Assembly (NCBI RefSeq): GCF_018863395.1
Contig: NZ_JAHKRR010000001.1
Location: 620,001 to 684,000, forward strand
DNA: 64,000 nucleotides
Direction: 5' to 3'
Origin: Sinomicrobium weinanense
GTDB taxonomy: Bacteria > Bacteroidota > Bacteroidia > Flavobacteriales > Flavobacteriaceae
In this document: one piece after another, positions 1 through 64,000 of the stretch
Layout: every line of letters begins with the position of its first letter
Numbering within the stretch: the first letter of the stretch is position 1
Translations under genes and position numbers: made by a program
The notes under the pieces: model-generated
Seen by the model: the letters and a program-made list of their open reading frames with translations, nothing else
Database searches by the model: none
What the model was told of the DNA's origin: nothing

Positions 1-94
1 CGCCCAAAAGTGCATTGATGATCTGCTTTTGCGGATGCCGGAAGGTGTCAAACCCCCAGTACTTGTTTAATATGTGTAGTGGTTCTAGCGTGGT
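1..94 (-). CDS. recQ: RecQ-family ATP-dependent DNA helicase, N-terminal fragment (runs off the left edge)
   Basis: The minus strand carries a frame, open to the window edge, whose translation contains YWGFDTFRHPQKQIINALLG. This is the conserved N-terminal motif of RecQ 3'-5' DNA helicases, just before the Q-motif and Walker A. About 31 codons are visible. Between the in-frame stop at 95-97 and the motif there is no ATG, GTG or TTG. The candidates are ACG at 89-91 or ATA at 71-73, so either the start is non-canonical or the 5' end has mutated. The family match comes from the motif alone, because the helicase core lies outside the window. Confidence 0.7.
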
Positions 95-107
95 TTATAG
101 TTTTAGG

Positions 108-157
108 TTCAACCCTTCGACACTTCGGCTGCGCTCAGTGCAGGCAAGCTCAGGGTG
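108..157. repeat. Dispersed CCCTTCG...CTCAGGG intergenic repeat, copy 1
   Basis: An imperfect palindrome that begins CCCTTCGAC and ends GCTCAGGGTGAC, with a nested CACT/AGTG pair around a GC-rich loop. Related copies occur near 6381-6410, 11928-12003 and 21300-21345. It is non-coding and is read here as a dispersed repeat. Confidence 0.55.
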
Positions 158-158
158 A

Positions 159-214
159 CAGGTTTAAAGTCTAAAGTTCAAGGTTTCAGGTTTGGTTTTG
201 GTTTTTGGGCTTGT
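159..214. repeat. Degenerate 7-bp tandem array, theme CAGGTTT/AAAGTTC
   Basis: Eight consecutive 7-bp units, including CAGGTTT twice and AAAGTTC. They keep exact heptamer phase but differ from each other at one to four bases. The array lies between the recQ start region and the 3' end of the GNAT gene. The rest of 215-343 shows nothing recognisable. Confidence 0.6.
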
Positions 215-343
215 CTGAGTTGTGTTGATGAACTTTAGTGTAAAAACTAACTCTAAGTTAGGAAAAAGTACCCGAAGTAAGGAAAATATGTAGGGTTTTC
301 AGACAGCCCGGAGAGGCTTAAGGCCTCATAAATCGTCATTCGG

Positions 344-919
344 CTATTTCCGGGAGATACCCTCATAACTGTTGTTAGGGATTTTTGTCTTGTCCAGTTG
401 CTTTTTCATTTTATAATTTGTGAGTTCAATACCTTGTTTTATCACCTTTTGCTTTGTTAATACCTCAAATCCGGCTTTTTCAAAAAAGGGTCTGGCCGTT
501 ATGCTGGCATTTACGGTCAGTTCCGATTGTCCTCTTTGTATGGCTTCTTTCTCAATTTTATTATAGAGTTCACGGGCAATTCCCTGGCGCTGGTAATCCT
601 TGTGAACAAAAAGGAGGTCAATATGATGGCCTTTATCCAGGGTGCAAAAACCGGTTATTTTTTCGTTGTTTTGGGTAACCCATACCTGCTGACTTGTTAA
701 AATGCGATGCCACCTGTCTTTGTCTTCAATGCCCGAAGCCCATACATGTATTTGTTCGTTATTGTAGTCACTCCTGCATATTGTAGAGATGGTATCGGCA
801 AACAGTTGCCGTAATTCTTCCAGGTCTGCAAGTTGTCCCTTTCTCAATGTTCTTGTTTTTAATTTACTAATGAATATACCGGGAGTTGTTGGAGGTTTAA
901 CGGATCTTATGCGATACAT
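344..919 (-). CDS. GNAT-family N-acetyltransferase (YafP/PhnO-like)
   Basis: This 191-aa protein has a GNAT fold. The beta4 strand IDLLFVHKDYQRQGIA (about residues 100-115) contains the Q/R-x-x-G-x-A acetyl-CoA pyrophosphate loop, and a PFFEKAGFE segment follows as the usual motif B. About 25 residues precede the GNAT fold. The ATG at 917-919 directly abuts the TGA of the upstream gene (920-922), which favours translational coupling and supports this start. The substrate cannot be predicted. Confidence 0.8.
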   Translation of the reverse strand: MYRIRSVKPPTTPGIFISKLKTRTLRKGQLADLEELRQLFADTISTICRSDYNNEQIHVWASGIEDKDRWHRILTSQQVWVTQNNEKITGFCTLDKGHHIDLLFVHKDYQRQGIARELYNKIEKEAIQRGQSELTVNASITARPFFEKAGFEVLTKQKVIKQGIELTNYKMKKQLDKTKIPNNSYEGISRK

Positions 920-1351
920 TCAATCAAAAGGCAAAAGGTCCGGTTCTAAAAAATGTTTTTTTGCCCATGGAGAATTGTAAATATCTACTCCGTAATGACA
1001 GGACATGAGGTCCTTAAAATTATATTTCAGTCTTGGAAATTCTCTTATGAATGCCCTAAATGTCCCGGATTCCGATCTCAGCATAAAGTGATAAACCGCC
1101 TTAACTGCTGCAACCGTCAGGGTCTTATTGAATTTATGGGCTGCTCCGAGTTTCGTTACATAGTTCAGTAATTGAAAACACAGGTTGTCAATAGCCTTGT
1201 CAATCCCATATTTATCAATATGGATCCAGGCAAGCCTTAGATGGGCTTCGTGGTTGAACAATTCAGGACTAAGGGTTCCGCTTTCAAACTGTTGTTCAAA
1301 TTCGAAGTCACTTAATGTGAAATGATTTTCCATAACTTCTTTATTTATCAT
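920..1351 (-). CDS. Conserved hypothetical protein of 143 aa
   Basis: A soluble, mainly helical protein with no signal peptide or membrane segment. It contains FNHEAHLRLAW (about residues 32-42) and a C-terminal Asp/Pro-rich tail, and I do not recognise a named family. It is the first gene of a two-gene unit with the downstream acetyltransferase, because its stop codon directly precedes that start. A shared small-molecule modification role would be inference only. Confidence 0.65.
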   Translation of the reverse strand: MINKEVMENHFTLSDFEFEQQFESGTLSPELFNHEAHLRLAWIHIDKYGIDKAIDNLCFQLLNYVTKLGAAHKFNKTLTVAAVKAVYHFMLRSESGTFRAFIREFPRLKYNFKDLMSCHYGVDIYNSPWAKKHFLEPDLLPFD

Positions 1352-1363
1352 TGTTTTTTCTCA

Positions 1364-1419
1364 GTCTGCCGTCAACCATCCTTCTCTGATTGCATTCAAT
1401 CTGCAATCAATCCTCATTT
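1364..1419. repeat. Weak 7-bp tandem array (GTCTGCC/ATCTGCA theme)
   Basis: Between the ATPase gene and the 143-aa gene the spacer can be cut into heptamers (GTCTGCC, GTCAACC, ATCTGCA, ATCAATC). Similarity between units is lower than in the other arrays of the window, so the call is tentative. Confidence 0.35.
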
Positions 1420-1424
1420 CCCCG

Positions 1425-1976
1425 TCACCACTGCTTTTCCGTTTCCAGGTATTTCAGCATAAAATCTACCCGGGCCGATACAGGGCCGATGGGGACCTCT
1501 ACAAGTTCGTATCCGTAAGCAATATAAGTAGATTTTATAAAATGATGAATAACTTCGGCCTGTTGAAAGTTTTCATAACGTTCGTTGTCGGAAACATAGA
1601 TGTCTTCCCAGGGGGGTAATACGAATATTACATCATACCTGCAATGTTTACAGATCTCTGTAAAATCTGGCGGATAGGAAGTGCCGGCATAGTCCATGTA
1701 AGCGAGTACATCATGGACTCCCCGGTCTATAAAGACCCTGCCTGCCTTTTCTTTTTCTGCCCCGGCATATTGCTGCCTTCGGCTTTCCAGCAATTTTTTA
1801 CTGAACAATAAAGGATCAGTGAGAAATAACTGGGCTATTCCCTGTTTTTGCGCTTCCAGGGTAACCTGCCTGGATATTTCCGGAAAACAGGTGTCCCCCC
1901 TCAGGGAGAGCTCCTGCAGGACGGATGATTTTCCCGTTCCCGGCCCTCCTGTGATAACAATTTTCTTCGTATTCAC
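1425..1976 (-). CDS. AAA_28-type P-loop ATPase/kinase (NadR/Ttd14-like)
   Basis: From a GTG at 1974-1976 the protein has 183 aa and starts just before the Walker A loop ITGGPGTGKSSV. Other features are a conserved RVFIDRGVHDVLAYMDY segment (Walker B-like, typical of the AAA_28 family) and ERYENFQQA near the C-terminus. The frame stays open upstream to an ATG at 2151-2153. That 59-residue extension is Cys/Phe-rich, reads through a 7-bp repeat array and is unlikely to be translated, so I chose the GTG. Members of this family phosphorylate small molecules or bind nucleotides; the substrate is unknown here. Confidence 0.75.
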   Translation of the reverse strand: MNTKKIVITGGPGTGKSSVLQELSLRGDTCFPEISRQVTLEAQKQGIAQLFLTDPLLFSKKLLESRRQQYAGAEKEKAGRVFIDRGVHDVLAYMDYAGTSYPPDFTEICKHCRYDVIFVLPPWEDIYVSDNERYENFQQAEVIHHFIKSTYIAYGYELVEVPIGPVSARVDFMLKYLETEKQW

Positions 1977-2069
1977 CGCTATTTTTTCAAAAATGCAAAA
2001 TAAGGAAATGCAGGTGGAACTAAAAAATCTAACATGGAATTTATACCAGGATAAAGGCCAAAGAACACA

Positions 2070-2101
2070 TCGATTACCGAATACCGAATACTGACTACCA
2101 A
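2070..2101. repeat. 7-bp tandem array, theme CGAATAC
   Basis: Four units in exact 7-bp phase (CGATTAC, CGAATAC twice, TGACTAC). The array lies in the 5' flank of the AAA_28 ATPase gene and shares its theme word with the array at 2564-2597. Confidence 0.65.
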
Positions 2102-2120
2102 CTTTTGGCAGAAAGTACAT

Positions 2121-2150
2121 TTGCGCTGTTCGGGAGAAGCTGTATCTTTG
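2121..2150 (+). promoter_or_regulatory. Bacteroidota-type promoter for the DUF493 gene
   Basis: TTG at 2121-2123, 19 bp, then TATCTTTG at 2143-2150. This matches the primary sigma factor consensus of Bacteroidota (TTG, 19-21 bp, TAnnTTTG) and would place transcription start about 35 bp before the ATG at 2191. Confidence 0.65.
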
Positions 2151-2190
2151 CACTAAACAAGAAACACTAATTTATTTGGAAGATCAGACG

Positions 2191-2472
2191 ATGGGTTCGG
2201 AAAAGGAATTTTACAAGCGATTGAAAGAAGAATTGAACAATACAACTACGTGGCCATCGAGTTACCTATATAAGTTTATCGTTCCGACCGATACGGATAA
2301 AATCAGCCAGATCGAAGATATTTTTGACAACAGGGGTGCGGTAATAAGCAGTAAAAAATCGTCCAATGGCAAATACACTTCGATTTCCGTTCAACTTATC
2401 ATGCAAAGTGCAGATGATGTTATTGAAAAATACAGAGAAGTAGGGAAGGTAGAAGGAGTGATCTCTCTTTAA
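2191..2472 (+). CDS. DUF493 family protein (YbeD-like)
   Basis: A small 93-aa ACT-like alpha/beta protein. WPSSYLYKFIVP followed by a strand-helix-strand pattern ending VEGVISL is typical of DUF493/YbeD. I chose the ATG at 2191 rather than the in-frame TTG at 2176 because it gives the usual family length. The function of the family is not settled. A good promoter lies upstream at 2121-2150. The 247-bp gap after the gene holds a heptamer array and otherwise nothing recognisable. Confidence 0.85.
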   Translation: MGSEKEFYKRLKEELNNTTTWPSSYLYKFIVPTDTDKISQIEDIFDNRGAVISSKKSSNGKYTSISVQLIMQSADDVIEKYREVGKVEGVISL

Positions 2473-2563
2473 TAGGGATCTGTAAATTTATTTGTAATTA
2501 AAGAAGCAAACGTATCAGGATGTAGAAAGTTGGTATTTGCTGATCCGTATTGATCGGCCACAC

Positions 2564-2597
2564 CAGATACCGAATACCGATCACCGAATACCAAACC
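2564..2597. repeat. 7-bp tandem array, theme CGAATAC/CGATCAC
   Basis: Four full heptamers in phase (CAGATAC, CGAATAC, CGATCAC, CGAATAC) plus a partial unit. It lies about 120 bp upstream of the DUF4290 gene and shares words with the arrays at 2070, 49301 and 60442. Confidence 0.7.
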
Positions 2598-2719
2598 ACT
2601 CATCTCTCCTGCGATAATTGCTGGTTATTCGGAAAAAAATTAGTATTTTGCACTCCGTTACTTTGCTCCGCCCCAACTTGGTTACACTTCAATTATAGCA
2701 AATTTAATTCTTAAATATT

Positions 2720-3364
2720 TTGATCAATAGTTTAGAGTATAATACAGAGCGTAAAAGGCTTATTATTCCCGAATATGGCCGTCATATACAAAAAATGATA
2801 GACTATGCGGTTTCCATAGACGACCGGGAGGAACGCAATAAGGTGGCCAGGGCCATCATTGGAGTTATGGGAAATCTCAATCCCCATTTAAGGGATGTTC
2901 CCGATTTTCAGCACAAGTTGTGGGACCAGCTCTTTATCATATCCGATTTTAAACTGGATGTGGATTCGCCTTATCCGAAACCGGAAAGAGAACTTCTGGA
3001 ACAAAAACCGGAACCGTTGAAATATCCCCAGAATCATCCCAAATACCGTTTTTACGGGAACAATATCAAAAGGATGATCGATGTCTGTAACAGCTGGGAA
3101 GAAAGCGATCTCAAGGAAGGCCTGAAATTTACGATTGCCAACCATATGAAAAAGAGCTTTCTCAACTGGAATAAAGACACTGTGGAAGATGGAGTGATAT
3201 TTGATCACCTTTACGAGTTGAGCGAAGGTAAGATCAACCTGGCCAAATGGGATGAAGACCTTACGGACAGTGATGACCTGATGCGTGGCAAATCCAGGCA
3301 CGGAGGGAAGCCCAGCCAGAAAAACCGGAATACCAAGAATAACCGGAACAAAAAACGCTACTAA
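2720..3364 (+). CDS. DUF4290 domain protein, upstream partner of murA
   Basis: This 214-aa protein starts at a TTG. Its body matches the Bacteroidota-restricted DUF4290 (IPEYGRHIQKMIDYA near the start, then HLRDVPDFQHKLWDQL) and ends in a basic Lys/Asn/Arg tail that may bind nucleic acid or a membrane surface. The gene lies directly before murA with a 94-bp spacer, the usual arrangement in this phylum, so a cell-envelope role is plausible but unproven. Confidence 0.8.
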   Translation: MINSLEYNTERKRLIIPEYGRHIQKMIDYAVSIDDREERNKVARAIIGVMGNLNPHLRDVPDFQHKLWDQLFIISDFKLDVDSPYPKPERELLEQKPEPLKYPQNHPKYRFYGNNIKRMIDVCNSWEESDLKEGLKFTIANHMKKSFLNWNKDTVEDGVIFDHLYELSEGKINLAKWDEDLTDSDDLMRGKSRHGGKPSQKNRNTKNNRNKKRY

Positions 3365-3458
3365 ATCTTATTTTCAAATCCCCGATTTCGGCTTCGCCCT
3401 GCCATGGATATGTTACCGGAGGGAAGGGGCTGGAATTTTTTAAATACGATGGTCTTTA

Positions 3459-4769
3459 ATGGGTACATTTAAAATAGAAGGAGGACAAACACTACGAGGA
3501 GAAATCACCCCTCAGGGAGCAAAAAACGAAGCCTTACAAATATTGTGTGCCGTACTGCTTACGGACGAAACCGTTACCATACACAATATTCCCGATATAT
3601 TAGATGTCAATAAACTTATTGACCTGCTGGAACGGCTGGGTGTCAAAACAGAAAAGCTGGGCAAGGGCGCATATAGCTTCAAAGCTGATGAAATAGACCT
3701 GGACTACCTGCAATCCGTACAATTCAAGGAAGACGGTAAAGGCCTTCGCGGTTCCATTATGATCGTAGGGCCGCTGCTGGCGAGATTTGGCAAAGGATAT
3801 ATTCCCAAACCCGGCGGAGATAAGATAGGGCGCAGGCGCCTGGATACGCATTTCGAAGGCCTCATTAAACTGGGAGCCAGGTTCCGGTATAACCGGGAGG
3901 AATATTTTTATGGCGTGGAAGCCGAAAAGCTGAAAGGCGCATACATGCTGCTGGACGAGGCTTCGGTGACCGGAACGGCAAACATTGTCATGGCTGCCGT
4001 ACTTGCAGAAGGGACTACGACCATCTACAACGCCGCATGCGAACCTTATTTACAGCAGTTGTGCAAAATGCTCAACAGGATGGGAGCCAGGATCAGTGGT
4101 GTAGGGTCTAACCTGCTTACCATTGAAGGTGTTGAAAAACTGGCGGGAACCTCGCATACCATGCTGCCCGATATGATAGAGATAGGCAGCTGGATAGGCC
4201 TTGCTGCCATGACACAAAGCGAACTGACCATTAAAAATGTTGGCTGGGGAAGCCTGGGGCAGATCCCGAATGTGTTCCGTAAACTGGGAATTACCATTGA
4301 AAAAAGAGATGACGATATCTATATTCCGCCTCATACCGACGGTTACGAGATACAGAGTTATATAGACGATTCCATACTAACGGTGTCTGACGCTCCGTGG
4401 CCAGGCTTTACACCGGACCTGCTGAGCATTATACTCGTTGTGGCTACCCAGGCCAAGGGTAGTGTGCTTATACATCAAAAGATGTTTGAAAGCCGCCTGT
4501 TTTTTGTGGATAAGCTGATAGATATGGGAGCCAAGATCATCCTTTGCGATCCACACAGGGCTACGGTGATCGGGCACGACTTCAAATCCAGGCTCAAGGC
4601 CACGACCATGACCTCTCCCGATATCAGGGCAGGAGTTTCGCTATTGATCGCCGCACTTTCCGCCAAGGGAACATCTACCATACACAATATCGAACAGATA
4701 GACCGCGGTTATGAAAATATCGATGAACGTTTGAGGGCTATCGGGGCCAGGATAGAGCGGATTGCATAG
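3459..4769 (+). CDS. murA: UDP-N-acetylglucosamine 1-carboxyvinyltransferase
   Basis: MurA carries out the first committed step of peptidoglycan synthesis, moving enolpyruvate from PEP to UDP-GlcNAc in the cytoplasm. At 436 aa the length is typical of the EPSP-synthase-like two-domain fold, and the N-terminal GGQTLRGEITPQGAKNEAL and inner repeats are clear. In the catalytic loop the usual Cys (Cys115 in E. coli, in PGGCTIG) is replaced by Asp: the sequence reads PGGDKIGRR, with Asp near residue 121. Asp at this position is known from fosfomycin-insensitive MurA enzymes. Confidence 0.95.
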   Translation: MGTFKIEGGQTLRGEITPQGAKNEALQILCAVLLTDETVTIHNIPDILDVNKLIDLLERLGVKTEKLGKGAYSFKADEIDLDYLQSVQFKEDGKGLRGSIMIVGPLLARFGKGYIPKPGGDKIGRRRLDTHFEGLIKLGARFRYNREEYFYGVEAEKLKGAYMLLDEASVTGTANIVMAAVLAEGTTTIYNAACEPYLQQLCKMLNRMGARISGVGSNLLTIEGVEKLAGTSHTMLPDMIEIGSWIGLAAMTQSELTIKNVGWGSLGQIPNVFRKLGITIEKRDDDIYIPPHTDGYEIQSYIDDSILTVSDAPWPGFTPDLLSIILVVATQAKGSVLIHQKMFESRLFFVDKLIDMGAKIILCDPHRATVIGHDFKSRLKATTMTSPDIRAGVSLLIAALSAKGTSTIHNIEQIDRGYENIDERLRAIGARIERIA

Positions 4770-4791
4770 GTGATTCCGGTTTCACCGCGTA

Positions 4792-5454
4792 TTATGCGGT
4801 CCCGGGAATGTATCCCCAATGTTTGAGTTCATCTTTGTCACTGATCTGCTTTGTTCCGCCGTCATGGAGCAAAATTGTCTTTGTGGCAATCCCGGTAATA
4901 TTTTTATAGTCGTGGTCAGTAATAATAAATCCCTTATGCTCTGATTGTTCCCTGATCATTGCTTTAATGTCGTCTTTATAAACGGGAGCAATACCATTGA
5001 AGGGTTCATCGATAAGGATAAACTTAGCGTTCGAAAAAACGATCAATAATACCTCGATCAAACGTTTTTCTCCGGAAGATAATTGTTTGCTTGTTCTGTT
5101 GAGCAATGGCCTTATGTGAGAATAGTTTTTTATTTTTTCCGCGTTCTTTTTATGGCAGAACAAGGATATTATGGTTTTTACTTTTGTATGGTCTGGCAGG
5201 AAATTGTCCTGGGGTAAGTATTTAATGAGATTTCGGGTGTCGGCCACTCCTTTTAAAACTTTCTCATCAATTCTTACAAATTTGTTTTCTGCCGGGATGG
5301 AGCCAAAAATAATCTTCAATAAGGTCGATTTGCCCGACCCGTTTCTCCCGAGCAACCCGACAATTTCGCCGGACTTACATGTAATAAAAACATCTGTCAG
5401 CAACTGTTTGTCCGGGAAGATTTTTCTTATACTGTCTATATGAAGTAAGCTCAT
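4792..5454 (-). CDS. ABC transporter ATP-binding protein
   Basis: The 220-aa nucleotide-binding subunit has Walker A GLLGRNGSGKSTLLK, signature LSSGEKR (first Gly of LSGGE replaced by Ser), Walker B FILIDEPF and an H-loop ITDHDY. I start it at the ATG 5452-5454 because it overlaps the TGA of the upstream membrane gene (ATGA); the longer frame to 5508 has no family support. The partner is the 96-aa membrane protein encoded just before it. The substrate is unknown. Confidence 0.8.
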   Translation of the reverse strand: MSLLHIDSIRKIFPDKQLLTDVFITCKSGEIVGLLGRNGSGKSTLLKIIFGSIPAENKFVRIDEKVLKGVADTRNLIKYLPQDNFLPDHTKVKTIISLFCHKKNAEKIKNYSHIRPLLNRTSKQLSSGEKRLIEVLLIVFSNAKFILIDEPFNGIAPVYKDDIKAMIREQSEHKGFIITDHDYKNITGIATKTILLHDGGTKQISDKDELKHWGYIPGTA

Positions 5455-5741
5455 ATCAGTGAGAGGATCAGGGCAATGAATAAACTTATGGAAATGGTGC
5501 TTGCCCATAGCACAGGTTTGTTTAACCCGAGATTAAAATAGAAATAATATTCGTTTTTATTCCTTACCTCATAAATGAAATAGTGAAATAAGGGAGTCAA
5601 TAAGAAATAGGCCAATCCGGACCATTTAAATGAAAAGCTCCCTGTGGCCGATAATCCTAAGATCCCTGTCAAAATAGCTATTGAAGCCAAAGGAAGTATC
5701 AGTTTTTTATAAAAGGTCCATATGCTTAAGATTATACTCAT
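5451..5741 (-). CDS. Small membrane protein, partner of the ABC ATPase
   Basis: A 96-aa protein with about three hydrophobic segments (residues 10-30, 38-55, 75-95) and a short polar loop EVRNKNEYYFYFN. It overlaps the ATPase gene by four bases, so the two are likely translated together. It is too short for a standard permease, and may be a reduced membrane subunit or an anchor. Confidence 0.6.
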   Translation of the reverse strand: MSIILSIWTFYKKLILPLASIAILTGILGLSATGSFSFKWSGLAYFLLTPLFHYFIYEVRNKNEYYFYFNLGLNKPVLWASTISISLFIALILSLI

Positions 5742-5958
5742 ATACTCAAAACTGTCTGATGGTATATCCTTCTGAAAAATAGATATGGTTAATGTTTTTT
5801 CAGGGATAAGACCTTGTTAAAGGTACTCAAAATCCTCAAAATTCGCTGCGTCTTCCCCGAGATATCCCAGGCCACGGACAAAAAACGAAATATAGGGGCA
5901 AAAGGATCATCTTGTAGTCAATTAAAGGAAGTTTAAACGAGTTCATTGGTTTATGTAC

Positions 5959-5966
5959 TATCTTTG
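5959..5966 (+). promoter_or_regulatory. -7 element TATCTTTG upstream of the antitoxin remnant
   Basis: TATCTTTG matches TAnnTTTG and lies 19 bp before the ATG at 5985. No convincing TTG is found at the right distance. If it is active, the broken antitoxin gene is still transcribed. Confidence 0.45.
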
Positions 5967-5984
5967 TTGTGTAAAATATGTGTT

Positions 5985-6194
5985 ATGCAGAGAGTTGTAA
6001 TAGACATACCGGATAACAAAATAAACTTCTTTATGGAGTTCATAAGGCAACTTGGCTTTAAAAAAGTGTAGAGGCTTTCCAAAGAGAAAAAGGAATTTGT
6101 AGATGATGTAAAAGACTCTTTAAAAGAAGTGGAAAAACATAGGCGGGGAAAAATAAAACTTTCCACCGCAAAAGAGTTTTTGGATGAGCTTTAG
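5985..6194 (+). pseudogene. DUF2683-like antitoxin gene interrupted by an amber codon
   Basis: One frame reads MQRVVIDIPDNKINFFMEFI, continues to FKKV, meets TAG at 6069-6071, then goes on in the same frame with RLSKEKKEFVDDVKDSLKEV to a second TAG at 6192-6194. Together this is 69 codons with the architecture of the small Bacteroidota type II antitoxins that normally precede a RelE/ParE-like toxin. No toxin gene follows; only repeat-rich DNA does. A single substitution (for example from CAG, AAG or GAG) would explain the stop. Suppression or reinitiation cannot be excluded. Confidence 0.6.
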
Positions 6195-6631
6195 TGTAAT
6201 TACTATCAATGTTTTTAATATCAAAAAAACTCCTCCCTTGTGATGAAGGGAGGTGGCCAAACTTCAGTTTGGACGGAGGGTTAGAAAGCCTATGTCTCAG
6301 GAAAAATATAAACGTATGGGGTGAAATCCCAAGGCTTGGGCCGGGTCAACAAACTCCCCGACCCACCAAAGGTGGCCCACCCCTACTTCGGCAAGCTCAG
6401 CACAGGCCTTCATCTGAAGAGGGGAGCCTTAAGCTCTTAAAATCAATAGAGTATTTGCAACGGAAATTTAAATCACTTCATGGTATAAAGCCAAAAAAAG
6501 GCTTTGAATCCAGGGTCTTTTACTAAATCTATACTATCTTTTTTAAGCCTGTGTCTTAAAAGCCCTGTCCGAACCATAACACTCTCACCCAATAGCGTGG
6601 TACTTTTAAGGACGTAATAGAGTAAAAAGTA
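6195..6631. other. 437-bp gene-poor spacer with repeat debris
   Basis: No gene is supported here. An open plus-strand frame at 6209-6526 has repeat-like composition and no family resemblance. The stretch holds an inverted CTCCCTT/AAGGGAG element at 6231-6285, a CTTCGGCAAGCTCAG fragment at 6390-6404 related to the CCCTTCG...CTCAGGG repeats, and a small hairpin AAAGCC/GGCTTT at 6487-6505. It may mark where an antitoxin's toxin partner was lost. Confidence 0.5.
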
Positions 6632-8806
6632 TTATTTCTTCTTAGCCTCCACCAGCTCCAACTGATCCAGGCTTACATTGGTGGTAAAAAGTCCGTAATT
6701 GACCACAGCTTTGTTCTTTTCTATGGTTTCGATATCGCCTACGGCTTTTCCGTCCGTCATCCTCACCCTGTCACCGATCTTGAGTACGGGCTGGGGTTTG
6801 TTCTTTTCCTGGAGGGCGGCTTTTTTCTTTTCCTTCTTTTTCTTTTCGCGGATGACTTCCACTTTTTTCTCCATTTCCTGTGCCACCTGCTTTTTCTGTA
6901 TTTTTTCTTCCTTCTTCTGCTTGGGGGGCTTGGGCTTTCGTTTGCTGTTCTCGGTTTCTACAATACGGAGAAATTCGGAGATCAGCGGGCGTTTTTTTTT
7001 GTCGGCAAAATATTTTTCAGCAATGTCGTTGACCTTGTTGCCCAGGTAGATCATCCGTTGGTTATGGTCGAACAGTTGCTGGTAGCTTTCGAGTTTGGAC
7101 TGTATCTTTTCGTTAAGGCCCTCCAGTCGTACAGCCTCATCCCGCGCCTTGGTTTCCTCGTCTTTAAGCTGTTTCGAGGTTTTCTCCATTTTGTTGCGCT
7201 CTTTCTGGAGTTTGGCTATGGTGGCGTCGAACCGCACTTTTCCACGTTCGATCTTTTTCTTGGCCCGGTTAATAAGGCTGTAAGGGATACCGTTTTTCTG
7301 CGCTACTTCGAAAGTAAAGGAGCTTCCTGCTTCTCCCACGATAAGGCGGAAAACAGGTTCCAGGCTTTTACTGTCGAACAGCATATTGGCATTGGAAGCA
7401 CAGGGCAGCTCATTGGCCAGCATTTTCAGGTTGGCGTAGTGCGTGGTTATAATGCCGAAGGCTTCCCGGTGATAGAATTCTTCCAGGAAAGTTTCGGCCA
7501 GTGCCCCGCCCAGTTCCGGGTCGCTCCCGGTACCGAACTCATCGATGAGGAACAGGGTTTGGGCATTGCACTTCCGGAGGAAAAAGTTCATGTTCTTTAG
7601 ACGGTAGCTATAAGTGCTCAGATGGTTCTCTATGGATTGGTTATCGCCTATATCCGTCAGGATACGGTCAAACAGGCACATTTCACTCCTAGGGTGTACG
7701 GGGACCAGCATACCGCTTTGCAGCATGAGTTGCAGGAGCCCTACGGTTTTCAGCGTAATGCTTTTTCCTCCGGCATTTGGGCCGGATATGACAATGACCC
7801 GGTTGCCCATATCCAGTGAAATGCTTTGCGGATAGGTCTTTTCTTCCTTTTTTTTGTTGGTAAGGTAAAGCAGGGGATGATAGGCTTCTATGAGATGCAT
7901 TTTCTTTTCTTCCTTTACCGAAGGGAGAATAGCATTCATTTCCTGAGCATATTTGGCTTTGGCAGCTACCACATCCATAGTAGCCAGGAAATCCTGGTAG
8001 TCTTCCAGTAAAGGGATGTACGGACGGAGAAAATCGGTGAGGGCCCTTAATATCCTTTTGATCTCCTCGGATTCTTCGTATTCCAGGTTGCCGAGCTCCC
8101 GTGAATACCGCAGGGTAGTTTCGGGTTCGATATAAACGATGCTCCCGGTTTTGGAATTTCCCATGATGGCACCTTTTACCCGTTTGCGATACATGGCTTT
8201 TACGGCCAGGACCCGGCGGTTTTCTACCACGGTCTCCCGGATGTCATCGAGATATCCGGCAGTATTGCTGGACTGGAGAGCGCTCAGAAAACTCTGGTTG
8301 ATCTTTCCCCGGACCTCACCAATGGATTTCCGTATGGCCGACAGTGCTTCGGAAGCGTCGTCCTTGATCTCTCCGAAACGGTCGATAATACTATTGATCT
8401 CCTGGATTATTGCAGTGGTGTGTTCTACTTTATCTGCCGTTTGGTGCAATGTAGGATAGTATTCCCTGAATTTCCTGAAAAACAGTATATGTGTATTTAC
8501 CGTAGCGGAAATCGAGGCTATTTTTTTAAAACCACCGAGCTCGATCAGGGTATTCTCTATGTGCAGCAGTTTGATCTCCGGGCTGATACTGTCAAAATAA
8601 TGGCCCGGGATGCTGTTGTTGTTATCAAAGGAAGCCACGTATTCCGACGTTTGGCGGAGGGACGTAAAAAGTTCCTCTTTCCTGGTGTAGGGAAATATCT
8701 GCAGGGCCATTTCCTTTCCGAGCTCCGTGTTACAGATAGATTCGATCTGTGACAGCACGGTGGAAAATTCCAGGTCCTGAAGGGTTTTATGATGGATCTT
8801 ATGCAT
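6632..8806 (-). CDS. mutS2: MutS2-family DNA-binding ATPase without an Smr domain
   Basis: The 724-aa protein has the MutS2 order: helical lever/clamp region (residues 1-320), ABC-type ATPase with Walker A SGPNAGGKSIT at 341-351, Walker B LFLIDEFGTGSDP, then a long charged coiled coil and a Lys/Glu-rich linker. It ends in a short beta domain (LKIGDRVRMTDGKAVGDI). The C-terminal Smr nuclease domain of Firmicutes MutS2 is absent, as is usual in Bacteroidota. Known roles of the family are suppression of recombination and rescue of collided ribosomes; which applies without Smr is unclear. Confidence 0.88.
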   Translation of the reverse strand: MHKIHHKTLQDLEFSTVLSQIESICNTELGKEMALQIFPYTRKEELFTSLRQTSEYVASFDNNNSIPGHYFDSISPEIKLLHIENTLIELGGFKKIASISATVNTHILFFRKFREYYPTLHQTADKVEHTTAIIQEINSIIDRFGEIKDDASEALSAIRKSIGEVRGKINQSFLSALQSSNTAGYLDDIRETVVENRRVLAVKAMYRKRVKGAIMGNSKTGSIVYIEPETTLRYSRELGNLEYEESEEIKRILRALTDFLRPYIPLLEDYQDFLATMDVVAAKAKYAQEMNAILPSVKEEKKMHLIEAYHPLLYLTNKKKEEKTYPQSISLDMGNRVIVISGPNAGGKSITLKTVGLLQLMLQSGMLVPVHPRSEMCLFDRILTDIGDNQSIENHLSTYSYRLKNMNFFLRKCNAQTLFLIDEFGTGSDPELGGALAETFLEEFYHREAFGIITTHYANLKMLANELPCASNANMLFDSKSLEPVFRLIVGEAGSSFTFEVAQKNGIPYSLINRAKKKIERGKVRFDATIAKLQKERNKMEKTSKQLKDEETKARDEAVRLEGLNEKIQSKLESYQQLFDHNQRMIYLGNKVNDIAEKYFADKKKRPLISEFLRIVETENSKRKPKPPKQKKEEKIQKKQVAQEMEKKVEVIREKKKKEKKKAALQEKNKPQPVLKIGDRVRMTDGKAVGDIETIEKNKAVVNYGLFTTNVSLDQLELVEAKKK

Positions 8807-8866
8807 GGCTGTTCTTTATTGTACCAAATATTTCGGTGCAAAGATAAGCAGTATGTGCAAAGTATA

Positions 8867-9307
8867 TTACCGGGAAGAAGATATCCTTGTGATCTTTATG
8901 GTGTCATTTCTTTTCAGTACCTCCCCGATAAACTCTTCGTTGGATTCCGGGCTGATGTAAATGTCATTGTATTTATCGTATTTAATGATCAACCCTTTTC
9001 TTGCCAGGGCTGGCTTTAACCCGACATACATCGTTTTGCCTACAACGATCTCCCCGACCCTTTCTAAAGCTATTTCACCGCTTATCGGGCCGCAGTGATA
9101 CCGGAAAGAACGATCGGTCAACAGGTATCCGGTATGGTGCAAAATCCATAGGACAAAACCGGAGGAAAGAAAAACTATGATATGTACTCCGATGTGCGAC
9201 CACCCGTTTCCTGTAATAATATCTGTAACAGAACTGCCCAGTAAAACTAAAGTTATGGCATAAAGAAAAATGAAGAGGAATGGCTCCTTTCGGCTTTTGA
9301 AATACAT
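8867..9307 (-). CDS. Bacterial PH-domain membrane protein
   Basis: A 146-aa protein with two N-terminal membrane spans (residues 10-30 and 38-60). They are followed by a cytoplasmic beta-rich PH-like domain (DRSFRYHCGPISGEIALERV, then KYNDIYISPESNEEFI), which resembles the bPH/DUF1200 group. It is transcribed divergently from the DUF2089 operon and shares a symmetric promoter region with it (9331-9397). Its function is unknown. Confidence 0.6.
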   Translation of the reverse strand: MYFKSRKEPFLFIFLYAITLVLLGSSVTDIITGNGWSHIGVHIIVFLSSGFVLWILHHTGYLLTDRSFRYHCGPISGEIALERVGEIVVGKTMYVGLKPALARKGLIIKYDKYNDIYISPESNEEFIGEVLKRNDTIKITRISSSR

Positions 9308-9330
9308 GCGGTATAAATTTTTATGACCAT

Positions 9331-9397
9331 CAAATATAAATAAAATTTAATTGTTATTTAATTTAATTGATTTAATATTTAATTTTATTTATATTTG
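9331..9397. promoter_or_regulatory. Symmetric divergent promoter with a perfect 17-bp inverted repeat
   Basis: CAAATATAAATAAAATT at 9331-9347 is repeated in perfect inverted form at 9381-9397. Each arm contains a -7 box TATATTTG: at 9331-9338 for the minus-strand PH-domain gene, and at 9390-9397 for the plus-strand DUF2089 gene. The plus box has TTG at 9367-9369 (20-bp spacing). The symmetry fits co-regulation of both genes, possibly by the DUF2089 protein binding both arms. Confidence 0.6.
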
Positions 9398-9418
9398 AAG
9401 AACTAAATATAATATTCT

Positions 9419-9712
9419 ATGGCTTTTAAACTCCCTGTGCATTGCCCCAGTTGTGAAACGATGCTTTCAGTATCCCAACTCAGTTGTCCGGAGTGCAGCA
9501 CGGTGGTGTCTGGCAATTATGACCTGCCGTTATTTTTGCAGCTCACCCGGGACGAACAAGATTTCATTATGCAGTTTATTTTAAACAGCGGAAGCCTGAA
9601 GGAAATGGCCGCTCAGATGGGTAACAGCTATCCTACGGTAAGAAATAAACTGGATGATATCATAGGAAAAATCAACCAACTAAAAAATAAGAATGGAAAG
9701 GATGATGACTAA
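9419..9712 (+). CDS. DUF2089 family zinc-ribbon/helix-turn-helix regulator
   Basis: A 97-aa protein with an N-terminal zinc ribbon (CPSC near residues 9-12, CPEC near 23-26) and a helix-turn-helix region (LKEMAAQMGNSYPTVRNKLD). This is the DUF2089 layout, in which zinc-ribbon and DNA-binding parts suggest a transcription regulator. Its 3' end overlaps the next membrane-protein gene by 20 bp, so the two are probably co-expressed. A good promoter lies 22 bp upstream. Confidence 0.75.
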   Translation: MAFKLPVHCPSCETMLSVSQLSCPECSTVVSGNYDLPLFLQLTRDEQDFIMQFILNSGSLKEMAAQMGNSYPTVRNKLDDIIGKINQLKNKNGKDDD

Positions 9713-10274
9713 CCCTTTTGTAAGGTATTCCGAAAAAAAGCTCCTTTTTACGGGTCTGTTTGCTACGATCATCGGGTCTGTGCTGGCAGCGCACTTTTAT
9801 ACACGTTACGATGGCGTTCTGGATGCCCATACCGTCAGTGAACTGAAATACTATATGCCCTTTCTTGACAATGTGATAAATGTTTTCTGCCTTTCCCTGG
9901 TTTTATACGGGATAGGAAAATACATTAACCGGAAAACAAGAGGGGTGGATATATTAACGGTGGTATTAATATCGAGAATTCCTTTATACATATTCCCGCT
10001 GTTTCAGATCGGAGGATATTTGGATGAGATAACAAAAAAGTTGCTTCCCGCTGCCGGAAATGCCTTTGAATTGAATATAACCGGAATAGAGATGATATTC
10101 TTACTGGTGTTCGCTTTGGTATACTTTGCTGCTTTGGCGTTGTTTATCGTTTTGTTAAGGTATGGCTTTGCTGTGGCTTCGAATGTAAAATCAGTGAAGC
10201 ATTGGGTGCTGTTTGCTTTTGGAATACTGGTGGCCGAGATACTGAGTAAATTGATCTTCCTGACATTAAATTAA
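9693..10274 (+). CDS. Membrane protein encoded with DUF2089
   Basis: The 193-aa protein has about five hydrophobic segments (residues 18-35, 58-75, 88-105, 128-155, 165-190) and no recognised motif. The layout resembles small Yip1-like membrane proteins, but this is not established. An ATG four codons in is an alternative start. Overlap with the upstream regulator gene and a 5-bp gap to the next hydrolase gene indicate a three-gene operon. Confidence 0.6.
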   Translation: MERMMTNPFVRYSEKKLLFTGLFATIIGSVLAAHFYTRYDGVLDAHTVSELKYYMPFLDNVINVFCLSLVLYGIGKYINRKTRGVDILTVVLISRIPLYIFPLFQIGGYLDEITKKLLPAAGNAFELNITGIEMIFLLVFALVYFAALALFIVLLRYGFAVASNVKSVKHWVLFAFGILVAEILSKLIFLTLN

Positions 10275-10279
10275 AACAA

Positions 10280-11224
10280 ATGATAAAAAAAATACTTTAC
10301 ACCGCTGCCTTTTTAGTTACGGCCGTTGCAACAGCCCAGGAGTCTGACATTACGACCCGTGATCTGCAAGTGAACGAACTGCTGCCGGGAACCCTGTTCT
10401 CTGCCGGAAACACTCCGGGGAAAAAGAACCTGATTATTCTTATAGCAGGTTCCGGCCCTACAGACAGGTATGGCAACGCCCCGGGGTTGGGGTTGAAATG
10501 CAATTCGTTGAAATATCTTGCAGAAGGCCTTGTGAGTAATACCTGGGATATCTTTAGCTTTGACAAACGCATTTTTGCTTTGGCAAGGTCCGGGAAACTG
10601 GATGAAAGCAAACTGAGGTTCGAAGAACTCATTGGCGATGTAAAGGATATCATTGCTTATTTCGAAAAAGACTACGACAAGATCGTCCTGGCCGGGCATA
10701 GCGAAGGATCCCTGATCGGGATGATGGCTATGGGGAAACAGGTCGATGCATTTATCTCCCTGGCAGGCCCTGGAAGAGATGCAGGTGAGGTTATGGAAGA
10801 ACAAATAGCAGCCAATTCACCGATGCTCGATACGGTACAGACCGGGAAATACATTTCACTCCTGAAGGAAGGAAAGACTTTTGTGCCCGAAGGCCCTGTT
10901 TATAAAATGATTTTCCGGGAAAGAGTACAGCCCTACGTGATCTCATGGATGAAGTATACCCCTGCTGAAGAAATTAAAAAACTCTCCGTCCCCGTACTTA
11001 TCGTAAACGGTACACGGGACCTCCAGGTAAAACCGTCCGAAGCCCGTTTACTCAAAAAAGCACAGCCCGGAGCGGAACTGGTCGTTATAGAAGGTATGAA
11101 TCATATCTTCAAAGAAGTCAGGGAAGACAGGGCAGCAAATCTGGGCACATACAGCAACCCCGACCTTCCTGTTGTTCCGGAACTGCTGGAAAAGATCCGG
11201 GGCTTTCTGAATGCTTCACTATAA
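10280..11224 (+). CDS. Secreted alpha/beta hydrolase
   Basis: A 314-aa protein with a Sec signal peptide (MIKKILYTAAFLVTAVATAQ). The alpha/beta-hydrolase core has an oxyanion segment LIAGSGPTDRYG and a nucleophile elbow GHSEGS (Ser in G-x-S-x-G). The likely Asp is in VNGTRDLQV and the His in EGMNHIFKE. It is probably periplasmic or surface-exposed. It is the last gene of the DUF2089 operon (5-bp gap). The substrate is unknown. Confidence 0.8.
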   Translation: MIKKILYTAAFLVTAVATAQESDITTRDLQVNELLPGTLFSAGNTPGKKNLIILIAGSGPTDRYGNAPGLGLKCNSLKYLAEGLVSNTWDIFSFDKRIFALARSGKLDESKLRFEELIGDVKDIIAYFEKDYDKIVLAGHSEGSLIGMMAMGKQVDAFISLAGPGRDAGEVMEEQIAANSPMLDTVQTGKYISLLKEGKTFVPEGPVYKMIFRERVQPYVISWMKYTPAEEIKKLSVPVLIVNGTRDLQVKPSEARLLKKAQPGAELVVIEGMNHIFKEVREDRAANLGTYSNPDLPVVPELLEKIRGFLNASL

Positions 11225-11384
11225 TAGGAGGTCTTATCTTTTTAAGGCCGGAAAGGGAAAATGGACATAGGACTGTATACGGCCAAACCAAACTTTCCTG
11301 TATCGAATTTCAAAATTAAATGCTTCTCATGTGTTAACAAGTTCGTAGAAATACGTATTTTTACGGCGAAATACGTTTGGAAAC

Positions 11385-11924
11385 ATGAGTCAAAAAGTTC
11401 TGCTTTCTTCCAAAGAGATCCATATTATTCTCCATCGATTGGCATGTCAGCTAATTGAAAACCATCTTGACTTTAAGAACACTGTTTTGATCGGCATACA
11501 GCCAAGAGGAAAATATCTTGCAGACCGGCTGTGCAGGGTTCTTCGTGAGGAATATCACGTAAAGGACATACAATTGGGTTATCTGGACATTACCTTTTAC
11601 CGGGACGACTTTCGCCGGGGAGACAAACCTCTGGAAGCCAATAAGACCCAGATAGATTTTCTTGTCGAGGACAAGAAAGTGGTGTTTATAGACGATGTGC
11701 TCTATACCGGGAGGAGCATCAGGGCAGCACTTACGGCCATTCAGTCTTTCGGAAGGCCTGCGGAGATAGAACTGCTAGCCCTCATAGACCGGAGGTTCAG
11801 CAGGCATTTGCCTATTCAACCAGATTACAGGGGGCGCCAGGTAGATGCCATCAACGAAGAAAAAGTAAAAGTAATGTGGAAAGAGAACGAAGGAGAAGAT
11901 GTCATATACCTTGTAAGCAATTAG
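11385..11924 (+). CDS. pyrR: Bifunctional pyr operon regulator / uracil phosphoribosyltransferase
   Basis: The 179-aa PyrR has the PRPP-binding loop FIDDVLYTGRSIRAAL and the family signature GIQPRGKYLADRL. In Gram-positive bacteria PyrR controls pyr mRNA attenuation; in Bacteroidota its regulatory role is less clear and UPRTase activity may dominate. It is followed by pyrB, and the spacer between them holds two CTTCGG...CTCGGGGA repeats and a heptamer array. No classical anti-terminator is evident. Confidence 0.9.
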   Translation: MSQKVLLSSKEIHIILHRLACQLIENHLDFKNTVLIGIQPRGKYLADRLCRVLREEYHVKDIQLGYLDITFYRDDFRRGDKPLEANKTQIDFLVEDKKVVFIDDVLYTGRSIRAALTAIQSFGRPAEIELLALIDRRFSRHLPIQPDYRGRQVDAINEEKVKVMWKENEGEDVIYLVSN

Positions 11925-11927
11925 CCC

Positions 11928-12003
11928 CTCGGCTCCCTTCGGTTAAACTCAGGGACCAGGTGAACTTTGAATCTTGCCCTTCGGCTTTACTCGGGGACCG
12001 AGT
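11928..12003. repeat. Two CCCTTCGG...CTC(A/G)GGGA repeat copies
   Basis: Two related short palindromic segments (start CTCCCTTCGG, end CTCAGGGACC; start GCCCTTCGG, end CTCGGGGACC) lie between pyrR and pyrB, separated by heptamer-like GAACTTT units. They belong to the same dispersed family as 108-157 and 21300-21345. Confidence 0.55.
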
Positions 12004-12004
12004 A

Positions 12005-12044
12005 AAACTTTGAACTTTGAACATTAAATTTTGAACTATAAAGC
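12005..12044 (+). repeat. 7-bp tandem array ending at the pyrB start codon, theme GAACTTT
   Basis: Five units in phase (AAACTTT, GAACTTT, GAACATT, AAATTTT, GAACTAT) and a 5-bp remainder lead directly to the ATG at 12045. It therefore forms the whole leader of pyrB. Confidence 0.7.
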
Positions 12045-12974
12045 ATGAGCGAGCTAAGTGTAGATCACTTATTAGGAATAAAATACCTGAATGAAGCGGA
12101 TGTCCAGCTCATTTTTGAAACGGCAGACCATTTTAAGGAGGTCATCAACCGTCCGATCAAAAAGGTCCCTTCACTTCGGGATATTACGATAGCTAATCTT
12201 TTTTTTGAAAACAGTACACGTACAAAACTCTCCTTTGAACTGGCGGAAAAAAGGCTTTCTGCGGATGTCATTAATTTTTCTGCAGCCCAGTCTTCCGTGA
12301 AAAAAGGAGAAACCCTGATCGATACGGTAAACAATATCCTGTCCATGAAGGTGGATATGGTGGTGATGCGGCATCCCAACCCTGGTGCGGGTGTTTTTCT
12401 TTCAAAACATATAAAAGCGAGTATTGTAAATGCCGGAGACGGTGCGCACGAACATCCCACACAGGCCCTGTTGGATTCGTACTCCATAAGAGAAAAGCTG
12501 GGTGACGTAGCGGGGAAAAACGTGGTTATTGTGGGGGATATCCTGCATTCCCGGGTAGCGCTGTCCAATATCTTTGCACTGAAACTGCAGGGGGCTAATG
12601 TAAAGGTATGCGGTCCAATGACCCTTATCCCGAAATATATAGATTCCCTGGGGGTGGAAGTGGAAACCAATTTGAGAAAGGCCCTGGAATGGTGCGATGT
12701 GGCCAATATGCTCCGCGTACAGAACGAGCGAATGGACATCAGTTATTTTCCTTCTACCCGCGAATATACCCAGCAATTCGGGGTGAATAAAACCCTGTTG
12801 GACTCGCTGGACAAGGAGATAGTGATCATGCACCCCGGACCGATAAACCGCGGAGTGGAAATTACCAGTGATGTGGCCGATTCCAAACAGGCCATTATAC
12901 TGAATCAGGTAGAGAACGGCGTAGCCATACGCATGGCCGTGATATATTTATTAGCGTCAAAAATTAAAAATTAA
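12045..12974 (+). CDS. pyrB: Aspartate carbamoyltransferase catalytic subunit
   Basis: At 309 aa this is the standard length. It has the carbamoyl-phosphate motif ENSTRTKLSFE, the HPTQALLD motif and the aspartate-binding HPGPINRGVE. It catalyses condensation of carbamoyl phosphate and aspartate, the second step of UMP synthesis. It lies after pyrR and 3 bp before the gene upstream of rnz. A pyrI regulatory subunit is not seen in the window. Confidence 0.95.
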   Translation: MSELSVDHLLGIKYLNEADVQLIFETADHFKEVINRPIKKVPSLRDITIANLFFENSTRTKLSFELAEKRLSADVINFSAAQSSVKKGETLIDTVNNILSMKVDMVVMRHPNPGAGVFLSKHIKASIVNAGDGAHEHPTQALLDSYSIREKLGDVAGKNVVIVGDILHSRVALSNIFALKLQGANVKVCGPMTLIPKYIDSLGVEVETNLRKALEWCDVANMLRVQNERMDISYFPSTREYTQQFGVNKTLLDSLDKEIVIMHPGPINRGVEITSDVADSKQAIILNQVENGVAIRMAVIYLLASKIKN

Positions 12975-12977
12975 GCG

Positions 12978-13313
12978 ATGATTTTTGATAAACAGGACAA
13001 CAATACTACGATAGTGACCCAGGAAACAGGTTCCGTGCAAAACTTTTGTGGCCGCCTGGCAGAGGCATATGACAAGATCAGGACAGACAATCTAATCGTA
13101 AACCTGTTTTCGCTGGATGCCCTGACCATTAATGAACTGCTGGAATTTCTGGAAATATCCAACAGGCACCGGGCAGCGAAAAGATCTTTTGTTATTGTAA
13201 CCAACAAGGTCAATTACGATGAGGTCCCCGACGAAATGGTAGTGGTCCCTACCTTGCAGGAAGCTCATGATATCATTGAAATGGAAGAAATAGAAAGAGA
13301 TCTTAATTTTTGA
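12978..13313 (+). CDS. Small STAS-like protein encoded before rnz
   Basis: A 111-aa soluble alpha/beta protein with a hydrophobic strand SFVIVTNKVNYDEVP and the acidic C-terminus EAHDIIEMEEIERD. In Bacteroidota such genes often lie just before rnz, and the fold pattern resembles a STAS or anti-sigma-antagonist-like domain; this is a weak resemblance. It starts 3 bp after the pyrB stop, so it is probably read from the same transcript. Confidence 0.6.
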   Translation: MIFDKQDNNTTIVTQETGSVQNFCGRLAEAYDKIRTDNLIVNLFSLDALTINELLEFLEISNRHRAAKRSFVIVTNKVNYDEVPDEMVVVPTLQEAHDIIEMEEIERDLNF

Positions 13314-13442
13314 TTAGCGATTAACGATTTTGGATTTAGGGTTGACAATTTATCAGGGTGTTGGATGACAGATGTATATTAATAACAAATCCAAAATTAC
13401 AATTTATTAATCTAAAACCGCAATTCGTAAATCCAAAATCCG
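13312..13442 (+). repeat. Two 7-bp tandem arrays filling the spacer before rnz
   Basis: Block one (13312-13353) has themes GATTAAC and GATTTAG in six units. Block two (13387-13442) has eight units, including AAATCCA twice, AAATTAC and AAATCCG, and ends exactly at the rnz ATG (13443). Between them is a 33-bp non-repeat segment. Confidence 0.75.
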
Positions 13443-14348
13443 ATGAAACTTACCATCCTGGGATGTTATTCAGCCACACCAAGCGCTTTTGCCAATCCCA
13501 CATCTCAGGTACTGGACATTAAAAATCATCTGTTCCTCATAGATTGCGGGGAAGGGACACAGGTACAGCTCCGCAGGCAACGGGTTAAATTTGCCCGGAT
13601 AAAACATATCTTCATATCACATCTTCACGGCGATCATTTTTTCGGGCTTCCGGGGCTTATTTCCACTTTTGTGCTCCTGGGCAGGGAAGCTCCTTTACAT
13701 GTTTATGGGCCCAAGGGGATCAAGGATGGCATTACCCTTTTGCTGAAACTGGGAAAGTCCTGGACCAATTTTCCCCTGGTATTTCACGAACTTTCTTCAG
13801 CAGTGCCCGAATGTATTTATGAGGACGACAAGGTAGAAGTGCATACTGTGCCCCTGGATCACCGGGTGTATACCAATGGTTTCCTGTTTCGGGAAAAACC
13901 GGGGGAAAGAAAACTGAAGATAGAAGAAGTACTGAAATACGATATCGATAAGTGTTATTATCGGAATATCAAGAACGGCAAGGACATACAGTTGGCCACC
14001 GGTGAGGTCATCCCCAATGAAAAACTCACTGCCGATCCGCCGTCTCCTAAAAGTTATGCATTTTGCAGTGACACGGCCTACAAGCCGGAGCTTGTTCCCT
14101 GGATCGAAGGTGTGGACATGCTCTATCACGAATCTACTTTTCTGGAACAGCATACAGATCTGGCTGCCAAGACGAAACACTCCACGGCAAAACAAGCCGC
14201 TATGATCGCACATGAGTCCGGGGCGGGTACCTTGCTTCTCGGACATTACTCTTCGCGTTATAATGATCTGGAAGCGTTTAGAAAGGAGGCGCAGACTGTT
14301 TTCCCCCGGGTGGAACTGGCCGAAGACGGTAAAACGTTTGATTTTTGA
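13443..14348 (+). CDS. rnz: Ribonuclease Z (tRNA 3'-endonuclease)
   Basis: A metallo-beta-lactamase-fold nuclease of 301 aa. The zinc motif HLHGDHFFGLPG is at residues 60-71, there is a SDTAY segment around the bridging Asp, and a C-terminal GHYSSRY provides another zinc ligand. It cuts the 3' trailer of pre-tRNA. The 301-aa form matches the bacterial short RNase Z. Confidence 0.95.
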   Translation: MKLTILGCYSATPSAFANPTSQVLDIKNHLFLIDCGEGTQVQLRRQRVKFARIKHIFISHLHGDHFFGLPGLISTFVLLGREAPLHVYGPKGIKDGITLLLKLGKSWTNFPLVFHELSSAVPECIYEDDKVEVHTVPLDHRVYTNGFLFREKPGERKLKIEEVLKYDIDKCYYRNIKNGKDIQLATGEVIPNEKLTADPPSPKSYAFCSDTAYKPELVPWIEGVDMLYHESTFLEQHTDLAAKTKHSTAKQAAMIAHESGAGTLLLGHYSSRYNDLEAFRKEAQTVFPRVELAEDGKTFDF

Positions 14349-14350
14349 TG

Positions 14351-14399
14351 TTGCCAGTTACCAGTTGTATTTAGTACTAAACCGGCAACCGGAACCTCA
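14351..14399 (+). repeat. 7-bp tandem array upstream of pdxH, themes TTGCCAG and CAACCGG
   Basis: Seven units in heptamer phase. The first two (TTGCCAG, TTACCAG) and the fifth and sixth (AAACCGG, CAACCGG) are most alike. The array starts right after the rnz stop codon. Confidence 0.65.
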
Positions 14400-14418
14400 C
14401 TAATCCAATAACAAAAAG

Positions 14419-14426
14419 TATCTTTG
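14419..14426 (+). promoter_or_regulatory. -7 element TATCTTTG for pdxH
   Basis: A perfect TAnnTTTG box 31 bp before the pdxH ATG. The upstream -33 region is occupied by the heptamer array and has no clear TTG. Confidence 0.5.
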
Positions 14427-14457
14427 TAGAAAATCCTTTCCTAATACTTACGGAACA

Positions 14458-15105
14458 ATGCAAAAAGACTTGAGTAATTACAGGCGATCCTATGAAAAAA
14501 AGGAACTTCTGGAATCGGAAGCTCCCGAAAACCCTATGGAACTGTTCCAGAAATGGTTCTTTGAAGTGGAGAAGGCCGGCGGGGTAGAGGAAGCCAATGC
14601 CATGACGGTCTCTACTATCGGGCTGGATGGTTACCCGAAGAGCCGGGTGGTTTTGCTTAAGAAATATACCTACGAAGGCTTTATTTTTTATACCAATTAC
14701 AACAGCGAAAAAGGAAAGGCCATTGCTGCCTGTCCCCGGGTAAGCCTGTCTTTTTTCTGGCCCAATATGGAGCGGCAGGTCATTGTAAAGGGAACAGCCG
14801 AAAAGGTAGCTCCGAATTTGTCTGACGGATATTTCGAATCCCGTCCCCAGGGCAGTCAGTTAAGTGCCGTGGTTTCTGCACAGAGCGAGGTGATCTCCGG
14901 AAGGGAGGAATTGGAAAAAGCGTTGAAAGAACTGGAAACGGCCTACAAGGGCAAAGAGATCCCCCGGCCCGGGCATTGGGGCGGCTATATCGTAAAGCCG
15001 GTTTCCATAGAATTCTGGCAGGGCCGCCCGAACAGGTTGCACGACAGGATACGATACACCCTGCAAGAGGGCCTGGACTGGAAGATCGAAAGGCTTGCTC
15101 CTTGA
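14458..15105 (+). CDS. pdxH: Pyridoxamine 5'-phosphate oxidase
   Basis: The 215-aa FMN enzyme oxidises PNP/PMP to PLP. The FMN-binding split-barrel motifs SRVVLLKKY and FYTNYNSEKGKAI are present, as is the C-terminal RPNRLHDR-x-RY signature (residues 191-201), which marks true PdxH. The ATG at 14458 gives the canonical length. The gene lies 79 bp before the SixA-like phosphatase gene. Confidence 0.95.
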   Translation: MQKDLSNYRRSYEKKELLESEAPENPMELFQKWFFEVEKAGGVEEANAMTVSTIGLDGYPKSRVVLLKKYTYEGFIFYTNYNSEKGKAIAACPRVSLSFFWPNMERQVIVKGTAEKVAPNLSDGYFESRPQGSQLSAVVSAQSEVISGREELEKALKELETAYKGKEIPRPGHWGGYIVKPVSIEFWQGRPNRLHDRIRYTLQEGLDWKIERLAP

Positions 15106-15184
15106 TAATTTGCCTGGAAAAACGTATCATTATACCACAGAAAGTGAATATCAGCAATCCGAATGATACAGAAATTGTAATTTC

Positions 15185-15670
15185 ATGAAGCAACTCACCC
15201 TAATAAGACATGCCAAATCCTCCTGGGATTACAGTGTGGAAGACAGGAACCGGCCCCTCAAAGAAAGAGGGATGATGGATGCCGAAATGGTGTCTTCTCA
15301 TGTAAGGGGAAAAGTCCCCGTTCCCGATATGGCCTTTTCCAGCCCTGCAAACAGGGCGTTGCACACCTGCACCATTTTTCTGAAAAACCTGGATATCCCA
15401 CTTTCCCGCCTACAACTCACCGAGGCACTGTATGATTTTTCCGGAAGTTCCGTAGATCACTTTTTAAGAACGTTAGATAACCGTTATAAAAACGTTATGA
15501 TCTTCGGGCATAATCATGCATTTACCGCTGTTTCCAATAAATTTGGGGATAAGTATACAGATAACCTGCCCACATCCGGATTGGTACATATAACCTTTAA
15601 AGCGGAACACTGGGCAGAGATCGGAAAAGGCACTACGGACCTCATGGTCTTTCCAAAGCATTTACGTTAA
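15185..15670 (+). CDS. SixA-like histidine phosphatase
   Basis: A 161-aa member of the histidine phosphatase superfamily with the RHG-type motif LIRHAKSSW (phosphorylated His near residue 9) and a second His in FGHNHAF. Length and motifs match the SixA subgroup, which in E. coli removes phosphate from phosphohistidine proteins. The gene stops 1 bp before ppk1 begins, so a link to polyphosphate metabolism is plausible. Confidence 0.82.
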   Translation: MKQLTLIRHAKSSWDYSVEDRNRPLKERGMMDAEMVSSHVRGKVPVPDMAFSSPANRALHTCTIFLKNLDIPLSRLQLTEALYDFSGSSVDHFLRTLDNRYKNVMIFGHNHAFTAVSNKFGDKYTDNLPTSGLVHITFKAEHWAEIGKGTTDLMVFPKHLR

Positions 15671-15671
15671 T

Positions 15672-17768
15672 ATGGAAGAAATAAGAAACCAGTACATCAA
15701 CAGGGAACTCAGCTGGCTGCAATTCAATGCCAGGGTATTACAGGAAGCCACGGACGAAACCGTACCGCTTATAGACAGGCTCCGCTTTCTCGGAATATTT
15801 TCTAACAATCTGGACGAATTTTTTAAGGTAAGATATGCCACCGTAAAACGCATAGCCCTTTCCGGGAGAAAAGGGAAAAGCGCCCTGGGTGGTGAAGTGG
15901 CGAAAGACCTGCTCGAGGACATCACCAAAATAGTGATAAGACAACAGGCCGAAAGCCAGAACATTCTTCGGTATATCGAAAAAGAGCTCGAAAAAGAGAA
16001 TATTTTTATCATAGACGAGACCGAGGTGTCCGAATCCCAGAAAGAATTCATGGTAGATTATTTCGTGCAGAAGGTCAGTCCGGCTCTGATGACGATCTTC
16101 CTGAACGATCTGGCCGAATTTCCCCTGCTCAAGGACAGTGCTGCCTACCTGGCAGTGAAAATGGTAATGAAGCAGGAGAACAAGGCTACGGGGCTGAAAA
16201 AAATGTTTGCTTCCGAACCCCGTGAAATACGTTATGCCCTGATTGAAATTCCGAGGGATATAGGCCGTTTCGTTGTCCTTCCGAAAGAAGGGGAGAAGAA
16301 TTATATCATTATCCTCGACGACCTGATCCGGTATTGTATGCCCACCATTTTCAATATTTTCAATTACGAGTCGCTTTCCGCTCATATGATAAAAATAACC
16401 CGGGATGCCGAACTGGATATAGACAACGACCTCAGTAAGAGTTTTATAGAAAAGATATCCAGTAGTGTAAAGGGCCGGGAAATAAGTGAGCCTGTACGTT
16501 TTGTATATGACGACAACATAGATAAGGATACCCTGAGATTTCTCAAAGAAAAGATGCGGGTAAAAAATACGGACAGCGTTATCCCAGGAGGAAGGTATCA
16601 CAACAGGAGGGACTATATGGGCTTTCCCAGTCTCGGGAGGAAAGACCTGCTGTATAGGACCTATCCGCCCCTCCCTGTAAAAGGGTTGAGCCTGCAGGGG
16701 AGTGTGCTGGATAAGATAGCACAAAAAGATTACCTCCTCTTTGCACCATATCATACTTTTTCATACGTAATACGTTTTCTTCGTGAGGCGGCCCTGGATC
16801 CCAGGGTAAGAAGCATAAAGCTCACGGTATACAGGCTGGCCAAAACCTCACAGGTAGCGAACAGTCTTATCAATGCCGTAAAGAACGGCAAGAAGGTGAC
16901 GGTACAAATAGAATTACAGGCCCGTTTTGACGAAGAGGCCAATATAGAATATGCCGAACAATTGCAGAATGAAGGCGTAAAACTCATTTTCGGCGTGCCT
17001 GGGTTAAAGGTGCACAGCAAGATATGCGTTATTGAAAGGGAGGAAAATGAAAAAATTAAGCGTTACGGTTTTATAAGTACGGGAAATTTTAACGAATCGA
17101 CCGCAAAGATCTATACGGATTATACATTGTTCACTTCCAGGGAATCCATATTAAAAGAAGTCAATATGGTTTTTGACTTTTTTGAGACCACATATAAAAT
17201 ACGTAAATACAAACACCTGGTGGTATCGCCACACTATACGGGGAAGACATTCTCTAAACTCATAGACAAGGAGATAGCCCATGTAAAAGCCGGAAAGGAA
17301 GGCTATCTGAAATTGAAAATGAACAGTATTACCAATTATAAGATGATAGACAAGCTCTACGAAGCCAGCCGGGCGGGCGTAAAAATACAGATGATCGTAA
17401 GAGGAGCCTGCTGCCTGGTACCCGGTGTGATGGGAATGAGCGAAAACATAGAGGTGATAAGTATTGTGGATAAATTTTTAGAACACCCCAGATTGTTTAT
17501 CTTTGGAAACGGAGGCCACCCTAAAGTGTATATATCTTCGGCAGACTGGATGACCAGGAATATCGATTACCGGGTGGAGGTTAGTTGTCCTGTTTATGAT
17601 GAAGAGATAAAAAAAGAGCTTATAGAAACCTTTGAGATCAGTTGGAGTGATAATGTAAAGGCAAGGGTAATATCGGCCAAACAGGACAATGCCCATCGGA
17701 AGAACGATCTTCCCAGTGTACGGTCACAGTTTGCTACATACGATTATTACGTACAGAAATTGAAATAA
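15672..17768 (+). CDS. ppk1: Polyphosphate kinase 1
   Basis: The 698-aa PPK1 polymerises the gamma-phosphate of ATP into polyphosphate. The N-terminal YINRELSWLQFNARVL and SNNLDEFFKVR segments are family hallmarks. The catalytic region includes KVHSKICVIERE (autophosphorylated His) and FISTGNFNESTAKIY. The C-terminal second phospholipase-D-like half carries HPKVYISSADWMTRN. It forms a ppk-ppx pair with the next gene. Confidence 0.95.
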   Translation: MEEIRNQYINRELSWLQFNARVLQEATDETVPLIDRLRFLGIFSNNLDEFFKVRYATVKRIALSGRKGKSALGGEVAKDLLEDITKIVIRQQAESQNILRYIEKELEKENIFIIDETEVSESQKEFMVDYFVQKVSPALMTIFLNDLAEFPLLKDSAAYLAVKMVMKQENKATGLKKMFASEPREIRYALIEIPRDIGRFVVLPKEGEKNYIIILDDLIRYCMPTIFNIFNYESLSAHMIKITRDAELDIDNDLSKSFIEKISSSVKGREISEPVRFVYDDNIDKDTLRFLKEKMRVKNTDSVIPGGRYHNRRDYMGFPSLGRKDLLYRTYPPLPVKGLSLQGSVLDKIAQKDYLLFAPYHTFSYVIRFLREAALDPRVRSIKLTVYRLAKTSQVANSLINAVKNGKKVTVQIELQARFDEEANIEYAEQLQNEGVKLIFGVPGLKVHSKICVIEREENEKIKRYGFISTGNFNESTAKIYTDYTLFTSRESILKEVNMVFDFFETTYKIRKYKHLVVSPHYTGKTFSKLIDKEIAHVKAGKEGYLKLKMNSITNYKMIDKLYEASRAGVKIQMIVRGACCLVPGVMGMSENIEVISIVDKFLEHPRLFIFGNGGHPKVYISSADWMTRNIDYRVEVSCPVYDEEIKKELIETFEISWSDNVKARVISAKQDNAHRKNDLPSVRSQFATYDYYVQKLK

Positions 17769-17875
17769 GAAGGGGATAAATACTCAGAGGGGCGGGCCCG
17801 TATTCCCGGTTCCTTCTGTGTAACACCGGTATTGATGGCCTTTCCGGTGGTAACATGTCCCGGAATATGTTTTAT

Positions 17876-18772
17876 ATGATCAGAATACGAAAATTTGCAG
17901 GTATAGATATTGGTTCGAATGCCATAAGATTATTAATAAACAACGTTATAGAAGAACCGGGAAAAGAACCCCAGTTCAAAAAGAGTTCCCTGGTGAGGGT
18001 ACCTATAAGGCTGGGGCAGGATTCCTTTACCCTGGGAGAAATATCCAGAGCCAATGCTATACGGATGACCGATGCCATGAAGGCCTTTAAGCTGTTGATG
18101 AAAGTGCACAATGTGGAAAAATACCGGGCCTGTGCCACATCGGCCATGAGGGAAGCCAGTAACGGTAACGAACTCGTGGAAGAAATAGAGAAAAAGTCCG
18201 GCATCCATATAGAGGTCATAGACGGAAAGAAAGAGGCGGCCATCATCGCATCAACCGACCTGCATGAGCTCATCGAAAACGAAAAGTCTTACCTGTATGT
18301 CGATGTAGGGGGGGGAAGTACGGAATTTACCATATTTTCCAACGGAAAGATCATAACATCAAAATCCTTTAAAATAGGAACTGTACGCTTGCTGAATGAG
18401 ACGGTGGAAGAGAATATCTGGGCAGCGATTGAAAAGTGGATCAGGAAAAATACCAAAAAACTGAAAAAACTGTCGCTCATCGGTTCCGGAGGAAATATTA
18501 ACAAGCTGTATAAAATGTCCGGAAGAAAACCCGGAGAACCGCTTTCGTATATTTGGTTGAATGCTCAGTACCAGTTTCTGCAAAGCATCAGTTATGATGA
18601 CCGGATATCCGAACTTGGGCTCAATCCCGACCGGGCAGATGTGATCATACCTGCTACCCGTATTTTCCTTTCCGCTACGAAGTGGAGCGGGGCGAAAAAA
18701 ATACATGTTCCCAAAATAGGGCTATCTGACGGGATCATTAAATTGCTGTATTATACCGAAAAAGATAATTGA
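17876..18772 (+). CDS. ppx: Exopolyphosphatase / Ppx-GppA family phosphatase
   Basis: From the ATG at 17876 the protein has 298 aa and starts directly on the ASKHA motif FAGIDIGSNAIRLL, with a second phosphate loop YVDVGGGSTEF. It is the short, single-core form without the C-terminal HD part of E. coli Ppx. Upstream in-frame ATGs at 17855 and 17867 would add 3-7 residues. Following ppk1, it likely degrades polyphosphate or pppGpp. Confidence 0.88.
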   Translation: MIRIRKFAGIDIGSNAIRLLINNVIEEPGKEPQFKKSSLVRVPIRLGQDSFTLGEISRANAIRMTDAMKAFKLLMKVHNVEKYRACATSAMREASNGNELVEEIEKKSGIHIEVIDGKKEAAIIASTDLHELIENEKSYLYVDVGGGSTEFTIFSNGKIITSKSFKIGTVRLLNETVEENIWAAIEKWIRKNTKKLKKLSLIGSGGNINKLYKMSGRKPGEPLSYIWLNAQYQFLQSISYDDRISELGLNPDRADVIIPATRIFLSATKWSGAKKIHVPKIGLSDGIIKLLYYTEKDN

Positions 18773-18795
18773 GGCAGACCAACCAACTCCTGATC

Positions 18796-19632
18796 ATGAA
18801 TTTCCGAAACACATATTTGTGCGTATTCCTGTTGCTGGGCATTGTTCATGCCGCTTGTCCGCAATCGGAAATGAAACCTCCCGAAGGGTTCGACACCATC
18901 CGTAAGGAGATCTCCAGGGGCAGGATAGAGACCATAGAATATCCTTCTAAAACTGTGGGGACAAACCGTAAGGTAACAGTATATACTCCTCCTGGTTTTT
19001 CCGAAGATCAAAAATATAATGTGTTGTACCTGCTGCATGGCATAGGCGGGGATGAGACGGAGTGGTATTATCACGGCAACCCCGGTATTATACTGGATAA
19101 TCTTTATGCCGAAAATAAACTCGCCCCCATGATCGTGGTTATGCCCAACGGAAGGGCCATGAAAGACGACAGGGTAGGAGATAATATGTTCGACAAAGAA
19201 AAATTAAAGGCTTTTGCCGATTTTGAGAGTGACCTTATTCGCGATCTTATTCCGTTTATAGAAGCTAATTACCCCGTGTACAGTAACAGGGAAAACCGCG
19301 GGTTGGCCGGACTCTCCATGGGAGGAGGACAGGCATTGAATTTCGGACTGCATAACCTGGGTGCGTTTGCCTGGATCGGAGCTTTTTCACCGGCACCGAA
19401 CACCTGGATACCCGAAAAACTGGTGCCCAGACCCGGAAAAGTGATACGAAAACTCAAATTGTTGTGGATATCCTGTGGCAATGAAGACGAACTCCTGTAT
19501 ATTAGTGAACGTACACATAATTACCTGGGCAGAAAAGGGGTCCCTCATACCTATTATGTAGAACCAGGCAAACACGACTTTACCGTGTGGAAAAATGATC
19601 TTTACCAATTTTCCCAGTTACTTTTCAGATAA
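18796..19632 (+). CDS. Secreted esterase (feruloyl esterase/XynZ-like)
   Basis: The protein has 278 aa from the ATG at 18796, which starts a signal peptide (MNFRNTYLCVFLLLGIVHAA, possibly a lipoprotein with CPQ). The esterase-D-type alpha/beta hydrolase core shows LLHGIGGDETEW, the nucleophile elbow GLSMGGGQAL and the His in PGKHDFTVW. Such enzymes cleave acyl or aryl esters on plant or algal polysaccharides. The reading frame before this ATG overlaps the ppx stop and is unlikely to be used. Confidence 0.82.
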   Translation: MNFRNTYLCVFLLLGIVHAACPQSEMKPPEGFDTIRKEISRGRIETIEYPSKTVGTNRKVTVYTPPGFSEDQKYNVLYLLHGIGGDETEWYYHGNPGIILDNLYAENKLAPMIVVMPNGRAMKDDRVGDNMFDKEKLKAFADFESDLIRDLIPFIEANYPVYSNRENRGLAGLSMGGGQALNFGLHNLGAFAWIGAFSPAPNTWIPEKLVPRPGKVIRKLKLLWISCGNEDELLYISERTHNYLGRKGVPHTYYVEPGKHDFTVWKNDLYQFSQLLFR

Positions 19633-19662
19633 AGCCTGTCCGGAAGGGTGGAAGTACAAGGT

Positions 19663-19998
19663 TTAACGACGCAAGGCGATTATATCCTTCCAGAGTTGTT
19701 CCCGGCTTGTTGGTTCTCTGAATATTTGTACCAGTTTCCGGTAAGTTATATCCTTGCACAAGGCCAGAACATACGAATCAAAAGACTCCGGCCGGATGTC
19801 CTTTCTTTGTTCCCATACTTTAGTACATATTTCCCGGACAATTTCATCGGTTATTCTCTTAGACTTTACCAGGGAAAAAATGTATAAACGGACTCTGGTC
19901 TCGTACTGACGACAGACAATTTCACGGGCATACAGATCTCCTTCTTTCAAAGATTGTAGTGTGTTGACGGTTACGGTTTGCTCTTCCGGATTTTCCAT
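19663..19998 (-). CDS. ECF-type sigma-70 factor reduced to region 2
   Basis: The 111-aa protein matches ECF sigma region 2: LKEGDLYAREIVCRQYETRV, then ITDEIVREICTKVWEQRKDI and FDSYVLALCKDITYRKL. It stops about 25 residues later with no region 4 helix-turn-helix. Only 30 bp separate its stop from the convergent esterase gene, so region 4 cannot simply continue. It could be a truncated sigma factor, a decoy that binds core polymerase or an anti-sigma, or a decaying gene. Confidence 0.6.
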   Translation of the reverse strand: MENPEEQTVTVNTLQSLKEGDLYAREIVCRQYETRVRLYIFSLVKSKRITDEIVREICTKVWEQRKDIRPESFDSYVLALCKDITYRKLVQIFREPTSREQLWKDIIALRR

Positions 19999-20379
19999 TT
20001 TGTTTAAGTTTTTGTTTGGTTAAACGCTTAGTTCTATATATGCCTAAAAAAATACCGGACTCCTGGTGAGCTACAATATTACAGACAGTCATCGGGAATT
20101 GTTCATAGGGAAAACAAGGTATTTTTCCGGTTTGTTTTCGACAGGTTCTTCTATCTCTTTTACTCTTAAGAGTGCTTTTTTGGAAAAATAACCTCAACAA
20201 TTAGTGAAAAGTTATTAAGAATTTTGGCGAAATGAAAATGCTATGATTTTGTTGTGTCTGTAAATCAGTGTATTATGTTTATACCGAAGGATGTTTATTG
20301 TTAATAACTTTTTATACGTGAAGTGTTATTAAACTTACTTATTATGTAAGTAATATTGTATTTTGTGTAAATTAATATG
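19999..20379. other. AT-rich spacer of about 380 bp
   Basis: No gene is seen. The half near 20000 is the likely promoter region of the sigma-like gene. The half near 20380 is the 3' flank of the phosphoesterase gene and includes the hairpin at 20335-20353. The rest is AT-rich without clear signals. Confidence 0.5.
20335..20353 (-). terminator. Hairpin after the phosphoesterase gene
   Basis: TTACTTA and TAAGTAA pair around a 5-base loop, 27 bp beyond the stop of the minus-strand gene ending at 20380. It is AT-rich and weak, so only a tentative terminator. Confidence 0.35.
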
Positions 20380-21216
20380 TCAATCTTGTTTTTTACCGGT
20401 TACGGTAATAGCGGCAAGGAGATCTTTATAGCTCATGGATTTGAGGTCTTCATCTGTGTAGAAGGGACTGAGTTTATCATCATTAAAACTATAGAGTTCC
20501 CAGTGTTTTTTATGATATTCCAAAGAGGTGAGGTTCTCTACCCAGTCTCCCGAATTAAGATAGAGACAAGTGCCATATTTATTGACTTTTCGAATCATTT
20601 TCGGTTGGTGTATATGTCCGCACACTACATATTTATACCCGTTCTTTATGGCCAGGTCGGCAGCTACTTTCTCGAAGTCGTTAATGTATTTCACCGCTTT
20701 TTTTACGCTGTTTTTGATCTTTTTGGACAGGGAATATTTTTCCCGCCCCATTCTTACCAGGACCCAATTGATAAAACGGTTGAATAAAATAAGGAAATCG
20801 TAACCCCATCCGCCGAGTTTGGCGATCCATTTGGTGTGCTGGATAGAAGCGTCAAAAACATCACCGTGGAATATCCAGGCCTTTTTTCCATCCAATTTAA
20901 GGGAAAGTTTGTCTACAATGGCGATATTTCCCATGGTTACATCACTGAATTTGCGCAACATTTCGTCGTGATTCCCGGTAACATAAAAAACCTGCGTACC
21001 TTTGGTAGAGAGGTCAATGATCTTTTTAATAACTTGCAGGTGTTTTTTCGGAAAGTAGCGTTTTCTGAATTGCCAGATATCAATAATATCGCCGTTGAGA
21101 ATAAGTTTTTCCGGGTTTATACTGTTTAGATATGAAAGTAACTCTCCGGCATGACATCCGTAAGTGCCGAGGTGAACATCCGATATGACGACGATCTCTA
21201 CTTTACGCTTCTTCAA
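20380..21216 (-). CDS. UDP-2,3-diacylglucosamine diphosphatase family metallophosphoesterase
   Basis: The 278-aa calcineurin-like phosphoesterase has the full metal ladder: ISDVHLG, LNGDIIDIW, VTGNHDEM, FHGDVFD and CGHIHQP. This set matches the LpxH-like branch that hydrolyses UDP-2,3-diacylglucosamine in lipid A synthesis. Bacteroidota members are usually annotated this way. It stands alone, divergent from aroC. Confidence 0.8.
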   Translation of the reverse strand: MKKRKVEIVVISDVHLGTYGCHAGELLSYLNSINPEKLILNGDIIDIWQFRKRYFPKKHLQVIKKIIDLSTKGTQVFYVTGNHDEMLRKFSDVTMGNIAIVDKLSLKLDGKKAWIFHGDVFDASIQHTKWIAKLGGWGYDFLILFNRFINWVLVRMGREKYSLSKKIKNSVKKAVKYINDFEKVAADLAIKNGYKYVVCGHIHQPKMIRKVNKYGTCLYLNSGDWVENLTSLEYHKKHWELYSFNDDKLSPFYTDEDLKSMSYKDLLAAITVTGKKQD

Positions 21217-21299
21217 TGCAGAAATATTTTTTGTAAAGAAAATACTTCTATGTTAGTAAAAGATTACCTTGCAATTAATTATATATTAAAAGATTTTTT

Positions 21300-21345
21300 C
21301 GACTCCCTTCGATTCCGCTCAGGGACTGCCGCTCGGGAACCGTTG
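21300..21345. repeat. CTCCCTTCGA...CTCAGGGA dispersed repeat
   Basis: A palindromic segment (CTCCCTTCGATTCCGCTCAGG, then GCTCGGGAACCG) of the same family as 108-157 and 11928-12003. It lies between the phosphoesterase gene and aroC. Confidence 0.55.
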
Positions 21346-21355
21346 TAATTTTACC

Positions 21356-21432
21356 TTAAACCAGGAACCTGGAACCTCTTCATTCCTCAAATTCCATTTT
21401 AATTTTGAATAATTAACGATTAACATTTACTT
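21356..21432 (+). repeat. 7-bp tandem array upstream of aroC, themes GGAACCT and ATTAACG
   Basis: About eleven heptamers in phase. The clearest pairs are AGGAACC/TGGAACC and ATTAACG/ATTAACA. The last units overlap the aroC promoter. Confidence 0.7.
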
Positions 21433-21435
21433 TTG
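21403..21435 (+). promoter_or_regulatory. aroC promoter embedded in the heptamer array
   Basis: TTTTG at 21403-21407, 20 bp, then TACTTTTG (TAnnTTTG) at 21428-21435, 16 bp before the aroC ATG. Both boxes lie within or next to heptamer units, so unit gain or loss would change promoter spacing. Confidence 0.55.
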
Positions 21436-21451
21436 TTCAAAATCGACTTAG

Positions 21452-22516
21452 ATGGCAGGAAATTCCTTTGGAACGATATTCAAACTTACCACATTTGGAG
21501 AATCACACGGAAAGGCTTTAGGGGGGATCATAGACGGATGTCCGGCCGGACTGGAACTTCAGTTAGACAAAATACAACAAGATCTCAACCGGCGAAAGCC
21601 CGGACAATCAGCTATTGTGACCCAGCGAAAGGAACCGGACGAATTCCGTATTCTTTCCGGGGTTTTTGAGGGAAAGACCACGGGTGTGCCCATTGGTTTC
21701 GTTATAGAAAACACCAATCAGAAATCGCACGATTATTCACATATCAAGGATAGCTACCGTCCCAGTCATGCAGATTATGTGTATGACCAGAAATATGGTT
21801 TCCGCGACTATCGGGGAGGAGGAAGGAGTTCGGCCCGTGAGACAGCCTGCAGGGTAGTGGCAGGTGCGGTGGCCAAACAGTTGCTCAAAAAGGTGAAGAT
21901 ACAGGCCTTTGTTTCGTCCGTAGGTGATATTTTTCTTGAGAAACCATACCAGGAGCTGGATTTTTCGAAAATAGAAAGTAATCCAGTACGTTGTCCTGAT
22001 CCTGAAACTGCTGCCAGGATGGAAGACTATATCCGGGAGATCAGGAAACAGGGAGATACGGTCGGGGGGACAGTGACCTGTGTCATTCAAAACGTACCGG
22101 TAGGATTGGGAGAACCGGTCTTTGACAAATTGCACGCCGACCTTGGCAAAGCCATGTTGTCGATCAATGCAGTAAAGGGATTTGAGTACGGCAGTGGATT
22201 TTGCGGGGCAAAGATGAAAGGAAGTGAACACAACGACCTTTATAATGAGGACGGCACTACAAAAACCAATCTTTCCGGAGGAGTACAGGGCGGCATCAGT
22301 AATGGTATGGATATATATTTTCGCGTAGCCTTTAAGCCAGTGGCCACTCTGATGCAATCCCAGCCAACCATAGACAAGGAAGGTAATATTGTGGAAATGC
22401 AGGGTAAGGGACGGCACGATCCCTGTGTAGTCCCTAGGGCAGTGCCCATCGTAGAAGCGATGGCTGCACTTGTACTGGCCGATCATTATTTACTGAGCAA
22501 AAATTCCAGGATATAG
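21452..22516 (+). CDS. aroC: Chorismate synthase
   Basis: The 354-aa enzyme turns EPSP into chorismate using reduced FMN. Clear signatures are [19 protein letters not shown] at the N-terminus, [19 protein letters not shown] and [18 protein letters not shown] near the C-terminus. It is monofunctional, with no flavin reductase fusion. It stands alone rather than in an aro operon. Confidence 0.97.
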
Positions 22517-22590
22517 GCCCTGTGTTGACCGGGAGATGTGCTGTGCCCCGGAAATGGGAGGAGTATACTTTAAAAACTTAACAAGACTGT

Positions 22591-23889
22591 ATGAAGAAAA
22601 AAATAGCGCTGCATTGGCAGATTGGTATAGGAATGGTTTTAGGAGTCGTATTCGGCCTGCTTTTGGGAAAATACGAATGGGGAAGGCCGTTTGTTGAAAA
22701 TTGGATATACCCTTTTGGAGAACTGTTCATCAACCTGCTTAAGCTCATAGCTATTCCCCTGATCATCGCATCGCTTATCAAGGGGATTTCCGATATGCAG
22801 GACATATCCAAGCTCTCCAGTATAGGGATACGTACTTTGATGTTGTACATATTTACTACGATCTGTGCCATAACCATTGGTCTTGGGGTGGCCAATATTG
22901 TAAAACCGGGTTCCGGTATTTCTGAAGAAACGATCACTCAGCTTACCAGCGACTCGGATAAGGCAGATATCGTAAACCAGAGGATAAGTGACAGTCAGAC
23001 GAAGACCAAGAACTTTGTGGAATTTATTGTGGATATAGTGCCCGACAATATTCTTGGGGCAATGAGCGATAACAATCAGATGCTTCAGGTGATCTTTTTT
23101 GCCGTATTGCTCGGGGTTTCCCTTCTGCTTATCGGGGAAGAAAAGGCAAAACCACTAAAGCGTTTCTTTGACAGTCTTAACGATGCTGTTCTGAAAATGG
23201 TGGACCTTATTATTAAAATTGCTCCCGTAGCCGTTTTTGCCCTGCTGGCCAATGTTGTTGTCGGAACTAACGATATTGATGTACTGGTGGCATTGCTCAA
23301 ATACTCCTTTACCGTGATCGGCAGCCTGTTTTTGATGATTGTGGTATATATGATCTTTATAAGTGTTTATGTCAAAAAGAATCCCTTGTGGTTTTTAAGG
23401 CAGATGAGCCCTGTGCAGTTGCTGGCTTTTTCTACAAGTTCCAGTGCGGCAACCCTGCCGGTGAATATGGAAAGAGTACAGGAGTATATAGGAGTGGATG
23501 AAGAGGTGAGCAGTTTTGTCTTGCCTGTCGGGGCTACCATAAATATGGATGGTACCAGCCTTTATCAGGCGGTAGCCACCATTTTTATTTGTGAAGCACT
23601 GCATTTTGATATCACCTTTGCAGATCAACTGACCATTATTTTCACGGCATTACTGGCTTCGATCGGGACCGCGGCAGTTCCGGGCGTGGGGGTTGTAATG
23701 TTGATTATAGTGTTGCAGTCCATTAATTTTCCTGCGGATAAACTCCCCCTGGGTATTGCGCTTATCCTATCGGTAGACCGGATACTCGATATGTGCAGAA
23801 CAGTGATCAATGTCACCGGGGATGCTACCGTGGCTACCGTAGTGGCAAAATCGGTAGGTAAACTTGGAGAGCCAAAACATAAAGACTAA
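22591..23889 (+). CDS. Dicarboxylate/amino acid:cation symporter (SDF/DAACS family)
   Basis: The 432-aa membrane carrier belongs to the GltP/DctA family. The Ser-rich re-entrant loop is STSSSAATLPVNMERVQ, and the conserved GATINMDGTSLYQ and IGTAAVPGVGVVM segments mark the substrate and sodium sites. There is a polar loop insertion at residues 108-150 (SDSDKADIVNQRISDSQTK). It likely takes up glutamate, aspartate or C4-dicarboxylates with cations. Confidence 0.9.
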   Translation: MKKKIALHWQIGIGMVLGVVFGLLLGKYEWGRPFVENWIYPFGELFINLLKLIAIPLIIASLIKGISDMQDISKLSSIGIRTLMLYIFTTICAITIGLGVANIVKPGSGISEETITQLTSDSDKADIVNQRISDSQTKTKNFVEFIVDIVPDNILGAMSDNNQMLQVIFFAVLLGVSLLLIGEEKAKPLKRFFDSLNDAVLKMVDLIIKIAPVAVFALLANVVVGTNDIDVLVALLKYSFTVIGSLFLMIVVYMIFISVYVKKNPLWFLRQMSPVQLLAFSTSSSAATLPVNMERVQEYIGVDEEVSSFVLPVGATINMDGTSLYQAVATIFICEALHFDITFADQLTIIFTALLASIGTAAVPGVGVVMLIIVLQSINFPADKLPLGIALILSVDRILDMCRTVINVTGDATVATVVAKSVGKLGEPKHKD

Positions 23890-24007
23890 TGATAAGTGAA
23901 ATTATATAAAGTGGTTATATAGCTTGATAATGTAATAACTGTTTAATTAAACGGTTGAATATCAGGGGGCAGGCAAGATCGTTGTATGACAAAAAGAAAG
24001 AATTGCT

Positions 24008-24994
24008 ATGAAGGAATATGATGTATTAATCGTAGGTGGTGGCCCTATTGGTATTGCCTGTGCCCTTGAAGCGCAGAAAAAGGGACTGACCTATGTGGTT
24101 GTCGAAAAGGGATGCATTGCAAATTCGCTTTATAACTATCCTTTGAACATGACCTTCTTCTCCACTTCGGAGAAACTCGAAATAGACGACATCCCTTTTA
24201 TCAGTATAAAGAGCAAACCGCAAAGAGCGGAAGCCCTGGAATATTACAGGCGGATCGTAACTTCCAATGAGCTCGACCTCCGTTTGTTTGAGGCAGTAAA
24301 GGATATCCGGAAGGAAAAGAAAGGCTTTACAGTGACTTCTTCAAAAACAGTATATAGTACAAAACAGGTTATTGTAGCAACGGGCTTCTACGATATTCCC
24401 AACAGAATGGGTGTTCCCGGGGAAGATCTGCCCAAAGTGTCTCATTACTATAAGGATCCGCACTACTATGCCGGGCAAAAAGTTGTGGTAGTGGGAGCCA
24501 GTAACTCCTCGGTCGATGCCGCTCTGGAAATATACCGCAAGGGAGGAGACGTAACGATGGTGGTAAGAGGAGAAGAAATAGGCAGGAGGGTGAAATACTG
24601 GGTACGCCCCGACATCGAGAACCGCATTGCAGAAGGTGCTGTAAAAGCATGGTTTCAAAGTACCGTAAAGGAGATCCGGGAAGGCGAGATTGTCATAAAC
24701 ACCCCTGAGGTTGAGCAAGTATTGCCTAATGATTTTGTACTCGCACTTACCGGTTATATGCCTAACTTTGCTTTCCTGGAAAAAATAGGAGTGAAGCTGT
24801 CGGATGACGGTAAATTCTATCCTTCATACGACCCGGAAACCATGGAAACCAATGTGGGAGGGCTATACCTGGCAGGAGTGATCTGCGGAGGGATGGACAC
24901 GCATCTCTGGTTTATTGAAAATTCCAGGATACACGCTAAATTGATCATAAAAGATATTCTCCGGAAATACAGCGGAGAGACCGTTTCCGGGTAA
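24008..24994 (+). CDS. ypdA: YpdA-family bacillithiol disulfide reductase
   Basis: The 328-aa flavoprotein has an FAD Rossmann motif LIVGGGPIGIACALEA at the N-terminus and an NADPH motif VVVGASNSSVDAALE at about residue 160. It lacks the CxxC redox pair of thioredoxin reductase, as YpdA does. YpdA reduces oxidised bacillithiol, and many Flavobacteriia make this thiol. It is convergent with the DUF4258 gene. Confidence 0.88.
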   Translation: MKEYDVLIVGGGPIGIACALEAQKKGLTYVVVEKGCIANSLYNYPLNMTFFSTSEKLEIDDIPFISIKSKPQRAEALEYYRRIVTSNELDLRLFEAVKDIRKEKKGFTVTSSKTVYSTKQVIVATGFYDIPNRMGVPGEDLPKVSHYYKDPHYYAGQKVVVVGASNSSVDAALEIYRKGGDVTMVVRGEEIGRRVKYWVRPDIENRIAEGAVKAWFQSTVKEIREGEIVINTPEVEQVLPNDFVLALTGYMPNFAFLEKIGVKLSDDGKFYPSYDPETMETNVGGLYLAGVICGGMDTHLWFIENSRIHAKLIIKDILRKYSGETVSG

Positions 24995-25008
24995 GATTCA
25001 CCTCTATA

Positions 25009-25386
25009 TTAATCCAGTGGAGTGATCGTGGCTATTTTGGCAATACGATCACAGTTTTTTACAAAGACCTCAATTTTTCCGGTAGTGAGTGTCCCTTCGA
25101 TAGTGTAAGTCTTGCAGGAATCTAGCTCGGTATTGCTTTTAGAGAAGATGACATCGCCTTTCGTAAAGACAGAAACAGAGATCCCGGTGGTGTCTATGGC
25201 ATTTTCTTTCAGGCTTTTTCGGGCATCTTCCGAATAAACGATAGCTTTTTCCCGGATATTCTTTAAAACCCTGCAATTTGGCGAATAACAGAATTCTGTA
25301 CCCTTTTCCCTGAAAATAAAGGTTACGATCACAATTCCTATGGCGAGGCCAACCAGATAAAGGCCTATCCTTCTCAATATATCCAT
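25009..25386 (-). CDS. DUF4258-type membrane-anchored protein
   Basis: A 125-aa protein with one N-terminal membrane segment (residues 5-25, RIGLYLVGLAIGIVIVTF). A short outer domain follows with CYSPNCRVLKNIREKA and two later Cys residues (DSCKTY, KNCDRI). The layout matches the small DUF4258 proteins often found beside ald in Flavobacteriia. The paired Cys suggest disulfides in the periplasm. Function unknown. Confidence 0.6.
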   Translation of the reverse strand: MDILRRIGLYLVGLAIGIVIVTFIFREKGTEFCYSPNCRVLKNIREKAIVYSEDARKSLKENAIDTTGISVSVFTKGDVIFSKSNTELDSCKTYTIEGTLTTGKIEVFVKNCDRIAKIATITPLD

Positions 25387-25461
25387 ACGGGTCAGTAATT
25401 AATTTTCAGCTGCTGAATGGTCTGGTTTCCTTTAAGACAGTAAGGTATCCCCTGTTTTTTT

Positions 25462-26661
25462 TTAAAAAATCAGCAGGTTGATATCGCTGTGCGAGAGATT
25501 GAACCATTCGGCTACTGTTCTGTTCGTTAAAATTCCGTGGTAAAAATACAACCCGTTTCGCAAACCGCGGTCAAATCTCAGGGAATTTTCCAGTCCGCCT
25601 TCTTCACCGATCTTCAGGAGATAAGGCGTAAAGATATTACTGATAGAAACAGAAGCCGTGCGAGAATATCTCGCGGGGATATTGGGAACACAGTAGTGAA
25701 TGACCCCGTATTTTTCAAAGGTGGGTTTGTCGTGAGTGGTTACTTCACTGGTTTCGAAGCATCCGCCCATATCGATGCTGACATCGATAATGACTGCTCC
25801 GGTCTTCATGTTTTCCACCATGGTTTCGGTAACGACAACCGGAGCCCTGTTGTTACCTCTTACCGCTCCGATAACCACATCGCATCGCCTCAGGGCTTTA
25901 AGGAGGTTTTTGGGCTGCAGGGTGGATGTGTGCATTGGCCTTCCCAGGCTGGTTTGTATACGTCTCAACCTGGAGATGGAATTGTCGAATATTTTAACAT
26001 TGGCTCCGAGCCCCAGGGCAGATCTGGCCGCAAATTCCCCTACGGTTCCCGCGCCTAGGATCACAACCTCTACCGGAGGTACGCCACTTATATTGCCAAA
26101 CATAAGTCCATTGCCGTTGTTAACATTGGTCATCAGTTCCGCAGCGATCAATACAGAAGCAGTCCCTGCGATCTCACTCAGAGAGCGTACGGCGGGATAA
26201 TTGCCATCTTCGTCCCGGATATATTCGAAAGCAATGGCTGTGATCCTTTTTTTAGCCAGTTCCTCGAAATATTTTTTGTTTTGTGTTTTGATCTGAAGGG
26301 CGGAAATAAGTATGGTTTGAGGGTTGATAAGTTTCAACTCATCAAGAGAAAGAGGTTCTACCTTTAAAATAATAGGGCAAGAGTAGATCTTTTTGACATC
26401 GTTGGTCACTTCGGCCCCCGCTTCGCTGTATTCCGTGTCTGTGAAATTGGCCCCTTCCCCGGCTTTAGATTCAATAATGACCCGGTGGCCATGAGCGGTA
26501 AGTGCATTTACAGCATCAGGGGTCAGGCAAACCCTTTTTTCCTGATAAGCGATTTCCCGGGGAATACCGATAAATAATTCGCCTTTTTGTTTCAGGACTT
26601 CCAACATTTCTTCCTGCGGCAGTAACTGCTGTTTGGTAAATGGCGACGGAGCTACGTTCAT
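25462..26661 (-). CDS. ald: Alanine dehydrogenase
   Basis: A 399-aa enzyme from the ATG at 26659-26661 (an in-frame ATG five codons upstream is possible). It has the N-terminal IGIPREIAYQEKRVCLTP and the NAD-binding Rossmann motif ILGAGTVGEFAARSALGLG. It interconverts L-alanine and pyruvate with NAD. The length and N-terminal extension match the Bacteroidota group. It precedes the first of the paralogous membrane-protein genes on the same strand order. Confidence 0.9.
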   Translation of the reverse strand: MNVAPSPFTKQQLLPQEEMLEVLKQKGELFIGIPREIAYQEKRVCLTPDAVNALTAHGHRVIIESKAGEGANFTDTEYSEAGAEVTNDVKKIYSCPIILKVEPLSLDELKLINPQTILISALQIKTQNKKYFEELAKKRITAIAFEYIRDEDGNYPAVRSLSEIAGTASVLIAAELMTNVNNGNGLMFGNISGVPPVEVVILGAGTVGEFAARSALGLGANVKIFDNSISRLRRIQTSLGRPMHTSTLQPKNLLKALRRCDVVIGAVRGNNRAPVVVTETMVENMKTGAVIIDVSIDMGGCFETSEVTTHDKPTFEKYGVIHYCVPNIPARYSRTASVSISNIFTPYLLKIGEEGGLENSLRFDRGLRNGLYFYHGILTNRTVAEWFNLSHSDINLLIF

Positions 26662-26696
26662 AATCTTACACTGCAAATACTTGTAAAGCTAAAAAA

Positions 26697-27200
26697 TTAT
26701 TTGGAGAAATCGTCGTCTTCTACCTCATACTTTTTCAATTCTTCATCCAGTTTTTTCATATCAATGCCGTGGACGATCTTGTCGAAGAGCCTCAACCGTA
26801 ACAAGTATACAATAGGGATAATGACGAGCATAATGGGGATGAGGTAATAAATTTCCATTTCATCCACGTATGAAACATTATCATTAATAGTACCAAATAA
26901 CTGAAAAGCATACATAGCTATAGGTATCAGGATTATATGATACCACCAATGTCTGCAAGTAAAAAACCAAAGAAGAAGAAGATATAGAGGGACAAACTTA
27001 TTAACGAAATTCCAGGCAGCCATATATACGGTACTAAAGTAAGCACTTTTGAACGAGAAAAATGGAGTTTCCCATACCTCTGCTTTAGGAAAACTTTCAT
27101 ATAGATAAAAAACATATGGGGATATGGCTATTAGAAGAGCTATAAGGCTTCCCAATATCAATGATCTCCTCATTGTTTTTTTCTTCTTTTCTGGTTTCAT
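26697..27200 (-). CDS. Four-helix membrane protein, single-domain paralog
   Basis: The 167-aa protein has about four membrane segments. The family core is LLLWFFTCRHWWYHIILIP, then NDNVSYVDEMEIYYLIPI and the tail GIDMKKLDEELKKYE. The same core occurs twice each in the genes at 28102 and 29185. I do not recognise a named family. It lies directly upstream of ald on the minus strand, 20 bp from its stop to the downstream ald gene's leader. Confidence 0.65.
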   Translation of the reverse strand: MKPEKKKKTMRRSLILGSLIALLIAISPYVFYLYESFPKAEVWETPFFSFKSAYFSTVYMAAWNFVNKFVPLYLLLLWFFTCRHWWYHIILIPIAMYAFQLFGTINDNVSYVDEMEIYYLIPIMLVIIPIVYLLRLRLFDKIVHGIDMKKLDEELKKYEVEDDDFSK

Positions 27201-27233
27201 AGAATTATGGAATAAGAAATTGATTTAGACAAT

Positions 27234-27393
27234 GGACTCGTTTTGAGTTGTTTCATTTAGGCAAAAAACCACTATTTTATGTCCAGATGAAGATTTTTTC
27301 GAGCCACATAACATAGCTATGTGGGAGAAAAAAAGCAAAATATGGGTGCAAAAGAGGGGTTTGCAGCAAATTATAATAACTCAAGACGAGTTC
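27234..27393. mobile_element. MITE-like palindromic element, copy A
   Basis: A 160-bp non-coding element bounded by inverted repeats GGACTCGTTTTGAGTT (27234-27249) and AACTCAAGACGAGTTC (27378-27393). It has an internal palindrome CCACATA...TATGTGG and a GGGTGCAAAAGAGGGGTTTG segment. Its arms and inner order match the element at 44437-44598 in reverse orientation. It has no coding capacity. The remaining flanks (27201-27233, 27394-27610) hold a terminator hairpin at 27535 and nothing else seen. Confidence 0.6.
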
Positions 27394-27534
27394 AATATAC
27401 GAAGAAAAAAAGAATGGAAAAAAGAGAAAAACTAATTTCGTTTTTTCCGACGAGGTTATTTAGCAGAATATCCTAAAAAGGCTTAGGAGATTTTATTATT
27501 AACTTGTATCAGGCAGTATAGAAAACAAAACACC

Positions 27535-27581
27535 AACTAAACAATACTTGATACTTATTTTTTTAAGTGTATTGTTTAGTT
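27535..27581 (-). terminator. Terminator hairpin after the repeat-peptide gene
   Basis: AACTAAACAATAC (27535-27547) and GTATTGTTTAGTT (27569-27581) form a perfect 13-bp stem with an A/T-rich loop. It lies 30 bp beyond the stop of the minus-strand gene ending at 27611. Confidence 0.6.
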
Positions 27582-27610
27582 GATATATTTCCTTGATGGA
27601 ATTTGTCTGT

Positions 27611-27922
27611 TTATCCTACGGTTCCTTTTTCCATAGTTTCTTTGTCAACCGCCACTATACCTACGGATCCTTTTTCCATAGTTTCTTTGTCAACTGCCAC
27701 TATACCTACGGATCCTTTTTCCATAGTTTCTTTGTCAACCGCCACTATACCTACAGATCCTTTTTCCATGGTTTCTTTGTCAACTGCTAATGAATTATTC
27801 ATATTTTCTTGAGAGACATCGAACTTGATGTTATTTTCCTGGTAATGATTATGCAATGAAAGAAAAGTAACGGTTAAAAAGAATGCGGAAAGAATTGAGA
27901 AGAATAATTTTACTGATTTCAT
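27611..27922 (-). CDS. Small exported protein of four tandem 15-residue repeats
   Basis: The 103-aa protein starts with a signal peptide or anchor (KLFFSILSAFFLTVTFLSLH), has a short linker, then four near-identical repeats AVDKETMEKGSVGIV (residues about 46-103, the last one ending TVG). The repeats are 45 bp long at DNA level, starting near 27624, 27669, 27714 and 27759, and nearly identical, so expansion is recent. I know no function. A -7 box TAGGTTTG and a terminator hairpin frame it as its own transcription unit. Confidence 0.65.
   Translation of the reverse strand: MKSVKLFFSILSAFFLTVTFLSLHNHYQENNIKFDVSQENMNNSLAVDKETMEKGSVGIVAVDKETMEKGSVGIVAVDKETMEKGSVGIVAVDKETMEKGTVG
27616..27792. repeat. 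45-bp tandem repeat, about four copies, inside a coding region
   Basis: Spacing of the CCTTTTTCCATRGTTTC word is exactly 45 bp (27624, 27669, 27714, 27759). Copies differ at only a few bases, mostly silent, for example the GAT/GTT and CCG/CTG changes. Copy number is likely variable between strains. Confidence 0.85.
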
Positions 27923-27953
27923 GATAGTATGCTTTTTGGTTATTTAGTTGAAG

Positions 27954-27961
27954 CAAACCTA
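27954..27961 (-). promoter_or_regulatory. -7 element TAGGTTTG for the repeat-peptide gene
   Basis: On the minus strand TAGGTTTG fits TAnnTTTG and lies 31 bp before the ATG at 27920-27922. No clean TTG box is seen upstream. Confidence 0.4.
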
Positions 27962-28101
27962 TCAAAAAATAAAATACTGTCATTTAATACTTTCGTCGTA
28001 ACTTTATTACTTTTTATCGAAAAAAAAGAGGGGTGAAAAATATTTTTAGTATATATAAAAGAGTATACAATATTACGCAAAAATTCTAAAATAACCCCGG
28101 A

Positions 28102-29073
28102 TTATTTTATTGGGCCATTTTTACTTGTCTCGTGATTTTTTAGTTCTTCATCCAGTTTTTTCAGGTCGATGCCGCGTACTATCCTGTAAAATAACTTCAA
28201 CCGGAATGTCTGGACCACTGCTGTGGTCACCAATATGACAGGGATAAGCCAGTATATTTCCATTTCATCCACATATCTAATGGAGCTGTTAAGCACAGAG
28301 AAAAGCTGAAAAATAAACAAGGTCATTGGTATAAGGATAATATATTTCCACCAATGCCGACAGGTCAGGAACCAAAGAAGAAGAAGGTATAACGGGACAA
28401 ATTTATTTACAAAGTTCCATCCTGCTGCGTAAACACTACTATAGTTTAAACTCTTTAAAGTAAAGAAGTAGGTTTCCCATGTTTTGGTTTCCGGAAAACC
28501 CTTATAAAGATAAAAGATAAAAGGAGATACTGCTATCAGAAGAATGGTTAGCAATTCTGCAAATTTTCTTTTTTTTAATGATTTTTTAGTTTTCTGTCTT
28601 TTGTTTTTTTTGATACTTAAGGTCTTTACATCAATGCCATTCATCATAGGGTTTAATAGTTTTATACGTAAAAGATAGGCAACGGGAATTATAAATAGCA
28701 AAATGGGAATGACATGGTAGAGATGTATTTCTTCAATATACCGGATATTATCATTGATAGCAGAGGTAATTTGATAGATATACATGATAATCGGGATAAA
28801 TATAGCGTGATACCACCAGTGTTTGCAGGTAAAGAACCAGAGTGATAAAAGGTATAATGGTATAAGTTTGTTTGCAAAAGCCCAGGCAGCAACATATAAA
28901 GTGGAAAAAAAAGAAGTTTTAAGCGTAAAAAAAGGGGTTTCCCACGTTTTGGTTTTTGGAAAAATTTCGTAAAGGTAAAAGAGGTAAGGGGATATAGCGA
29001 TCAGAATAGCTATTATACTTCCCATAAGCAGTAACCTTCGAATCTGTTTGTCTTTTATATCTGGTCTGTTCAT
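28102..29073 (-). CDS. Membrane protein with two copies of the four-helix domain
   Basis: At 323 aa this is a head-to-tail duplication. The first copy (residues 1-160) has LWFFTCKHWWYH and NDNIRYIEEIHLYH. The second (175-315) has LWFLTCRHWWKY and NSSIRYVDEMEIYW, and ends with GIDLKKLDEELKNHE. About eight membrane segments result. It is a paralog of the genes at 26697 and 29185, with most divergence in the linker (a Lys-rich stretch). Role unknown; a gene family born by local duplication is clear. Confidence 0.7.
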   Translation of the reverse strand: MNRPDIKDKQIRRLLLMGSIIAILIAISPYLFYLYEIFPKTKTWETPFFTLKTSFFSTLYVAAWAFANKLIPLYLLSLWFFTCKHWWYHAIFIPIIMYIYQITSAINDNIRYIEEIHLYHVIPILLFIIPVAYLLRIKLLNPMMNGIDVKTLSIKKNKRQKTKKSLKKRKFAELLTILLIAVSPFIFYLYKGFPETKTWETYFFTLKSLNYSSVYAAGWNFVNKFVPLYLLLLWFLTCRHWWKYIILIPMTLFIFQLFSVLNSSIRYVDEMEIYWLIPVILVTTAVVQTFRLKLFYRIVRGIDLKKLDEELKNHETSKNGPIK

Positions 29074-29184
29074 GTCCTAAGTCTTGGATGGGTTAAAATA
29101 CAAAGAAATGAGGATCAATATGAAATGGTGAATCCGTTTTACAACACGAATTTTCAACAACCTTCTTTTAAAGAAAAGTATAGT

Positions 29185-30150
29185 TCACTTTTTATCCAGG
29201 TCATAACTTTTTAGTTCTTTGTTCAGTTTTTCCAGGTCAACGCCGCGCACCACCCTGTAAAATAGTTTTAATCGCAGTGTATGCACCACGGCTGCGGTTA
29301 CCAGTATTACAGGAATAAGCCAGTAGATCTCCATTTCATCAACAAATTCAACGGAGGTGTTGAGGATGGTAATAAGCTGGAAAATATACAGGGTTACCGG
29401 TATAAGGATAATATATCTCCACCAATGCCGGCAGGTCAGGAACCAGAGGAGGAACAGGTAGAAGGGAACAAACTTATTTACAAAATACCATGCAGCACTA
29501 TGCAGACTGGAATAGTTGGAGACTTTGACCGTGAAAAAGGAAGTTTTCCATACTGTGCTGTTCGGGAAAGCCTCGTAAAAATAAAAAATACAGGGAGATA
29601 CGGATATTAAAAAGATAATCAGGATTCCTGTGAATGTCACTTTTTTTAATAATTTTTCTGCTCTTTTTTTCTCTTCTTCGCTTTTTATGACGCTTAAAGT
29701 TTTTACATCAATATCTTTCATTACAGGGTTTAACCATTTTATGCGAAAAATATAAGTAATTGCAATAATAAAGGACATGATCGGGAGGAAGTGATAAAAA
29801 TACAGCTCTTCAACATACCGGATATCTTCATTAATGAGGGAGACGAATTGAAAAGCATACATGGAAACTGGGATAAGTATAACGTGATACCACCAATGCC
29901 GACAAGTCAGGAACCAAAGAAATAAAAGGTACAATGGTATCAGTTTGTTTGCAAAATACCAGGCAGCACTATATAAGCTGGAATAGTTGGACACTTTGAG
30001 TGTAAGAAAAGGAAGTTTCCATATTTTGGTCTTTGGAAAAACTTCATAAAAATAAAAGATATAGGGAGATATAGCAATCAGAATAGCTATTATACTTCCC
30101 AGGAATAACAGCTTTCGAACCGGGCTATTTTTTATATCTGCTCTATTCAT
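29185..30150 (-). CDS. Membrane protein with two copies of the four-helix domain, second paralog
   Basis: The 321-aa protein has the same two-copy layout. Copy one has LWFLTCRHWWYH and NEDIRYVEELYFYH; copy two has LWFLTCRHWWRY and NTSVEFVDEMEIYW, and a tail GVDLEKLNKELKSYD. It lies 111 bp upstream of the gene at 28102 on the same strand, so both may be one transcript. Strong conservation of the Cys-Arg-His-Trp-Trp core suggests a functional site, possibly metal or heme binding; this is inference. Confidence 0.7.
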   Translation of the reverse strand: MNRADIKNSPVRKLLFLGSIIAILIAISPYIFYFYEVFPKTKIWKLPFLTLKVSNYSSLYSAAWYFANKLIPLYLLFLWFLTCRHWWYHVILIPVSMYAFQFVSLINEDIRYVEELYFYHFLPIMSFIIAITYIFRIKWLNPVMKDIDVKTLSVIKSEEEKKRAEKLLKKVTFTGILIIFLISVSPCIFYFYEAFPNSTVWKTSFFTVKVSNYSSLHSAAWYFVNKFVPFYLFLLWFLTCRHWWRYIILIPVTLYIFQLITILNTSVEFVDEMEIYWLIPVILVTAAVVHTLRLKLFYRVVRGVDLEKLNKELKSYDLDKK

Positions 30151-30379
30151 GTATCAAACTTTGGGAGACCCAAAATACGAAGAAAGAAATATAAAACGAA
30201 GGTTATTTGATGATAGTGGTGGTGATTAACAGTTTTTATGATAGATGTCTATTGAATAGGTTTTTTTTGTGAGAATAACTCATGCGGAGAGTTTGTGGAT
30301 ACTCTTCAAAGTATCGATTAAATGTTTGTTTTTTACGATAAAAGACATACTTTTAGCCAAAAATAACAAATCAGTCTTT

Positions 30380-32794
30380 ATGGGATATTCAAATAAGTGG
30401 GCATTTTTTGTGTTCGGTATTATGTTTTTCCCGTCGGTTCTCTTTGCGCAGGATCATAGCCTGAAGGGTAAAATTGTAGATGCTGTACAGGCTCCACTTT
30501 CTTTTGTCAATGTATTGTTGCTTAAAGAAGAAGATTCCACGGTTGTTCAGGGAACATCTTCCGATGGCAACGGTATTTTTAATATTCATTATATTGAGGA
30601 TGGAAGATATATAATAAAAGCAACATATATAGGATATAGATCATATGTAAAACGGGTAGAGGTAAAAGAAGACCTTGATATCGGGGTTCTGTCGTTAATA
30701 GAAAACAGGGAAAAACTCAGTGAAGTTACAGTAACTGGTAATATGCCAGTAATTGAAAAAAAAGCGAACCGGCTTGTGTTTAATGTAGAGAACTCTGTTT
30801 TGTCCCAACAAAATTCCCTGGAGATATTAAAGAACACTCCAGGAGTTCTTATGGTCAATGACCAGATAAAAATAAGAAATACCCCGGCAACGGTGTACAT
30901 AAATGGTAAACGCGTTTTCCTTACCGGAGATGAATTAAAAAGTCTTTTAGAAAACTATCCCGGAACCAATATCCGATCTGTGGAAGTCATGGCCACACCT
31001 CCGGCACAATATGATGCAGAAGATGGAGCTGTATTGAATATTGTTACTTCAAAGAATATCTCCATTGGCTATAAAGGAAGCGTAAATAGCCGTTGGACAG
31101 AAGCTATTTTTCCAAAATACAGTTTTGGTACGAATCATTACTACAAAAATGATTTTCTGGATCTTTTTGCCAGTTACAGTTATAGCCCGAGAAAGGAGTA
31201 CAAACACGATAAAAGCTATTTTAATTTTTTTGAGAACAATACTCCGGATGACCGTTTGGAGGTCGATTTCCGAAAAGTTACCAGGTCCTATGCACACAAC
31301 TTGCATTCTATCCTCGATTTTACGATTGACAAAAAGAATTCCCTGAGTTTGTCAGCTAATATTTTACATTCACCGGGGAAAACCTTTAACAATAAGGTGA
31401 TTTCCGATGTTTTTGATGCAGACCGGGATTTGGAGTCGTACTTCCTTACAAACAGTGAGCTGGAAAACGACCGGTCCAATCTGGCGTTTTCTTTGGATTA
31501 CAAGCATACCATCAATGACAAAGGTGCTGTAATGAAAGCTATAAGTAATTATATTTATTATGATGACTGGCAATCCCAGTACCTTTCTACGGATTATTAC
31601 AACAATAATGATAACCTTACGGACAATAATACTTTTGATTTTTTAGCTGACCAGAGGAATAATATTTTTACTCAACAATTGGATTTCTCCATTCCTCTGG
31701 AATCATTCTATGTCGAAACAGGACTAAAATATTCCGTAATAAATAGCAAAAGCAAGGCTTCGTTTGAAGGGGCTGATATTCCCGAAGATGCCGATGATGA
31801 TAATTTTGATTACAAAGAAGATATTTATGCTGCCTATGGCAGTATGACGAAAGAATGGGAAAAATGGGCATTGGTTTTGGGGCTGAGAGGGGAGTATACC
31901 GATGTAATGGCCAATTCTATAGTTCTCGGAGATGTAAACACTCAAAAGTATTTTGAATTGTTTCCCACAATAAATCTGCAACATACCCTTGCGGACGATC
32001 ATCAATTGGAATTCAGCTATAAAAGAAGTTTAAACCGGCCGAGGTATAGTAAGTTAAACCCTTATAGGTATTATATATACGAAAAAGAGTTTTCTTCAGG
32101 AAATCCTACACTGACCAGGTCTATTGATAATAAAATAGCTTTGGATTATACCTATAAGAAAAAATATACTTTTTCCCTTTACTATCAGCATACCAATGGT
32201 TTGATAGAAAAACTGACTTTTCAGGATAACGAAAACAGGAGTGTATATGCTTCCTATTTTAATATTGATGAAGAATTTCAGTATAGCCTGGATTTTATGT
32301 ATTACGGATATATCCGGGATTGGTGGTATTTATTCGTTTACATGTCCGGATTCTATATCGAGAATACATTTCAGGCATTAGAAAGTGATAATGTAATGCA
32401 TACAGACAATACTTTGGGATATTTAGGAAGGGCATATAACCAGTTTGTATTGTCGGAAGACCGGACCTTTACTGCCGACCTAATTCTGTATTATTCATCA
32501 AACTTTTTATACGGGTCTATTAGGACCGATCCCCGTTTTTATACCGATATAGGATTTACCAAATCTTTCTGGGACAAACGATTGGTGGCCACGTTAAATT
32601 TTACCGATATTTTCAATACTAAAAATATATGGCAAAAGTCGAATTACCTGAATCAGGATAACGGTTATACCGATATGCCAGAGAGGCGAACCGTTACTAT
32701 AGGCCTCCGATACAATTTCGGCAACTATCGCCTCAAAGACAATGAAAGAAACACTACCCCCGATGAGCAGGAAAGGCTCGAAGAAAAGGAGTAG
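30380..32794 (+). CDS. TonB-dependent receptor-like outer membrane protein
   Basis: From the ATG at 30380 the protein has 804 aa. It has a signal peptide (NKWAFFVFGIMFFPSVLFAQ) and a carboxypeptidase-regulatory-like domain (LKGKIVDAVQAPLSFVNVLL, about residues 28-105). A plug domain with ILKNTPGVLMVNDQIKIRN and a C-terminal beta-barrel of the OMP_b-brl_3 type follow. It ends in YRLKDNERNTTPDEQE rather than the usual aromatic terminus. No SusD partner is nearby. The upstream frame to 30269 lacks support. Confidence 0.88.
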   Translation: MGYSNKWAFFVFGIMFFPSVLFAQDHSLKGKIVDAVQAPLSFVNVLLLKEEDSTVVQGTSSDGNGIFNIHYIEDGRYIIKATYIGYRSYVKRVEVKEDLDIGVLSLIENREKLSEVTVTGNMPVIEKKANRLVFNVENSVLSQQNSLEILKNTPGVLMVNDQIKIRNTPATVYINGKRVFLTGDELKSLLENYPGTNIRSVEVMATPPAQYDAEDGAVLNIVTSKNISIGYKGSVNSRWTEAIFPKYSFGTNHYYKNDFLDLFASYSYSPRKEYKHDKSYFNFFENNTPDDRLEVDFRKVTRSYAHNLHSILDFTIDKKNSLSLSANILHSPGKTFNNKVISDVFDADRDLESYFLTNSELENDRSNLAFSLDYKHTINDKGAVMKAISNYIYYDDWQSQYLSTDYYNNNDNLTDNNTFDFLADQRNNIFTQQLDFSIPLESFYVETGLKYSVINSKSKASFEGADIPEDADDDNFDYKEDIYAAYGSMTKEWEKWALVLGLRGEYTDVMANSIVLGDVNTQKYFELFPTINLQHTLADDHQLEFSYKRSLNRPRYSKLNPYRYYIYEKEFSSGNPTLTRSIDNKIALDYTYKKKYTFSLYYQHTNGLIEKLTFQDNENRSVYASYFNIDEEFQYSLDFMYYGYIRDWWYLFVYMSGFYIENTFQALESDNVMHTDNTLGYLGRAYNQFVLSEDRTFTADLILYYSSNFLYGSIRTDPRFYTDIGFTKSFWDKRLVATLNFTDIFNTKNIWQKSNYLNQDNGYTDMPERRTVTIGLRYNFGNYRLKDNERNTTPDEQERLEEKE

Positions 32795-32806
32795 TGCTTC
32801 CGTTTT

Positions 32807-33928
32807 TTACAAGTTTAGCTTCTTGCGAATATCTTTTGATAAACCGTCTTTGTGCAGCATTACCGATATGGCCTTTAATTTCATATAAGGTACACTCATA
32901 TAAATATAGCCACCACTGTCACCTACACGGGTCTTATCCGTTCCCCACGAATTTTTGACCTTGTAGTAAATATGGCCTTCCTGATCCTTTACCTTGCCAA
33001 TGATATGCATGAGGTGGTCGTCGGTGGTGTGGAAGTTTTCGAATTCCTGTTGCCGGTATTCCGGGGTGATGCTTTTTTCCTGTTTTATGTCTTCCAGTAT
33101 GGCCTTTTTTTCAAACTCGTTTTCCGGGATCACCGCCACACCGTGTTTTTGTGAAAAAGTGGGCTCGCTCACGTCACAGTCCAGCCCCAGGGTGTAGCCG
33201 TTTTCTAGGGCGTGGTCTATAACCTGTATAAATTCGTCCAGTTTGAGGTTGTAAAAACTGCCGTTCGAAAAGTTGTCCGGAATATCCAGGACGAAACTGG
33301 TGTAGAAAGGTTCGTGTAAAAAAGAAGTTACCGACACATAATCTTCCGGTTGAATTTTGGTCATATCCAGAAAGGATTGTGGGCTGTACTTTTTTCCTTC
33401 ATAGGTAAATTCGTCCACTTTTGGCCCCAGGTAAACATCGAGGACACTTTCAATAGCGGCTTTCCAGTCTCCCGAAAGGGTTTTTGCAGGATTTTCCACA
33501 TACACCTTTAACATGGCTTCCAGCACAGAGACCATTTCGATATGGTTGTGTTTTTTCTGCCCCTCTTTCAATCCTGAGTAGACACTTTGAGGAACCAGGC
33601 CGTATCGTTCCACACTGTTTATCACATCGTGAGCCAGCCCGCCCTGGCTGAATTGTGCTTTTCCCTGGCGCATGACATAATTCCATGCCTTTTTCGGATA
33701 AGTATTCCGCACGTTGTACATTTCGGAAATATCGATCTCCTTTCCCGTAATCCGCATGATCTCCGATTCCAGGAAGGAAGAAGTGGAAAAACTCCAGCAG
33801 GTCCCTGTAATACCCTGGCTGATCACCGGGGTGGACTCCAGGTCTGTAACTGTTTCAAAAGTATAGTGTTGTGAAAAGCTGAGGGTTGTAAAACATAGAC
33901 AACCCAGTGAAACGAGTATCTTTTTCAT
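32807..33928 (-). CDS. Exported C1-family (papain/bleomycin-hydrolase-like) peptidase
   Basis: A 373-aa protein with a signal peptide (MKKILVSLGCLCFTTLSFSQ). The papain catalytic set is visible: oxyanion Gln in SQGITGTCWSFS with the nucleophile Cys near residue 44, the His in DDHLMHIIG, and the Asn in VKNSWGT. Long insertions between motifs resemble the PepC/bleomycin hydrolase branch. It probably degrades peptides in the periplasm. It is divergent from menB across a spacer of inverted heptamer arrays. Confidence 0.88.
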   Translation of the reverse strand: MKKILVSLGCLCFTTLSFSQHYTFETVTDLESTPVISQGITGTCWSFSTSSFLESEIMRITGKEIDISEMYNVRNTYPKKAWNYVMRQGKAQFSQGGLAHDVINSVERYGLVPQSVYSGLKEGQKKHNHIEMVSVLEAMLKVYVENPAKTLSGDWKAAIESVLDVYLGPKVDEFTYEGKKYSPQSFLDMTKIQPEDYVSVTSFLHEPFYTSFVLDIPDNFSNGSFYNLKLDEFIQVIDHALENGYTLGLDCDVSEPTFSQKHGVAVIPENEFEKKAILEDIKQEKSITPEYRQQEFENFHTTDDHLMHIIGKVKDQEGHIYYKVKNSWGTDKTRVGDSGGYIYMSVPYMKLKAISVMLHKDGLSKDIRKKLNL

Positions 33929-33943
33929 TTGTTTGTTTTTGGG

Positions 33944-34025
33944 GTCAGAAGTCCGAGGTCCGGAGTCTGAAGATATAGATTCACTTTACTTCTGATTTCT
34001 GACTTCTGACCTCGGACTTCCGACT
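33944..34025. repeat. Two inverted 7-bp arrays between the peptidase gene and menB
   Basis: The left array (33944-33971) has units GTCAGAA, GTCCGAG, GTCCGGA and GTCTGAA. The right array (33991-34025) has units TCTGATT, TCTGACT, TCTGACC, TCGGACT and TCCGACT. The right units are near reverse complements of the left ones (GTCCGAGGTC against GACCTCGGAC), so each divergent gene has an array reading in the same sense, and a hairpin is possible. Confidence 0.75.
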
Positions 34026-34087
34026 TTTTCCGTGGTATTGGGTTAAAAAGACTAAAAAGAATTATTTTTACGCAAAATAACAAAATT

Positions 34088-34930
34088 ATGAGCAAAGCAG
34101 ATTGGAAAGTCGTTAAAGAATACGAGGATATCACCTATAAAAAATGTAATGGTGTAGCCCGGGTGGCATTTAACCGTCCCAACGTGCGCAATGCTTTCCG
34201 TCCAAAAACGGTCGGAGAGCTTTTCGAGGCCCTGCTCGACGCCCGTGAAGACACATCTATTGGAGTAGTCCTGCTCTCTGCTGAAGGGCCATCCACCAAA
34301 GACGGGGTGTATTCCTTTTGCAGCGGGGGAGATCAGAATGCCCGCGGGCACCAGGGATATGTAGACGATTCAGGCATGCCCCGGCTCAATATACTCGAAG
34401 TACAGCGCCTTATCCGTTTTATGCCCAAGGTGGTGATTGCCGTGGTCCCCGGATGGGCCGTAGGCGGAGGGCACAGCCTTCACGTGGTGTGCGACCTTAC
34501 CCTGGCCAGTAAAGAACATGCCATTTTTAAACAGACCGATGCCGATGTTACCAGCTTCGACGGGGGGTATGGATCCGCTTACCTCGCCAAGATGGTAGGG
34601 CAGAAGCGCGCCCGGGAGATTTTCTTTCTCGGCAGGAATTATTCGGCCCAGGATGCCTTTGAAATGGGAATGGTCAATGCCGTGGTGCCCCACGAAGAAC
34701 TCGAAGATACGGCCTATGAATGGGCCCGGGAGATCCTGGCCAAGTCGCCCACTTCCATAAAAATGCTGAAATTTGCCTTTAATGCCGCAGACGACGGTAT
34801 GGTAGGCCAGCAGGTCTTTGCCGGAGAAGCTACCCGCCTCGCTTATATGACAGACGAAGCCAAAGAAGGGAGAAACGCTTTTCTCGAAAAACGAAAACCG
34901 GATTTCAGCAACATCAAGTGGATCCCTTAA
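34088..34930 (+). CDS. menB: 1,4-dihydroxy-2-naphthoyl-CoA synthase
   Basis: The 280-aa crotonase-fold enzyme closes the naphthoquinone ring in menaquinone synthesis. It has the FNRPNVRNAFRPKTV segment, an oxyanion loop FCSGGDQNARG, VPGWAVGGGHSLHVVCDLT and the C-terminal FLEKRKPDFSNIKWIP tail typical of MenB. It opens the men cluster (menB, menA, menC, menE). Confidence 0.96.
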   Translation: MSKADWKVVKEYEDITYKKCNGVARVAFNRPNVRNAFRPKTVGELFEALLDAREDTSIGVVLLSAEGPSTKDGVYSFCSGGDQNARGHQGYVDDSGMPRLNILEVQRLIRFMPKVVIAVVPGWAVGGGHSLHVVCDLTLASKEHAIFKQTDADVTSFDGGYGSAYLAKMVGQKRAREIFFLGRNYSAQDAFEMGMVNAVVPHEELEDTAYEWAREILAKSPTSIKMLKFAFNAADDGMVGQQVFAGEATRLAYMTDEAKEGRNAFLEKRKPDFSNIKWIP

Positions 34931-34981
34931 GCGGATCTGTAATTTCCGCTCCCGGAACAGGTATTCCGGTTGCCGAGGGAA

Positions 34982-35020
34982 ATATCTGAAATCTGGTATC
35001 TAACATCTAAAATCTGCATA
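34982..35020 (+). repeat. 7-bp tandem array ending at the menA start, theme AAATCTG
   Basis: Five units in phase (ATATCTG, AAATCTG, GTATCTA, ACATCTA, AAATCTG) plus CATA lead directly to the TTG at 35021. Confidence 0.7.
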
Positions 35021-35923
35021 TTGAGTAAAACAAAGGCATTTATATCCGCTGCACGACTGCGTACACTTCCCCTTTCCTTATCGGGGATCATTGCAGGAAC
35101 AGGGATCGCCGCTTCGCGTGGTTTTTTCGACTGGAAGATTTTTGTCCTTGCGCTCTTCACCACGGTAGGCTTCCAGGTACTTTCAAATTTTGCCAACGAT
35201 TACGGAGACGGTGTTAAGGGAACGGACAATGACGACCGCGTGGGCCCGCAGCGTGCATTGCAGAGCGGGACCATAACCGCTGCGGAAATGAAAAGGGCCA
35301 TGGCAGTGACCATTGCCATAACCATGCTGGTAGCTTTGTTGCTTATTTATGTTGCCTTCGGAAAGGAGAATTTTGCCTATTCCCTGCTTTTTTTTATCCT
35401 GGGTGTAGCTTCTATTGTGGCGGCCATAAAGTATACTGTCGGAAAATCCGCATATGGCTATCACGGCCTGGGCGATGTGTTTGTTTTTCTGTTTTTCGGG
35501 CTGCTCAGTGTGGCAGGCAGCTATTTCCTGTATGTGAAAAATATCGACTGGACCGTATTCCTTCCTGCCACGTCCATCGGGCTATTGAGTGTGGGAGTAC
35601 TCAACCTGAACAATATGAGAGATGAGCGAAGTGATGCAAAATCCGGAAAGAATACCCTCGTTGTGAAAATCGGAGGGAAAAAAGCAAAACAATACCATAT
35701 TACAGTGCTGATCGTGGCATTACTCCTGGTTTTACTTTTTGCTCTGCTTCAAAGTTTCTATATTTATCAGTATTTATTTCTTTTGGCATTTGTTCCCGTG
35801 TTAAAACATATAAAGACCGTGCGGGAGAATAAAATACCGGAAGAACTCGATCCCGAGTTAAAAAAACTGGCCATAAGCACGTTTTTATTGTCGGTTTTGC
35901 TTGCGGTGGGGGCAATATTGTGA
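35021..35923 (+). CDS. menA: 1,4-dihydroxy-2-naphthoate polyprenyltransferase
   Basis: A 300-aa integral membrane UbiA-family enzyme with about eight spans. It attaches the prenyl chain to DHNA. The Asp-rich prenyl diphosphate site is seen in FANDYGDGVKGTDNDDR. I chose the TTG at 35021, because the family alignment starts there (SKTKAFISAARLRTLPLSLS) and a heptamer array ends exactly before it. The frame is open to 34970 but that part is repeat DNA. Confidence 0.92.
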   Translation: MSKTKAFISAARLRTLPLSLSGIIAGTGIAASRGFFDWKIFVLALFTTVGFQVLSNFANDYGDGVKGTDNDDRVGPQRALQSGTITAAEMKRAMAVTIAITMLVALLLIYVAFGKENFAYSLLFFILGVASIVAAIKYTVGKSAYGYHGLGDVFVFLFFGLLSVAGSYFLYVKNIDWTVFLPATSIGLLSVGVLNLNNMRDERSDAKSGKNTLVVKIGGKKAKQYHITVLIVALLLVLLFALLQSFYIYQYLFLLAFVPVLKHIKTVRENKIPEELDPELKKLAISTFLLSVLLAVGAIL

Positions 35924-36037
35924 AATGAAAAAAGAATGGCTTACTTTTTTATAAATAAGAGAAGTTTTCAATACTCTTAAAATTTTTAAGTAAAACAGGG
36001 AATGATTTAGCGATTCCCGTATAAAATAAGAAAGAAG

Positions 36038-36715
36038 ATGAAAATCACATTTTACGGACACGCGAGTTTGGGCATAGAAGTGGACGATACCCACATTCTG
36101 GTAGACCCCTTTATTTCAGGTAATGAAAAGGCAGCGCATATAGACATCAACCAGATCAAAGCAGATTATATTCTGATAACCCATGCCCATCAGGATCACA
36201 CACTGGATGTGGAGACCATAGCAAGACATACCGGGGCAATGGTTATTTCCAATTTTGAGATCGCCAATCACTACGGGGATAAAGGGATAGATTTTCATCC
36301 GATGAATCATGGGGGAAGCTGGGATTTTGAATTCGGAAAGGTAAAATATGTCAATGCCGTTCACACGTCTTCTTTTGCAGACGGTAGCTATGGCGGACAA
36401 CCCGGAGGTTTTGTCATAGAAGGAGAGCGAAAGAACATTTATATTGCGGGAGATACTGCCCTTACGATGGATATGAAGCTCATTCCGATGCAGACCAAAC
36501 TGGACCTCGCTATCCTGCCCATAGGCGACAATTTTACCATGGGAGTTGATGATGCCATTATAGCCTCCGATTTTATACAGTGCGATAAGATACTGGGATA
36601 TCATTACGATACCTTCGGTTATATTGAAATAGATCACGAAGAAGCCAAGCGGAAATTTTTTGATAAGAACAAAGACCTGATGTTGCTGGCCATAGGAGAA
36701 AGTATTGAGCTTTGA
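36038..36715 (+). CDS. UPF0173-family metallo-beta-lactamase-fold hydrolase
   Basis: A 225-aa protein with the zinc motif ITHAHQDHTLD (HxHxDH) and an early FYGHASLGIEV segment typical of UPF0173. A later HTSSFADG and GDTAL give other ligands. The substrate is unknown. It sits within the men cluster, between menA and the four-helix-bundle gene, and may share the transcript. Confidence 0.82.
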   Translation: MKITFYGHASLGIEVDDTHILVDPFISGNEKAAHIDINQIKADYILITHAHQDHTLDVETIARHTGAMVISNFEIANHYGDKGIDFHPMNHGGSWDFEFGKVKYVNAVHTSSFADGSYGGQPGGFVIEGERKNIYIAGDTALTMDMKLIPMQTKLDLAILPIGDNFTMGVDDAIIASDFIQCDKILGYHYDTFGYIEIDHEEAKRKFFDKNKDLMLLAIGESIEL

Positions 36716-36720
36716 TGAAA

Positions 36721-36760
36721 GAGACAAGATGACAAGGAGACGGGGAGACTTGGAGAAGAG
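36721..36760. repeat. 8-bp tandem array, theme GAGACNNG, left of the four-helix gene
   Basis: Five 8-bp units in phase: GAGACAAG, ATGACAAG, GAGACGGG, GAGACTTG, GAGAAGAG. The word AGACGGGGAGA (36738-36748) recurs in inverted form at 37261-37271 on the far side of the gene. Confidence 0.75.
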
Positions 36761-36787
36761 GTTAATAGAATTTAAATATAGAGCGGA

Positions 36788-37165
36788 ATGGGAGAAAAAA
36801 TCAGGACGCATAAAGATTTAAAAGTGTATCAGCTTTCTTTTGAAGCAGGCATGGAGATTTTTAAGATTTCCAGGTCATTCCCTAAAGAAGAAACATATTC
36901 CTTAACAGATCAGATAAGAAGGTCTTTCGGGTCCGTATCCGGAAATCTGGCAGAAGCCTGGAGAAAAAGAAGATACCCCAAAGCATTTACGGCAAAGTTG
37001 TCGGATGCTGAAGGAGAAGCTGCCGAGACCCAGGTATGGCTGGATTATGCCCTGGCATGTGATTATATCGATGATGAGACTCATGTTGCTCTACATAAGA
37101 AATACGATCATATCTTGGGAATGATAGTTAAAATGATAATAAATCCGGAAAAGTGGAATTTGTGA
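36788..37165 (+). CDS. Four-helix-bundle protein (S23 / 23S rRNA intervening-sequence type)
   Basis: The 125-aa protein has the family core LTDQIRRSFGSVSGNLAEAW, followed by long amphipathic helices (FTAKLSDAEGEAAETQVWLD). Proteins of this family are encoded in 23S rRNA intervening sequences of some bacteria and as stand-alone genes in Bacteroidota; their biochemical role is unknown. Here the gene lies between two 8-bp repeat arrays in opposite orientation inside the men cluster. Confidence 0.82.
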   Translation: MGEKIRTHKDLKVYQLSFEAGMEIFKISRSFPKEETYSLTDQIRRSFGSVSGNLAEAWRKRRYPKAFTAKLSDAEGEAAETQVWLDYALACDYIDDETHVALHKKYDHILGMIVKMIINPEKWNL

Positions 37166-37223
37166 TGGTCAATGGAAAAAATAGAAAAGCAGAACAAAAC
37201 AATTCTCCTGTTTCTGGAGCTTC

Positions 37224-37271
37224 CACATCACCTCTTTCTCCCAATCACCCCATCTCTCAATCTCCCCGTCT
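37224..37271. repeat. 8-bp tandem array, theme CCCCGTCT, right of the four-helix gene
   Basis: Six units of 8 bp (CACATCAC, CTCTTTCT, CCCAATCA, CCCCATCT, CTCAATCT, CCCCGTCT) end 6 bp before the menC ATG. Read on the minus strand they give AGACGGGG-like units, matching the left array. Confidence 0.75.
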
Positions 37272-37277
37272 GAAAAA

Positions 37278-38321
37278 ATGAAGGCATCATACCAGAAGTA
37301 CACGCTTCAATTCAAACGCCCCAGCGGAACCTCTCGGGGCATTCTCACAGAAAAAGAAACCTGGTTTATACTATTGGAAGATACAGGCAGGACAGGTATA
37401 GGAGAGTGTGGTATCCTGAGAGGATTAAGTGTAGACGACAGGGGTGGTTATGAAGAAAAACTAAAGTGGGCCTGCAATAATATTCATCTGGGGAAAGAAG
37501 CATTATACGATGCATTAATGGAATTCCCGTCCATTCAATTCGGAATAGAACAGGCATTCTCTTCGCTCAAATCCCGATCCTCTTTTATATTATTTCCTTC
37601 AAGATTTACAGAAGGAAGTAAAAATATTTCAATAAACGGCCTGGTCTGGATGGGAGACAAGGCCTTTATGCAGCGTCAAATAAGAGAAAAACTCGAACAG
37701 GGCTTTCGCTGCATTAAGATGAAGATAGGCGCCATAGACTTTGGTGCCGAACTGGAATTACTACGATCTATACGAGAAGAATTTTCTCCCGATGACATAG
37801 AAATACGTGTAGATGCCAACGGAGCCTTTACACCGGGTAACGCCCTGGAAAAATTAAAAAAGTTGTCAGAACTGTCGCTACATTCCATAGAGCAACCCAT
37901 AAAACAGGGCCAATGGGAAGAAATGGCAGTACTTTGTGAAAATTCCCCGCTGCCTATTGCACTGGATGAAGAACTGATCGGTGTTTTTGACTTTGCGACG
38001 AAGAAAGAACTCGTCAACACCATAAAACCACAATATATTATCCTGAAACCGAGCCTTGTAGGAGGGTTCCGGGGAAGTAAAGAATGGATACAGTTGGCTG
38101 AAAACTGCAATACGGACTGGTGGATAACCAGTGCACTGGAAAGCAATGTTGGACTGAATGCCATAGCGCAGTGGACGTATACCCTGAATAATACAATGCC
38201 ACAAGGCCTGGGCACTGGAAGCCTCTACACCAATAATCTGGATAGCCCATTGAAGGTAAAGCATGGAGAACTCACCTACGATCCCTCCGAAAATTGGAAT
38301 ATAAGTGTGTTAAAAAAATAA
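37278..38321 (+). CDS. menC: o-succinylbenzoate synthase (enolase superfamily)
   Basis: The 347-aa enzyme dehydrates SHCHC to o-succinylbenzoate. Enolase-superfamily residues are in CIKMKIGAIDF (Lys pair), VDANGAF (first metal Asp), SIEQPI (Glu) and ALDEEL (third metal ligand). Its place between menA and menE supports MenC over other muconate-lactonising subgroups. Confidence 0.92.
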   Translation: MKASYQKYTLQFKRPSGTSRGILTEKETWFILLEDTGRTGIGECGILRGLSVDDRGGYEEKLKWACNNIHLGKEALYDALMEFPSIQFGIEQAFSSLKSRSSFILFPSRFTEGSKNISINGLVWMGDKAFMQRQIREKLEQGFRCIKMKIGAIDFGAELELLRSIREEFSPDDIEIRVDANGAFTPGNALEKLKKLSELSLHSIEQPIKQGQWEEMAVLCENSPLPIALDEELIGVFDFATKKELVNTIKPQYIILKPSLVGGFRGSKEWIQLAENCNTDWWITSALESNVGLNAIAQWTYTLNNTMPQGLGTGSLYTNNLDSPLKVKHGELTYDPSENWNISVLKK

Positions 38322-38324
38322 TAT

Positions 38325-39278
38325 ATGTTTATAGAACAGGCGTTTAAAGGTAAAAATCACAACTGGTTTTATTATGTAGCAGGCGTTGTCCTGGCTTTTA
38401 CAGGGTGGCAATTCATCGGGGCAGTGCCCCTGATCGCAGTACTGTTTCTCAAAGTACCCGATATGATGTCTTTCCCATCCGATATTGGGGGAATGACCGA
38501 CCTGTTAGGAGCAAATCTCTTTTTGTTCTTAATGATCATTTCATTTCTTACGGGTTTATTGGCCCTGCTCTTTACGGTGAAATACATACATAAACAACCT
38601 CTGTTGGCACTGACCACTTCCCGTAAACGGATAGATAAAAAAAGGATTTTGTATGGTTTTGGATTGGTTGTTGCAATCAATTCCATATTGTTTGTCATCG
38701 GATATTTCCTGTCTCCCGGGGATTTTCAGTGGAACTTTAAGCCACTGCCCTTTCTGATCCTGCTTGCCATTACGATAATAATGTTACCAATACAGACCAG
38801 TTTTGAAGAATATTTGTTCAGGGGGTATCTCATGCAGGGGCTGGGAGTACTTGCAAAAAACAGGTGGTTTCCGTTGATTACAACCTCGGTTTTTTTCGGT
38901 TTGCTTCATATTTTTAATCCTGAAGTCAAGGAATTAGGATACATTATCATGGTATATTACATCGGAACCGGTTTATTGCTTGGAGTCATGACCTTAATGG
39001 ACGATGGTATGGAGTTGGCCCTGGGATATCATGCAGGAAACAATATGTTAACCGCCCTTTTGGTAACGGCAGACTGGACAGCCCTGCAAACGGATTCGCT
39101 GTTCCTGGATATATCTTCCCCGGAAGCAGGGTTTGATGTTCTGGCACCAGTATTGATCTATCCGGTTGTCATATATATATTAGCCCGAAAATACGGCTGG
39201 ACAGGATGGAAAGAAAAACTATTCGGAAAAGTAGAACCTCCGCTACCGGCAGAAGCAGAAACAGAATATCTGAAATAA
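38325..39278 (+). CDS. CPBP-family intramembrane metalloprotease
   Basis: The 317-aa membrane protein has about eight spans. The Abi/CAAX-protease motif EExxxR is in SFEEYLFRGYLMQG (near residue 163), a second His motif in FGLLHIFNPE and a third segment in GYHAGNNM. Family members process prenylated or signal peptides, or confer bacteriocin immunity. It starts 3 bp after menC stops and is followed by menE, so it is embedded in the men operon; a substrate linked to menaquinone is not implied. Confidence 0.85.
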   Translation: MFIEQAFKGKNHNWFYYVAGVVLAFTGWQFIGAVPLIAVLFLKVPDMMSFPSDIGGMTDLLGANLFLFLMIISFLTGLLALLFTVKYIHKQPLLALTTSRKRIDKKRILYGFGLVVAINSILFVIGYFLSPGDFQWNFKPLPFLILLAITIIMLPIQTSFEEYLFRGYLMQGLGVLAKNRWFPLITTSVFFGLLHIFNPEVKELGYIIMVYYIGTGLLLGVMTLMDDGMELALGYHAGNNMLTALLVTADWTALQTDSLFLDISSPEAGFDVLAPVLIYPVVIYILARKYGWTGWKEKLFGKVEPPLPAEAETEYLK

Positions 39279-39305
39279 TATCGTATAAAAATAAACTCAA
39301 ACCCA

Positions 39306-40406
39306 ATGGCAACGACTGATAAGCAGAAACTTTCCATAACCTATAAAAACATTCACAACCGGTTTAAAATTAACGGTATGTACTTTAACCGGGAAGACCT
39401 CAGGATGGTTGCGTGCAGTTTTATCAAGGAAGGAGAGCCTCATGAAAAGATCGTAGGAGATTTTTTGCTGGATTGGCTGGACGACCGGGAAACCATTGTG
39501 GTATACACGTCAGGTTCTACGGGAAAACCCAAGCCGGTGGAGATCAGTAAGCAGTATATGGTAAACTCGGCCATAGCCACAGGCAACTTTTTTGATATCA
39601 CCGTGGGCAATACTGCATTACTCTGCTTGCCTGCCGATTACATAGCCGGCAAGATGATGCTGGTGCGTGCCATGATCCTTGGTCTGGAAATAGATTTGGT
39701 AAAGCCCTCTTCCCATCCATTGGAAGAGCTGAAAAAAGACTATGATTTCTCTGCAATGACCCCTATGCAGGTACAGCATTCCCTTTCCGAATTACAACGG
39801 ATAAAAAAACTTATCGTTGGCGGAGCACCCATGTCCGGAACATTGAAGGCTTCCCTGTCCGGAACAGCATGTAAGGTTTATGAGAGTTATGGTATGACCG
39901 AAACAGTATCACATATTGCAGCCAGAAGGGTCAATGGACGTAAAAAAGAGGAAATTCCATGCTTTTCATTGCTTCCCGGGGTAAAAACCACACTGGATGA
40001 TAGAGGCTGTCTGGTTATAAATGCCCCGAATGTAGCAGATGGCCCGGTCGTTACCAATGATCTTGCAGAACTGGTTTCCAAAAAGAAATTCCGGTGGCTG
40101 GGAAGGTATGATAACATTGTGAACTCAGGAGGAATAAAACTGATCCCGGAACAGATCGAAGAAAAAATACGCCCGGTGATCGACGGCAGGTTTTATGTAA
40201 AAGGTATTTCAGACGATAGGCTGGGAGAGAAGCTCGTTCTTTTCATAGAAGAAAAAACCAATCCCGGCCTGGGCGAAAAGGATCTCCGGAAAGCCATAAT
40301 GGAACTGCCTGTTCTTGACAAATACGAAATACCCAAAGAGATTCGCCTGGTAGAAGCCTTCGGAGAAACCAAAAGCGGGAAGGTACTAAGACATAACGAT
40401 TTGTAG
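39306..40406 (+). CDS. menE: o-succinylbenzoate-CoA ligase (short Bacteroidota form)
   Basis: The 366-aa adenylate-forming enzyme activates OSB with CoA. It has the P-loop VVYTSGSTGKPKPVEIS, the A5 motif YESYGMTETVSHIA, the hinge WLGRYDNIVNSGG and the catalytic Lys in SGKVLRHND. It is about 90 residues shorter than E. coli MenE, as in many Bacteroidota. It ends the men cluster. Confidence 0.9.
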   Translation: MATTDKQKLSITYKNIHNRFKINGMYFNREDLRMVACSFIKEGEPHEKIVGDFLLDWLDDRETIVVYTSGSTGKPKPVEISKQYMVNSAIATGNFFDITVGNTALLCLPADYIAGKMMLVRAMILGLEIDLVKPSSHPLEELKKDYDFSAMTPMQVQHSLSELQRIKKLIVGGAPMSGTLKASLSGTACKVYESYGMTETVSHIAARRVNGRKKEEIPCFSLLPGVKTTLDDRGCLVINAPNVADGPVVTNDLAELVSKKKFRWLGRYDNIVNSGGIKLIPEQIEEKIRPVIDGRFYVKGISDDRLGEKLVLFIEEKTNPGLGEKDLRKAIMELPVLDKYEIPKEIRLVEAFGETKSGKVLRHNDL

Positions 40407-40447
40407 GATAATCACTGGCCTCCGGAGACAAATTATCCTTATTTGTG

Positions 40448-40478
40448 TTGTTTTGTACAATATTCGGTTATATATTTG
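40448..40478 (+). promoter_or_regulatory. Promoter of the tRNA unit
   Basis: TTG at 40448-40450, 20 bp, then TATATTTG at 40471-40478. This is a near-perfect Bacteroidota promoter 36 bp before the tRNA pseudogene and 120 bp before tRNA-Arg. Confidence 0.65.
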
Positions 40479-40513
40479 CACCGCTTTTCAGAAAAAGCAA
40501 CAATTATTAAATC

Positions 40514-40585
40514 GGTCGCGTAGCTCAGCTGGATAGAGCATCCCGACTAAGGTCGGGACGGTCACAGGTTCAGTGAGGTTTTGAA
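40514..40585 (+). pseudogene. tRNA-like pseudogene upstream of tRNA-Arg
   Basis: The first 24-25 bases equal tRNA-Arg (acceptor 5' strand GGTCGCG, D-arm GCTCAGCTGGATAGAGC). The anticodon arm is then replaced by a strong hairpin TCCCGAC-TAAG-GTCGGGA. The variable loop and the start of the T-arm (CGGTCACAGGTTC) are again identical, after which the sequence diverges, so the T-stem and acceptor 3' strand are missing. It begins 84 bp before the true tRNA and cannot fold as a complete tRNA. Confidence 0.75.
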
Positions 40586-40597
40586 GAAATACAATAT

Positions 40598-40671
40598 GGT
40601 CGCGTAGCTCAGCTGGATAGAGCATCTGCCTTCTAAGCAGACGGTCACAGGTTCGAATCCTGTCGCGATCA
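40598..40671 (+). tRNA. tRNA-Arg (anticodon TCT)
   Basis: A complete 74-nt cloverleaf: acceptor GGTCGCG/CGCGATC, D-arm GCTC...GAGC, anticodon arm TCTGC-CTTCTAA-GCAGA with anticodon TCT, T-arm ACAGG-TTCGAAT-CCTGT and discriminator A. CCA is not encoded. It reads AGA codons. Confidence 0.95.
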
Positions 40672-40677
40672 CTATCT

Positions 40678-40713
40678 CAACAAAGGGACGTGAAATTTCA
40701 CGTCCCTTTGTTG
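40678..40713. terminator. 36-bp perfect palindrome after tRNA-Arg
   Basis: CAACAAAGGGACGTGAAA is followed with no gap by its exact reverse complement. In RNA it would form a very strong hairpin, most likely the terminator or processing stop of the tRNA transcript. A decayed half copy (GGGATGTGAAACTTCAC) follows at 40736-40752. Confidence 0.7.
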
Positions 40714-40778
40714 ATTTAAAATACCTATATCCCAGGGATGTGAAACTTCACTTAAATAATATCTTTTCGGGACTCTGC

Positions 40779-41270
40779 TTAAACAACTTGCCCTAAAAGT
40801 TTTTTAATCATCCATATATTGCATGTGATGTGGCCTGAATTTCCCAAAGGAGTTTCCAGTTTTTGAAAACCCAATTTTTCATACCATTTTACGGCATTGG
40901 AGAATTGCGGTAAACTTTCAAGGTATAGTTGGGAGTAACCAAACCCGATTGCGGATTGTATATTTCGTTCCATCAATTTTGAGCCTGTGCCTTTTCCTCT
41001 CGCTCCTGAGGTGAGATAAAACTTAACCAGTTCCGCACAGTTGCCAGGTAATCCTTCAGTAGGATAAATTCCGCAGCATCCTAAAATTTTTCCGTTTTCT
41101 TCAGCTACCCAAAGAACGGACTTTTCCTTTTTAAACAGTCCGTATAAGTTATCGGTAGTCGGATCGGAATAAACCGTTCCCTCCCTGGGGGCATGGTGTT
41201 CTTCGAATACATTTTTTATTATATCGGCTAATAATTGATTGTCCGATTTTTTGACTTTTCTGATTTCCAT
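40779..41270 (-). CDS. GNAT-family N-acetyltransferase
   Basis: The 163-aa protein has a GNAT core with ELVKFYLTSGARGKGTGSKLM (acetyl-CoA loop RGKGTGSK, about residue 90) and NAVKWYEKLGFQKL (motif B). It starts 2 bp after the upstream acetyltransferase gene ends, so both come from one transcript driven by the promoter at 41755-41787. The substrate is unknown. Confidence 0.85.
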   Translation of the reverse strand: MEIRKVKKSDNQLLADIIKNVFEEHHAPREGTVYSDPTTDNLYGLFKKEKSVLWVAEENGKILGCCGIYPTEGLPGNCAELVKFYLTSGARGKGTGSKLMERNIQSAIGFGYSQLYLESLPQFSNAVKWYEKLGFQKLETPLGNSGHITCNIWMIKKLLGQVV

Positions 41271-41272
41271 AG

Positions 41273-41707
41273 TTACACTTTTAATTTCATATGATTGTGA
41301 GGGATCCCAACTTCTTCAAAAGGTTCTCCGTATACCTCAAAGCCAAGTTTTTTGTAAAAATTAACGGCATATGCCCTGGAATGGCAGGTGATCTCTTTAA
41401 TATCCTGGTTCTTCGCAAATGCTATGATCTTATAGATTAAAAGTTTTCCTATTCCTTTCCCCTGAACAGCAGTATCGACCGCCATTTGAATCAATCGGGC
41501 TTTATTCGGTTTTTCTTCCGCAGGAACCAGAACAGCGCACCCAACGACTTTTTTATTTTCAACAGCAACAAAATGCCAGGATATGTCGTCATACATTTCC
41601 CAGGAATTATCAGGGATTCCCAGTGGGCGTAATAGAATTTTATTTCTTAATTCCCGCATTAAAGCATAAAGCGGATCATCTGTTGTGATGTTCTTTATCG
41701 TTATCAT
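41273..41707 (-). CDS. GNAT-family N-acetyltransferase (ElaA-like)
   Basis: The 144-aa protein has MAVDTAVQGKGIGKLLIYK (acetyl-CoA loop QGKGIG) and AVNFYKKLGFEVYG. The short N-terminus starting with a DPLYALMRELRNKILLRPLG segment matches the ElaA-like group. It is divergent from a MarR gene, with twin direct repeats in the shared spacer. Confidence 0.85.
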   Translation of the reverse strand: MITIKNITTDDPLYALMRELRNKILLRPLGIPDNSWEMYDDISWHFVAVENKKVVGCAVLVPAEEKPNKARLIQMAVDTAVQGKGIGKLLIYKIIAFAKNQDIKEITCHSRAYAVNFYKKLGFEVYGEPFEEVGIPHNHMKLKV

Positions 41708-41742
41708 TTTTCTTTTTCAATTTTAATTACATTTTGTATATT

Positions 41743-41789
41743 ACTTGACTAAAGCAAATATAATTAAAAGAACTTGACTAAAGCAAATA
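41743..41789. promoter_or_regulatory. Twin direct repeats and divergent promoter between GNAT and MarR genes
   Basis: ACTTGACTAAAGCAAATA occurs at 41743-41760 and again at 41772-41789 (29-bp period). On the minus strand these contain TATATTTG (41755-41762) and TTTG about 21 bp upstream (41784-41787), a good promoter for the GNAT pair. A MarR protein bound to the repeats would cover this promoter. Confidence 0.55.
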
Positions 41790-41797
41790 ATGTGATT

Positions 41798-42229
41798 ATG
41801 AATGAAGAGGAAATTATACATAAAATAAGAAAGTTTAACCGCAGTTATGTCAGAAGTATCGGCCTGCTGGAAAAAAAACTTCTGAATAGTGACTACTCGT
41901 TAACGGAATCACAAATTCTTTACCTTGTTAATGATCAAAAGAAAACAACAGCGACCGAAATAAATAAAATATTGAAACTGGATGAAGGCTACCTGAGCCG
42001 CATCATAAAAAAACTGATTTCAAAATCCTTGTTAACCAAAGAACAGTCTTTTTCCGATAAGCGGATTTTTGAGATAAGACTTACTGAAAAGGGGCTGAAG
42101 GAGCAGCAAAAACTAGACACATTATCTTCTGATTCAATCCGGTCGATCATTGCCCATTTAAATAAGTCGGACCAATCGGAACTGGCAAATTTGTTTAATC
42201 GAATTATGACCTTGTTGTATAAGAAATAA
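41798..42229 (+). CDS. MarR-family transcription regulator
   Basis: The 143-aa winged-helix protein has LTESQILYLVNDQKKTTATE (recognition-domain start), LDEGYLSRIIKKLISKSLL (recognition helix) and the wing SFSDKRIFEIRLTEKG. I start it at ATG 41798 because the upstream TTG lies inside the direct repeat. Divergent orientation suggests that it controls the two acetyltransferase genes and itself. Confidence 0.82.
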   Translation: MNEEEIIHKIRKFNRSYVRSIGLLEKKLLNSDYSLTESQILYLVNDQKKTTATEINKILKLDEGYLSRIIKKLISKSLLTKEQSFSDKRIFEIRLTEKGLKEQQKLDTLSSDSIRSIIAHLNKSDQSELANLFNRIMTLLYKK

Positions 42230-42278
42230 ATTTTCCTCTCATTTAATTTAGTGCTTGTTTTAACAAGATGCTTTCAAA

Positions 42279-42385
42279 CTAATCCACCTCAGAAATAGCC
42301 TGTATTTCTACGGAAGAGCTCACCGGGGTGGAGGAGGCCCATACGCGCCCCGGGCGTGTTTGATTGTAAGTTGTAGTTGACTTTA
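42279..42385 (-). pseudogene. 3' remnant of a RidA/YjgF-family gene
   Basis: One minus-strand frame reads TTTYNQTRPGRVWASSTPVS and ends VEIQAISEVD before a TAG at 42279-42281. This matches the C-terminal strand of RidA family proteins (RP-x-R-x-x-W...VEI-x-A). Only about 35 codons remain, and the upstream part is taken over by the CBU_0592-like gene, whose 3' end overlaps it. A complete RidA gene lies at 45798-46190. Confidence 0.6.
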
Positions 42386-42682
42386 ATACTTTAATCCCGG
42401 TTTCTTTCTTAGTATTGAATGATCCTTATTCTTTTTGTATCGATTTTTTTTGGTTTTATAGATGGTCAATGTGGCGATTATACACCATAAAACATTGGTG
42501 GCAAATGAAGGAAATGCATTGTAGTAATAACAATTGATGGCAATTAAAAAACCTCCAAACAGGTTTAAATACTTTCCGTAACGGGTATATTTCCGGCCCT
42601 CAAGCGAAGAAATTGCATAGGCAAGGACCACAAGGCCTGAGCCAAACCAACCGAATATATCAATCAATAGCTTCATCTTCAT
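42383..42682 (-). CDS. CBU_0592-like small membrane protein
   Basis: A 99-aa protein with three membrane segments. It contains FGWFGSGLVVLAYAISSLEG and YGKYLNLFGGFLIAINCYYY, the pattern of the CBU_0592 domain family (semiSWEET-sized). The basic C-terminal tail (KTKKNRYKKNKDHS) is cytoplasmic. It starts 5 bp after the marR-type gene, which points to co-transcription. Transport function is suspected but unproven. Confidence 0.7.
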   Translation of the reverse strand: MKMKLLIDIFGWFGSGLVVLAYAISSLEGRKYTRYGKYLNLFGGFLIAINCYYYNAFPSFATNVLWCIIATLTIYKTKKNRYKKNKDHSILRKKPGLKY

Positions 42683-42687
42683 ATTGA

Positions 42688-43170
42688 CTATGTGTTTTTC
42701 AGATAGACCTCCATTCGCTCCTTAAAACCGGATAGTTTTAAATTATTTTCTAATTGTTCAAGCTGAAATAATAGATGCTCACTTTCGTTCAATAGATCGT
42801 TTAACGATTTTTCCCCGGCATCCCAATACCTTTTTAGCAGGGGAAGTTTTTTCATTGCCTTTTTAGTGAGTTTTAATTGTTGTTTTCTCAGGTCATCAGG
42901 ATTCCTGAAAGATTCTACATAACCATTTTTTTTCATTTTATTGGTTAGTTTTATCACCGCCGGATGGGATATTTGAATGGCTTCAGCTATTTCTGTAACC
43001 GTAAGGCTATCGTGCTTTTCGAGCATCAGGAAAATCATATGCCAGTTAGGCTCTATATCTATATCGTGCTCGTCATAAAATTGTTTAGTCTGATAAACAA
43101 ACAAATCATTTAACCGTTTTAGTCTTCCGGTTAACCCGGCAACTCCCATTTCAACTAAAAAGTCTTCCAT
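42688..43170 (-). CDS. MarR-family transcription regulator
   Basis: The 160-aa protein has the winged-helix core LTVTEIAEAIQISHPAVIKLTNKMKKNGYV and the wing NPDDLRKQQLKLTKK. Two palindromes GTAACYGGTTAY flank its -7 box (43178-43221), a typical autoregulation layout. The downstream partner is the CBU_0592-like membrane protein, which may be the regulated transporter or sensor. Confidence 0.85.
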   Translation of the reverse strand: MEDFLVEMGVAGLTGRLKRLNDLFVYQTKQFYDEHDIDIEPNWHMIFLMLEKHDSLTVTEIAEAIQISHPAVIKLTNKMKKNGYVESFRNPDDLRKQQLKLTKKAMKKLPLLKRYWDAGEKSLNDLLNESEHLLFQLEQLENNLKLSGFKERMEVYLKNT

Positions 43171-43177
43171 AATTAAC

Positions 43178-43221
43178 GTAACTGGTTACGCAAAAATATA
43201 AAAAAATATGTAACCGGTTAT
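43178..43221 (-). promoter_or_regulatory. MarR operator pair around a -7 box
   Basis: GTAACTGGTTAC at 43178-43189 and GTAACCGGTTAT at 43210-43221 are near-identical palindromes with centres 32 bp apart. Between them lies TATTTTTG on the minus strand (43191-43198). Binding to either would block the promoter. Confidence 0.65.
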
Positions 43222-43284
43222 ATTATTTTGTTTTTTCATGAGTTAGGCCCAATAGAGGGCCCCGGGTTTAGAGGAGGGGACAAG

Positions 43285-43318
43285 ACGGACGATCTTTCAC
43301 GGTCATAACCTCGTCCGT
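43285..43318 (-). terminator. Terminator-like hairpin after cytidine deaminase
   Basis: ACGGACGA and TCGTCCGT form an 8-bp stem, 8 bp after the minus-strand stop at 43326. The loop is about 18 bases. Confidence 0.45.
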
Positions 43319-43325
43319 TATACCG

Positions 43326-43724
43326 TTACCATTTTCGCTCAAGATCTTCTTTCCAATCGAAAGGCAATAGTTCTTTGAGGGGTTTAAAAAGGTTGTTTTT
43401 TACTTCCACCACGGCATGAAGATTATCTTTGGAAAGCTGGCTCATCAATTCCCGACAACGGCCACAAGGCGGAACCGCATTTCCGGCATGATCTACTGCC
43501 ACTATGTTTTTTATATGGTGTTCACCGTGTTTCAACATCTCGGCAACGGCACTGTGCTCGGCACAGAAGCCCATAGAGCAGGCTGTATCGATACTGATAC
43601 CCGTGTAAATATTTCCATCGATGGTTTCGATCGCTGTCGCTACACCTCCGTATGCTACAAAATCGTTTAAAACGATGGATTTTGCATACTGCCGGGCAAA
43701 TTCTTTTAAATTTCGGGTTATCAT
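43326..43724 (-). CDS. Cytidine deaminase family protein
   Basis: A 132-aa zinc deaminase with CAEHSAVAEM (zinc Cys and catalytic Glu) and PPCGRCRELM (two more zinc Cys). It lacks the C-terminal extension of the long Cdd form, so it is the tetrameric short type. The usual Cdd substrate is cytidine/deoxycytidine, but related members act on blasticidin, so the exact substrate is open. Confidence 0.85.
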   Translation of the reverse strand: MITRNLKEFARQYAKSIVLNDFVAYGGVATAIETIDGNIYTGISIDTACSMGFCAEHSAVAEMLKHGEHHIKNIVAVDHAGNAVPPCGRCRELMSQLSKDNLHAVVEVKNNLFKPLKELLPFDWKEDLERKW

Positions 43725-43822
43725 ATCTCTTATTTATAACACTTTTTTCATTTATAATTACCGGTTCTTTTCCTTATCCCTGAAAGATTGAGGTTGCTTC
43801 CGTTGAAATTCGGTAATTTCTT

Positions 43823-44422
43823 TTATAAGATCTGTATTTCAAAAAATGCTTTTACCTTGGCCAGCCATTCCCGGATATGGGTTTTGGGATCGGTGGAGAA
43901 AGATTGCTTTTTAGTGTTGTATCCCAAGGCTTTTATATTCCATTTCCGGGCGATAAACACGGCTCTTTGATTGTGAAATTTTTGGGTAATGATGATCACC
44001 GGATCGTTGTGAAACCGCTTTCCGTAATTTTTAACCGAAAGGATAGTATTGGTCCCTTTTACATCCTGAAGTATAACATTTTCCGGGACCCCTTTCAGGA
44101 GCAAAGCCTTTGTCATTCGTTCGGGCTCATTGTAATATTTATCGGAAGTATCTCCGCTTACAATAATGTATTTAATATGGCCCGACTGGTATAACTTTAC
44201 AGCAGATGCTATCCTTTCCTTAAAATACAGGTTTTCCCCGCCACCAATTAAATACGGACTGGTTCCCAGAACTAATCCGTATTTGACCTTAGGGAGATCG
44301 GTGGTGTCTGAATGCAGAAATTCGGCCGAATAACTGTTTATATAAAGATTGCAAAAGACGGACAACAAAATACCACAGATTATCAACCACCGTAAAATCC
44401 TCAAAAATCTTTTATACTTCAT
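43823..44422 (-). CDS. SanA/YdcF-like DUF218 membrane protein
   Basis: From ATG 44420-44422 the protein has 199 aa: one N-terminal membrane segment (RFLRILRWLIICGILLSVF) and a DUF218 domain with YGLVLGTSPYLIGGGENLYF, YIIVSGDTSDKYYNEPERM and VIIITQKFHNQRA. This matches SanA, linked to envelope barrier function in enterobacteria. The longer frame to 44560 enters the MITE-like element and is not used. The first 45 codons of that frame are repeat sequence. Confidence 0.82.
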   Translation of the reverse strand: MKYKRFLRILRWLIICGILLSVFCNLYINSYSAEFLHSDTTDLPKVKYGLVLGTSPYLIGGGENLYFKERIASAVKLYQSGHIKYIIVSGDTSDKYYNEPERMTKALLLKGVPENVILQDVKGTNTILSVKNYGKRFHNDPVIIITQKFHNQRAVFIARKWNIKALGYNTKKQSFSTDPKTHIREWLAKVKAFFEIQIL

Positions 44423-44436
44423 CCCACACGATATAA

Positions 44437-44598
44437 TGAACTCATCTTGACTTTTTCTATTACCTGCAAAATCATCATTTTGCCCCCTAATTTCGCCTTT
44501 TTCTTGCACCGTAGCTCTGCTATGCTGCTCCCAAAAGTCTTCATTAGGGAACAAAAGCATGATTTTTCGCTCAAATACAAAAAGTCAAGATGAGTTCA
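44437..44598. mobile_element. MITE-like palindromic element, copy B
   Basis: A 162-bp element bounded by a perfect 20-bp inverted repeat: TGAACTCATCTTGACTTTTT at 44437-44456 and its reverse complement at 44579-44598. Inner parts (a GCAAAA word on each side of a GGG run, a central CATAGC-like palindrome) match copy A at 27234 in reverse orientation. It is non-coding and sits 15 bp upstream of the SanA-like gene, where it could supply a leader hairpin. Confidence 0.7.
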
Positions 44599-44752
44599 AT
44601 TTCAAAAATGCACAAATAATATAAAATTCTCAAAAAAATTGTGATATAAAATAAAGCCCCTTTCCTTTTGTTTATAGTAAAGATTGAAAAAATCGTATAT
44701 TGGTATGCTTAAGTGTATAAAAGACCTGTTTAAAATTCAATATCATAATCAC

Positions 44753-45625
44753 ATGAAAAGACGAGATTTCGTAAAAAATACGGGACTCCTTACCGCAGGA
44801 GCCTTTGCGATGGGCCATACTGGTTTGGCTGCTAATATTTTAAAAGATAAAACCATAAATCCGTTTGGAGTACAGCTTTACAGTGTACGGGACGTTTTGC
44901 CGAAAGATCCTAAAGGGGTGATGGGCCAACTGGCCGCCATGGGCTATAAACAGTTTGAAAGTTACAGTGGAAAAGAAGGCTTTTTATGGGGATTATCCCC
45001 TAAGGAAATGAAAACTTTCCTCGGGGATATAGGTGTTGATATGGTCAGTACCCATTTTAATTATATGGGGGTGGCAGATAAGCCGGATAAACTGAAGAAA
45101 AACATAGAAATGGCCGAAGGAGCAGGATTGAAATATCTGTTGAGCCCCTACATCGGTGCGCAGAAGAGTTGGGACGACTGGAAAAGAATTGTCGAAACCC
45201 TGAATAAGGTAGGGGAAGAGGTGAACAAAGCCGGATTAAAGTTCGGTTATCACAATCACGATTATTCATTTAAGCCGCTGGAAGGAAAACTTCCCCAGGA
45301 ATACCTGCTGGAGCATACAGATCCGAACCATGTGATGTTTGAGCTGGACCTGTGCTGGATCGACGTAGCAGGAGTAGATACGGCGGCACACCTGAAAAAG
45401 TATGGAAACCGGTATGAACTGTGCCACGTAAAGGATTATAACATCGAGAATGGAAAACCCGTTCAGTGCGATCTGGGGAAAGGAAGTGTGGATATGAAAA
45501 ACACGCTCAAAAGCGCCCTTAAAAGCAGCATTAAATACTTTATGGTAGAACAGGAAGAATATCCGGTATCTTCATTAGAGAGTCTAAAGCACGATGCAGC
45601 GTATATGAAGGCTTTGAAAGTGTAA
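44753..45625 (+). CDS. Exported sugar phosphate isomerase/epimerase-like TIM-barrel protein
   Basis: The protein has 290 aa from ATG 44753. A Tat-like signal MKRRDFVKNTGLLTAGAFAM is followed by an AP-endonuclease-2/xylose-isomerase-like TIM barrel: FGVQLYSVRDVLPKD, KFGYHNHDYSF, MFELDLCWIDVAG, CHVKDYN and FMVEQEEYP. The His, Asp and Glu residues form the metal site. It is common in Bacteroidota; the sugar substrate is unknown. An upstream frame to 44684 lacks the twin Arg at the start. Confidence 0.85.
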   Translation: MKRRDFVKNTGLLTAGAFAMGHTGLAANILKDKTINPFGVQLYSVRDVLPKDPKGVMGQLAAMGYKQFESYSGKEGFLWGLSPKEMKTFLGDIGVDMVSTHFNYMGVADKPDKLKKNIEMAEGAGLKYLLSPYIGAQKSWDDWKRIVETLNKVGEEVNKAGLKFGYHNHDYSFKPLEGKLPQEYLLEHTDPNHVMFELDLCWIDVAGVDTAAHLKKYGNRYELCHVKDYNIENGKPVQCDLGKGSVDMKNTLKSALKSSIKYFMVEQEEYPVSSLESLKHDAAYMKALKV

Positions 45626-45678
45626 CAAATCCATAGGAACGAAAAATAATGTACTAAATTTCCAGGAATCATATCAAA

Positions 45679-45775
45679 AAAGAAGCTGTCTAAAAAGCAC
45701 TTTAATCTGTCATGTTGAACCCCCATACATCAGGGTTCAGGTTGACGTAAAGATTACTTTTTAGACAGCTTCTTT
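45679..45775. repeat. Large hairpin repeat with AAAGAAGCTGTCTAAAAAG ends
   Basis: A perfect 19-bp inverted repeat at 45679-45697 and 45757-45775, with further complementarity inward (GTTGAACCC against GGGTTCAGG). The 97-bp unit lies between convergent genes and would act as a two-way terminator, but it has the form of a dispersed repeat or IS-derived remnant. Confidence 0.65.
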
Positions 45776-45797
45776 GTTTTGTAATACTTTGAAGAAC

Positions 45798-46190
45798 TTA
45801 CCTTACAACTGTGGCTTCAAATTCAATATTTAAGGTTTCGTAGAGGTTTTTTACCTCCATTAAAGTGAGTGCGGTTTTAATACCGTGTTTGGCTGCCCAA
45901 TCTACATAAATATCAAAGCAGGTCGTAAAGAGCTCGTCCGATGAAGTGGTGAAGACATTCAACCGTACGATATTTTTACATTCGTATCCTGCTTCGGTGA
46001 TCACCTGTTCCAGGTTTTGTAAGGCCTGGATCAACTGGGTTTTCATATCGGCAGCGCTCGAAGTTCCGTCGGGGTTTACCGCGGCCTGTCCGGCACAATA
46101 GAGTGTACCTTCTGTCTGTTTTACTTCCACGGCTTGTGCGTAACCGCGTTCTTCCTGCCATTGCCAGGGATTTATTGCTCTCTTTTCCAT
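45798..46190 (-). CDS. RidA/YjgF family protein
   Basis: The 130-aa protein matches the family end to end: LYCAGQAAVNPDGTSSA, LNVFTTSSDEL and a C-terminal NIEFEATVVR. The Arg that anchors imine substrates in classic RidA (RPARS) is not present (the region reads KHGIKTALTLM), so it is likely a Rid subgroup with a different substrate. It lies between a terminator-like repeat and a Crp/Fnr gene. Confidence 0.82.
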   Translation of the reverse strand: MEKRAINPWQWQEERGYAQAVEVKQTEGTLYCAGQAAVNPDGTSSAADMKTQLIQALQNLEQVITEAGYECKNIVRLNVFTTSSDELFTTCFDIYVDWAAKHGIKTALTLMEVKNLYETLNIEFEATVVR

Positions 46191-46294
46191 GAGTTTGTGT
46201 TTTTATGATTAAAAGAATAACACAGCAAAGATGAGGACGGGATGAGGTTTCCCGGCGTGACAAATGTCACAATTATGTACTGACCGGAACAGGT

Positions 46295-46858
46295 TCAGGA
46301 AGAAAGCCTGCTGAGGGTTTCGCGCGAAACACCCAGGTAGGAGGCAAGGAGGGTTTTAGGCACTCTTTGGAACAGGGAAGGATAGCGTTTAAGCAGTTGT
46401 TCATAACGCTCTTTTGCATTGGAACTGAGAAGGGATAGTATGCGTTGTTGCGATGCGATATGGCCCGAGGTTGCTTTTTTAAGAAAAAAGTGTTCCATCT
46501 TTGGAAGGCCCGCACACAATGTCTGATAATCTTCCGGGGAAATACAGAATACATGCGTATCTTCCAGGCATTGCAGGGACATGGTGGCCTTGGTTTTGGT
46601 ATAAAAAGCCAGAAAATCGGTCTCCCACCAGTCTTCCATGGCAAAGGATAGGATATGCTCCTTTCCCGATTCGTCGTTATATATCAGCTTCAGGAGTCCC
46701 GAAACTACAAAATAGGTATACTTCACATCTTCTCCCTGCCGGATGAGAAATTCATGTTTTTTAAAGTTCTGAACAGAGAAGTGGGAGTCAATAAATGCAA
46801 ATTCATCATCCGTCAGCGGCATTATTTCTTCTATGTGCTCTCTTAGTTTTTCCTGCAT
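46295..46858 (-). CDS. Crp/Fnr-family transcription regulator
   Basis: The 187-aa protein has a cyclic-nucleotide-type sensor barrel (HEFLIRQGEDVKYTYFVVSG, GKEHILSFAMEDWW) and a C-terminal helix-turn-helix (PKTLLASYLGVSRETLSRL). It ends directly after the recognition helix (LSS), shorter than usual. No Cys cluster for an iron-sulfur cofactor is visible. It lies next to the molybdoenzyme gene, which it may control. Confidence 0.82.
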   Translation of the reverse strand: MQEKLREHIEEIMPLTDDEFAFIDSHFSVQNFKKHEFLIRQGEDVKYTYFVVSGLLKLIYNDESGKEHILSFAMEDWWETDFLAFYTKTKATMSLQCLEDTHVFCISPEDYQTLCAGLPKMEHFFLKKATSGHIASQQRILSLLSSNAKERYEQLLKRYPSLFQRVPKTLLASYLGVSRETLSRLSS

Positions 46859-46961
46859 GCGTATGGAAGGTCGTAAATCTCAAAGTTCGGGATAGTATTA
46901 TTTCTATCCTCACCGTATTGCAAAAACACGATATTTATTGAAGATCGGACAGTTTTAAGAT

Positions 46962-49262
46962 TCATTTCATGCTCTCAACGGTCACCCGGACCGATTTACT
47001 TACGGCCTGCCTGCTCTTGGGGTCAAACCGGTTGTGGGGCACCAATATATTTGTTTCCGGGTAATAGGCAGCGGCATTTCCCCTGGGAATATCGTAGGGA
47101 ACGACCAGGAACTGCCTGGCTGTCCTTTTTTTGCCGTCATATTCACTGTGAAGGTCTATCACGTCCATTTTTTTAAGGCCCCTTTTGCGCATATCTTCGG
47201 CATTCATAAAAATAACGCGCCGTTCGTTATAAACCCCGCGATAACGATCGTCCAGACCGTAGATCGTAGTATTGAACTGATCGTGTGAACGAAAGGTCAT
47301 CAATAAGAGTTCATCTTTTTTAATACTGTTCTCAGACAAGGCGTTGACCGTCAATTGGGCTTTTCCGTTTGGCAGCATACTAAAATCGCCTTCACGCGCA
47401 TTGTTGGGAAGATAGTACCCAAACCCTTTGGAGCGGTCGCCGGTATTTTCAAACCCCTTAACAGTTTTGTCGATATAACTGCGGATAAGATCATAATCAT
47501 GCCCCAGGGCTTCCCAATCAACGGGGTGGCCTCCCTTAAAATAAGTATGGGCCATCGAAGCGATGATCTCAGGTTCGCTCTTGATGTGCCCGGATGCCGG
47601 TTTGAGCAATCCACGGCTCTGCCTTACCTTACCCGTACTGCTTTCCATGGTGAGAAATTGCAGTTTTCCGTTCTTCATGTCTTTTTCAGACCGTCCGAAG
47701 GTGGGCAGTAACAGTGCCGTTTTCCCGGTAATTAAATGGCTGCGGTTTAATTTGGTGCTGATCTGTACGGTAAGGGAACAGTTTTGAATCGCTTCAGCGG
47801 TGTATTCCGTATCGGAGGCCGCCATTACAAAATTGCCTCCTAAACAGATAAAGACTTTCGCTTTGCCTTCGTACATGGCCCTGATAGCACCCATAACATC
47901 GTGACCGTGTTCGGTGGGGGGAGTAAAGCCCATGTGCTCTTCGATACGTTTGTTAAACCCTTCGTTCACAAAATGCATGATGCCCACACTGCGATCGCCC
48001 TGAACATTGCTGTGGCCACGCACGGGGAAGGTACCTGCCCCCGGTTTGCCTATGGCTCCTTTAAGCAGGATAAGGTTGACGTATTCCCGAATGGTTTCAA
48101 CGGCATTTTTGTGTTGGGTCAGTCCCATGGCCCAGCACACCACGATTTTCGAACTTGTGGCCAGTAATGCTACGGTCTTCTCAATGTCCTGTTCCGGAAC
48201 ACCGGTCCGGGCCAGCAACTCTGCTTCATTATAAGTAGCAAGGTCGTTCAGTAGTGTTTCGTAGCCATCGGTGTGTTTTTCTATAAATTCGCGATCAAAC
48301 ACATCGCCTTTTTGGGCATTGAGCCTAACCAATTTTTTCAGGATCAGCTTCATCAAAGCGATATCCTCATTTATTTTTACGGGAAGGTGAATATCCGCAA
48401 TGGTTGTTCCGTTCCCCAGCATATCGCCTACTTTTTGCGGGTTTTTGAAATGGACCAATCCCGTTTCGGCCAGGGGGTTGATACTGATGATCTTACCGCC
48501 GTTCCGCTTGCATTTCTCAAGGGCCGATAACATCCTGGGGTGATTTGTGCCCGGATTTTGCCCGGCAGTAATAATGACTTCAGCGTTATACAGGTCTTCC
48601 ATGGTCGTAGAACCTTTACCGATGCCCAGGGTTTCCAGCAGGGCCACTCCGGAAGATTCATGGCACATATTCGAACAATCCGGCATATTATTGGTGCCAA
48701 AAGCCCGTGCAAACATACCGTACAGGAAGGCTGCTTCATTACTCGACCGGCCCGAGGTGTAGAAAATGGCTTCATTGGGGTTGTCCAACCGGCCTAGTTC
48801 TTCCGCAATAAGCCCATAAGCATCCTGCCACGCAATAGGTTCGTAATATATCTCGTCCGGGCGAAGCACTAGGGGGCCGGTAATGCGTCCCAGTTTATTG
48901 AGCTCATAATCTGTTAACTGCGACAGTTCTTCTACCGAATGAGTGGCAAAAAAATCAGCCCCGATACGATCCGTAGTGGCTTCATCGGCCAGGGCTTTAG
49001 CACCGTTTTCACAGTATTCAGCGATCTTTGAAAGTTCTTTGGGCACAGGCCAGGCACAACTTGGACAGCGAAAACCGTCTTCCTGGTTCATTTTTAACAA
49101 GGCTTTGGTTGAACGAAAAACGCCCATTTCCTTAAAAGAATGCCTCAGGGCTTCCTTGACTCCCAAAAACCCCGCCGCAGTACGAACGGGCTCACCGATC
49201 CTGATCCCGGTAAACCTGATCGCTCCGGTGAGCGAAACGTTTCGCTTAAAATTATTTTCCAT
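46962..49262 (-). CDS. FdhF/YdeP-family molybdopterin oxidoreductase
   Basis: A 766-aa protein from ATG 49260-49262. It has the YdeP-type N-terminal cluster motif FRCPSCAWPVP, then IFYTSGRSSNEAAFLYGMFA, IITAGQNPGTNHPRM, VRGHSNVQGDRSVGI and a C-terminal pterin-binding domain. The coordinating Cys/Sec of formate dehydrogenase is not evident; the region reads MCHESSGVALLETLG. YdeP is linked to acid stress in E. coli. It is downstream of dps in the same direction, with a heptamer array as leader. Confidence 0.88.
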   Translation of the reverse strand: MENNFKRNVSLTGAIRFTGIRIGEPVRTAAGFLGVKEALRHSFKEMGVFRSTKALLKMNQEDGFRCPSCAWPVPKELSKIAEYCENGAKALADEATTDRIGADFFATHSVEELSQLTDYELNKLGRITGPLVLRPDEIYYEPIAWQDAYGLIAEELGRLDNPNEAIFYTSGRSSNEAAFLYGMFARAFGTNNMPDCSNMCHESSGVALLETLGIGKGSTTMEDLYNAEVIITAGQNPGTNHPRMLSALEKCKRNGGKIISINPLAETGLVHFKNPQKVGDMLGNGTTIADIHLPVKINEDIALMKLILKKLVRLNAQKGDVFDREFIEKHTDGYETLLNDLATYNEAELLARTGVPEQDIEKTVALLATSSKIVVCWAMGLTQHKNAVETIREYVNLILLKGAIGKPGAGTFPVRGHSNVQGDRSVGIMHFVNEGFNKRIEEHMGFTPPTEHGHDVMGAIRAMYEGKAKVFICLGGNFVMAASDTEYTAEAIQNCSLTVQISTKLNRSHLITGKTALLLPTFGRSEKDMKNGKLQFLTMESSTGKVRQSRGLLKPASGHIKSEPEIIASMAHTYFKGGHPVDWEALGHDYDLIRSYIDKTVKGFENTGDRSKGFGYYLPNNAREGDFSMLPNGKAQLTVNALSENSIKKDELLLMTFRSHDQFNTTIYGLDDRYRGVYNERRVIFMNAEDMRKRGLKKMDVIDLHSEYDGKKRTARQFLVVPYDIPRGNAAAYYPETNILVPHNRFDPKSRQAVSKSVRVTVESMK

Positions 49263-49300
49263 GTCTGACAATTGATAAGTTGTATTGTTTTCTGTGAAGA

Positions 49301-49342
49301 CCGGTGACCGATGACTGATCACCGATCACTGAATACTGATAG
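49301..49342. repeat. 7-bp tandem array before the YdeP gene, theme CCGATCA
   Basis: Six units in phase (CCGGTGA, CCGATGA, CTGATCA, CCGATCA, CTGAATA, CTGATAG). The units CCGATCA and CTGATCA are identical to units at 60442-60497, 11 kb away. Confidence 0.75.
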
Positions 49343-49365
49343 ACACCCAGGCCTTCCGTCACTGA

Positions 49366-49836
49366 TTACTCCAGATGAGCACGTAACATCCAGGCCATTT
49401 TTTCGTGTTTTTCCAGTAGGGCTGTGGCAAAATCGGCTGTGCCGGCATCCTGGCAGGCTTCGTTCTTTACAATATCACTACGTAAAATACGGATGATGGT
49501 CTCGTGGTCATCCACAAGTGTTTTGATCATGTTCCCGGCTGTCAGATCTTTGTGATTGACCTCTAACAGGTTTGTGAATTTCAGGTAATCGTTCATGGTG
49601 GCCATAGCAAAATGTCCCAGTTGCCTGATACGTTCGGCAGTATCGTCTATCATGCTGTCCAGTTCGCGATAGTGCTTTTCCAGTAAGATGTGTAAACTGT
49701 AAAAACTCTTTCCAGTCGCATTCCAGTGAAAGTTTCGTGTTTTGATGTACAACACATTTTCGTCCGCCAATAACTTATTGAGCAGATCTGCTACTTTTTG
49801 GGTGTTTTCTTTTGAAATTCCGATGTTGGTGTTCAT
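49366..49836 (-). CDS. dps: Dps-family DNA-binding ferritin
   Basis: A 156-aa protein with the ferroxidase signature RNFHWNATGKSFYSLHILLEKHY and the paired Asp/Glu in ELDSMIDDTAERI. Dps forms a dodecamer that stores iron and shields DNA during oxidative stress. It stands at the head of a stress cluster with YdeP downstream and CbpM/CbpA upstream. Confidence 0.93.
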   Translation of the reverse strand: MNTNIGISKENTQKVADLLNKLLADENVLYIKTRNFHWNATGKSFYSLHILLEKHYRELDSMIDDTAERIRQLGHFAMATMNDYLKFTNLLEVNHKDLTAGNMIKTLVDDHETIIRILRSDIVKNEACQDAGTADFATALLEKHEKMAWMLRAHLE

Positions 49837-49933
49837 AATGTCTCTTTTTATTATCCGGTAAAAAATTAATATCCTGCAATCCCCTTGCAGTTACTTTGGT
49901 TTCTATATTTTTTACCCATTGCAAAGCCTTGCC

Positions 49934-49961
49934 TTAACCCAGCAACCGGCAACCAGTCCGT
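49934..49961. repeat. Short 7-bp array, theme GGCAACC
   Basis: Four units in phase (TTAACCC, AGCAACC, GGCAACC, AGTCCGT) between the CbpM and Dps genes. Its theme resembles the pdxH array (CAACCGG). Confidence 0.5.
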
Positions 49962-49975
49962 GCCCGGCGGTTGGG

Positions 49976-50269
49976 TCATTCATACAGGCTTAACCGGTTC
50001 TTTAATTGTTGAATGGTCCGATGCATATTTTCCATTCTATCGATCATATGCCTGATAACATCGATACCTTCCATATTGATCTCCAGTACGTAATGCAATC
50101 TTATGATCTGTTCCAGCCGGGGGAGTTGTCTTACATACACATACCGATCCGTGTCTTTCACGACAAATTCAACAAGCTGATAGGTCTCCAGGTTCCTGAT
50201 GAACGCCTCATCCAGATCATGATGGATCATAATTTTTTTTACGCTTATTAACTGATCGTTTTTCATCAT
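49976..50269 (-). CDS. cbpM: CbpM-like chaperone modulator (MerR-like)
   Basis: The 97-aa helical protein has the CbpM pattern [29 protein letters not shown]. It overlaps the end of the CbpA gene by 4 bp, as in other bacteria. CbpM binds the J-domain of CbpA and lowers its co-chaperone activity. Confidence 0.85.
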
Positions 50270-51180
50270 GCAAGTTTGGAAAGTTTTGTAAAGAGTTCGC
50301 GCTGTTCCGGGCTAAGCCCGGATGGGATGTCTACTTTATAGGTGATATAAAGATCGCCAAAGTGGCCTTCTTTTTTATATACCGGAAATCCTTTGCCCTT
50401 TAAGCGTACTCTGGTACCGTTTTGCGTACCTTCTTTGACTTTAAGTTTTACTTTATCTGTAAAAGTGTCGACAATGACGTCACCGCCAAGGACTGCAGTA
50501 TACAGGTCTATGGTCTGTTCGGTGTACAGGTCTGCGCCATGGCGTTTAAAGCGTACATCCGGGGTAATGTTAAAAGTGATATAAAGGTCCCCTTGAGGCC
50601 CTCCGTTTATACCTTCGCCACCATGGCCTTTTATTTTTATGGTCTGCCCGTTCTCTACACCAGCGGGAATGGTAATGCGTATCTTTTTGCCATTTACTGT
50701 AAGTATTTGCTTTTGTGTGGTATAAACATCTTTTTCGGCGAGCTGTAATGCGGCATTATAATCCTGCCCCCTAAATTTGGCCGAACGCCTGCCCGAGCTC
50801 CCGGCACCGCCGAACATGGAGTTAAAGAAGTCAGAAAAATCACTTCCTTCAAAATCTGCCGAAGAATAGCGTTGGTAGTGGCCGCCGTCAAATCCACCCT
50901 GTCCGGAACCTCCCTGGTATGCCCCTTGTTTTTTAGCTTCCTCATAGGCTTCGGCATGTTCCCAGTCTTTGCCGTACTCATCGTACTTTTTGCGCTTTTC
51001 GGGATCGCTCAGTACTTCGTTGGCCTCATTGATCTGCTGAAACTTCTTTTGGGCTTCTGTATCATTGGGATTGGTATCCGGGTGATATTTCCGGGCCAGT
51101 TTGCGGTACGCTTTTTTAATATCGGCCTGTGTAGCAGATCTGTCTACACTTAAAACTTTGTAATAGTCTATGAACTCCAT
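50266..51180 (-). CDS. cbpA: CbpA-like DnaJ co-chaperone
   Basis: The 304-aa protein has an N-terminal J-domain with HPD at residues 33-35 (KYHPDTNP), a Gly-rich stretch ([13 protein letters not shown]) and two C-terminal beta-domains. The zinc finger of DnaJ is absent, as in CbpA. It stimulates DnaK ATPase under stress. It forms a pair with cbpM. Confidence 0.9.
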
Positions 51181-51395
51181 ATAATCTTATTGTGTAGAAA
51201 CAAAAAGAACTGATTTTTGCAGTTTGTATAGGGTTTCGTACGCTAAAGATAAGGATTATTTATGAAGAAGTTTATACAAGGATCTGACAAAGAAAGCGGA
51301 AGACTTTCCTTAAAACCGGAATAAACGAGTTGGAGCATGACAGGCATAATGATGCTTACCACGCTCCAATCGTAACCCTGTTCCTGCGCAAATGG

Positions 51396-52268
51396 CTATT
51401 TGATATTGTTTTTGTTCAGGAAGTTGATAATATGACCTGCAATCTCATCGCCTTTTTCTTCCAGGGCAAAATGCCCGGTATCCAATAAGTGGAATTCCAG
51501 GTTTTTAAGGTCCCTTTTATAGAGATGGGCTCCAGCGGCCGGAAAAATAGCATCGTTCTTGCCCCAAACGATGAGGGTAGGGGGCTGGTGTTCCCTGAAA
51601 TATTCCTGCCATTCGGGATACAGGGAAACATTGGTCCTGTAATCGTAGGTCAGGGCGAGTTGAATCTCGTTGTTCTCTTCCCGGTTGAGGTGTTGCAGGT
51701 CTATATACCAATTATCCGGGCTGATATTTGAAATGTCCTGAACGCCATGTGTGTACTGCCATTTGATGCTGTCCAGGGAATTAAATTCTTCCAGGGGCTT
51801 TCTGTTTTCCGGGCTGGGGTCGTTCCAGTATTTTTTGAGTGGAAGCCAGAAATCGGTCAGGCCTTCCTCATAGGCATTCCCGTTCTGGACGATCAATGCC
51901 TCAATACTTTTGGGCCGCCCGGAAGCAAGGCGGAACCCTACGGGCGCACCGTAGTCCATAACGTAAAGGCTGTATTTTTTGACCTTCAGATTTCTTAAAA
52001 ATCCTTCCACGATATTGGTAAGGTTGTCAAAAGTATAATCGAAATCCTTCATTGAAGGCTGGTCACTTCTGCCGAATCCCGGGTAATCCGGGGCCAGTAC
52101 GTGATAATCGCCGGATAGGTCTTCAATTAAATTGCGAAACATATGCGAAGATGTAGGATAACCGTGCAGCAATACCACAGTGGGCCTGTTTTTATCGCCT
52201 GCCTCCCGGTAAAAGATATTCAAACCGTCGACTTCAACGGTTTTGTAGTGTGTGGTCTGTGTTTTCAT
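51396..52268 (-). CDS. Alpha/beta hydrolase (haloalkane dehalogenase-like)
   Basis: The 290-aa protein has the oxyanion motif LLHGYPTSSHMF, a nucleophile elbow VMDYGAPVG with Asp (dehalogenase or epoxide-hydrolase type rather than Ser), VWGKNDAIFP and the catalytic His in LDTGHFALEE. The Asp nucleophile favours dehalogenase or epoxide hydrolase chemistry. It is the last gene of a TetR-led minus-strand set. No operator is visible directly upstream, so it probably depends on readthrough. Confidence 0.82.
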   Translation of the reverse strand: MKTQTTHYKTVEVDGLNIFYREAGDKNRPTVVLLHGYPTSSHMFRNLIEDLSGDYHVLAPDYPGFGRSDQPSMKDFDYTFDNLTNIVEGFLRNLKVKKYSLYVMDYGAPVGFRLASGRPKSIEALIVQNGNAYEEGLTDFWLPLKKYWNDPSPENRKPLEEFNSLDSIKWQYTHGVQDISNISPDNWYIDLQHLNREENNEIQLALTYDYRTNVSLYPEWQEYFREHQPPTLIVWGKNDAIFPAAGAHLYKRDLKNLEFHLLDTGHFALEEKGDEIAGHIINFLNKNNIK

Positions 52269-52392
52269 TTTGTATTATTTTAATTTTAATGTTGAAAATA
52301 GATGAATCTGATCTTTAGTTTTTGATTGTCAGGTTATTCAGGTAATACATATAAACTCAGTAACCCTGCACCTCGAACTGGTTTAAACCCAA

Positions 52393-52800
52393 TCAAAGTT
52401 TCCTGTCCGTTTCCTCTATAGGGATGTCATTGGCGCTCATATCCCGTATTTGCATCAACCCCTCCCCGTTGAATTCCCAGTGTTCATTTCCGTGGGTGCG
52501 CATCCACTGTTTGTTTTCCTGGTCGTACCATTCGTATTCAAACCGTACGGAGATGCGATTGTCCGTATAACTCCACAGGTGTTTCTTCAGTTTGTAGTGC
52601 AGTTCTTTTTCCCATTTTCTCTTCAGGAAATCCACGATGGCACTGCGGCCGGTGAAAAATTCGCCCCGGTTGCGCCACTGAGAGTCTTCCGTATACGCTA
52701 ATGATACCTTTTCGGGGTTTTTTGTGTTCCATGCATCTTCTGCAGCCTGTACTTTCGCTGCGGCTGTTTCCCCGGTAAAGGGAGGTTTTAATGTTGTCAT
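52393..52800 (-). CDS. DUF1348/NTF2-like protein
   Basis: A 135-aa cone-fold protein: FTGETAAAKVQAAEDAWNTK, VSLAYTEDSQWRNRGEFF and NEHWEFNGEGLMQIRD match the DUF1348 (nuclear transport factor 2-like) family. Small-molecule binding or isomerase/dehydratase functions are known for the fold. Two TetR-type operator palindromes lie just upstream (52816 and 52881). Confidence 0.85.
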   Translation of the reverse strand: MTTLKPPFTGETAAAKVQAAEDAWNTKNPEKVSLAYTEDSQWRNRGEFFTGRSAIVDFLKRKWEKELHYKLKKHLWSYTDNRISVRFEYEWYDQENKQWMRTHGNEHWEFNGEGLMQIRDMSANDIPIEETDRKL

Positions 52801-52815
52801 TTTGAATTTTCTTTT

Positions 52816-52833
52816 GAACAGATAAGGCTGTTC
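52816..52833. promoter_or_regulatory. TetR operator copy 1 (degenerate)
   Basis: GAACAGATAAGGCTGTTC differs at two positions from the perfect site at 52881-52898. It lies 16 bp before the DUF1348 gene start. Confidence 0.6.
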
Positions 52834-52880
52834 TTTTTTGTTGATTTAATGTGAATTGATAGATATTCTGTTTTTTAATT

Positions 52881-52898
52881 GAACAGACAAGTCTGTTC
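52881..52898. promoter_or_regulatory. TetR operator copy 2
   Basis: GAACAGACAAGTCTGTTC is a near-perfect palindrome 81 bp before the DUF1348 gene start and 20 bp after the TetR gene stop. Confidence 0.75.
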
Positions 52899-52917
52899 GT
52901 TTATGAGCTTAAAAAAA

Positions 52918-53478
52918 TTACGTCAATAATTTCATCGCTGTTTTCTTGGCAGCTATGACCGGCCAGCTGTCCTTTTGGATCTGGGACAGTATAATGGCGC
53001 CTTCCATTACTACCATTAACTGGTCGCCCAGTTGTTCTACATTGGCCTCCTGATATTCCCCGGTGTCTTTCAGCAATCGACAGATCAGCTTTTTTACCTC
53101 GTTTTTATGCAGCTTGACCTGGTCCTTTATTTTTTGATGATCTTCGGGCAGGTCACATATAATGTTTTGAAATCCACACCCCCGGTATTCCACCTCCTTC
53201 AGCCATTGCAGCAGATAGTCGAAGCACGCGGTCAGTTTACCCTTAGCGGTTTCTTCTTTGGAGAGGAAAGCGGTCAGGTCATCTATCCAGCTAATGTGCC
53301 TTTTTTGCAGGTAGGCCACGGCAATATCCTCTTTAGACCTGAAATGCTGATACATGCTAGCTTTGGCCACATCAGCTTCGGCAATGATCTGGTTGATCCC
53401 CGTCTGGTTATATCCGTTGTGGTAAAACAGGTCGGATGCCGTGGTTATGATTCGCTCTTTTACTCCCGCTTTTTTCAT
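52918..53478 (-). CDS. TetR-family transcription regulator
   Basis: The 186-aa protein has the TetR helix-turn-helix region IITTASDLFYHNGYNQTGINQIIAEADVAKASMYQHF near the N-terminus, and a C-terminal ligand domain with FDYLLQWLKEVEYRGCGFQN. Three copies of a 16-18-bp palindrome, one upstream of its own start and two upstream of the DUF1348 gene, indicate that it represses itself and the hydrolase operon. Confidence 0.88.
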   Translation of the reverse strand: MKKAGVKERIITTASDLFYHNGYNQTGINQIIAEADVAKASMYQHFRSKEDIAVAYLQKRHISWIDDLTAFLSKEETAKGKLTACFDYLLQWLKEVEYRGCGFQNIICDLPEDHQKIKDQVKLHKNEVKKLICRLLKDTGEYQEANVEQLGDQLMVVMEGAIILSQIQKDSWPVIAAKKTAMKLLT

Positions 53479-53506
53479 GGTGTAAAGATATAAAGCATTT
53501 TTATAA

Positions 53507-53522
53507 AACAGACAAGTCTGTT
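53507..53522. promoter_or_regulatory. TetR operator copy 3, at the tetR gene start
   Basis: AACAGACAAGTCTGTT is a perfect palindrome 29 bp before the tetR start codon, the same core as 52881-52898. It fits autorepression. Confidence 0.75.
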
Positions 53523-53652
53523 CGTTTTTAACAAAACATTAGCTTTAGCTTCAGAAGGCAAAGAAATCTCTTTTCTCGGATATTTCGGAATCTATGGGTT
53601 GTGGCGTATAAAAAGATTCGGGCTAAAGGAAGAAATTACCCGGCATACTCCG

Positions 53653-53660
53653 TAAATTTG
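53653..53660 (+). promoter_or_regulatory. -7 element TAAATTTG of the response regulator gene
   Basis: TAAATTTG fits TAnnTTTG and lies 17 bp before the GTG start at 53678. No good TTG box is seen upstream. Confidence 0.5.
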
Positions 53661-53677
53661 TCCTAAATTAAAAGTCC

Positions 53678-55021
53678 GTGACACCTTCTATTCTTATTAT
53701 CGATGACGAAAAAGACCTGCTGAATATGCTTGCCCGTATCCTGGAACTCGAAGGATACCGGGTATACAAGGCAGAAACGGCCAAAGCAGGCAAGGATGTT
53801 TTAAAGCAGCAGGCGATAAATGTTTTGCTGGCCGACGTAAAACTGCCGGACGGGCATGGCATTTCCCTAATTGAAGAATATAAAGGCATAAGCCCGGAAA
53901 CCGAGGTGATCTGTCTTACAGCCTACGGAAATATCCCCGACGGGGTACAGGCCATCAAGAACGGGGCACTGGATTACCTCGTCAAAGGGGACGACAATGT
54001 AAAAATTGTCCCCCTGGTGAGCAAGGCCGTGGAAAAATCACAATTGCGGTTTAAGATAAAACGATTACATGCCCGGATCCAGGAAGATTTCGGGTTCGAC
54101 AAGATCATCGGTACTTCAAAGGCCATAAAAGAGGCCATACAACTGGCACAAAAAGTCGCCCCGCTGGATACCACAGTTTTACTTAACGGTGAGACCGGCA
54201 CCGGAAAAGAAGTCTTTGCGAAGGCCATTCATGCCCATAGCGAACGAAAGACCGAGCAATTCCTGGCCATTAATTGCAGTGCGCTGGGCAGGGACATTCT
54301 GGAGAGCGAACTTTTCGGACATAAGGCAGGGGCGTTTACCGGAGCACAGCGCGATAAAAAGGGATTGTTGGAAGAGGCTCACCTCGGAACCCTGTTCCTG
54401 GACGAAATAGGTGAAATGGATATCGACCTGCAGGCCAAGATACTGCGTTTCCTCGAAGAGGGCACTTTCATTAAACTGGGAGATACGAAAGAAAGTAAAG
54501 TAGACGTCCGGATCATAGCCGCCACTCACAGGGATCTGAAAGCCGAAGTTGACAGGGGGAATTTCCGGGAAGACCTGTATTACAGGTTATCTGCCTTTAC
54601 CGTGGTCCTCCCTTCACTGAATGAGCGGGTAGAGGATATTCCGCTGCTGGCTGAGTATTTTATCAGAAGTTTTAATGTAAAGAACAGGAAACAGGTGGAC
54701 CGGATGAGCCCCGAATTCCGGAATGCCCTGCTGCAACACCACTGGAAAGGAAATATCCGGGAGCTGCGCAATATTGTGGAAAGAGCGGTGATCCTTGCAG
54801 AGACAGACATACTCGAGGCAGAGCTGCTTCCCATGGATTTTTACTTTTCGAAGTACCGGGCCAAGAATACACCCGTGCTTTCATTGAAAGAAATGGAGCA
54901 AAACCATATTCAAAATGTACTGGAATATGTAAACGGCAATAAAACCAGGGCCGCAAAATTACTCGGTATAGGACTTACCACACTCTACCGGAAAATGGAA
55001 GAATACGGCCTCGATTCGTGA
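53678..55021 (+). CDS. Sigma-54-dependent response regulator of the kdp locus
   Basis: The 447-aa NtrC-type protein starts at GTG. Its receiver domain has phospho-acceptor Asp near residue 53 (LLADVKLPDGHG). The AAA+ domain has Walker A NGETGTGKEVF and the sigma-54 contact motif GAFTGA (218-223). A C-terminal Fis-type helix-turn-helix is seen in NKTRAAKLLGIGLTTLYRKM. It stands directly upstream of the kdp genes, and a histidine kinase gene lies at the other end of the locus. It likely takes the place of KdpE. Confidence 0.88.
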   Translation: MTPSILIIDDEKDLLNMLARILELEGYRVYKAETAKAGKDVLKQQAINVLLADVKLPDGHGISLIEEYKGISPETEVICLTAYGNIPDGVQAIKNGALDYLVKGDDNVKIVPLVSKAVEKSQLRFKIKRLHARIQEDFGFDKIIGTSKAIKEAIQLAQKVAPLDTTVLLNGETGTGKEVFAKAIHAHSERKTEQFLAINCSALGRDILESELFGHKAGAFTGAQRDKKGLLEEAHLGTLFLDEIGEMDIDLQAKILRFLEEGTFIKLGDTKESKVDVRIIAATHRDLKAEVDRGNFREDLYYRLSAFTVVLPSLNERVEDIPLLAEYFIRSFNVKNRKQVDRMSPEFRNALLQHHWKGNIRELRNIVERAVILAETDILEAELLPMDFYFSKYRAKNTPVLSLKEMEQNHIQNVLEYVNGNKTRAAKLLGIGLTTLYRKMEEYGLDS

Positions 55022-55073
55022 TTTATTGTAGTTTCCAAAGTACATCTGCCATATAAGACCCTCCCATTTTGAA

Positions 55074-55100
55074 AAAACCTTTCCATTTTGGAAGGGTTTT
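55074..55100 (+). terminator. Hairpin after the response regulator gene
   Basis: AAAACCTTTCCA and TGGAAGGGTTTT form a 12-bp stem with one G-T pair and a 3-base loop, then ATTTTTT. It is probably the terminator of the regulator gene. It also lies 109-135 bp before the predicted kdp start point, where an activator site could be. Confidence 0.6.
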
Positions 55101-55182
55101 ATTTTTTCCGGGAAAAACACTTCTTTTTTTAATTCGTTGATTGATTGTTGATTATAGTTTATTGGGCTTGCCAATGTCCCGA

Positions 55183-55197
55183 TGGCATGGGATTGGC
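55183..55197 (+). promoter_or_regulatory. Sigma-54 (-24/-12) promoter of the kdp operon
   Basis: TGGCATGGGATTGGC has GG at 55184-55185 and GC at 55196-55197, the exact 12-bp offset required for sigma-54 (consensus TGGCACG-N4-TTGC). The -12 part is TGGCA rather than TTGCA. Transcription would start near 55209, about 30 bp before the first small ORF. Confidence 0.65.
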
Positions 55198-55238
55198 ATA
55201 CCGGGGTGTATCAAACAAGTATAATTCGTAATACAACT

Positions 55239-55337
55239 ATGGAAACACTCTTGAGTTTAGCTATGATCCTGCTGACCGTTGCAGGTTTTATCATCCTTTT
55301 TAAATCTATCGACTGGTTTGACGACCTTATCCAATAA
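55239..55337 (+). CDS. Small 32-residue membrane peptide at the head of the kdp operon
   Basis: METLLSLAMILLTVAGFIIL is followed by FKSIDWFDDLIQ and a stop: one membrane helix and an acidic C-terminal tail. It is the first ORF after the sigma-54 promoter and starts about 30 bp after its predicted start point. It resembles KdpF in size but differs in sequence, and a true KdpF lies further down. It might be a second regulatory peptide of the Kdp complex. Confidence 0.6.
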   Translation: METLLSLAMILLTVAGFIILFKSIDWFDDLIQ

Positions 55338-55349
55338 ACAAATCCGATT

Positions 55350-55730
55350 ATGTTAACAGAACAAGACGCATCAGACCTTATCCGCCTCGAATTTCCCGAG
55401 ACTGCGGCTGTCGAAAAGTTTACCGGCCGCCTGGAAGTTTTGGCACAAAAAACAGATGAAATGCTTTCCTTTCCTGCGACCGGAAAAACGGACGGTGTAT
55501 TAAGACTGATAAATTATCTCTTTGTACACGGAAGCAAATATGTCCGCATACAACTGATCGATCACTATTTCAAATTGCTGAAAAAAGTAAAATGCAAACT
55601 TAGCCTGGGAGAAGGGGAAAACGAACAAAAAACCGTTTCCCTGGCGGAGGAATGTAAATTCAGCATTCATTACCGCTGGCGATGTGCCCGTCAATATTCC
55701 CGATTAACTTTAATAACTATAAGATCATGA
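55350..55730 (+). CDS. Unrecognised 126-aa cytoplasmic protein of the kdp operon
   Basis: A soluble protein with DASDLIRLEFPETAAVEKF at the N-terminus and GVLRLINYLFVHGSKYVRIQ in the middle, faintly like DUF7674 proteins. Its stop overlaps the KdpF start (ATGA). The last 27 residues in frame are Arg/Cys-rich, while another frame gives VNSAFITAGDVPVNIPD and a stop at the same site, so a sequencing or real frameshift near 55650 is possible. The position suggests a link to K+ uptake. Confidence 0.55.
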   Translation: MLTEQDASDLIRLEFPETAAVEKFTGRLEVLAQKTDEMLSFPATGKTDGVLRLINYLFVHGSKYVRIQLIDHYFKLLKKVKCKLSLGEGENEQKTVSLAEECKFSIHYRWRCARQYSRLTLITIRS

Positions 55731-55804
55731 TTGTACTCCTCATATTAGCCGTAGTGACCCTGGGCTATCTTTTTTATGCCATTGTAAAACCCGAAAAGTT
55801 CTAA
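55727..55804 (+). CDS. kdpF: K+-transporting ATPase small subunit
   Basis: A 25-residue peptide: MIVLLILAVVTLGYLFYAIV then KPEKF. One membrane helix with a KPEKF end is typical of KdpF, which stabilises the KdpABC complex. It overlaps the preceding gene by four bases and lies 92 bp before kdpA. Confidence 0.85.
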   Translation: MIVLLILAVVTLGYLFYAIVKPEKF

Positions 55805-55896
55805 ACACAATAGCCCATAATGGGCATTTAACAATTAAACGACTTTGCCTGTCGATTAAATTACGCGAGATCGAAGGCTTGTAAAAATTTATTTAA

Positions 55897-57591
55897 ATGA
55901 TACAATATGAAATTATAGGGGCTGCCCTTGTTTTTTTACTCTCTGCCGCTTTGGCCTGGCCCCTGGGGAAATTTATAGTAAAGGTGTTCCTGGGAGAAAA
56001 GAACTGGATGGGGTTTATGTCTCCCATAGAAAAATTGATCTTTAAAATAAGCGGGGTAAATCCCGATAAGGAAATGGACTGGAAACAGAATATGAAAGCC
56101 CTGTTGGGGTTGAACCTGCTCTTTTTCCTTGCAGCATTCGTTATCCTTTCCATACAGGGGCTCATAAAATTCTGGAACCCCGTAGGAATAGGGAACTGGG
56201 AGCCTACCCTGGCCTTTAACACGGCTATCAGCTTTATGACCAATACCAATTTACAGCACTATTCAGGGGAGACCGGGGCCAGCTATTTTACCCAACTGGC
56301 CGTTTTTGCCTGGCTGCAGTTTGTCAGCGCAGGAACCGGTATTACGGCCTGTGCATTGCTGTTCCGGGGATTGACAAACCGGAGTTCTGCCGCCCTGGGA
56401 AATTTTTACAACCTGTGGTTAAAAAGCTGTACCCGTATCCTGCTGCCCCTGGCCGTTATATTATCACTGATCCTGACCGTAAGCGGTACTACGACCAATT
56501 TTAAGGGCCTGCAGGAAGTGTCTACCCTGGAAGGAGAGACACAGATGGTCGCCGGAGGGCCGACCGCTCCCATGGTAGCCATTAAACAACTGGGGACCAA
56601 TGGCGGTGGATATTTCGGACCCAATTCCACCCATCCCTTTGAAAACCCCACTTACCTGGCCAATATGGCCGAGAATATAGCCATTATCCTGGTCCCCATG
56701 GCTCTTGTATTTGCTTTCGGGTTTTATATAAAAAGGAAAAGACTAGGACTGTACCTGTTCGGAGTCATGTCGCTGCTGTTCGTTTCTTTCGTGGCCATAT
56801 CTGCCTGGCAGGAAGTGGAAGGCAACCCCAATTTTGCCAAAATGGGACTGGAGCAAACGGTGAACATGGAAGGCAAAGAAGTCCGTCTGGGACCGGTGGC
56901 ATCTTCCATGTGGGGCGTGTCTACCACATCTACATCCAACGGCTCGGTAAATTCCATGCACGACAGCCATACGCCACTTTCCGGAGGGATATTCCTCCTG
57001 GATATGTTTATCAATGCCATTTACGGCGGGGTAGGCGTAGGGTTTATCAACTTTTTTGTTTTTATGGTCATCGCCGTGTTCATCGCCGGGCAAATGATTG
57101 GCCGTACCCCGGATTTTCTCGGTAAAAAACTGGAAGCCCGGGAGATCAAGATTGCGGCCATAGTGGTGATCCTTCATCCTTTGTTTATCCTGGCCGGAAC
57201 GGCAATATCCAGTTACCTGGTCACCGCAGACCCGGAGCTGGGCTGGCTGAACAATCCTGGTTTTCACGGTTTTTCCGAAATGATGTATGAGTTTACTTCT
57301 TCATCGGCCAATAACGGATCGGGCTTTGAAGGGCTGGGAGACAACACCCCGTTCTGGAACATTGCCACAGGTTTGGTGATGCTGTTTGCCCGGTTCCTGC
57401 CCATCATTGGCCCGCTTGCCATTGTGGGATCGCTGGCCGTAAAGAAACATGTGCCTCAGACTGCGGGAAGCCTGCAACTGGAAACCCCGGCCTTTGCTTC
57501 GGTTCTGCTGGCGGTTATTATCATTATTTCTGCCCTGGCATTTTTCCCGGCCCTGACCCTGGGACCGATCGCTGAGTATTTTACGTTCTAA
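55897..57591 (+). CDS. kdpA: Potassium-transporting ATPase subunit A
   Basis: The 564-aa K+-selective channel subunit has the pore segments NTAISFMTNTNLQHYSGE, LGTNGGGYFGPNSTHPFENP and TSSSANNGSGFEGL, and ten predicted membrane spans. It works with KdpB as the K+ entry route. The gap to kdpB is 102 bp without a clear signal. Confidence 0.97.
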   Translation: MIQYEIIGAALVFLLSAALAWPLGKFIVKVFLGEKNWMGFMSPIEKLIFKISGVNPDKEMDWKQNMKALLGLNLLFFLAAFVILSIQGLIKFWNPVGIGNWEPTLAFNTAISFMTNTNLQHYSGETGASYFTQLAVFAWLQFVSAGTGITACALLFRGLTNRSSAALGNFYNLWLKSCTRILLPLAVILSLILTVSGTTTNFKGLQEVSTLEGETQMVAGGPTAPMVAIKQLGTNGGGYFGPNSTHPFENPTYLANMAENIAIILVPMALVFAFGFYIKRKRLGLYLFGVMSLLFVSFVAISAWQEVEGNPNFAKMGLEQTVNMEGKEVRLGPVASSMWGVSTTSTSNGSVNSMHDSHTPLSGGIFLLDMFINAIYGGVGVGFINFFVFMVIAVFIAGQMIGRTPDFLGKKLEAREIKIAAIVVILHPLFILAGTAISSYLVTADPELGWLNNPGFHGFSEMMYEFTSSSANNGSGFEGLGDNTPFWNIATGLVMLFARFLPIIGPLAIVGSLAVKKHVPQTAGSLQLETPAFASVLLAVIIIISALAFFPALTLGPIAEYFTF

Positions 57592-57693
57592 TCAACATAA
57601 ATGAAGATTTCCGAGGCCTTTACAATGCCCGGAACCGTCATCCCGGTACGCTCGTATTATAGCTATCCGACCCGACGCTAAATAACTGAAAAA

Positions 57694-59730
57694 ATGGATT
57701 CTACAAATAAGATCTTAAACAAAAACATCCTGAAAGGCGCATGGAGTGATGCTTTCGTAAAACTCCATCCTGCGCAAATGATGAAGAACCCGGTGATGTT
57801 TACCGTGGAGATAGGTACGCTGGTAATGATCGCCGTGACCTGTATATCCCTGTTTGTCCAGAACGGAAGTGTGGGCAGTTTCGGATATAACTTTGTCATT
57901 ACCCTTATCCTGGTCATTACCCTCTTGTTTGCCAATCTGGCCGAAGCCATTGCAGAAGCCCGTGGCAAGGCTCAGGCCAATGCCCTGAAAAAAACGCGGA
58001 CCAATACCATGGCCAAGCGCCTGCTGGTAGATGGCACCGTAAAAATGGTAAATGCCACCGAACTCCGCAAAAATGATATTTTTATTGTGGAAGCAGGAGA
58101 TGTCATTGCCGCAGACGGGGAGATCACAGAAGGATTCGCGTCCATCGACGAATCTGCTATTACCGGAGAGTCCGCCCCTGTGATCCGCGAAGCCGAAACC
58201 GATCACAACAGTGTTATCGGAGGTACAAAGGTGTTGTCGGACACCATAAAAGTAAAGGTAACTTCCGAACCCGGCGAATCCTTTCTGGACAAGATGATCG
58301 CCCTGGTAGAAGGGGCCAACCGGCAGAAAACACCCAACGAGATCGCCCTGACCATACTTCTGGCCAGTTTTACCGTCGTGTTCCTGATCGTTACCGTGAC
58401 TTTACAGCCGTTTGCGGCTTATGCCAACACCATGCTGTCTATTGCGGCCCTGGTCTCCCTGTTCGTATGTTTGATCCCTACGACTATCGGCGGACTGCTT
58501 TCCGCTATCGGTATTGCGGGAATGGACAGGGCCTTGTCTGCCAATATCATTGCAAAATCGGGTAAAGCTGTGGAAACCGCCGGGGATATCGATGTATTGC
58601 TCCTGGATAAGACCGGGACCATTACCATAGGAAACCGGAAAGCCACGAACTTTTATGCCCTGGACGGTACTGATGAAACCTCTTTTGCCAGGCTGTGCGC
58701 CATGAGTTCTGCTTCGGACAATACTCCCGAAGGGAAGTCTATTGTAGAACTTGCCGAATCCCTGAAAGTATCTATCGATGATCTTCAGGATACAGAGGTC
58801 AATGACTTCGTGAAATTCTCTGCGGAGACCCGGATGAGCGGGGTGGACCTGAAAGACGGGCGGCAAATACGAAAGGGCGCCTGGGATGCCATAGAAAAAT
58901 GGTGCAACATAGAACCGGAAGCGCTTCAGGCATTCCGGGACAAGGTCCGGGAGATCGCAGAGAAGGGAGGTACACCGCTGGCCCTCGGTGTAGATAAAAA
59001 AGCCATAGGGGTCATCCAGTTAGAAGACATTATAAAACCCGGTATACAGGAACGCTTTGCCCGTTTCCGCAAAATGGGACTGAAAACGGTCATGGTCACC
59101 GGAGATAATCCCCTGACTGCCGAATACATAGCCCGACAGGCCGGGGTAGATGATTTTATTGCCGAAGCCAGGCCGGAGGACAAACTGCAATATATCAAAA
59201 AAGAACAGGAAGCCGGTAAACTGGTGGCCATGATGGGAGACGGTACCAACGATGCCCCGGCCCTGGCCCAGGCCGATGTGGGGATTGCCATGAACAGTGG
59301 TACACAGGCGGCCAAAGAAGCCGCGAACATGGTAGACCTGGACAACGACCCGACCAAACTTCTGGAAGTCGTGGAGATCGGTAAACAATTGTTGATCACC
59401 CGTGGAAATGTCACCACCTTTTCCATCGCCAATGATGTGGCCAAATATTTTGCTATCGTTCCCGCCCTGTTTGCCATAGGTATTCCCGGACTGAATACAT
59501 TGAACATTATGGGACTGGCCAGCCCCCAGTCGGCCATACTTTCTGCGGTGATCTTCAATGCGGTCATCATTCCCGCACTGATCCCGTTGGCATTACGGGG
59601 TGTAAAATACCGCCCGATGGGTGCATCCACCCTGCTAACCCGAAATCTACTGATATACGGCCTCGGCGGAATAACCCTGCCCTTTATCGGAATAAAACTC
59701 ATCGATATGATCGTCAACATATTCATGTAA
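57694..59730 (+). CDS. kdpB: Potassium-transporting P-type ATPase subunit B
   Basis: The 678-aa P-type ATPase has the phosphorylated Asp near residue 305 in LLLDKTGTITIG, the TGES loop at 158-161, MVTGDNPLTAEYIA and MMGDGTNDAPALAQADVG. It drives K+ import at low external potassium. The length is standard. Confidence 0.97.
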   Translation: MDSTNKILNKNILKGAWSDAFVKLHPAQMMKNPVMFTVEIGTLVMIAVTCISLFVQNGSVGSFGYNFVITLILVITLLFANLAEAIAEARGKAQANALKKTRTNTMAKRLLVDGTVKMVNATELRKNDIFIVEAGDVIAADGEITEGFASIDESAITGESAPVIREAETDHNSVIGGTKVLSDTIKVKVTSEPGESFLDKMIALVEGANRQKTPNEIALTILLASFTVVFLIVTVTLQPFAAYANTMLSIAALVSLFVCLIPTTIGGLLSAIGIAGMDRALSANIIAKSGKAVETAGDIDVLLLDKTGTITIGNRKATNFYALDGTDETSFARLCAMSSASDNTPEGKSIVELAESLKVSIDDLQDTEVNDFVKFSAETRMSGVDLKDGRQIRKGAWDAIEKWCNIEPEALQAFRDKVREIAEKGGTPLALGVDKKAIGVIQLEDIIKPGIQERFARFRKMGLKTVMVTGDNPLTAEYIARQAGVDDFIAEARPEDKLQYIKKEQEAGKLVAMMGDGTNDAPALAQADVGIAMNSGTQAAKEAANMVDLDNDPTKLLEVVEIGKQLLITRGNVTTFSIANDVAKYFAIVPALFAIGIPGLNTLNIMGLASPQSAILSAVIFNAVIIPALIPLALRGVKYRPMGASTLLTRNLLIYGLGGITLPFIGIKLIDMIVNIFM

Positions 59731-59765
59731 CCCCAGAACCCTTTCGCCCGGGAAAAGAAAAAATT

Positions 59766-59800
59766 CCCCCCTTGAGGGGGGCTATGGGGGGGCTCATAAG
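59766..59800. repeat. C-run/G-run hairpin repeat before kdpC
   Basis: TTCCCCCCTTGAGGGGGG is followed by CTATGGGGGGGCTC: a perfect CCCCCC-TTGA-GGGGGG hairpin and an extra G-run. It is a common intergenic repeat type in this clade and lies between kdpB and kdpC, where it could lower expression of the downstream genes. Confidence 0.6.
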
Positions 59801-59832
59801 CTCAAAACACAAAAAAATAAAAAAACACAACA

Positions 59833-60408
59833 ATGAAAACACTAAGAACCATTCTCGGCCTCACGCTCTTAACTCTCCTGCTTTTCGGTATTGGATATCC
59901 GCTTGCTATGGTGGGGTTGGGTACTGTCCTCGCCCCGGACAGTGCCCAGGGTAACCCCATCTATAAAAGAGAAAAGCTGGTAGGCTTTGAAAATATAGGC
60001 CAGCAGTTTCACAGCAATCGTTATTTCTGGAGCCGTCCGTCTGCGGTAGATTATGACGCATCGTCCACCGGAGGGTCTAATTACGGCCCTACCAATCCCG
60101 AATACCTCGAACTGGTTAGAACGAGGATAGATACTTTATTGAAATATCATCCGGGACTTACCAAAAAAGACATTCCCGTAGACCTCGTTACCGCTTCCGG
60201 TTCCGGGCTGGACCCGCATATCTCCAAAGAAGCAGCCCTTATCCAGATCAACAGGATTGCCGGGATAAGAAAAGTGCCTGAAGACAAGTTGAAGGAACTG
60301 GTAGAAAAACATACGGAAAAACCCCTGTCGGGCATTGCCGGCCCCGGAAATTACGTCAATGTACTAAAAATCAACATGGCATTAGACGAATTAAGCACTA
60401 AGAAATAA
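59833..60408 (+). CDS. kdpC: Potassium-transporting ATPase subunit C
   Basis: A 191-aa protein with one N-terminal membrane helix (TILGLTLLTLLLFGIGYPLAM) and the family segments RPSAVDYDASSTGGSNYGPTNP and TASGSGLDPHISKEAALIQ. KdpC anchors the complex and may raise ATP affinity. Confidence 0.96.
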   Translation: MKTLRTILGLTLLTLLLFGIGYPLAMVGLGTVLAPDSAQGNPIYKREKLVGFENIGQQFHSNRYFWSRPSAVDYDASSTGGSNYGPTNPEYLELVRTRIDTLLKYHPGLTKKDIPVDLVTASGSGLDPHISKEAALIQINRIAGIRKVPEDKLKELVEKHTEKPLSGIAGPGNYVNVLKINMALDELSTKK

Positions 60409-60441
60409 GTAGATTAGCAAAATAAACGGAATACAAACAAA

Positions 60442-60533
60442 CCGAAGACCGATTACTGATCACCGATCACCGATCACCGACAACCAATTACTGATTACCA
60501 CCCCTCGTCACCGGTCAACGGTCCCCCGTCCAA
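60442..60533 (+). repeat. Long 7-bp tandem array before the porin gene, theme CCGATCA
   Basis: Thirteen heptamers: eight in phase from 60442 (CCGAAGA, CCGATTA, CTGATCA, CCGATCA twice, CCGACAA, CCAATTA, CTGATTA), then CCACCCC and, after a 1-bp slip, CGTCACC, GGTCAAC, GGTCCCC and CGTCCAA. It ends about 12 bp before the porin ATG and shares units with 49301-49342. Confidence 0.8.
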
Positions 60534-60544
60534 ACAGACAAACA

Positions 60545-61639
60545 ATGAAATTATACCGATTTTTTATCCCCGTCCTACTATGCTTTGGTACTGTTCACGC
60601 TCAGGAAAAAAACAAAACCCTGACCATTTCGGGATATATAGACACCTATTACAGTTATTTTACCCACGATACCGATGCTAATGCATTCCAGCCCTACACC
60701 ACGGTTTCTGCGCGGAACGAACGGTTCGGGCTGAATGTTGCCCAGATCGGTGCACATTACAGTTCGGATAGGATAAGGAGCAACCTCACCCTGCACTGGG
60801 GCGATATTGCCCAGGCTACATGGTCTGAAGAATACCGCGCCATCCAGGAAGCCAACCTCGGGTTCAGGATTGCAGAAGACCTGTGGATAGATGCCGGGTT
60901 CTTTACCACGCATATAGGAACGGAAAGTTTTCTGCCAAAAAACAATTTCCTGAGTTCTACGGCTGTGGCTACCTATAATGAACCATTTTACCAGGCCGGT
61001 GCCAAGATTTCGTATGAAGGTTTTGAAAAGCTCTACATTGAATTATGGGCGGTAAACGGCTACAATTATTTTCAGGATGTCAACGATGCCAAGTCTTTCG
61101 GATTATTGCTGCAATATCAGTTTAATGAAGCTACATCCCTGACTTATACCAACCTGCTGGGACGGGAGTCCCCGGATGATTTCCCGGTAAAACAGTTCAG
61201 GACGTATCACAATATGTATCTGAACACCCGGTTGACCGACAAATTGTTCTTAACTTTAGGAGGAGATATAGGAACGCAGTCCAATACCACAGGAGATGGA
61301 GCCGGGACAGCATTTATGTACAATGCCCTGGCCACGGTACGCTACCAGGTCAATCCCCAATGGTCGGTAACGGCAAGAGGGGAGAGGTTCCGGGATAAAG
61401 AAGGATTTATAAGCGGCTTTATACCCCGTACCGACGGAGAAGAAACAGGGCTCGATCTTTGGGGAATAACCCTGGGAGGAGAATACAAGCCGGTAACAAA
61501 CGCCTATATCAGGGGAGAGGCCCGGTTTCTCCGTGCAGACAAAGACATAGCCATGTTCCCGGACAATCACAACACCAATGAACGATGGGAGCTTATGGTT
61601 ACCCTTGGGTATCACCTGGATCATCTCTTTAATTTTTAA
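60545..61639 (+). CDS. Outer membrane porin of the kdp operon
   Basis: A 364-aa protein with a signal peptide (MKLYRFFIPVLLCFGTVHAQ) and a beta-barrel pattern of alternating strands, ending in the aromatic HLDHLFNF. It contains ISGYIDTYYSYFTHDTDANA, typical of the Bacteroidota OmpL-like/DUF1597 porin group. It lies between kdpC and the kdpD fragment gene, so an outer-membrane pore is co-expressed with the K+ pump. Confidence 0.8.
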   Translation: MKLYRFFIPVLLCFGTVHAQEKNKTLTISGYIDTYYSYFTHDTDANAFQPYTTVSARNERFGLNVAQIGAHYSSDRIRSNLTLHWGDIAQATWSEEYRAIQEANLGFRIAEDLWIDAGFFTTHIGTESFLPKNNFLSSTAVATYNEPFYQAGAKISYEGFEKLYIELWAVNGYNYFQDVNDAKSFGLLLQYQFNEATSLTYTNLLGRESPDDFPVKQFRTYHNMYLNTRLTDKLFLTLGGDIGTQSNTTGDGAGTAFMYNALATVRYQVNPQWSVTARGERFRDKEGFISGFIPRTDGEETGLDLWGITLGGEYKPVTNAYIRGEARFLRADKDIAMFPDNHNTNERWELMVTLGYHLDHLFNF

Positions 61640-61641
61640 AG

Positions 61642-62766
61642 ATGTCTGATAGCAATACAGAAAAAGACCGCTTTCTGCACCTTATTCAAAGACGTAAAAA
61701 AGGCCGGCTCAAAATATATATAGGCATGATCGCCGGCGTGGGAAAAACGTACAGGATGTTGCAGGAAGCCCACCAGTTGCTGGCAGCGGGAGTGGATGTA
61801 AGGATAGGCCTTATCGAAACCCATGGCAGGGAAGAAACGCATGCCCTGGTAGAGGGGGTTCCGCAGATCCCGCTGAAAAAGGTGTTTTACAAGGGGAGGG
61901 AGCTGGAGGAAATGGACCCGGACGCCATTATCCTCTCCCGGCCCGATGTGGTCCTGGTCGACGAACTGGCCCATACCAATATCCCCGGGTGCAAAAATAA
62001 AAAGCGATGGCAGGATGTAGAGGAGTTGCTGAATTACGGTATAAACGTCATCACCGCCTTTAATGTTCAGCACCTGCAGAGCATGACGGATAAGGTAGAG
62101 GATATTTCCGGTGTAGAGATCAAAGAGACCATCCCGGACAGCATACTGAACGAAGCAGATGAAGTGGTCAACATAGACCTTCCTGCCGAAGACCTGATCA
62201 AGCGCCTGAACGAAGGAAAAATATATAAAGGAGAACGGATAGGCCGGGCCCTGAACAATTTTTTTCAACCCGAAAAAATATTGCAGCTCAGGGACCTGGC
62301 ATTGCGGAAAGTAGCCTCCCAGGTAGAAAAGAAGATAGAAAGCAGCCTGCCCGCCGCAAGCCGTATGCAGTTGGAGCGTTTTATGGCCTGCATCAGCACC
62401 AACGCTGAAAGCGGCAGGCATATTATAAGAAAAACCGCAAGGATGGCCGGTTATTACCATGCCGAATGGTTTGTAGTATATATAAAGACACCCCGGAAAG
62501 ACGTCTTTAAAATAGACCTGAAAACACAACGCAAATTGTTGAACAATATGCAACTGGCCAGGGAACTCGGGGCACAGGTCATGACCATAAGGGAAGACAA
62601 TATTTCCAGGGCCGTTTTCCAGAAGGCCGTGGATCTGAAGATCACCAATATTGTCATGGGAAAACCACATTTTTCCCTGTGGAGGCAATTACGGGGAAAA
62701 AATCATTTCGATAAACTATTAAAATGTTTACGAGATACGGAAATAGATGTTATTATTGTTTTTTAA
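61642..62766 (+). CDS. kdpD: KdpD N-terminal sensor protein (KdpD domain plus Usp domain)
   Basis: The 374-aa protein has only the N-terminal half of E. coli KdpD: Walker A AGVGKT at 31-36, VDELAHTN at 107-113 and a universal-stress domain with AGYYHAEWFVVYIKTP and VMGKPHFSLW. The DUF4118 membrane part, GAF and kinase domains are missing; a separate kinase follows. It starts 2 bp after the porin stop. In other bacteria the Usp part of KdpD can bind c-di-AMP. Confidence 0.9.
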   Translation: MSDSNTEKDRFLHLIQRRKKGRLKIYIGMIAGVGKTYRMLQEAHQLLAAGVDVRIGLIETHGREETHALVEGVPQIPLKKVFYKGRELEEMDPDAIILSRPDVVLVDELAHTNIPGCKNKKRWQDVEELLNYGINVITAFNVQHLQSMTDKVEDISGVEIKETIPDSILNEADEVVNIDLPAEDLIKRLNEGKIYKGERIGRALNNFFQPEKILQLRDLALRKVASQVEKKIESSLPAASRMQLERFMACISTNAESGRHIIRKTARMAGYYHAEWFVVYIKTPRKDVFKIDLKTQRKLLNNMQLARELGAQVMTIREDNISRAVFQKAVDLKITNIVMGKPHFSLWRQLRGKNHFDKLLKCLRDTEIDVIIVF

Positions 62767-62782
62767 TACAAGAGCAACACCA

Positions 62783-62810
62783 GTCACCTGTCATCGGTCA
62801 TCCGTCAAAA
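62783..62810 (+). repeat. 7-bp tandem array before the histidine kinase gene, theme GTCATCG
   Basis: Four units in phase (GTCACCT, GTCATCG, GTCATCC, GTCAAAA) end 9 bp before the ATG at 62820. Confidence 0.7.
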
Positions 62811-62819
62811 AAACATAGT

Positions 62820-64000
62820 ATGAAATTCAAGACCAAATTACTGCTCTCATTCGGGTTTTTATTTATTATCATCCTGTTATTGGGGTTGGTAGGCAGCTTT
62901 TATGTCAAAAAACTGGGAGATGAGGCTTCGACTATTCTCAAGGACAACAACCGTACCCTGCAATATATGGAGCGGATAAACACGGAGGTCGGGGCCATTG
63001 AAAAAATACTGGTCTTTGACCTGTCCGGGCCGGTAGATGCTCATTTGTCTGCATTGGATGCCCAGCTCAAACTTCAGCAAAACAATATCACCGAAACCGG
63101 GGAAGCGGGGCTCACCCGAAAACTGGAAAGCAGTATAAACGACTTTATCGCAACGCTGAACAGCAGCTCAAAAAAGGAAAGCCTGGAATACACCTTCCAA
63201 ATAAGAGAAATTACCAGTGAGATCTATGCGATCAACCAGGAAAACCTGCTGAAGAGCAATGAAAGGGTAAACCATATTTCCGGCCAGGTATTTGTCTCCA
63301 TGGTCACGATCTCTTTTGCTACACTTGTTATCGGGCTTTTCTTTACGTTCGGTATGCCCGCTTACCTTACCAGGTCCATCAAGATATTTGACAAAGCTAT
63401 CGACAAGGTCTCAAGGGGAATTTATGATGTAAATGTCCCGCTCAACAGGAAAGATGAATTCGGGCATCTTGCCGCTTCCTTTAACCTGATGGCCGTTAAA
63501 CTCAGGGAGTTTGAAAGAAGCAATTACGCCAGGATACTTTTTGAAAAGAACAGGCTCGATACCATAATCAACCAGCTTTCCGAAGCCATCGTAGGGCTGG
63601 ACCAGGATAAGAATATCCTGTTTGTAAACCAGAGGGCGCTCAGCCTGCTGGGTGTAAAGCAGGAAGAAGTACAGGGAAAATACGCACCGGATATTGCCAT
63701 ACACAACGAATTGATGCAAAACCTGATCCGGGAACTCATGCTCGGCGGACATGCCGAAGGGAAAGTGCTGCCTCCTGTAAAAGTAACGGAAGGCAGGAGC
63801 GAAAGACTGTTTTCCAAAGACGTTATAGATATTACCACGACCCCAAAGGGACAGGAAGAAAGAAATGTACTGATAGGGCATGTGATCATCCTTACCGACA
63901 TCACAGAGTTTGCGGATAAGGACAAGGCCAAGACCCGCTTCATGGCCACATTGAGCCATGAATTAAAAACACCCGTTGCGGCAATTGATATGGGCGTGGG
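62820..64000 (+). CDS. HAMP/PAS sensor histidine kinase, partial (runs off the right edge)
   Basis: The ATG at 62820 starts a kinase with two membrane helices (residues 7-27 and about 160-183), a periplasmic helical sensor between them, a HAMP region (LTRSIKIFDKAIDKVSRG), a PAS domain (NQLSEAIVGLDQDKNILFVN) and the start of HisKA with the H-box SHELKTP near residue 380. The ATPase domain is outside the window. It likely phosphorylates the sigma-54-dependent regulator at 53678 and senses membrane or K+ state. Confidence 0.85.
   Translation, partial: MKFKTKLLLSFGFLFIIILLLGLVGSFYVKKLGDEASTILKDNNRTLQYMERINTEVGAIEKILVFDLSGPVDAHLSALDAQLKLQQNNITETGEAGLTRKLESSINDFIATLNSSSKKESLEYTFQIREITSEIYAINQENLLKSNERVNHISGQVFVSMVTISFATLVIGLFFTFGMPAYLTRSIKIFDKAIDKVSRGIYDVNVPLNRKDEFGHLAASFNLMAVKLREFERSNYARILFEKNRLDTIINQLSEAIVGLDQDKNILFVNQRALSLLGVKQEEVQGKYAPDIAIHNELMQNLIRELMLGGHAEGKVLPPVKVTEGRSERLFSKDVIDITTTPKGQEERNVLIGHVIILTDITEFADKDKAKTRFMATLSHELKTPVAAIDMGV

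Follow-up and report, generated by a model that had tools for sequence, protein, structure and literature searches.

Inverted Short-Repeat Arms Flank Most Scored S23/IVP Genes: A Probable Intervening-Sequence-Type Insertion Element in the men Operon of Sinomicrobium weinanense

Introduction

Why should a gene of the S23/IVP family, which is familiar from the intervening sequences (IVS) of 23S rRNA genes, lie in a men operon between two arrays of short repeats that are inverted with respect to each other? The question is raised by a locus in the window (the whole stretch of 64,000 nucleotides analyzed here, from Sinomicrobium weinanense, contig NZ_JAHKRR010000001.1, positions 620,001 to 684,000), to which all coordinates below refer unless stated otherwise. 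The rRNA intervening sequence has been known for over 30 years, and the S23/IVP family is described as functionally uncharacterized (PMC11270868). We consider it probable (about 70%) that the locus holds an IVS-type insertion element in an operon, i.e., an S23 gene between inverted arrays of 7-8-bp units that would form pairing arms, with the S23 protein as their putative binder.

The putative S23 element of the menC locus

The element spans 551 bp, lies between a hydrolase gene and menC and contains S23 as its only gene. The upstream host gene (36038-36715, plus strand) encodes a metal-dependent hydrolase (NF001911, 231 bits; labeled UPF0173 in an earlier note made from the sequence only), and 5 bp lie between the end of its stop codon and the 5' arm. 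This arm (36721-36760, plus strand; period-8 segment at 36723-36756) is G-rich and C-poor and consists of five 8-bp units (GAGACAAG ATGACAAG GAGACGGG GAGACTTG GAGAAGAG). The 3' arm (37232-37271, plus strand) is C-rich and G-poor and likewise has five units of 8 bp, which are of the reverse-complement type and run, from 37271 to 37232 on the minus strand, AGACGGGG AGATTGAG AGATGGGG TGATTGGG AGAAAGAG; 6 bp separate its end from the ATG of menC (37278-38321, plus strand; TIGR01927, 128.4 bits, just under the cut-off of 130.55; MR_MLE_C, 109 bits). Profile searches placed menB at 34088-34930 and menA at 34970-35923. A long antisense ORF (36116-36811) overlaps the region of the 5' arm.

The gene between the arms (36788-37165, plus strand) encodes a four-helix-bundle protein of 125 amino acids that belongs to the S23/IVP family by both profiles (PF05635, 102.8 bits with a cut-off of 33.8; TIGR02436, 94.5 bits with a cut-off of 24). 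Its AlphaFold model (pLDDT 95) has four helices, and the best fold matches in the PDB were 2gsc and 2rld, followed by the Avd protein 4dwl (E 0.024).

The inverted 8-bp arrays claimed by the earlier note are present with five units on each side, and the pairing that it proposed between 36738-36748 (plus strand) and 37261-37271 is an exact 11-nt reverse complement within a 25-nt inverted repeat of 80% complementarity. Alignment of the 5' intergenic flank with the reverse complement of the 3' flank scored 15.0 (shuffle mean 9.7), a score reached by 1.3% of 5,000 dinucleotide shuffles (p = 0.013). Both the MFE and the centroid structure predicted for the 591-nt RNA have the two arms paired, and the fold of the whole element is not unusual (z -1.42) and uninformative. 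Taken alone, the pair is modestly above chance and only suggestive, so the strength of the case rests on other S23 loci.

Inverted arms at other S23 genes

In the same genome, six matches to PF05635 were found, and by eye all six carry inverted arrays with a unit that differs from locus to locus. Five of these loci could be scored: the inverted orientation gave z 6.4-8.6 in all five and the direct orientation z <2.5 in four (6.7 in L001). S23 was found in 41 of the 60 genomes searched (own genome included), with up to 16 matches each, many of them decayed. The related-genome set comprised 95 loci with 100 distinct S23 ORFs, of which 79 were scored and 21 dropped because a flank was under 25 nt. 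The menC-locus element is among the latter, probably because the antisense ORF was called as a gene. Intergenic flanks were scored against dinucleotide shuffles, a procedure that took over from fixed-window measures.

Inverted arms flank most S23 genes scored. In the related genomes, z>2 was reached by 68/79 S23 genes and z>4 by 50/79, against 21/79 and 13/79 in the direct orientation and 9/51 and 4/51 for control genes (51 scored of 107 taken from the same stretches). One S23 gene at the same hydrolase junction as ours (G005) had an inverted z of only 1.65. A second set, mostly from Bacteroidota, consisted of the best 80 of at least 582 S23 stretches and is therefore biased towards the query (79 scored; L197, whose stop codon lies outside its stretch, was left out). 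The first scoring of these best 80 of at least 582 gave inverted z>2 in 68/79 and z>4 in 58/79 (direct orientation 19 and 13), and fresh shuffles gave z>2 in 66/79 compared with 15/102 control genes; 13 of the 79 loci fell below this threshold. When S23 flanks were swapped between loci, z>2 was still found in 52/237 pairs, so that shared unit composition makes part of the signal; at z>6 there were 42/79 own pairs, 11/237 swapped pairs and 4/102 control genes. The check suggested by the earlier note, namely whether other S23 genes have such arrays, thus came out in favor of its proposal. The fixed 250-bp windows point in the right direction with a diluted signal (flank alignment above the control 99th percentile in 12/99, own pair better than all 20 mismatched pairs in 57/99; by 6-mer counts, own pair at the top of all mismatched pairs in 24/99 versus 4/104 controls).

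Clear arms were also seen outside Bacteroidota, in contigs labeled as Acidobacteriaceae (L175, L204), Planctomycetota and Gemmataceae (L178, L196), Omnitrophica (L179), Nomurabacteria (L182), Clostridia (L171, L192), Betaproteobacteria (L164) and Desulfosarcina (L193); these contigs are MAGs, and the labels may therefore be wrong in part. An alphaproteobacterial contig (L165) had a left array only and no inverted pair. Plasmid records carry firmer labels than MAG contigs, and ten of the 37 with an S23 match were examined (nine cyanobacterial and one from Azospirillum): z>4 was found in 9/10 loci, L283 being the failure (L280 and L281 are near-duplicates, and L279 also has long direct arrays).

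Anatomy of the arms

Among 178 loci, the best period was 7 in 85/113 scorable 5' arms and 97/119 3' arms, and period 7 is conspicuous in either arm (mean scores of 11.3 and 12.4, versus about 4). Period 8 was best in 16/113 5' arms and 14/119 3' arms, so the menC-locus element belongs to a minor class. The earlier note had called its unit length of 8 unique in the window: the element is indeed the sole period-8 segment among the 11 period-7/8 segments at the threshold used, but units of 8 bp are a regular minority elsewhere. The unit sequence differs between S23 loci and the base content is polarized, with means of 28% G and 7% C on the 5' side and of 24% C and 9% G on the 3' side. G outnumbers C in 88 of 101 5' arms, with the reverse in 9, and C outnumbers G in 93 of 111 3' arms, with the reverse in 12. 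AG is the commonest fixed dinucleotide of the 5' arms (41/75; CT 6). On either side, five heptamers is the most frequent arm length (32 and 33 of 123); the distribution has a long tail, and the alignment may blur the peak. In 119 elements, the median length from arm to arm was 487 bp, and the duplex of the two arms had a median of -30 kcal/mol versus -14 for shuffled sequences.

Repeat unit and protein lineage

The units of 150 loci were compared between S23 pairs without a homologous neighbor in their flanks (up to 3 kb per side). Sharing of the unit increased over the bins of protein identity (1.3%, 2.0%, 5.5%, 14.5% and 58.6%), from 1.3% of 5,217 pairs with <35% identity to 58.6% of 29 pairs with >=65%. 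In the 97 pairs with >=60% identity the mean cosine was 0.255, against 0.061 after permutation (maximum 0.130 in 2,000). Related S23 proteins thus appear to take a common unit into unrelated operons, e.g., into what we take, from the protein sequences of the neighbors, to be fadJ|thiolase (L129, L132) and paaA|paaB (L128), fad (L141, L149), sdhA|sdhB (L139) and a site beside sdhB (L144), or aldehyde dehydrogenase|aminotransferase (L161), carA|carB (L020) and pyrB|carA (L187). There are counterexamples (L152/L161 with 70% identity and a cosine of 0.10; L146/L173 with 71% and 0.18). In 45 of 164 same-site pairs the arms match within each locus and the units differ between loci, which indicates that the two arms change together or that whole elements are replaced. 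L141 and L147, with 83% identical S23 proteins at the same fad junction, have a unit in common.

Occupied and empty sites

The hydrolase junction was compared in 30 of the 42 genomes with a hydrolase match. An S23 gene with arms follows the hydrolase gene in three of the 30 loci (our genome, G004 and G005). In 13 genomes the hydrolase gene and menC (identified by eye) lie within 18 bp of each other or overlap, without arrays, and in another 13 the gene after the hydrolase is further off or is not menC. The earlier note had suggested a comparison with relatives that lack the gene: in two genomes of the same genus, both among the 13 with menC close by, only 1 bp (G001) and 15 bp (G002) separate the UPF0173 stop from the menC start, and no arrays are present. 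A third (G003) has a 110-bp gap without a gene, the final bases of which resemble G004 and which looks like a scar.

The fad operon was compared in 30 of 49 genomes with a match, its sites being labeled by motifs in the neighboring genes. At junction J1, an S23 ORF was present in seven of the 30 genomes (truncated in G008), and in the others we counted, by eye, two decayed S23 genes, five hairpins without a gene, 11 clean gaps measuring 3-24 bp and five other cases; at J2, S23 was present in six of the 30. In a tree of 94 rows, built from short proteins and with one very long branch, the 29 J1 proteins do not form one clade (AU p 4e-168), and hence the elements entered fad J1 more than once or were exchanged; the tree implied 15 changes of the J1 site (shuffle mean 24.8, minimum 19 in 100 shuffles). 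In G005, fad J1 (L211) holds a decayed gene that by eye looks like a Y1-type (RAYT) transposase, where other genera have S23 elements, and in G024 (L221) both fad junctions are occupied by a different inverted repeat, of the CCTCCCC / GGAGAGGG type, unlike heptamer arms.

The fit between stop and start codons was measured in the 123 elements that have clear arms and 700 bp or more of sequence per side, looking for co-directional genes only. A co-directional stop lies upstream in 121/123 (median -1 bp from the 5' arm) and a co-directional start downstream in 121/123 (median 12 bp past the 3' arm), and the junction that remains without the element is <=40 bp in 90/119. In 800 kb of our own genome, gaps of <=40 bp make up 139/637 junctions and 1.8% of intergenic bases; such a fit is not expected of random intergenic insertion. 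Where both neighbors were called, they were co-directional with the gene on both sides in 75/86 S23 genes versus 44/61 controls. Either selection or targeting could explain this placement.

The proposal of the earlier note that the gene and its flanks are one transferable unit agrees with these comparisons, since arrays accompany most S23 genes scored and are absent together with the gene at same-genus sites; in such sequence comparisons, the S23 gene and its arms behave as one insertion unit. A different reading would be a host regulatory module, in which S23 binds its own arrays and tunes the surrounding operon, and which was fixed by selection and not by mobility. This reading would account for the placement between co-directional genes, for the persistence at some junctions (e.g., L141/L147 at fad) and for strong purifying selection on the S23 protein, to which dN/dS values of 0.06-0.18 point (computable in five of eight pairs), although several pairs are near synonymous saturation. 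We regard it as unlikely, because the presence of the element is patchy and genomes of the same genus have clean sites without it, because the host operons are a jumble of unrelated functions, cas and rRNA loci included, and because decayed S23 copies occur.

Mobility

If the locus holds an insertion element, it does not multiply in the manner of an insertion sequence, as the highest identity between S23 proteins within one genome was 64.1% among the fetched loci. Mobilization in trans by a reverse transcriptase or Y1 (HUH) transposase resident in the genome, with S23 as an Avd-like helper or as a passenger, would fit the fold shared with Avd, the decayed Y1-like gene seen by eye at fad J1 of G005 and the higher frequency of Y1 transposases in S23-bearing genomes (22/41 versus 2/19 of the other genomes, genome size being uncontrolled). 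It is nevertheless quite improbable: RVT_1 matches are absent in 29 of the 41 S23-bearing genomes, among them each of the six genomes searched from this genus and G012, the genome richest in S23, Y1_Tnp is absent in 19/41, and neither was found in 14/41. A phage collection contained no match to the S23 protein of locus L002.

Relation to rRNA intervening sequences and other known systems

The IVS-type insertion element that we favor has its closest counterpart in the 23S rRNA itself. Plasmid AZO_p2 of Azospirillum lipoferum 4B (L288) contains an unannotated S23 ORF (positions 2435-2920 of that stretch) inside a match to LSU_rRNA_bacteria (1283-4481), flanked by inverted heptamers (z 14.5); the sequence before this ORF we take to be the helix 45 region of 23S rRNA. 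In the rRNA IVS of Coxiella, three GACAGAT heptamers, the number of which varies between strains, precede the S23p ORF, and RNase III cleaves at the first repeat (PMC4990558). Both cases are in line with the IVS-like layout claimed by the earlier note. Complementary ends with an S23 ORF between them, upstream tandem repeats, sporadic presence and intact sites in relatives are all found at the menC locus, and the first four are features of the 23S rRNA IVS of Coxiella and Leptospira, the repeats there being heptamers (PMC4990558). The sizes are also close (median 487 bp here, 428-444 nt in Coxiella; PMC4990558), and the difference is one of place, the menC-locus element lying in an intercistronic gap of a protein operon and not inside an rRNA gene. 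On the basis of one rRNA locus here and one published, rRNA IVS and operon elements seem to have the gene, the arms and the length of the unit in common. PMC4990558 treats both the function and the origin of the rRNA insert as unsettled.

The four-helix-bundle fold is shared with Avd of the diversity-generating retroelements (4dwl; TM 0.78, normalized by query length; E 0.024), but the S23 protein reaches only 22 bits on the Avd profile NF033474 (cut-off 80), and our genome has 0 matches to RVT_1. REP/RAYT elements and REPINs have a gene between inverted repeats and gene-less repeat hairpins elsewhere in the genome. The S23 gene between its inverted repeats and the gene-less hairpins elsewhere in our genome are similar, but no Y1 transposase lies within the menC-locus element (all three Y1 matches found in the genome are at other places) and the arms are tandem arrays with locus-specific units. 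Intergenic arrays of 7-bp tandem units have been described in Xanthomonas and Nostoc, in Xanthomonas often as inverted pairs (PMC4692102), and in Beggiatoaceae (PMC4679880); the term 's23' has 0 occurrences in the accessible text of these two articles, which makes no link to S23.

S23 genes in cas loci have been presented as a function found there (PMC3936711). Three cyanobacterial S23 genes in cas operons (L279, L284 and L287; cas6|cas4 twice and cas10|cmr3) have inverted arms and look like operon insertions, which may account for those reported in PMC3936711. A search covering titles and the beginnings of abstracts, with most of the subscription literature outside its reach, returned no published description of S23 genes outside rRNA with inverted heptamer arrays.

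Gene-less arrays

In 800 kb of our own genome, 56 intergenic tandem-repeat segments of period 4-14 passed a strict threshold, most of them with period 7, 14 or 8 (20, 18 and 9 segments), periods that were absent from shuffles. The same 800 kb contain 64 arrays outside long ORFs versus one S23 element (the menC-locus array is missing from the 64 because of its antisense ORF). Gene-less arrays are thus far commoner than S23 elements, and the gene is not always needed by arrays. Among 14 gene-less inverted pairs, 12 have a G-rich 5' arm, two are mixed and none is reversed. A 93-bp gap after the hydrolase gene in G032 (L109) holds, by eye, an inverted AATTCCAA / TTGGAATT hairpin with the C-rich arm first, so the polarity rule has an exception among gene-less pairs.

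For five of five scorable S23 loci of our genome (L005 yielded no unit) a matching gene-less array was found, versus 65/144 foreign units, and the difference in mean count is weak (P = 0.036). The gene-less hairpins at fad J1 of G010, G018 and G029 resemble the J2 S23 arms of their own genomes (cosine 0.42, 0.51 and 0.48); they are equally like the S23 arms of some other genera, and movement in trans is therefore not proven. When the 800 kb were screened by tblastn (E 1e-4) for decayed copies of S23, only the menC-locus gene was returned, and none between the longer gene-less arm pairs. A transcription terminator and a CRISPR-like array were considered as other readings and set aside. An origin of the arrays as ordinary products of repeat slippage in these genomes, unrelated to S23, is very improbable, for although gene-less heptamer-type arrays and inverted pairs are common and the Xanthomonas and Nostoc heptamers are described without mention of S23 in the accessible text of PMC4692102, left and right arms match within a locus far more than between loci, the unit tracks the protein, and the empty menC sites of the same genus have no arrays.

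Possible mechanism and significance

In the transcript, the G-rich 5' arm would pair with the C-rich 3' arm, so that the IVS-type element folds out as a stem-loop that would keep the host stop and start codons close, as the rRNA ends are kept around an IVS. RNase III, which excises rRNA intervening sequences without religation, would be the likely cutter of the folded element. The S23 protein of Xanthomonas is a homopentamer (PMC4990558), and S23 may bind its own array, perhaps with one unit per subunit, as suggested by the peak of arm length at five heptamers; it might also take part in moving or maintaining the element. A bolder version, which we offer as a tentative possibility, is that S23 pentamers are sequence-specific RNA-wrapping rings that each read five units of their own array, and that the elements are bacteria-wide, RNA-level mobile elements that insert at stop-start junctions of transcripts (mRNA, cas operons, rRNA loops), which fold themselves by their paired arms and have no transposase or reverse transcriptase of their own, with the rRNA IVS as their best-known outpost and gene-less heptamer hairpins as non-autonomous relics.

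S23/IVP is widespread, and should most of its genes be carried along with inverted heptamer arms, the protein would gain a concrete candidate ligand. The rRNA intervening sequences would gain a reservoir in ordinary operons, the S23 genes reported in CRISPR loci would be simply explained, and some of the puzzling intergenic heptamer repeats of bacteria may be relics of one element family. The rRNA insert would then appear as a single instance within a far broader class of insertion elements.

Other repeats in the window

Just 5' of menB, a gene-less inverted heptamer hairpin lies at 33944-34026 (units like GTCAGAA / TTCTGAC). Gene-less inverted pairs of heptamer type also occur at 2530-2595 and 13312-13440, the second under the threshold for pairs. 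Heptamer arrays with no clear inverted partner nearby were seen at 2071-2098, 34984-35015 (in the menB-menA gap, where a matching 5' arm was not seen), 49299-49339 (partly self-complementary), 60441-60498 and 62778-62807. A 45-bp tandem repeat (27615-27784; 3.8 copies, 96%) lies inside a short ORF of the minus strand.
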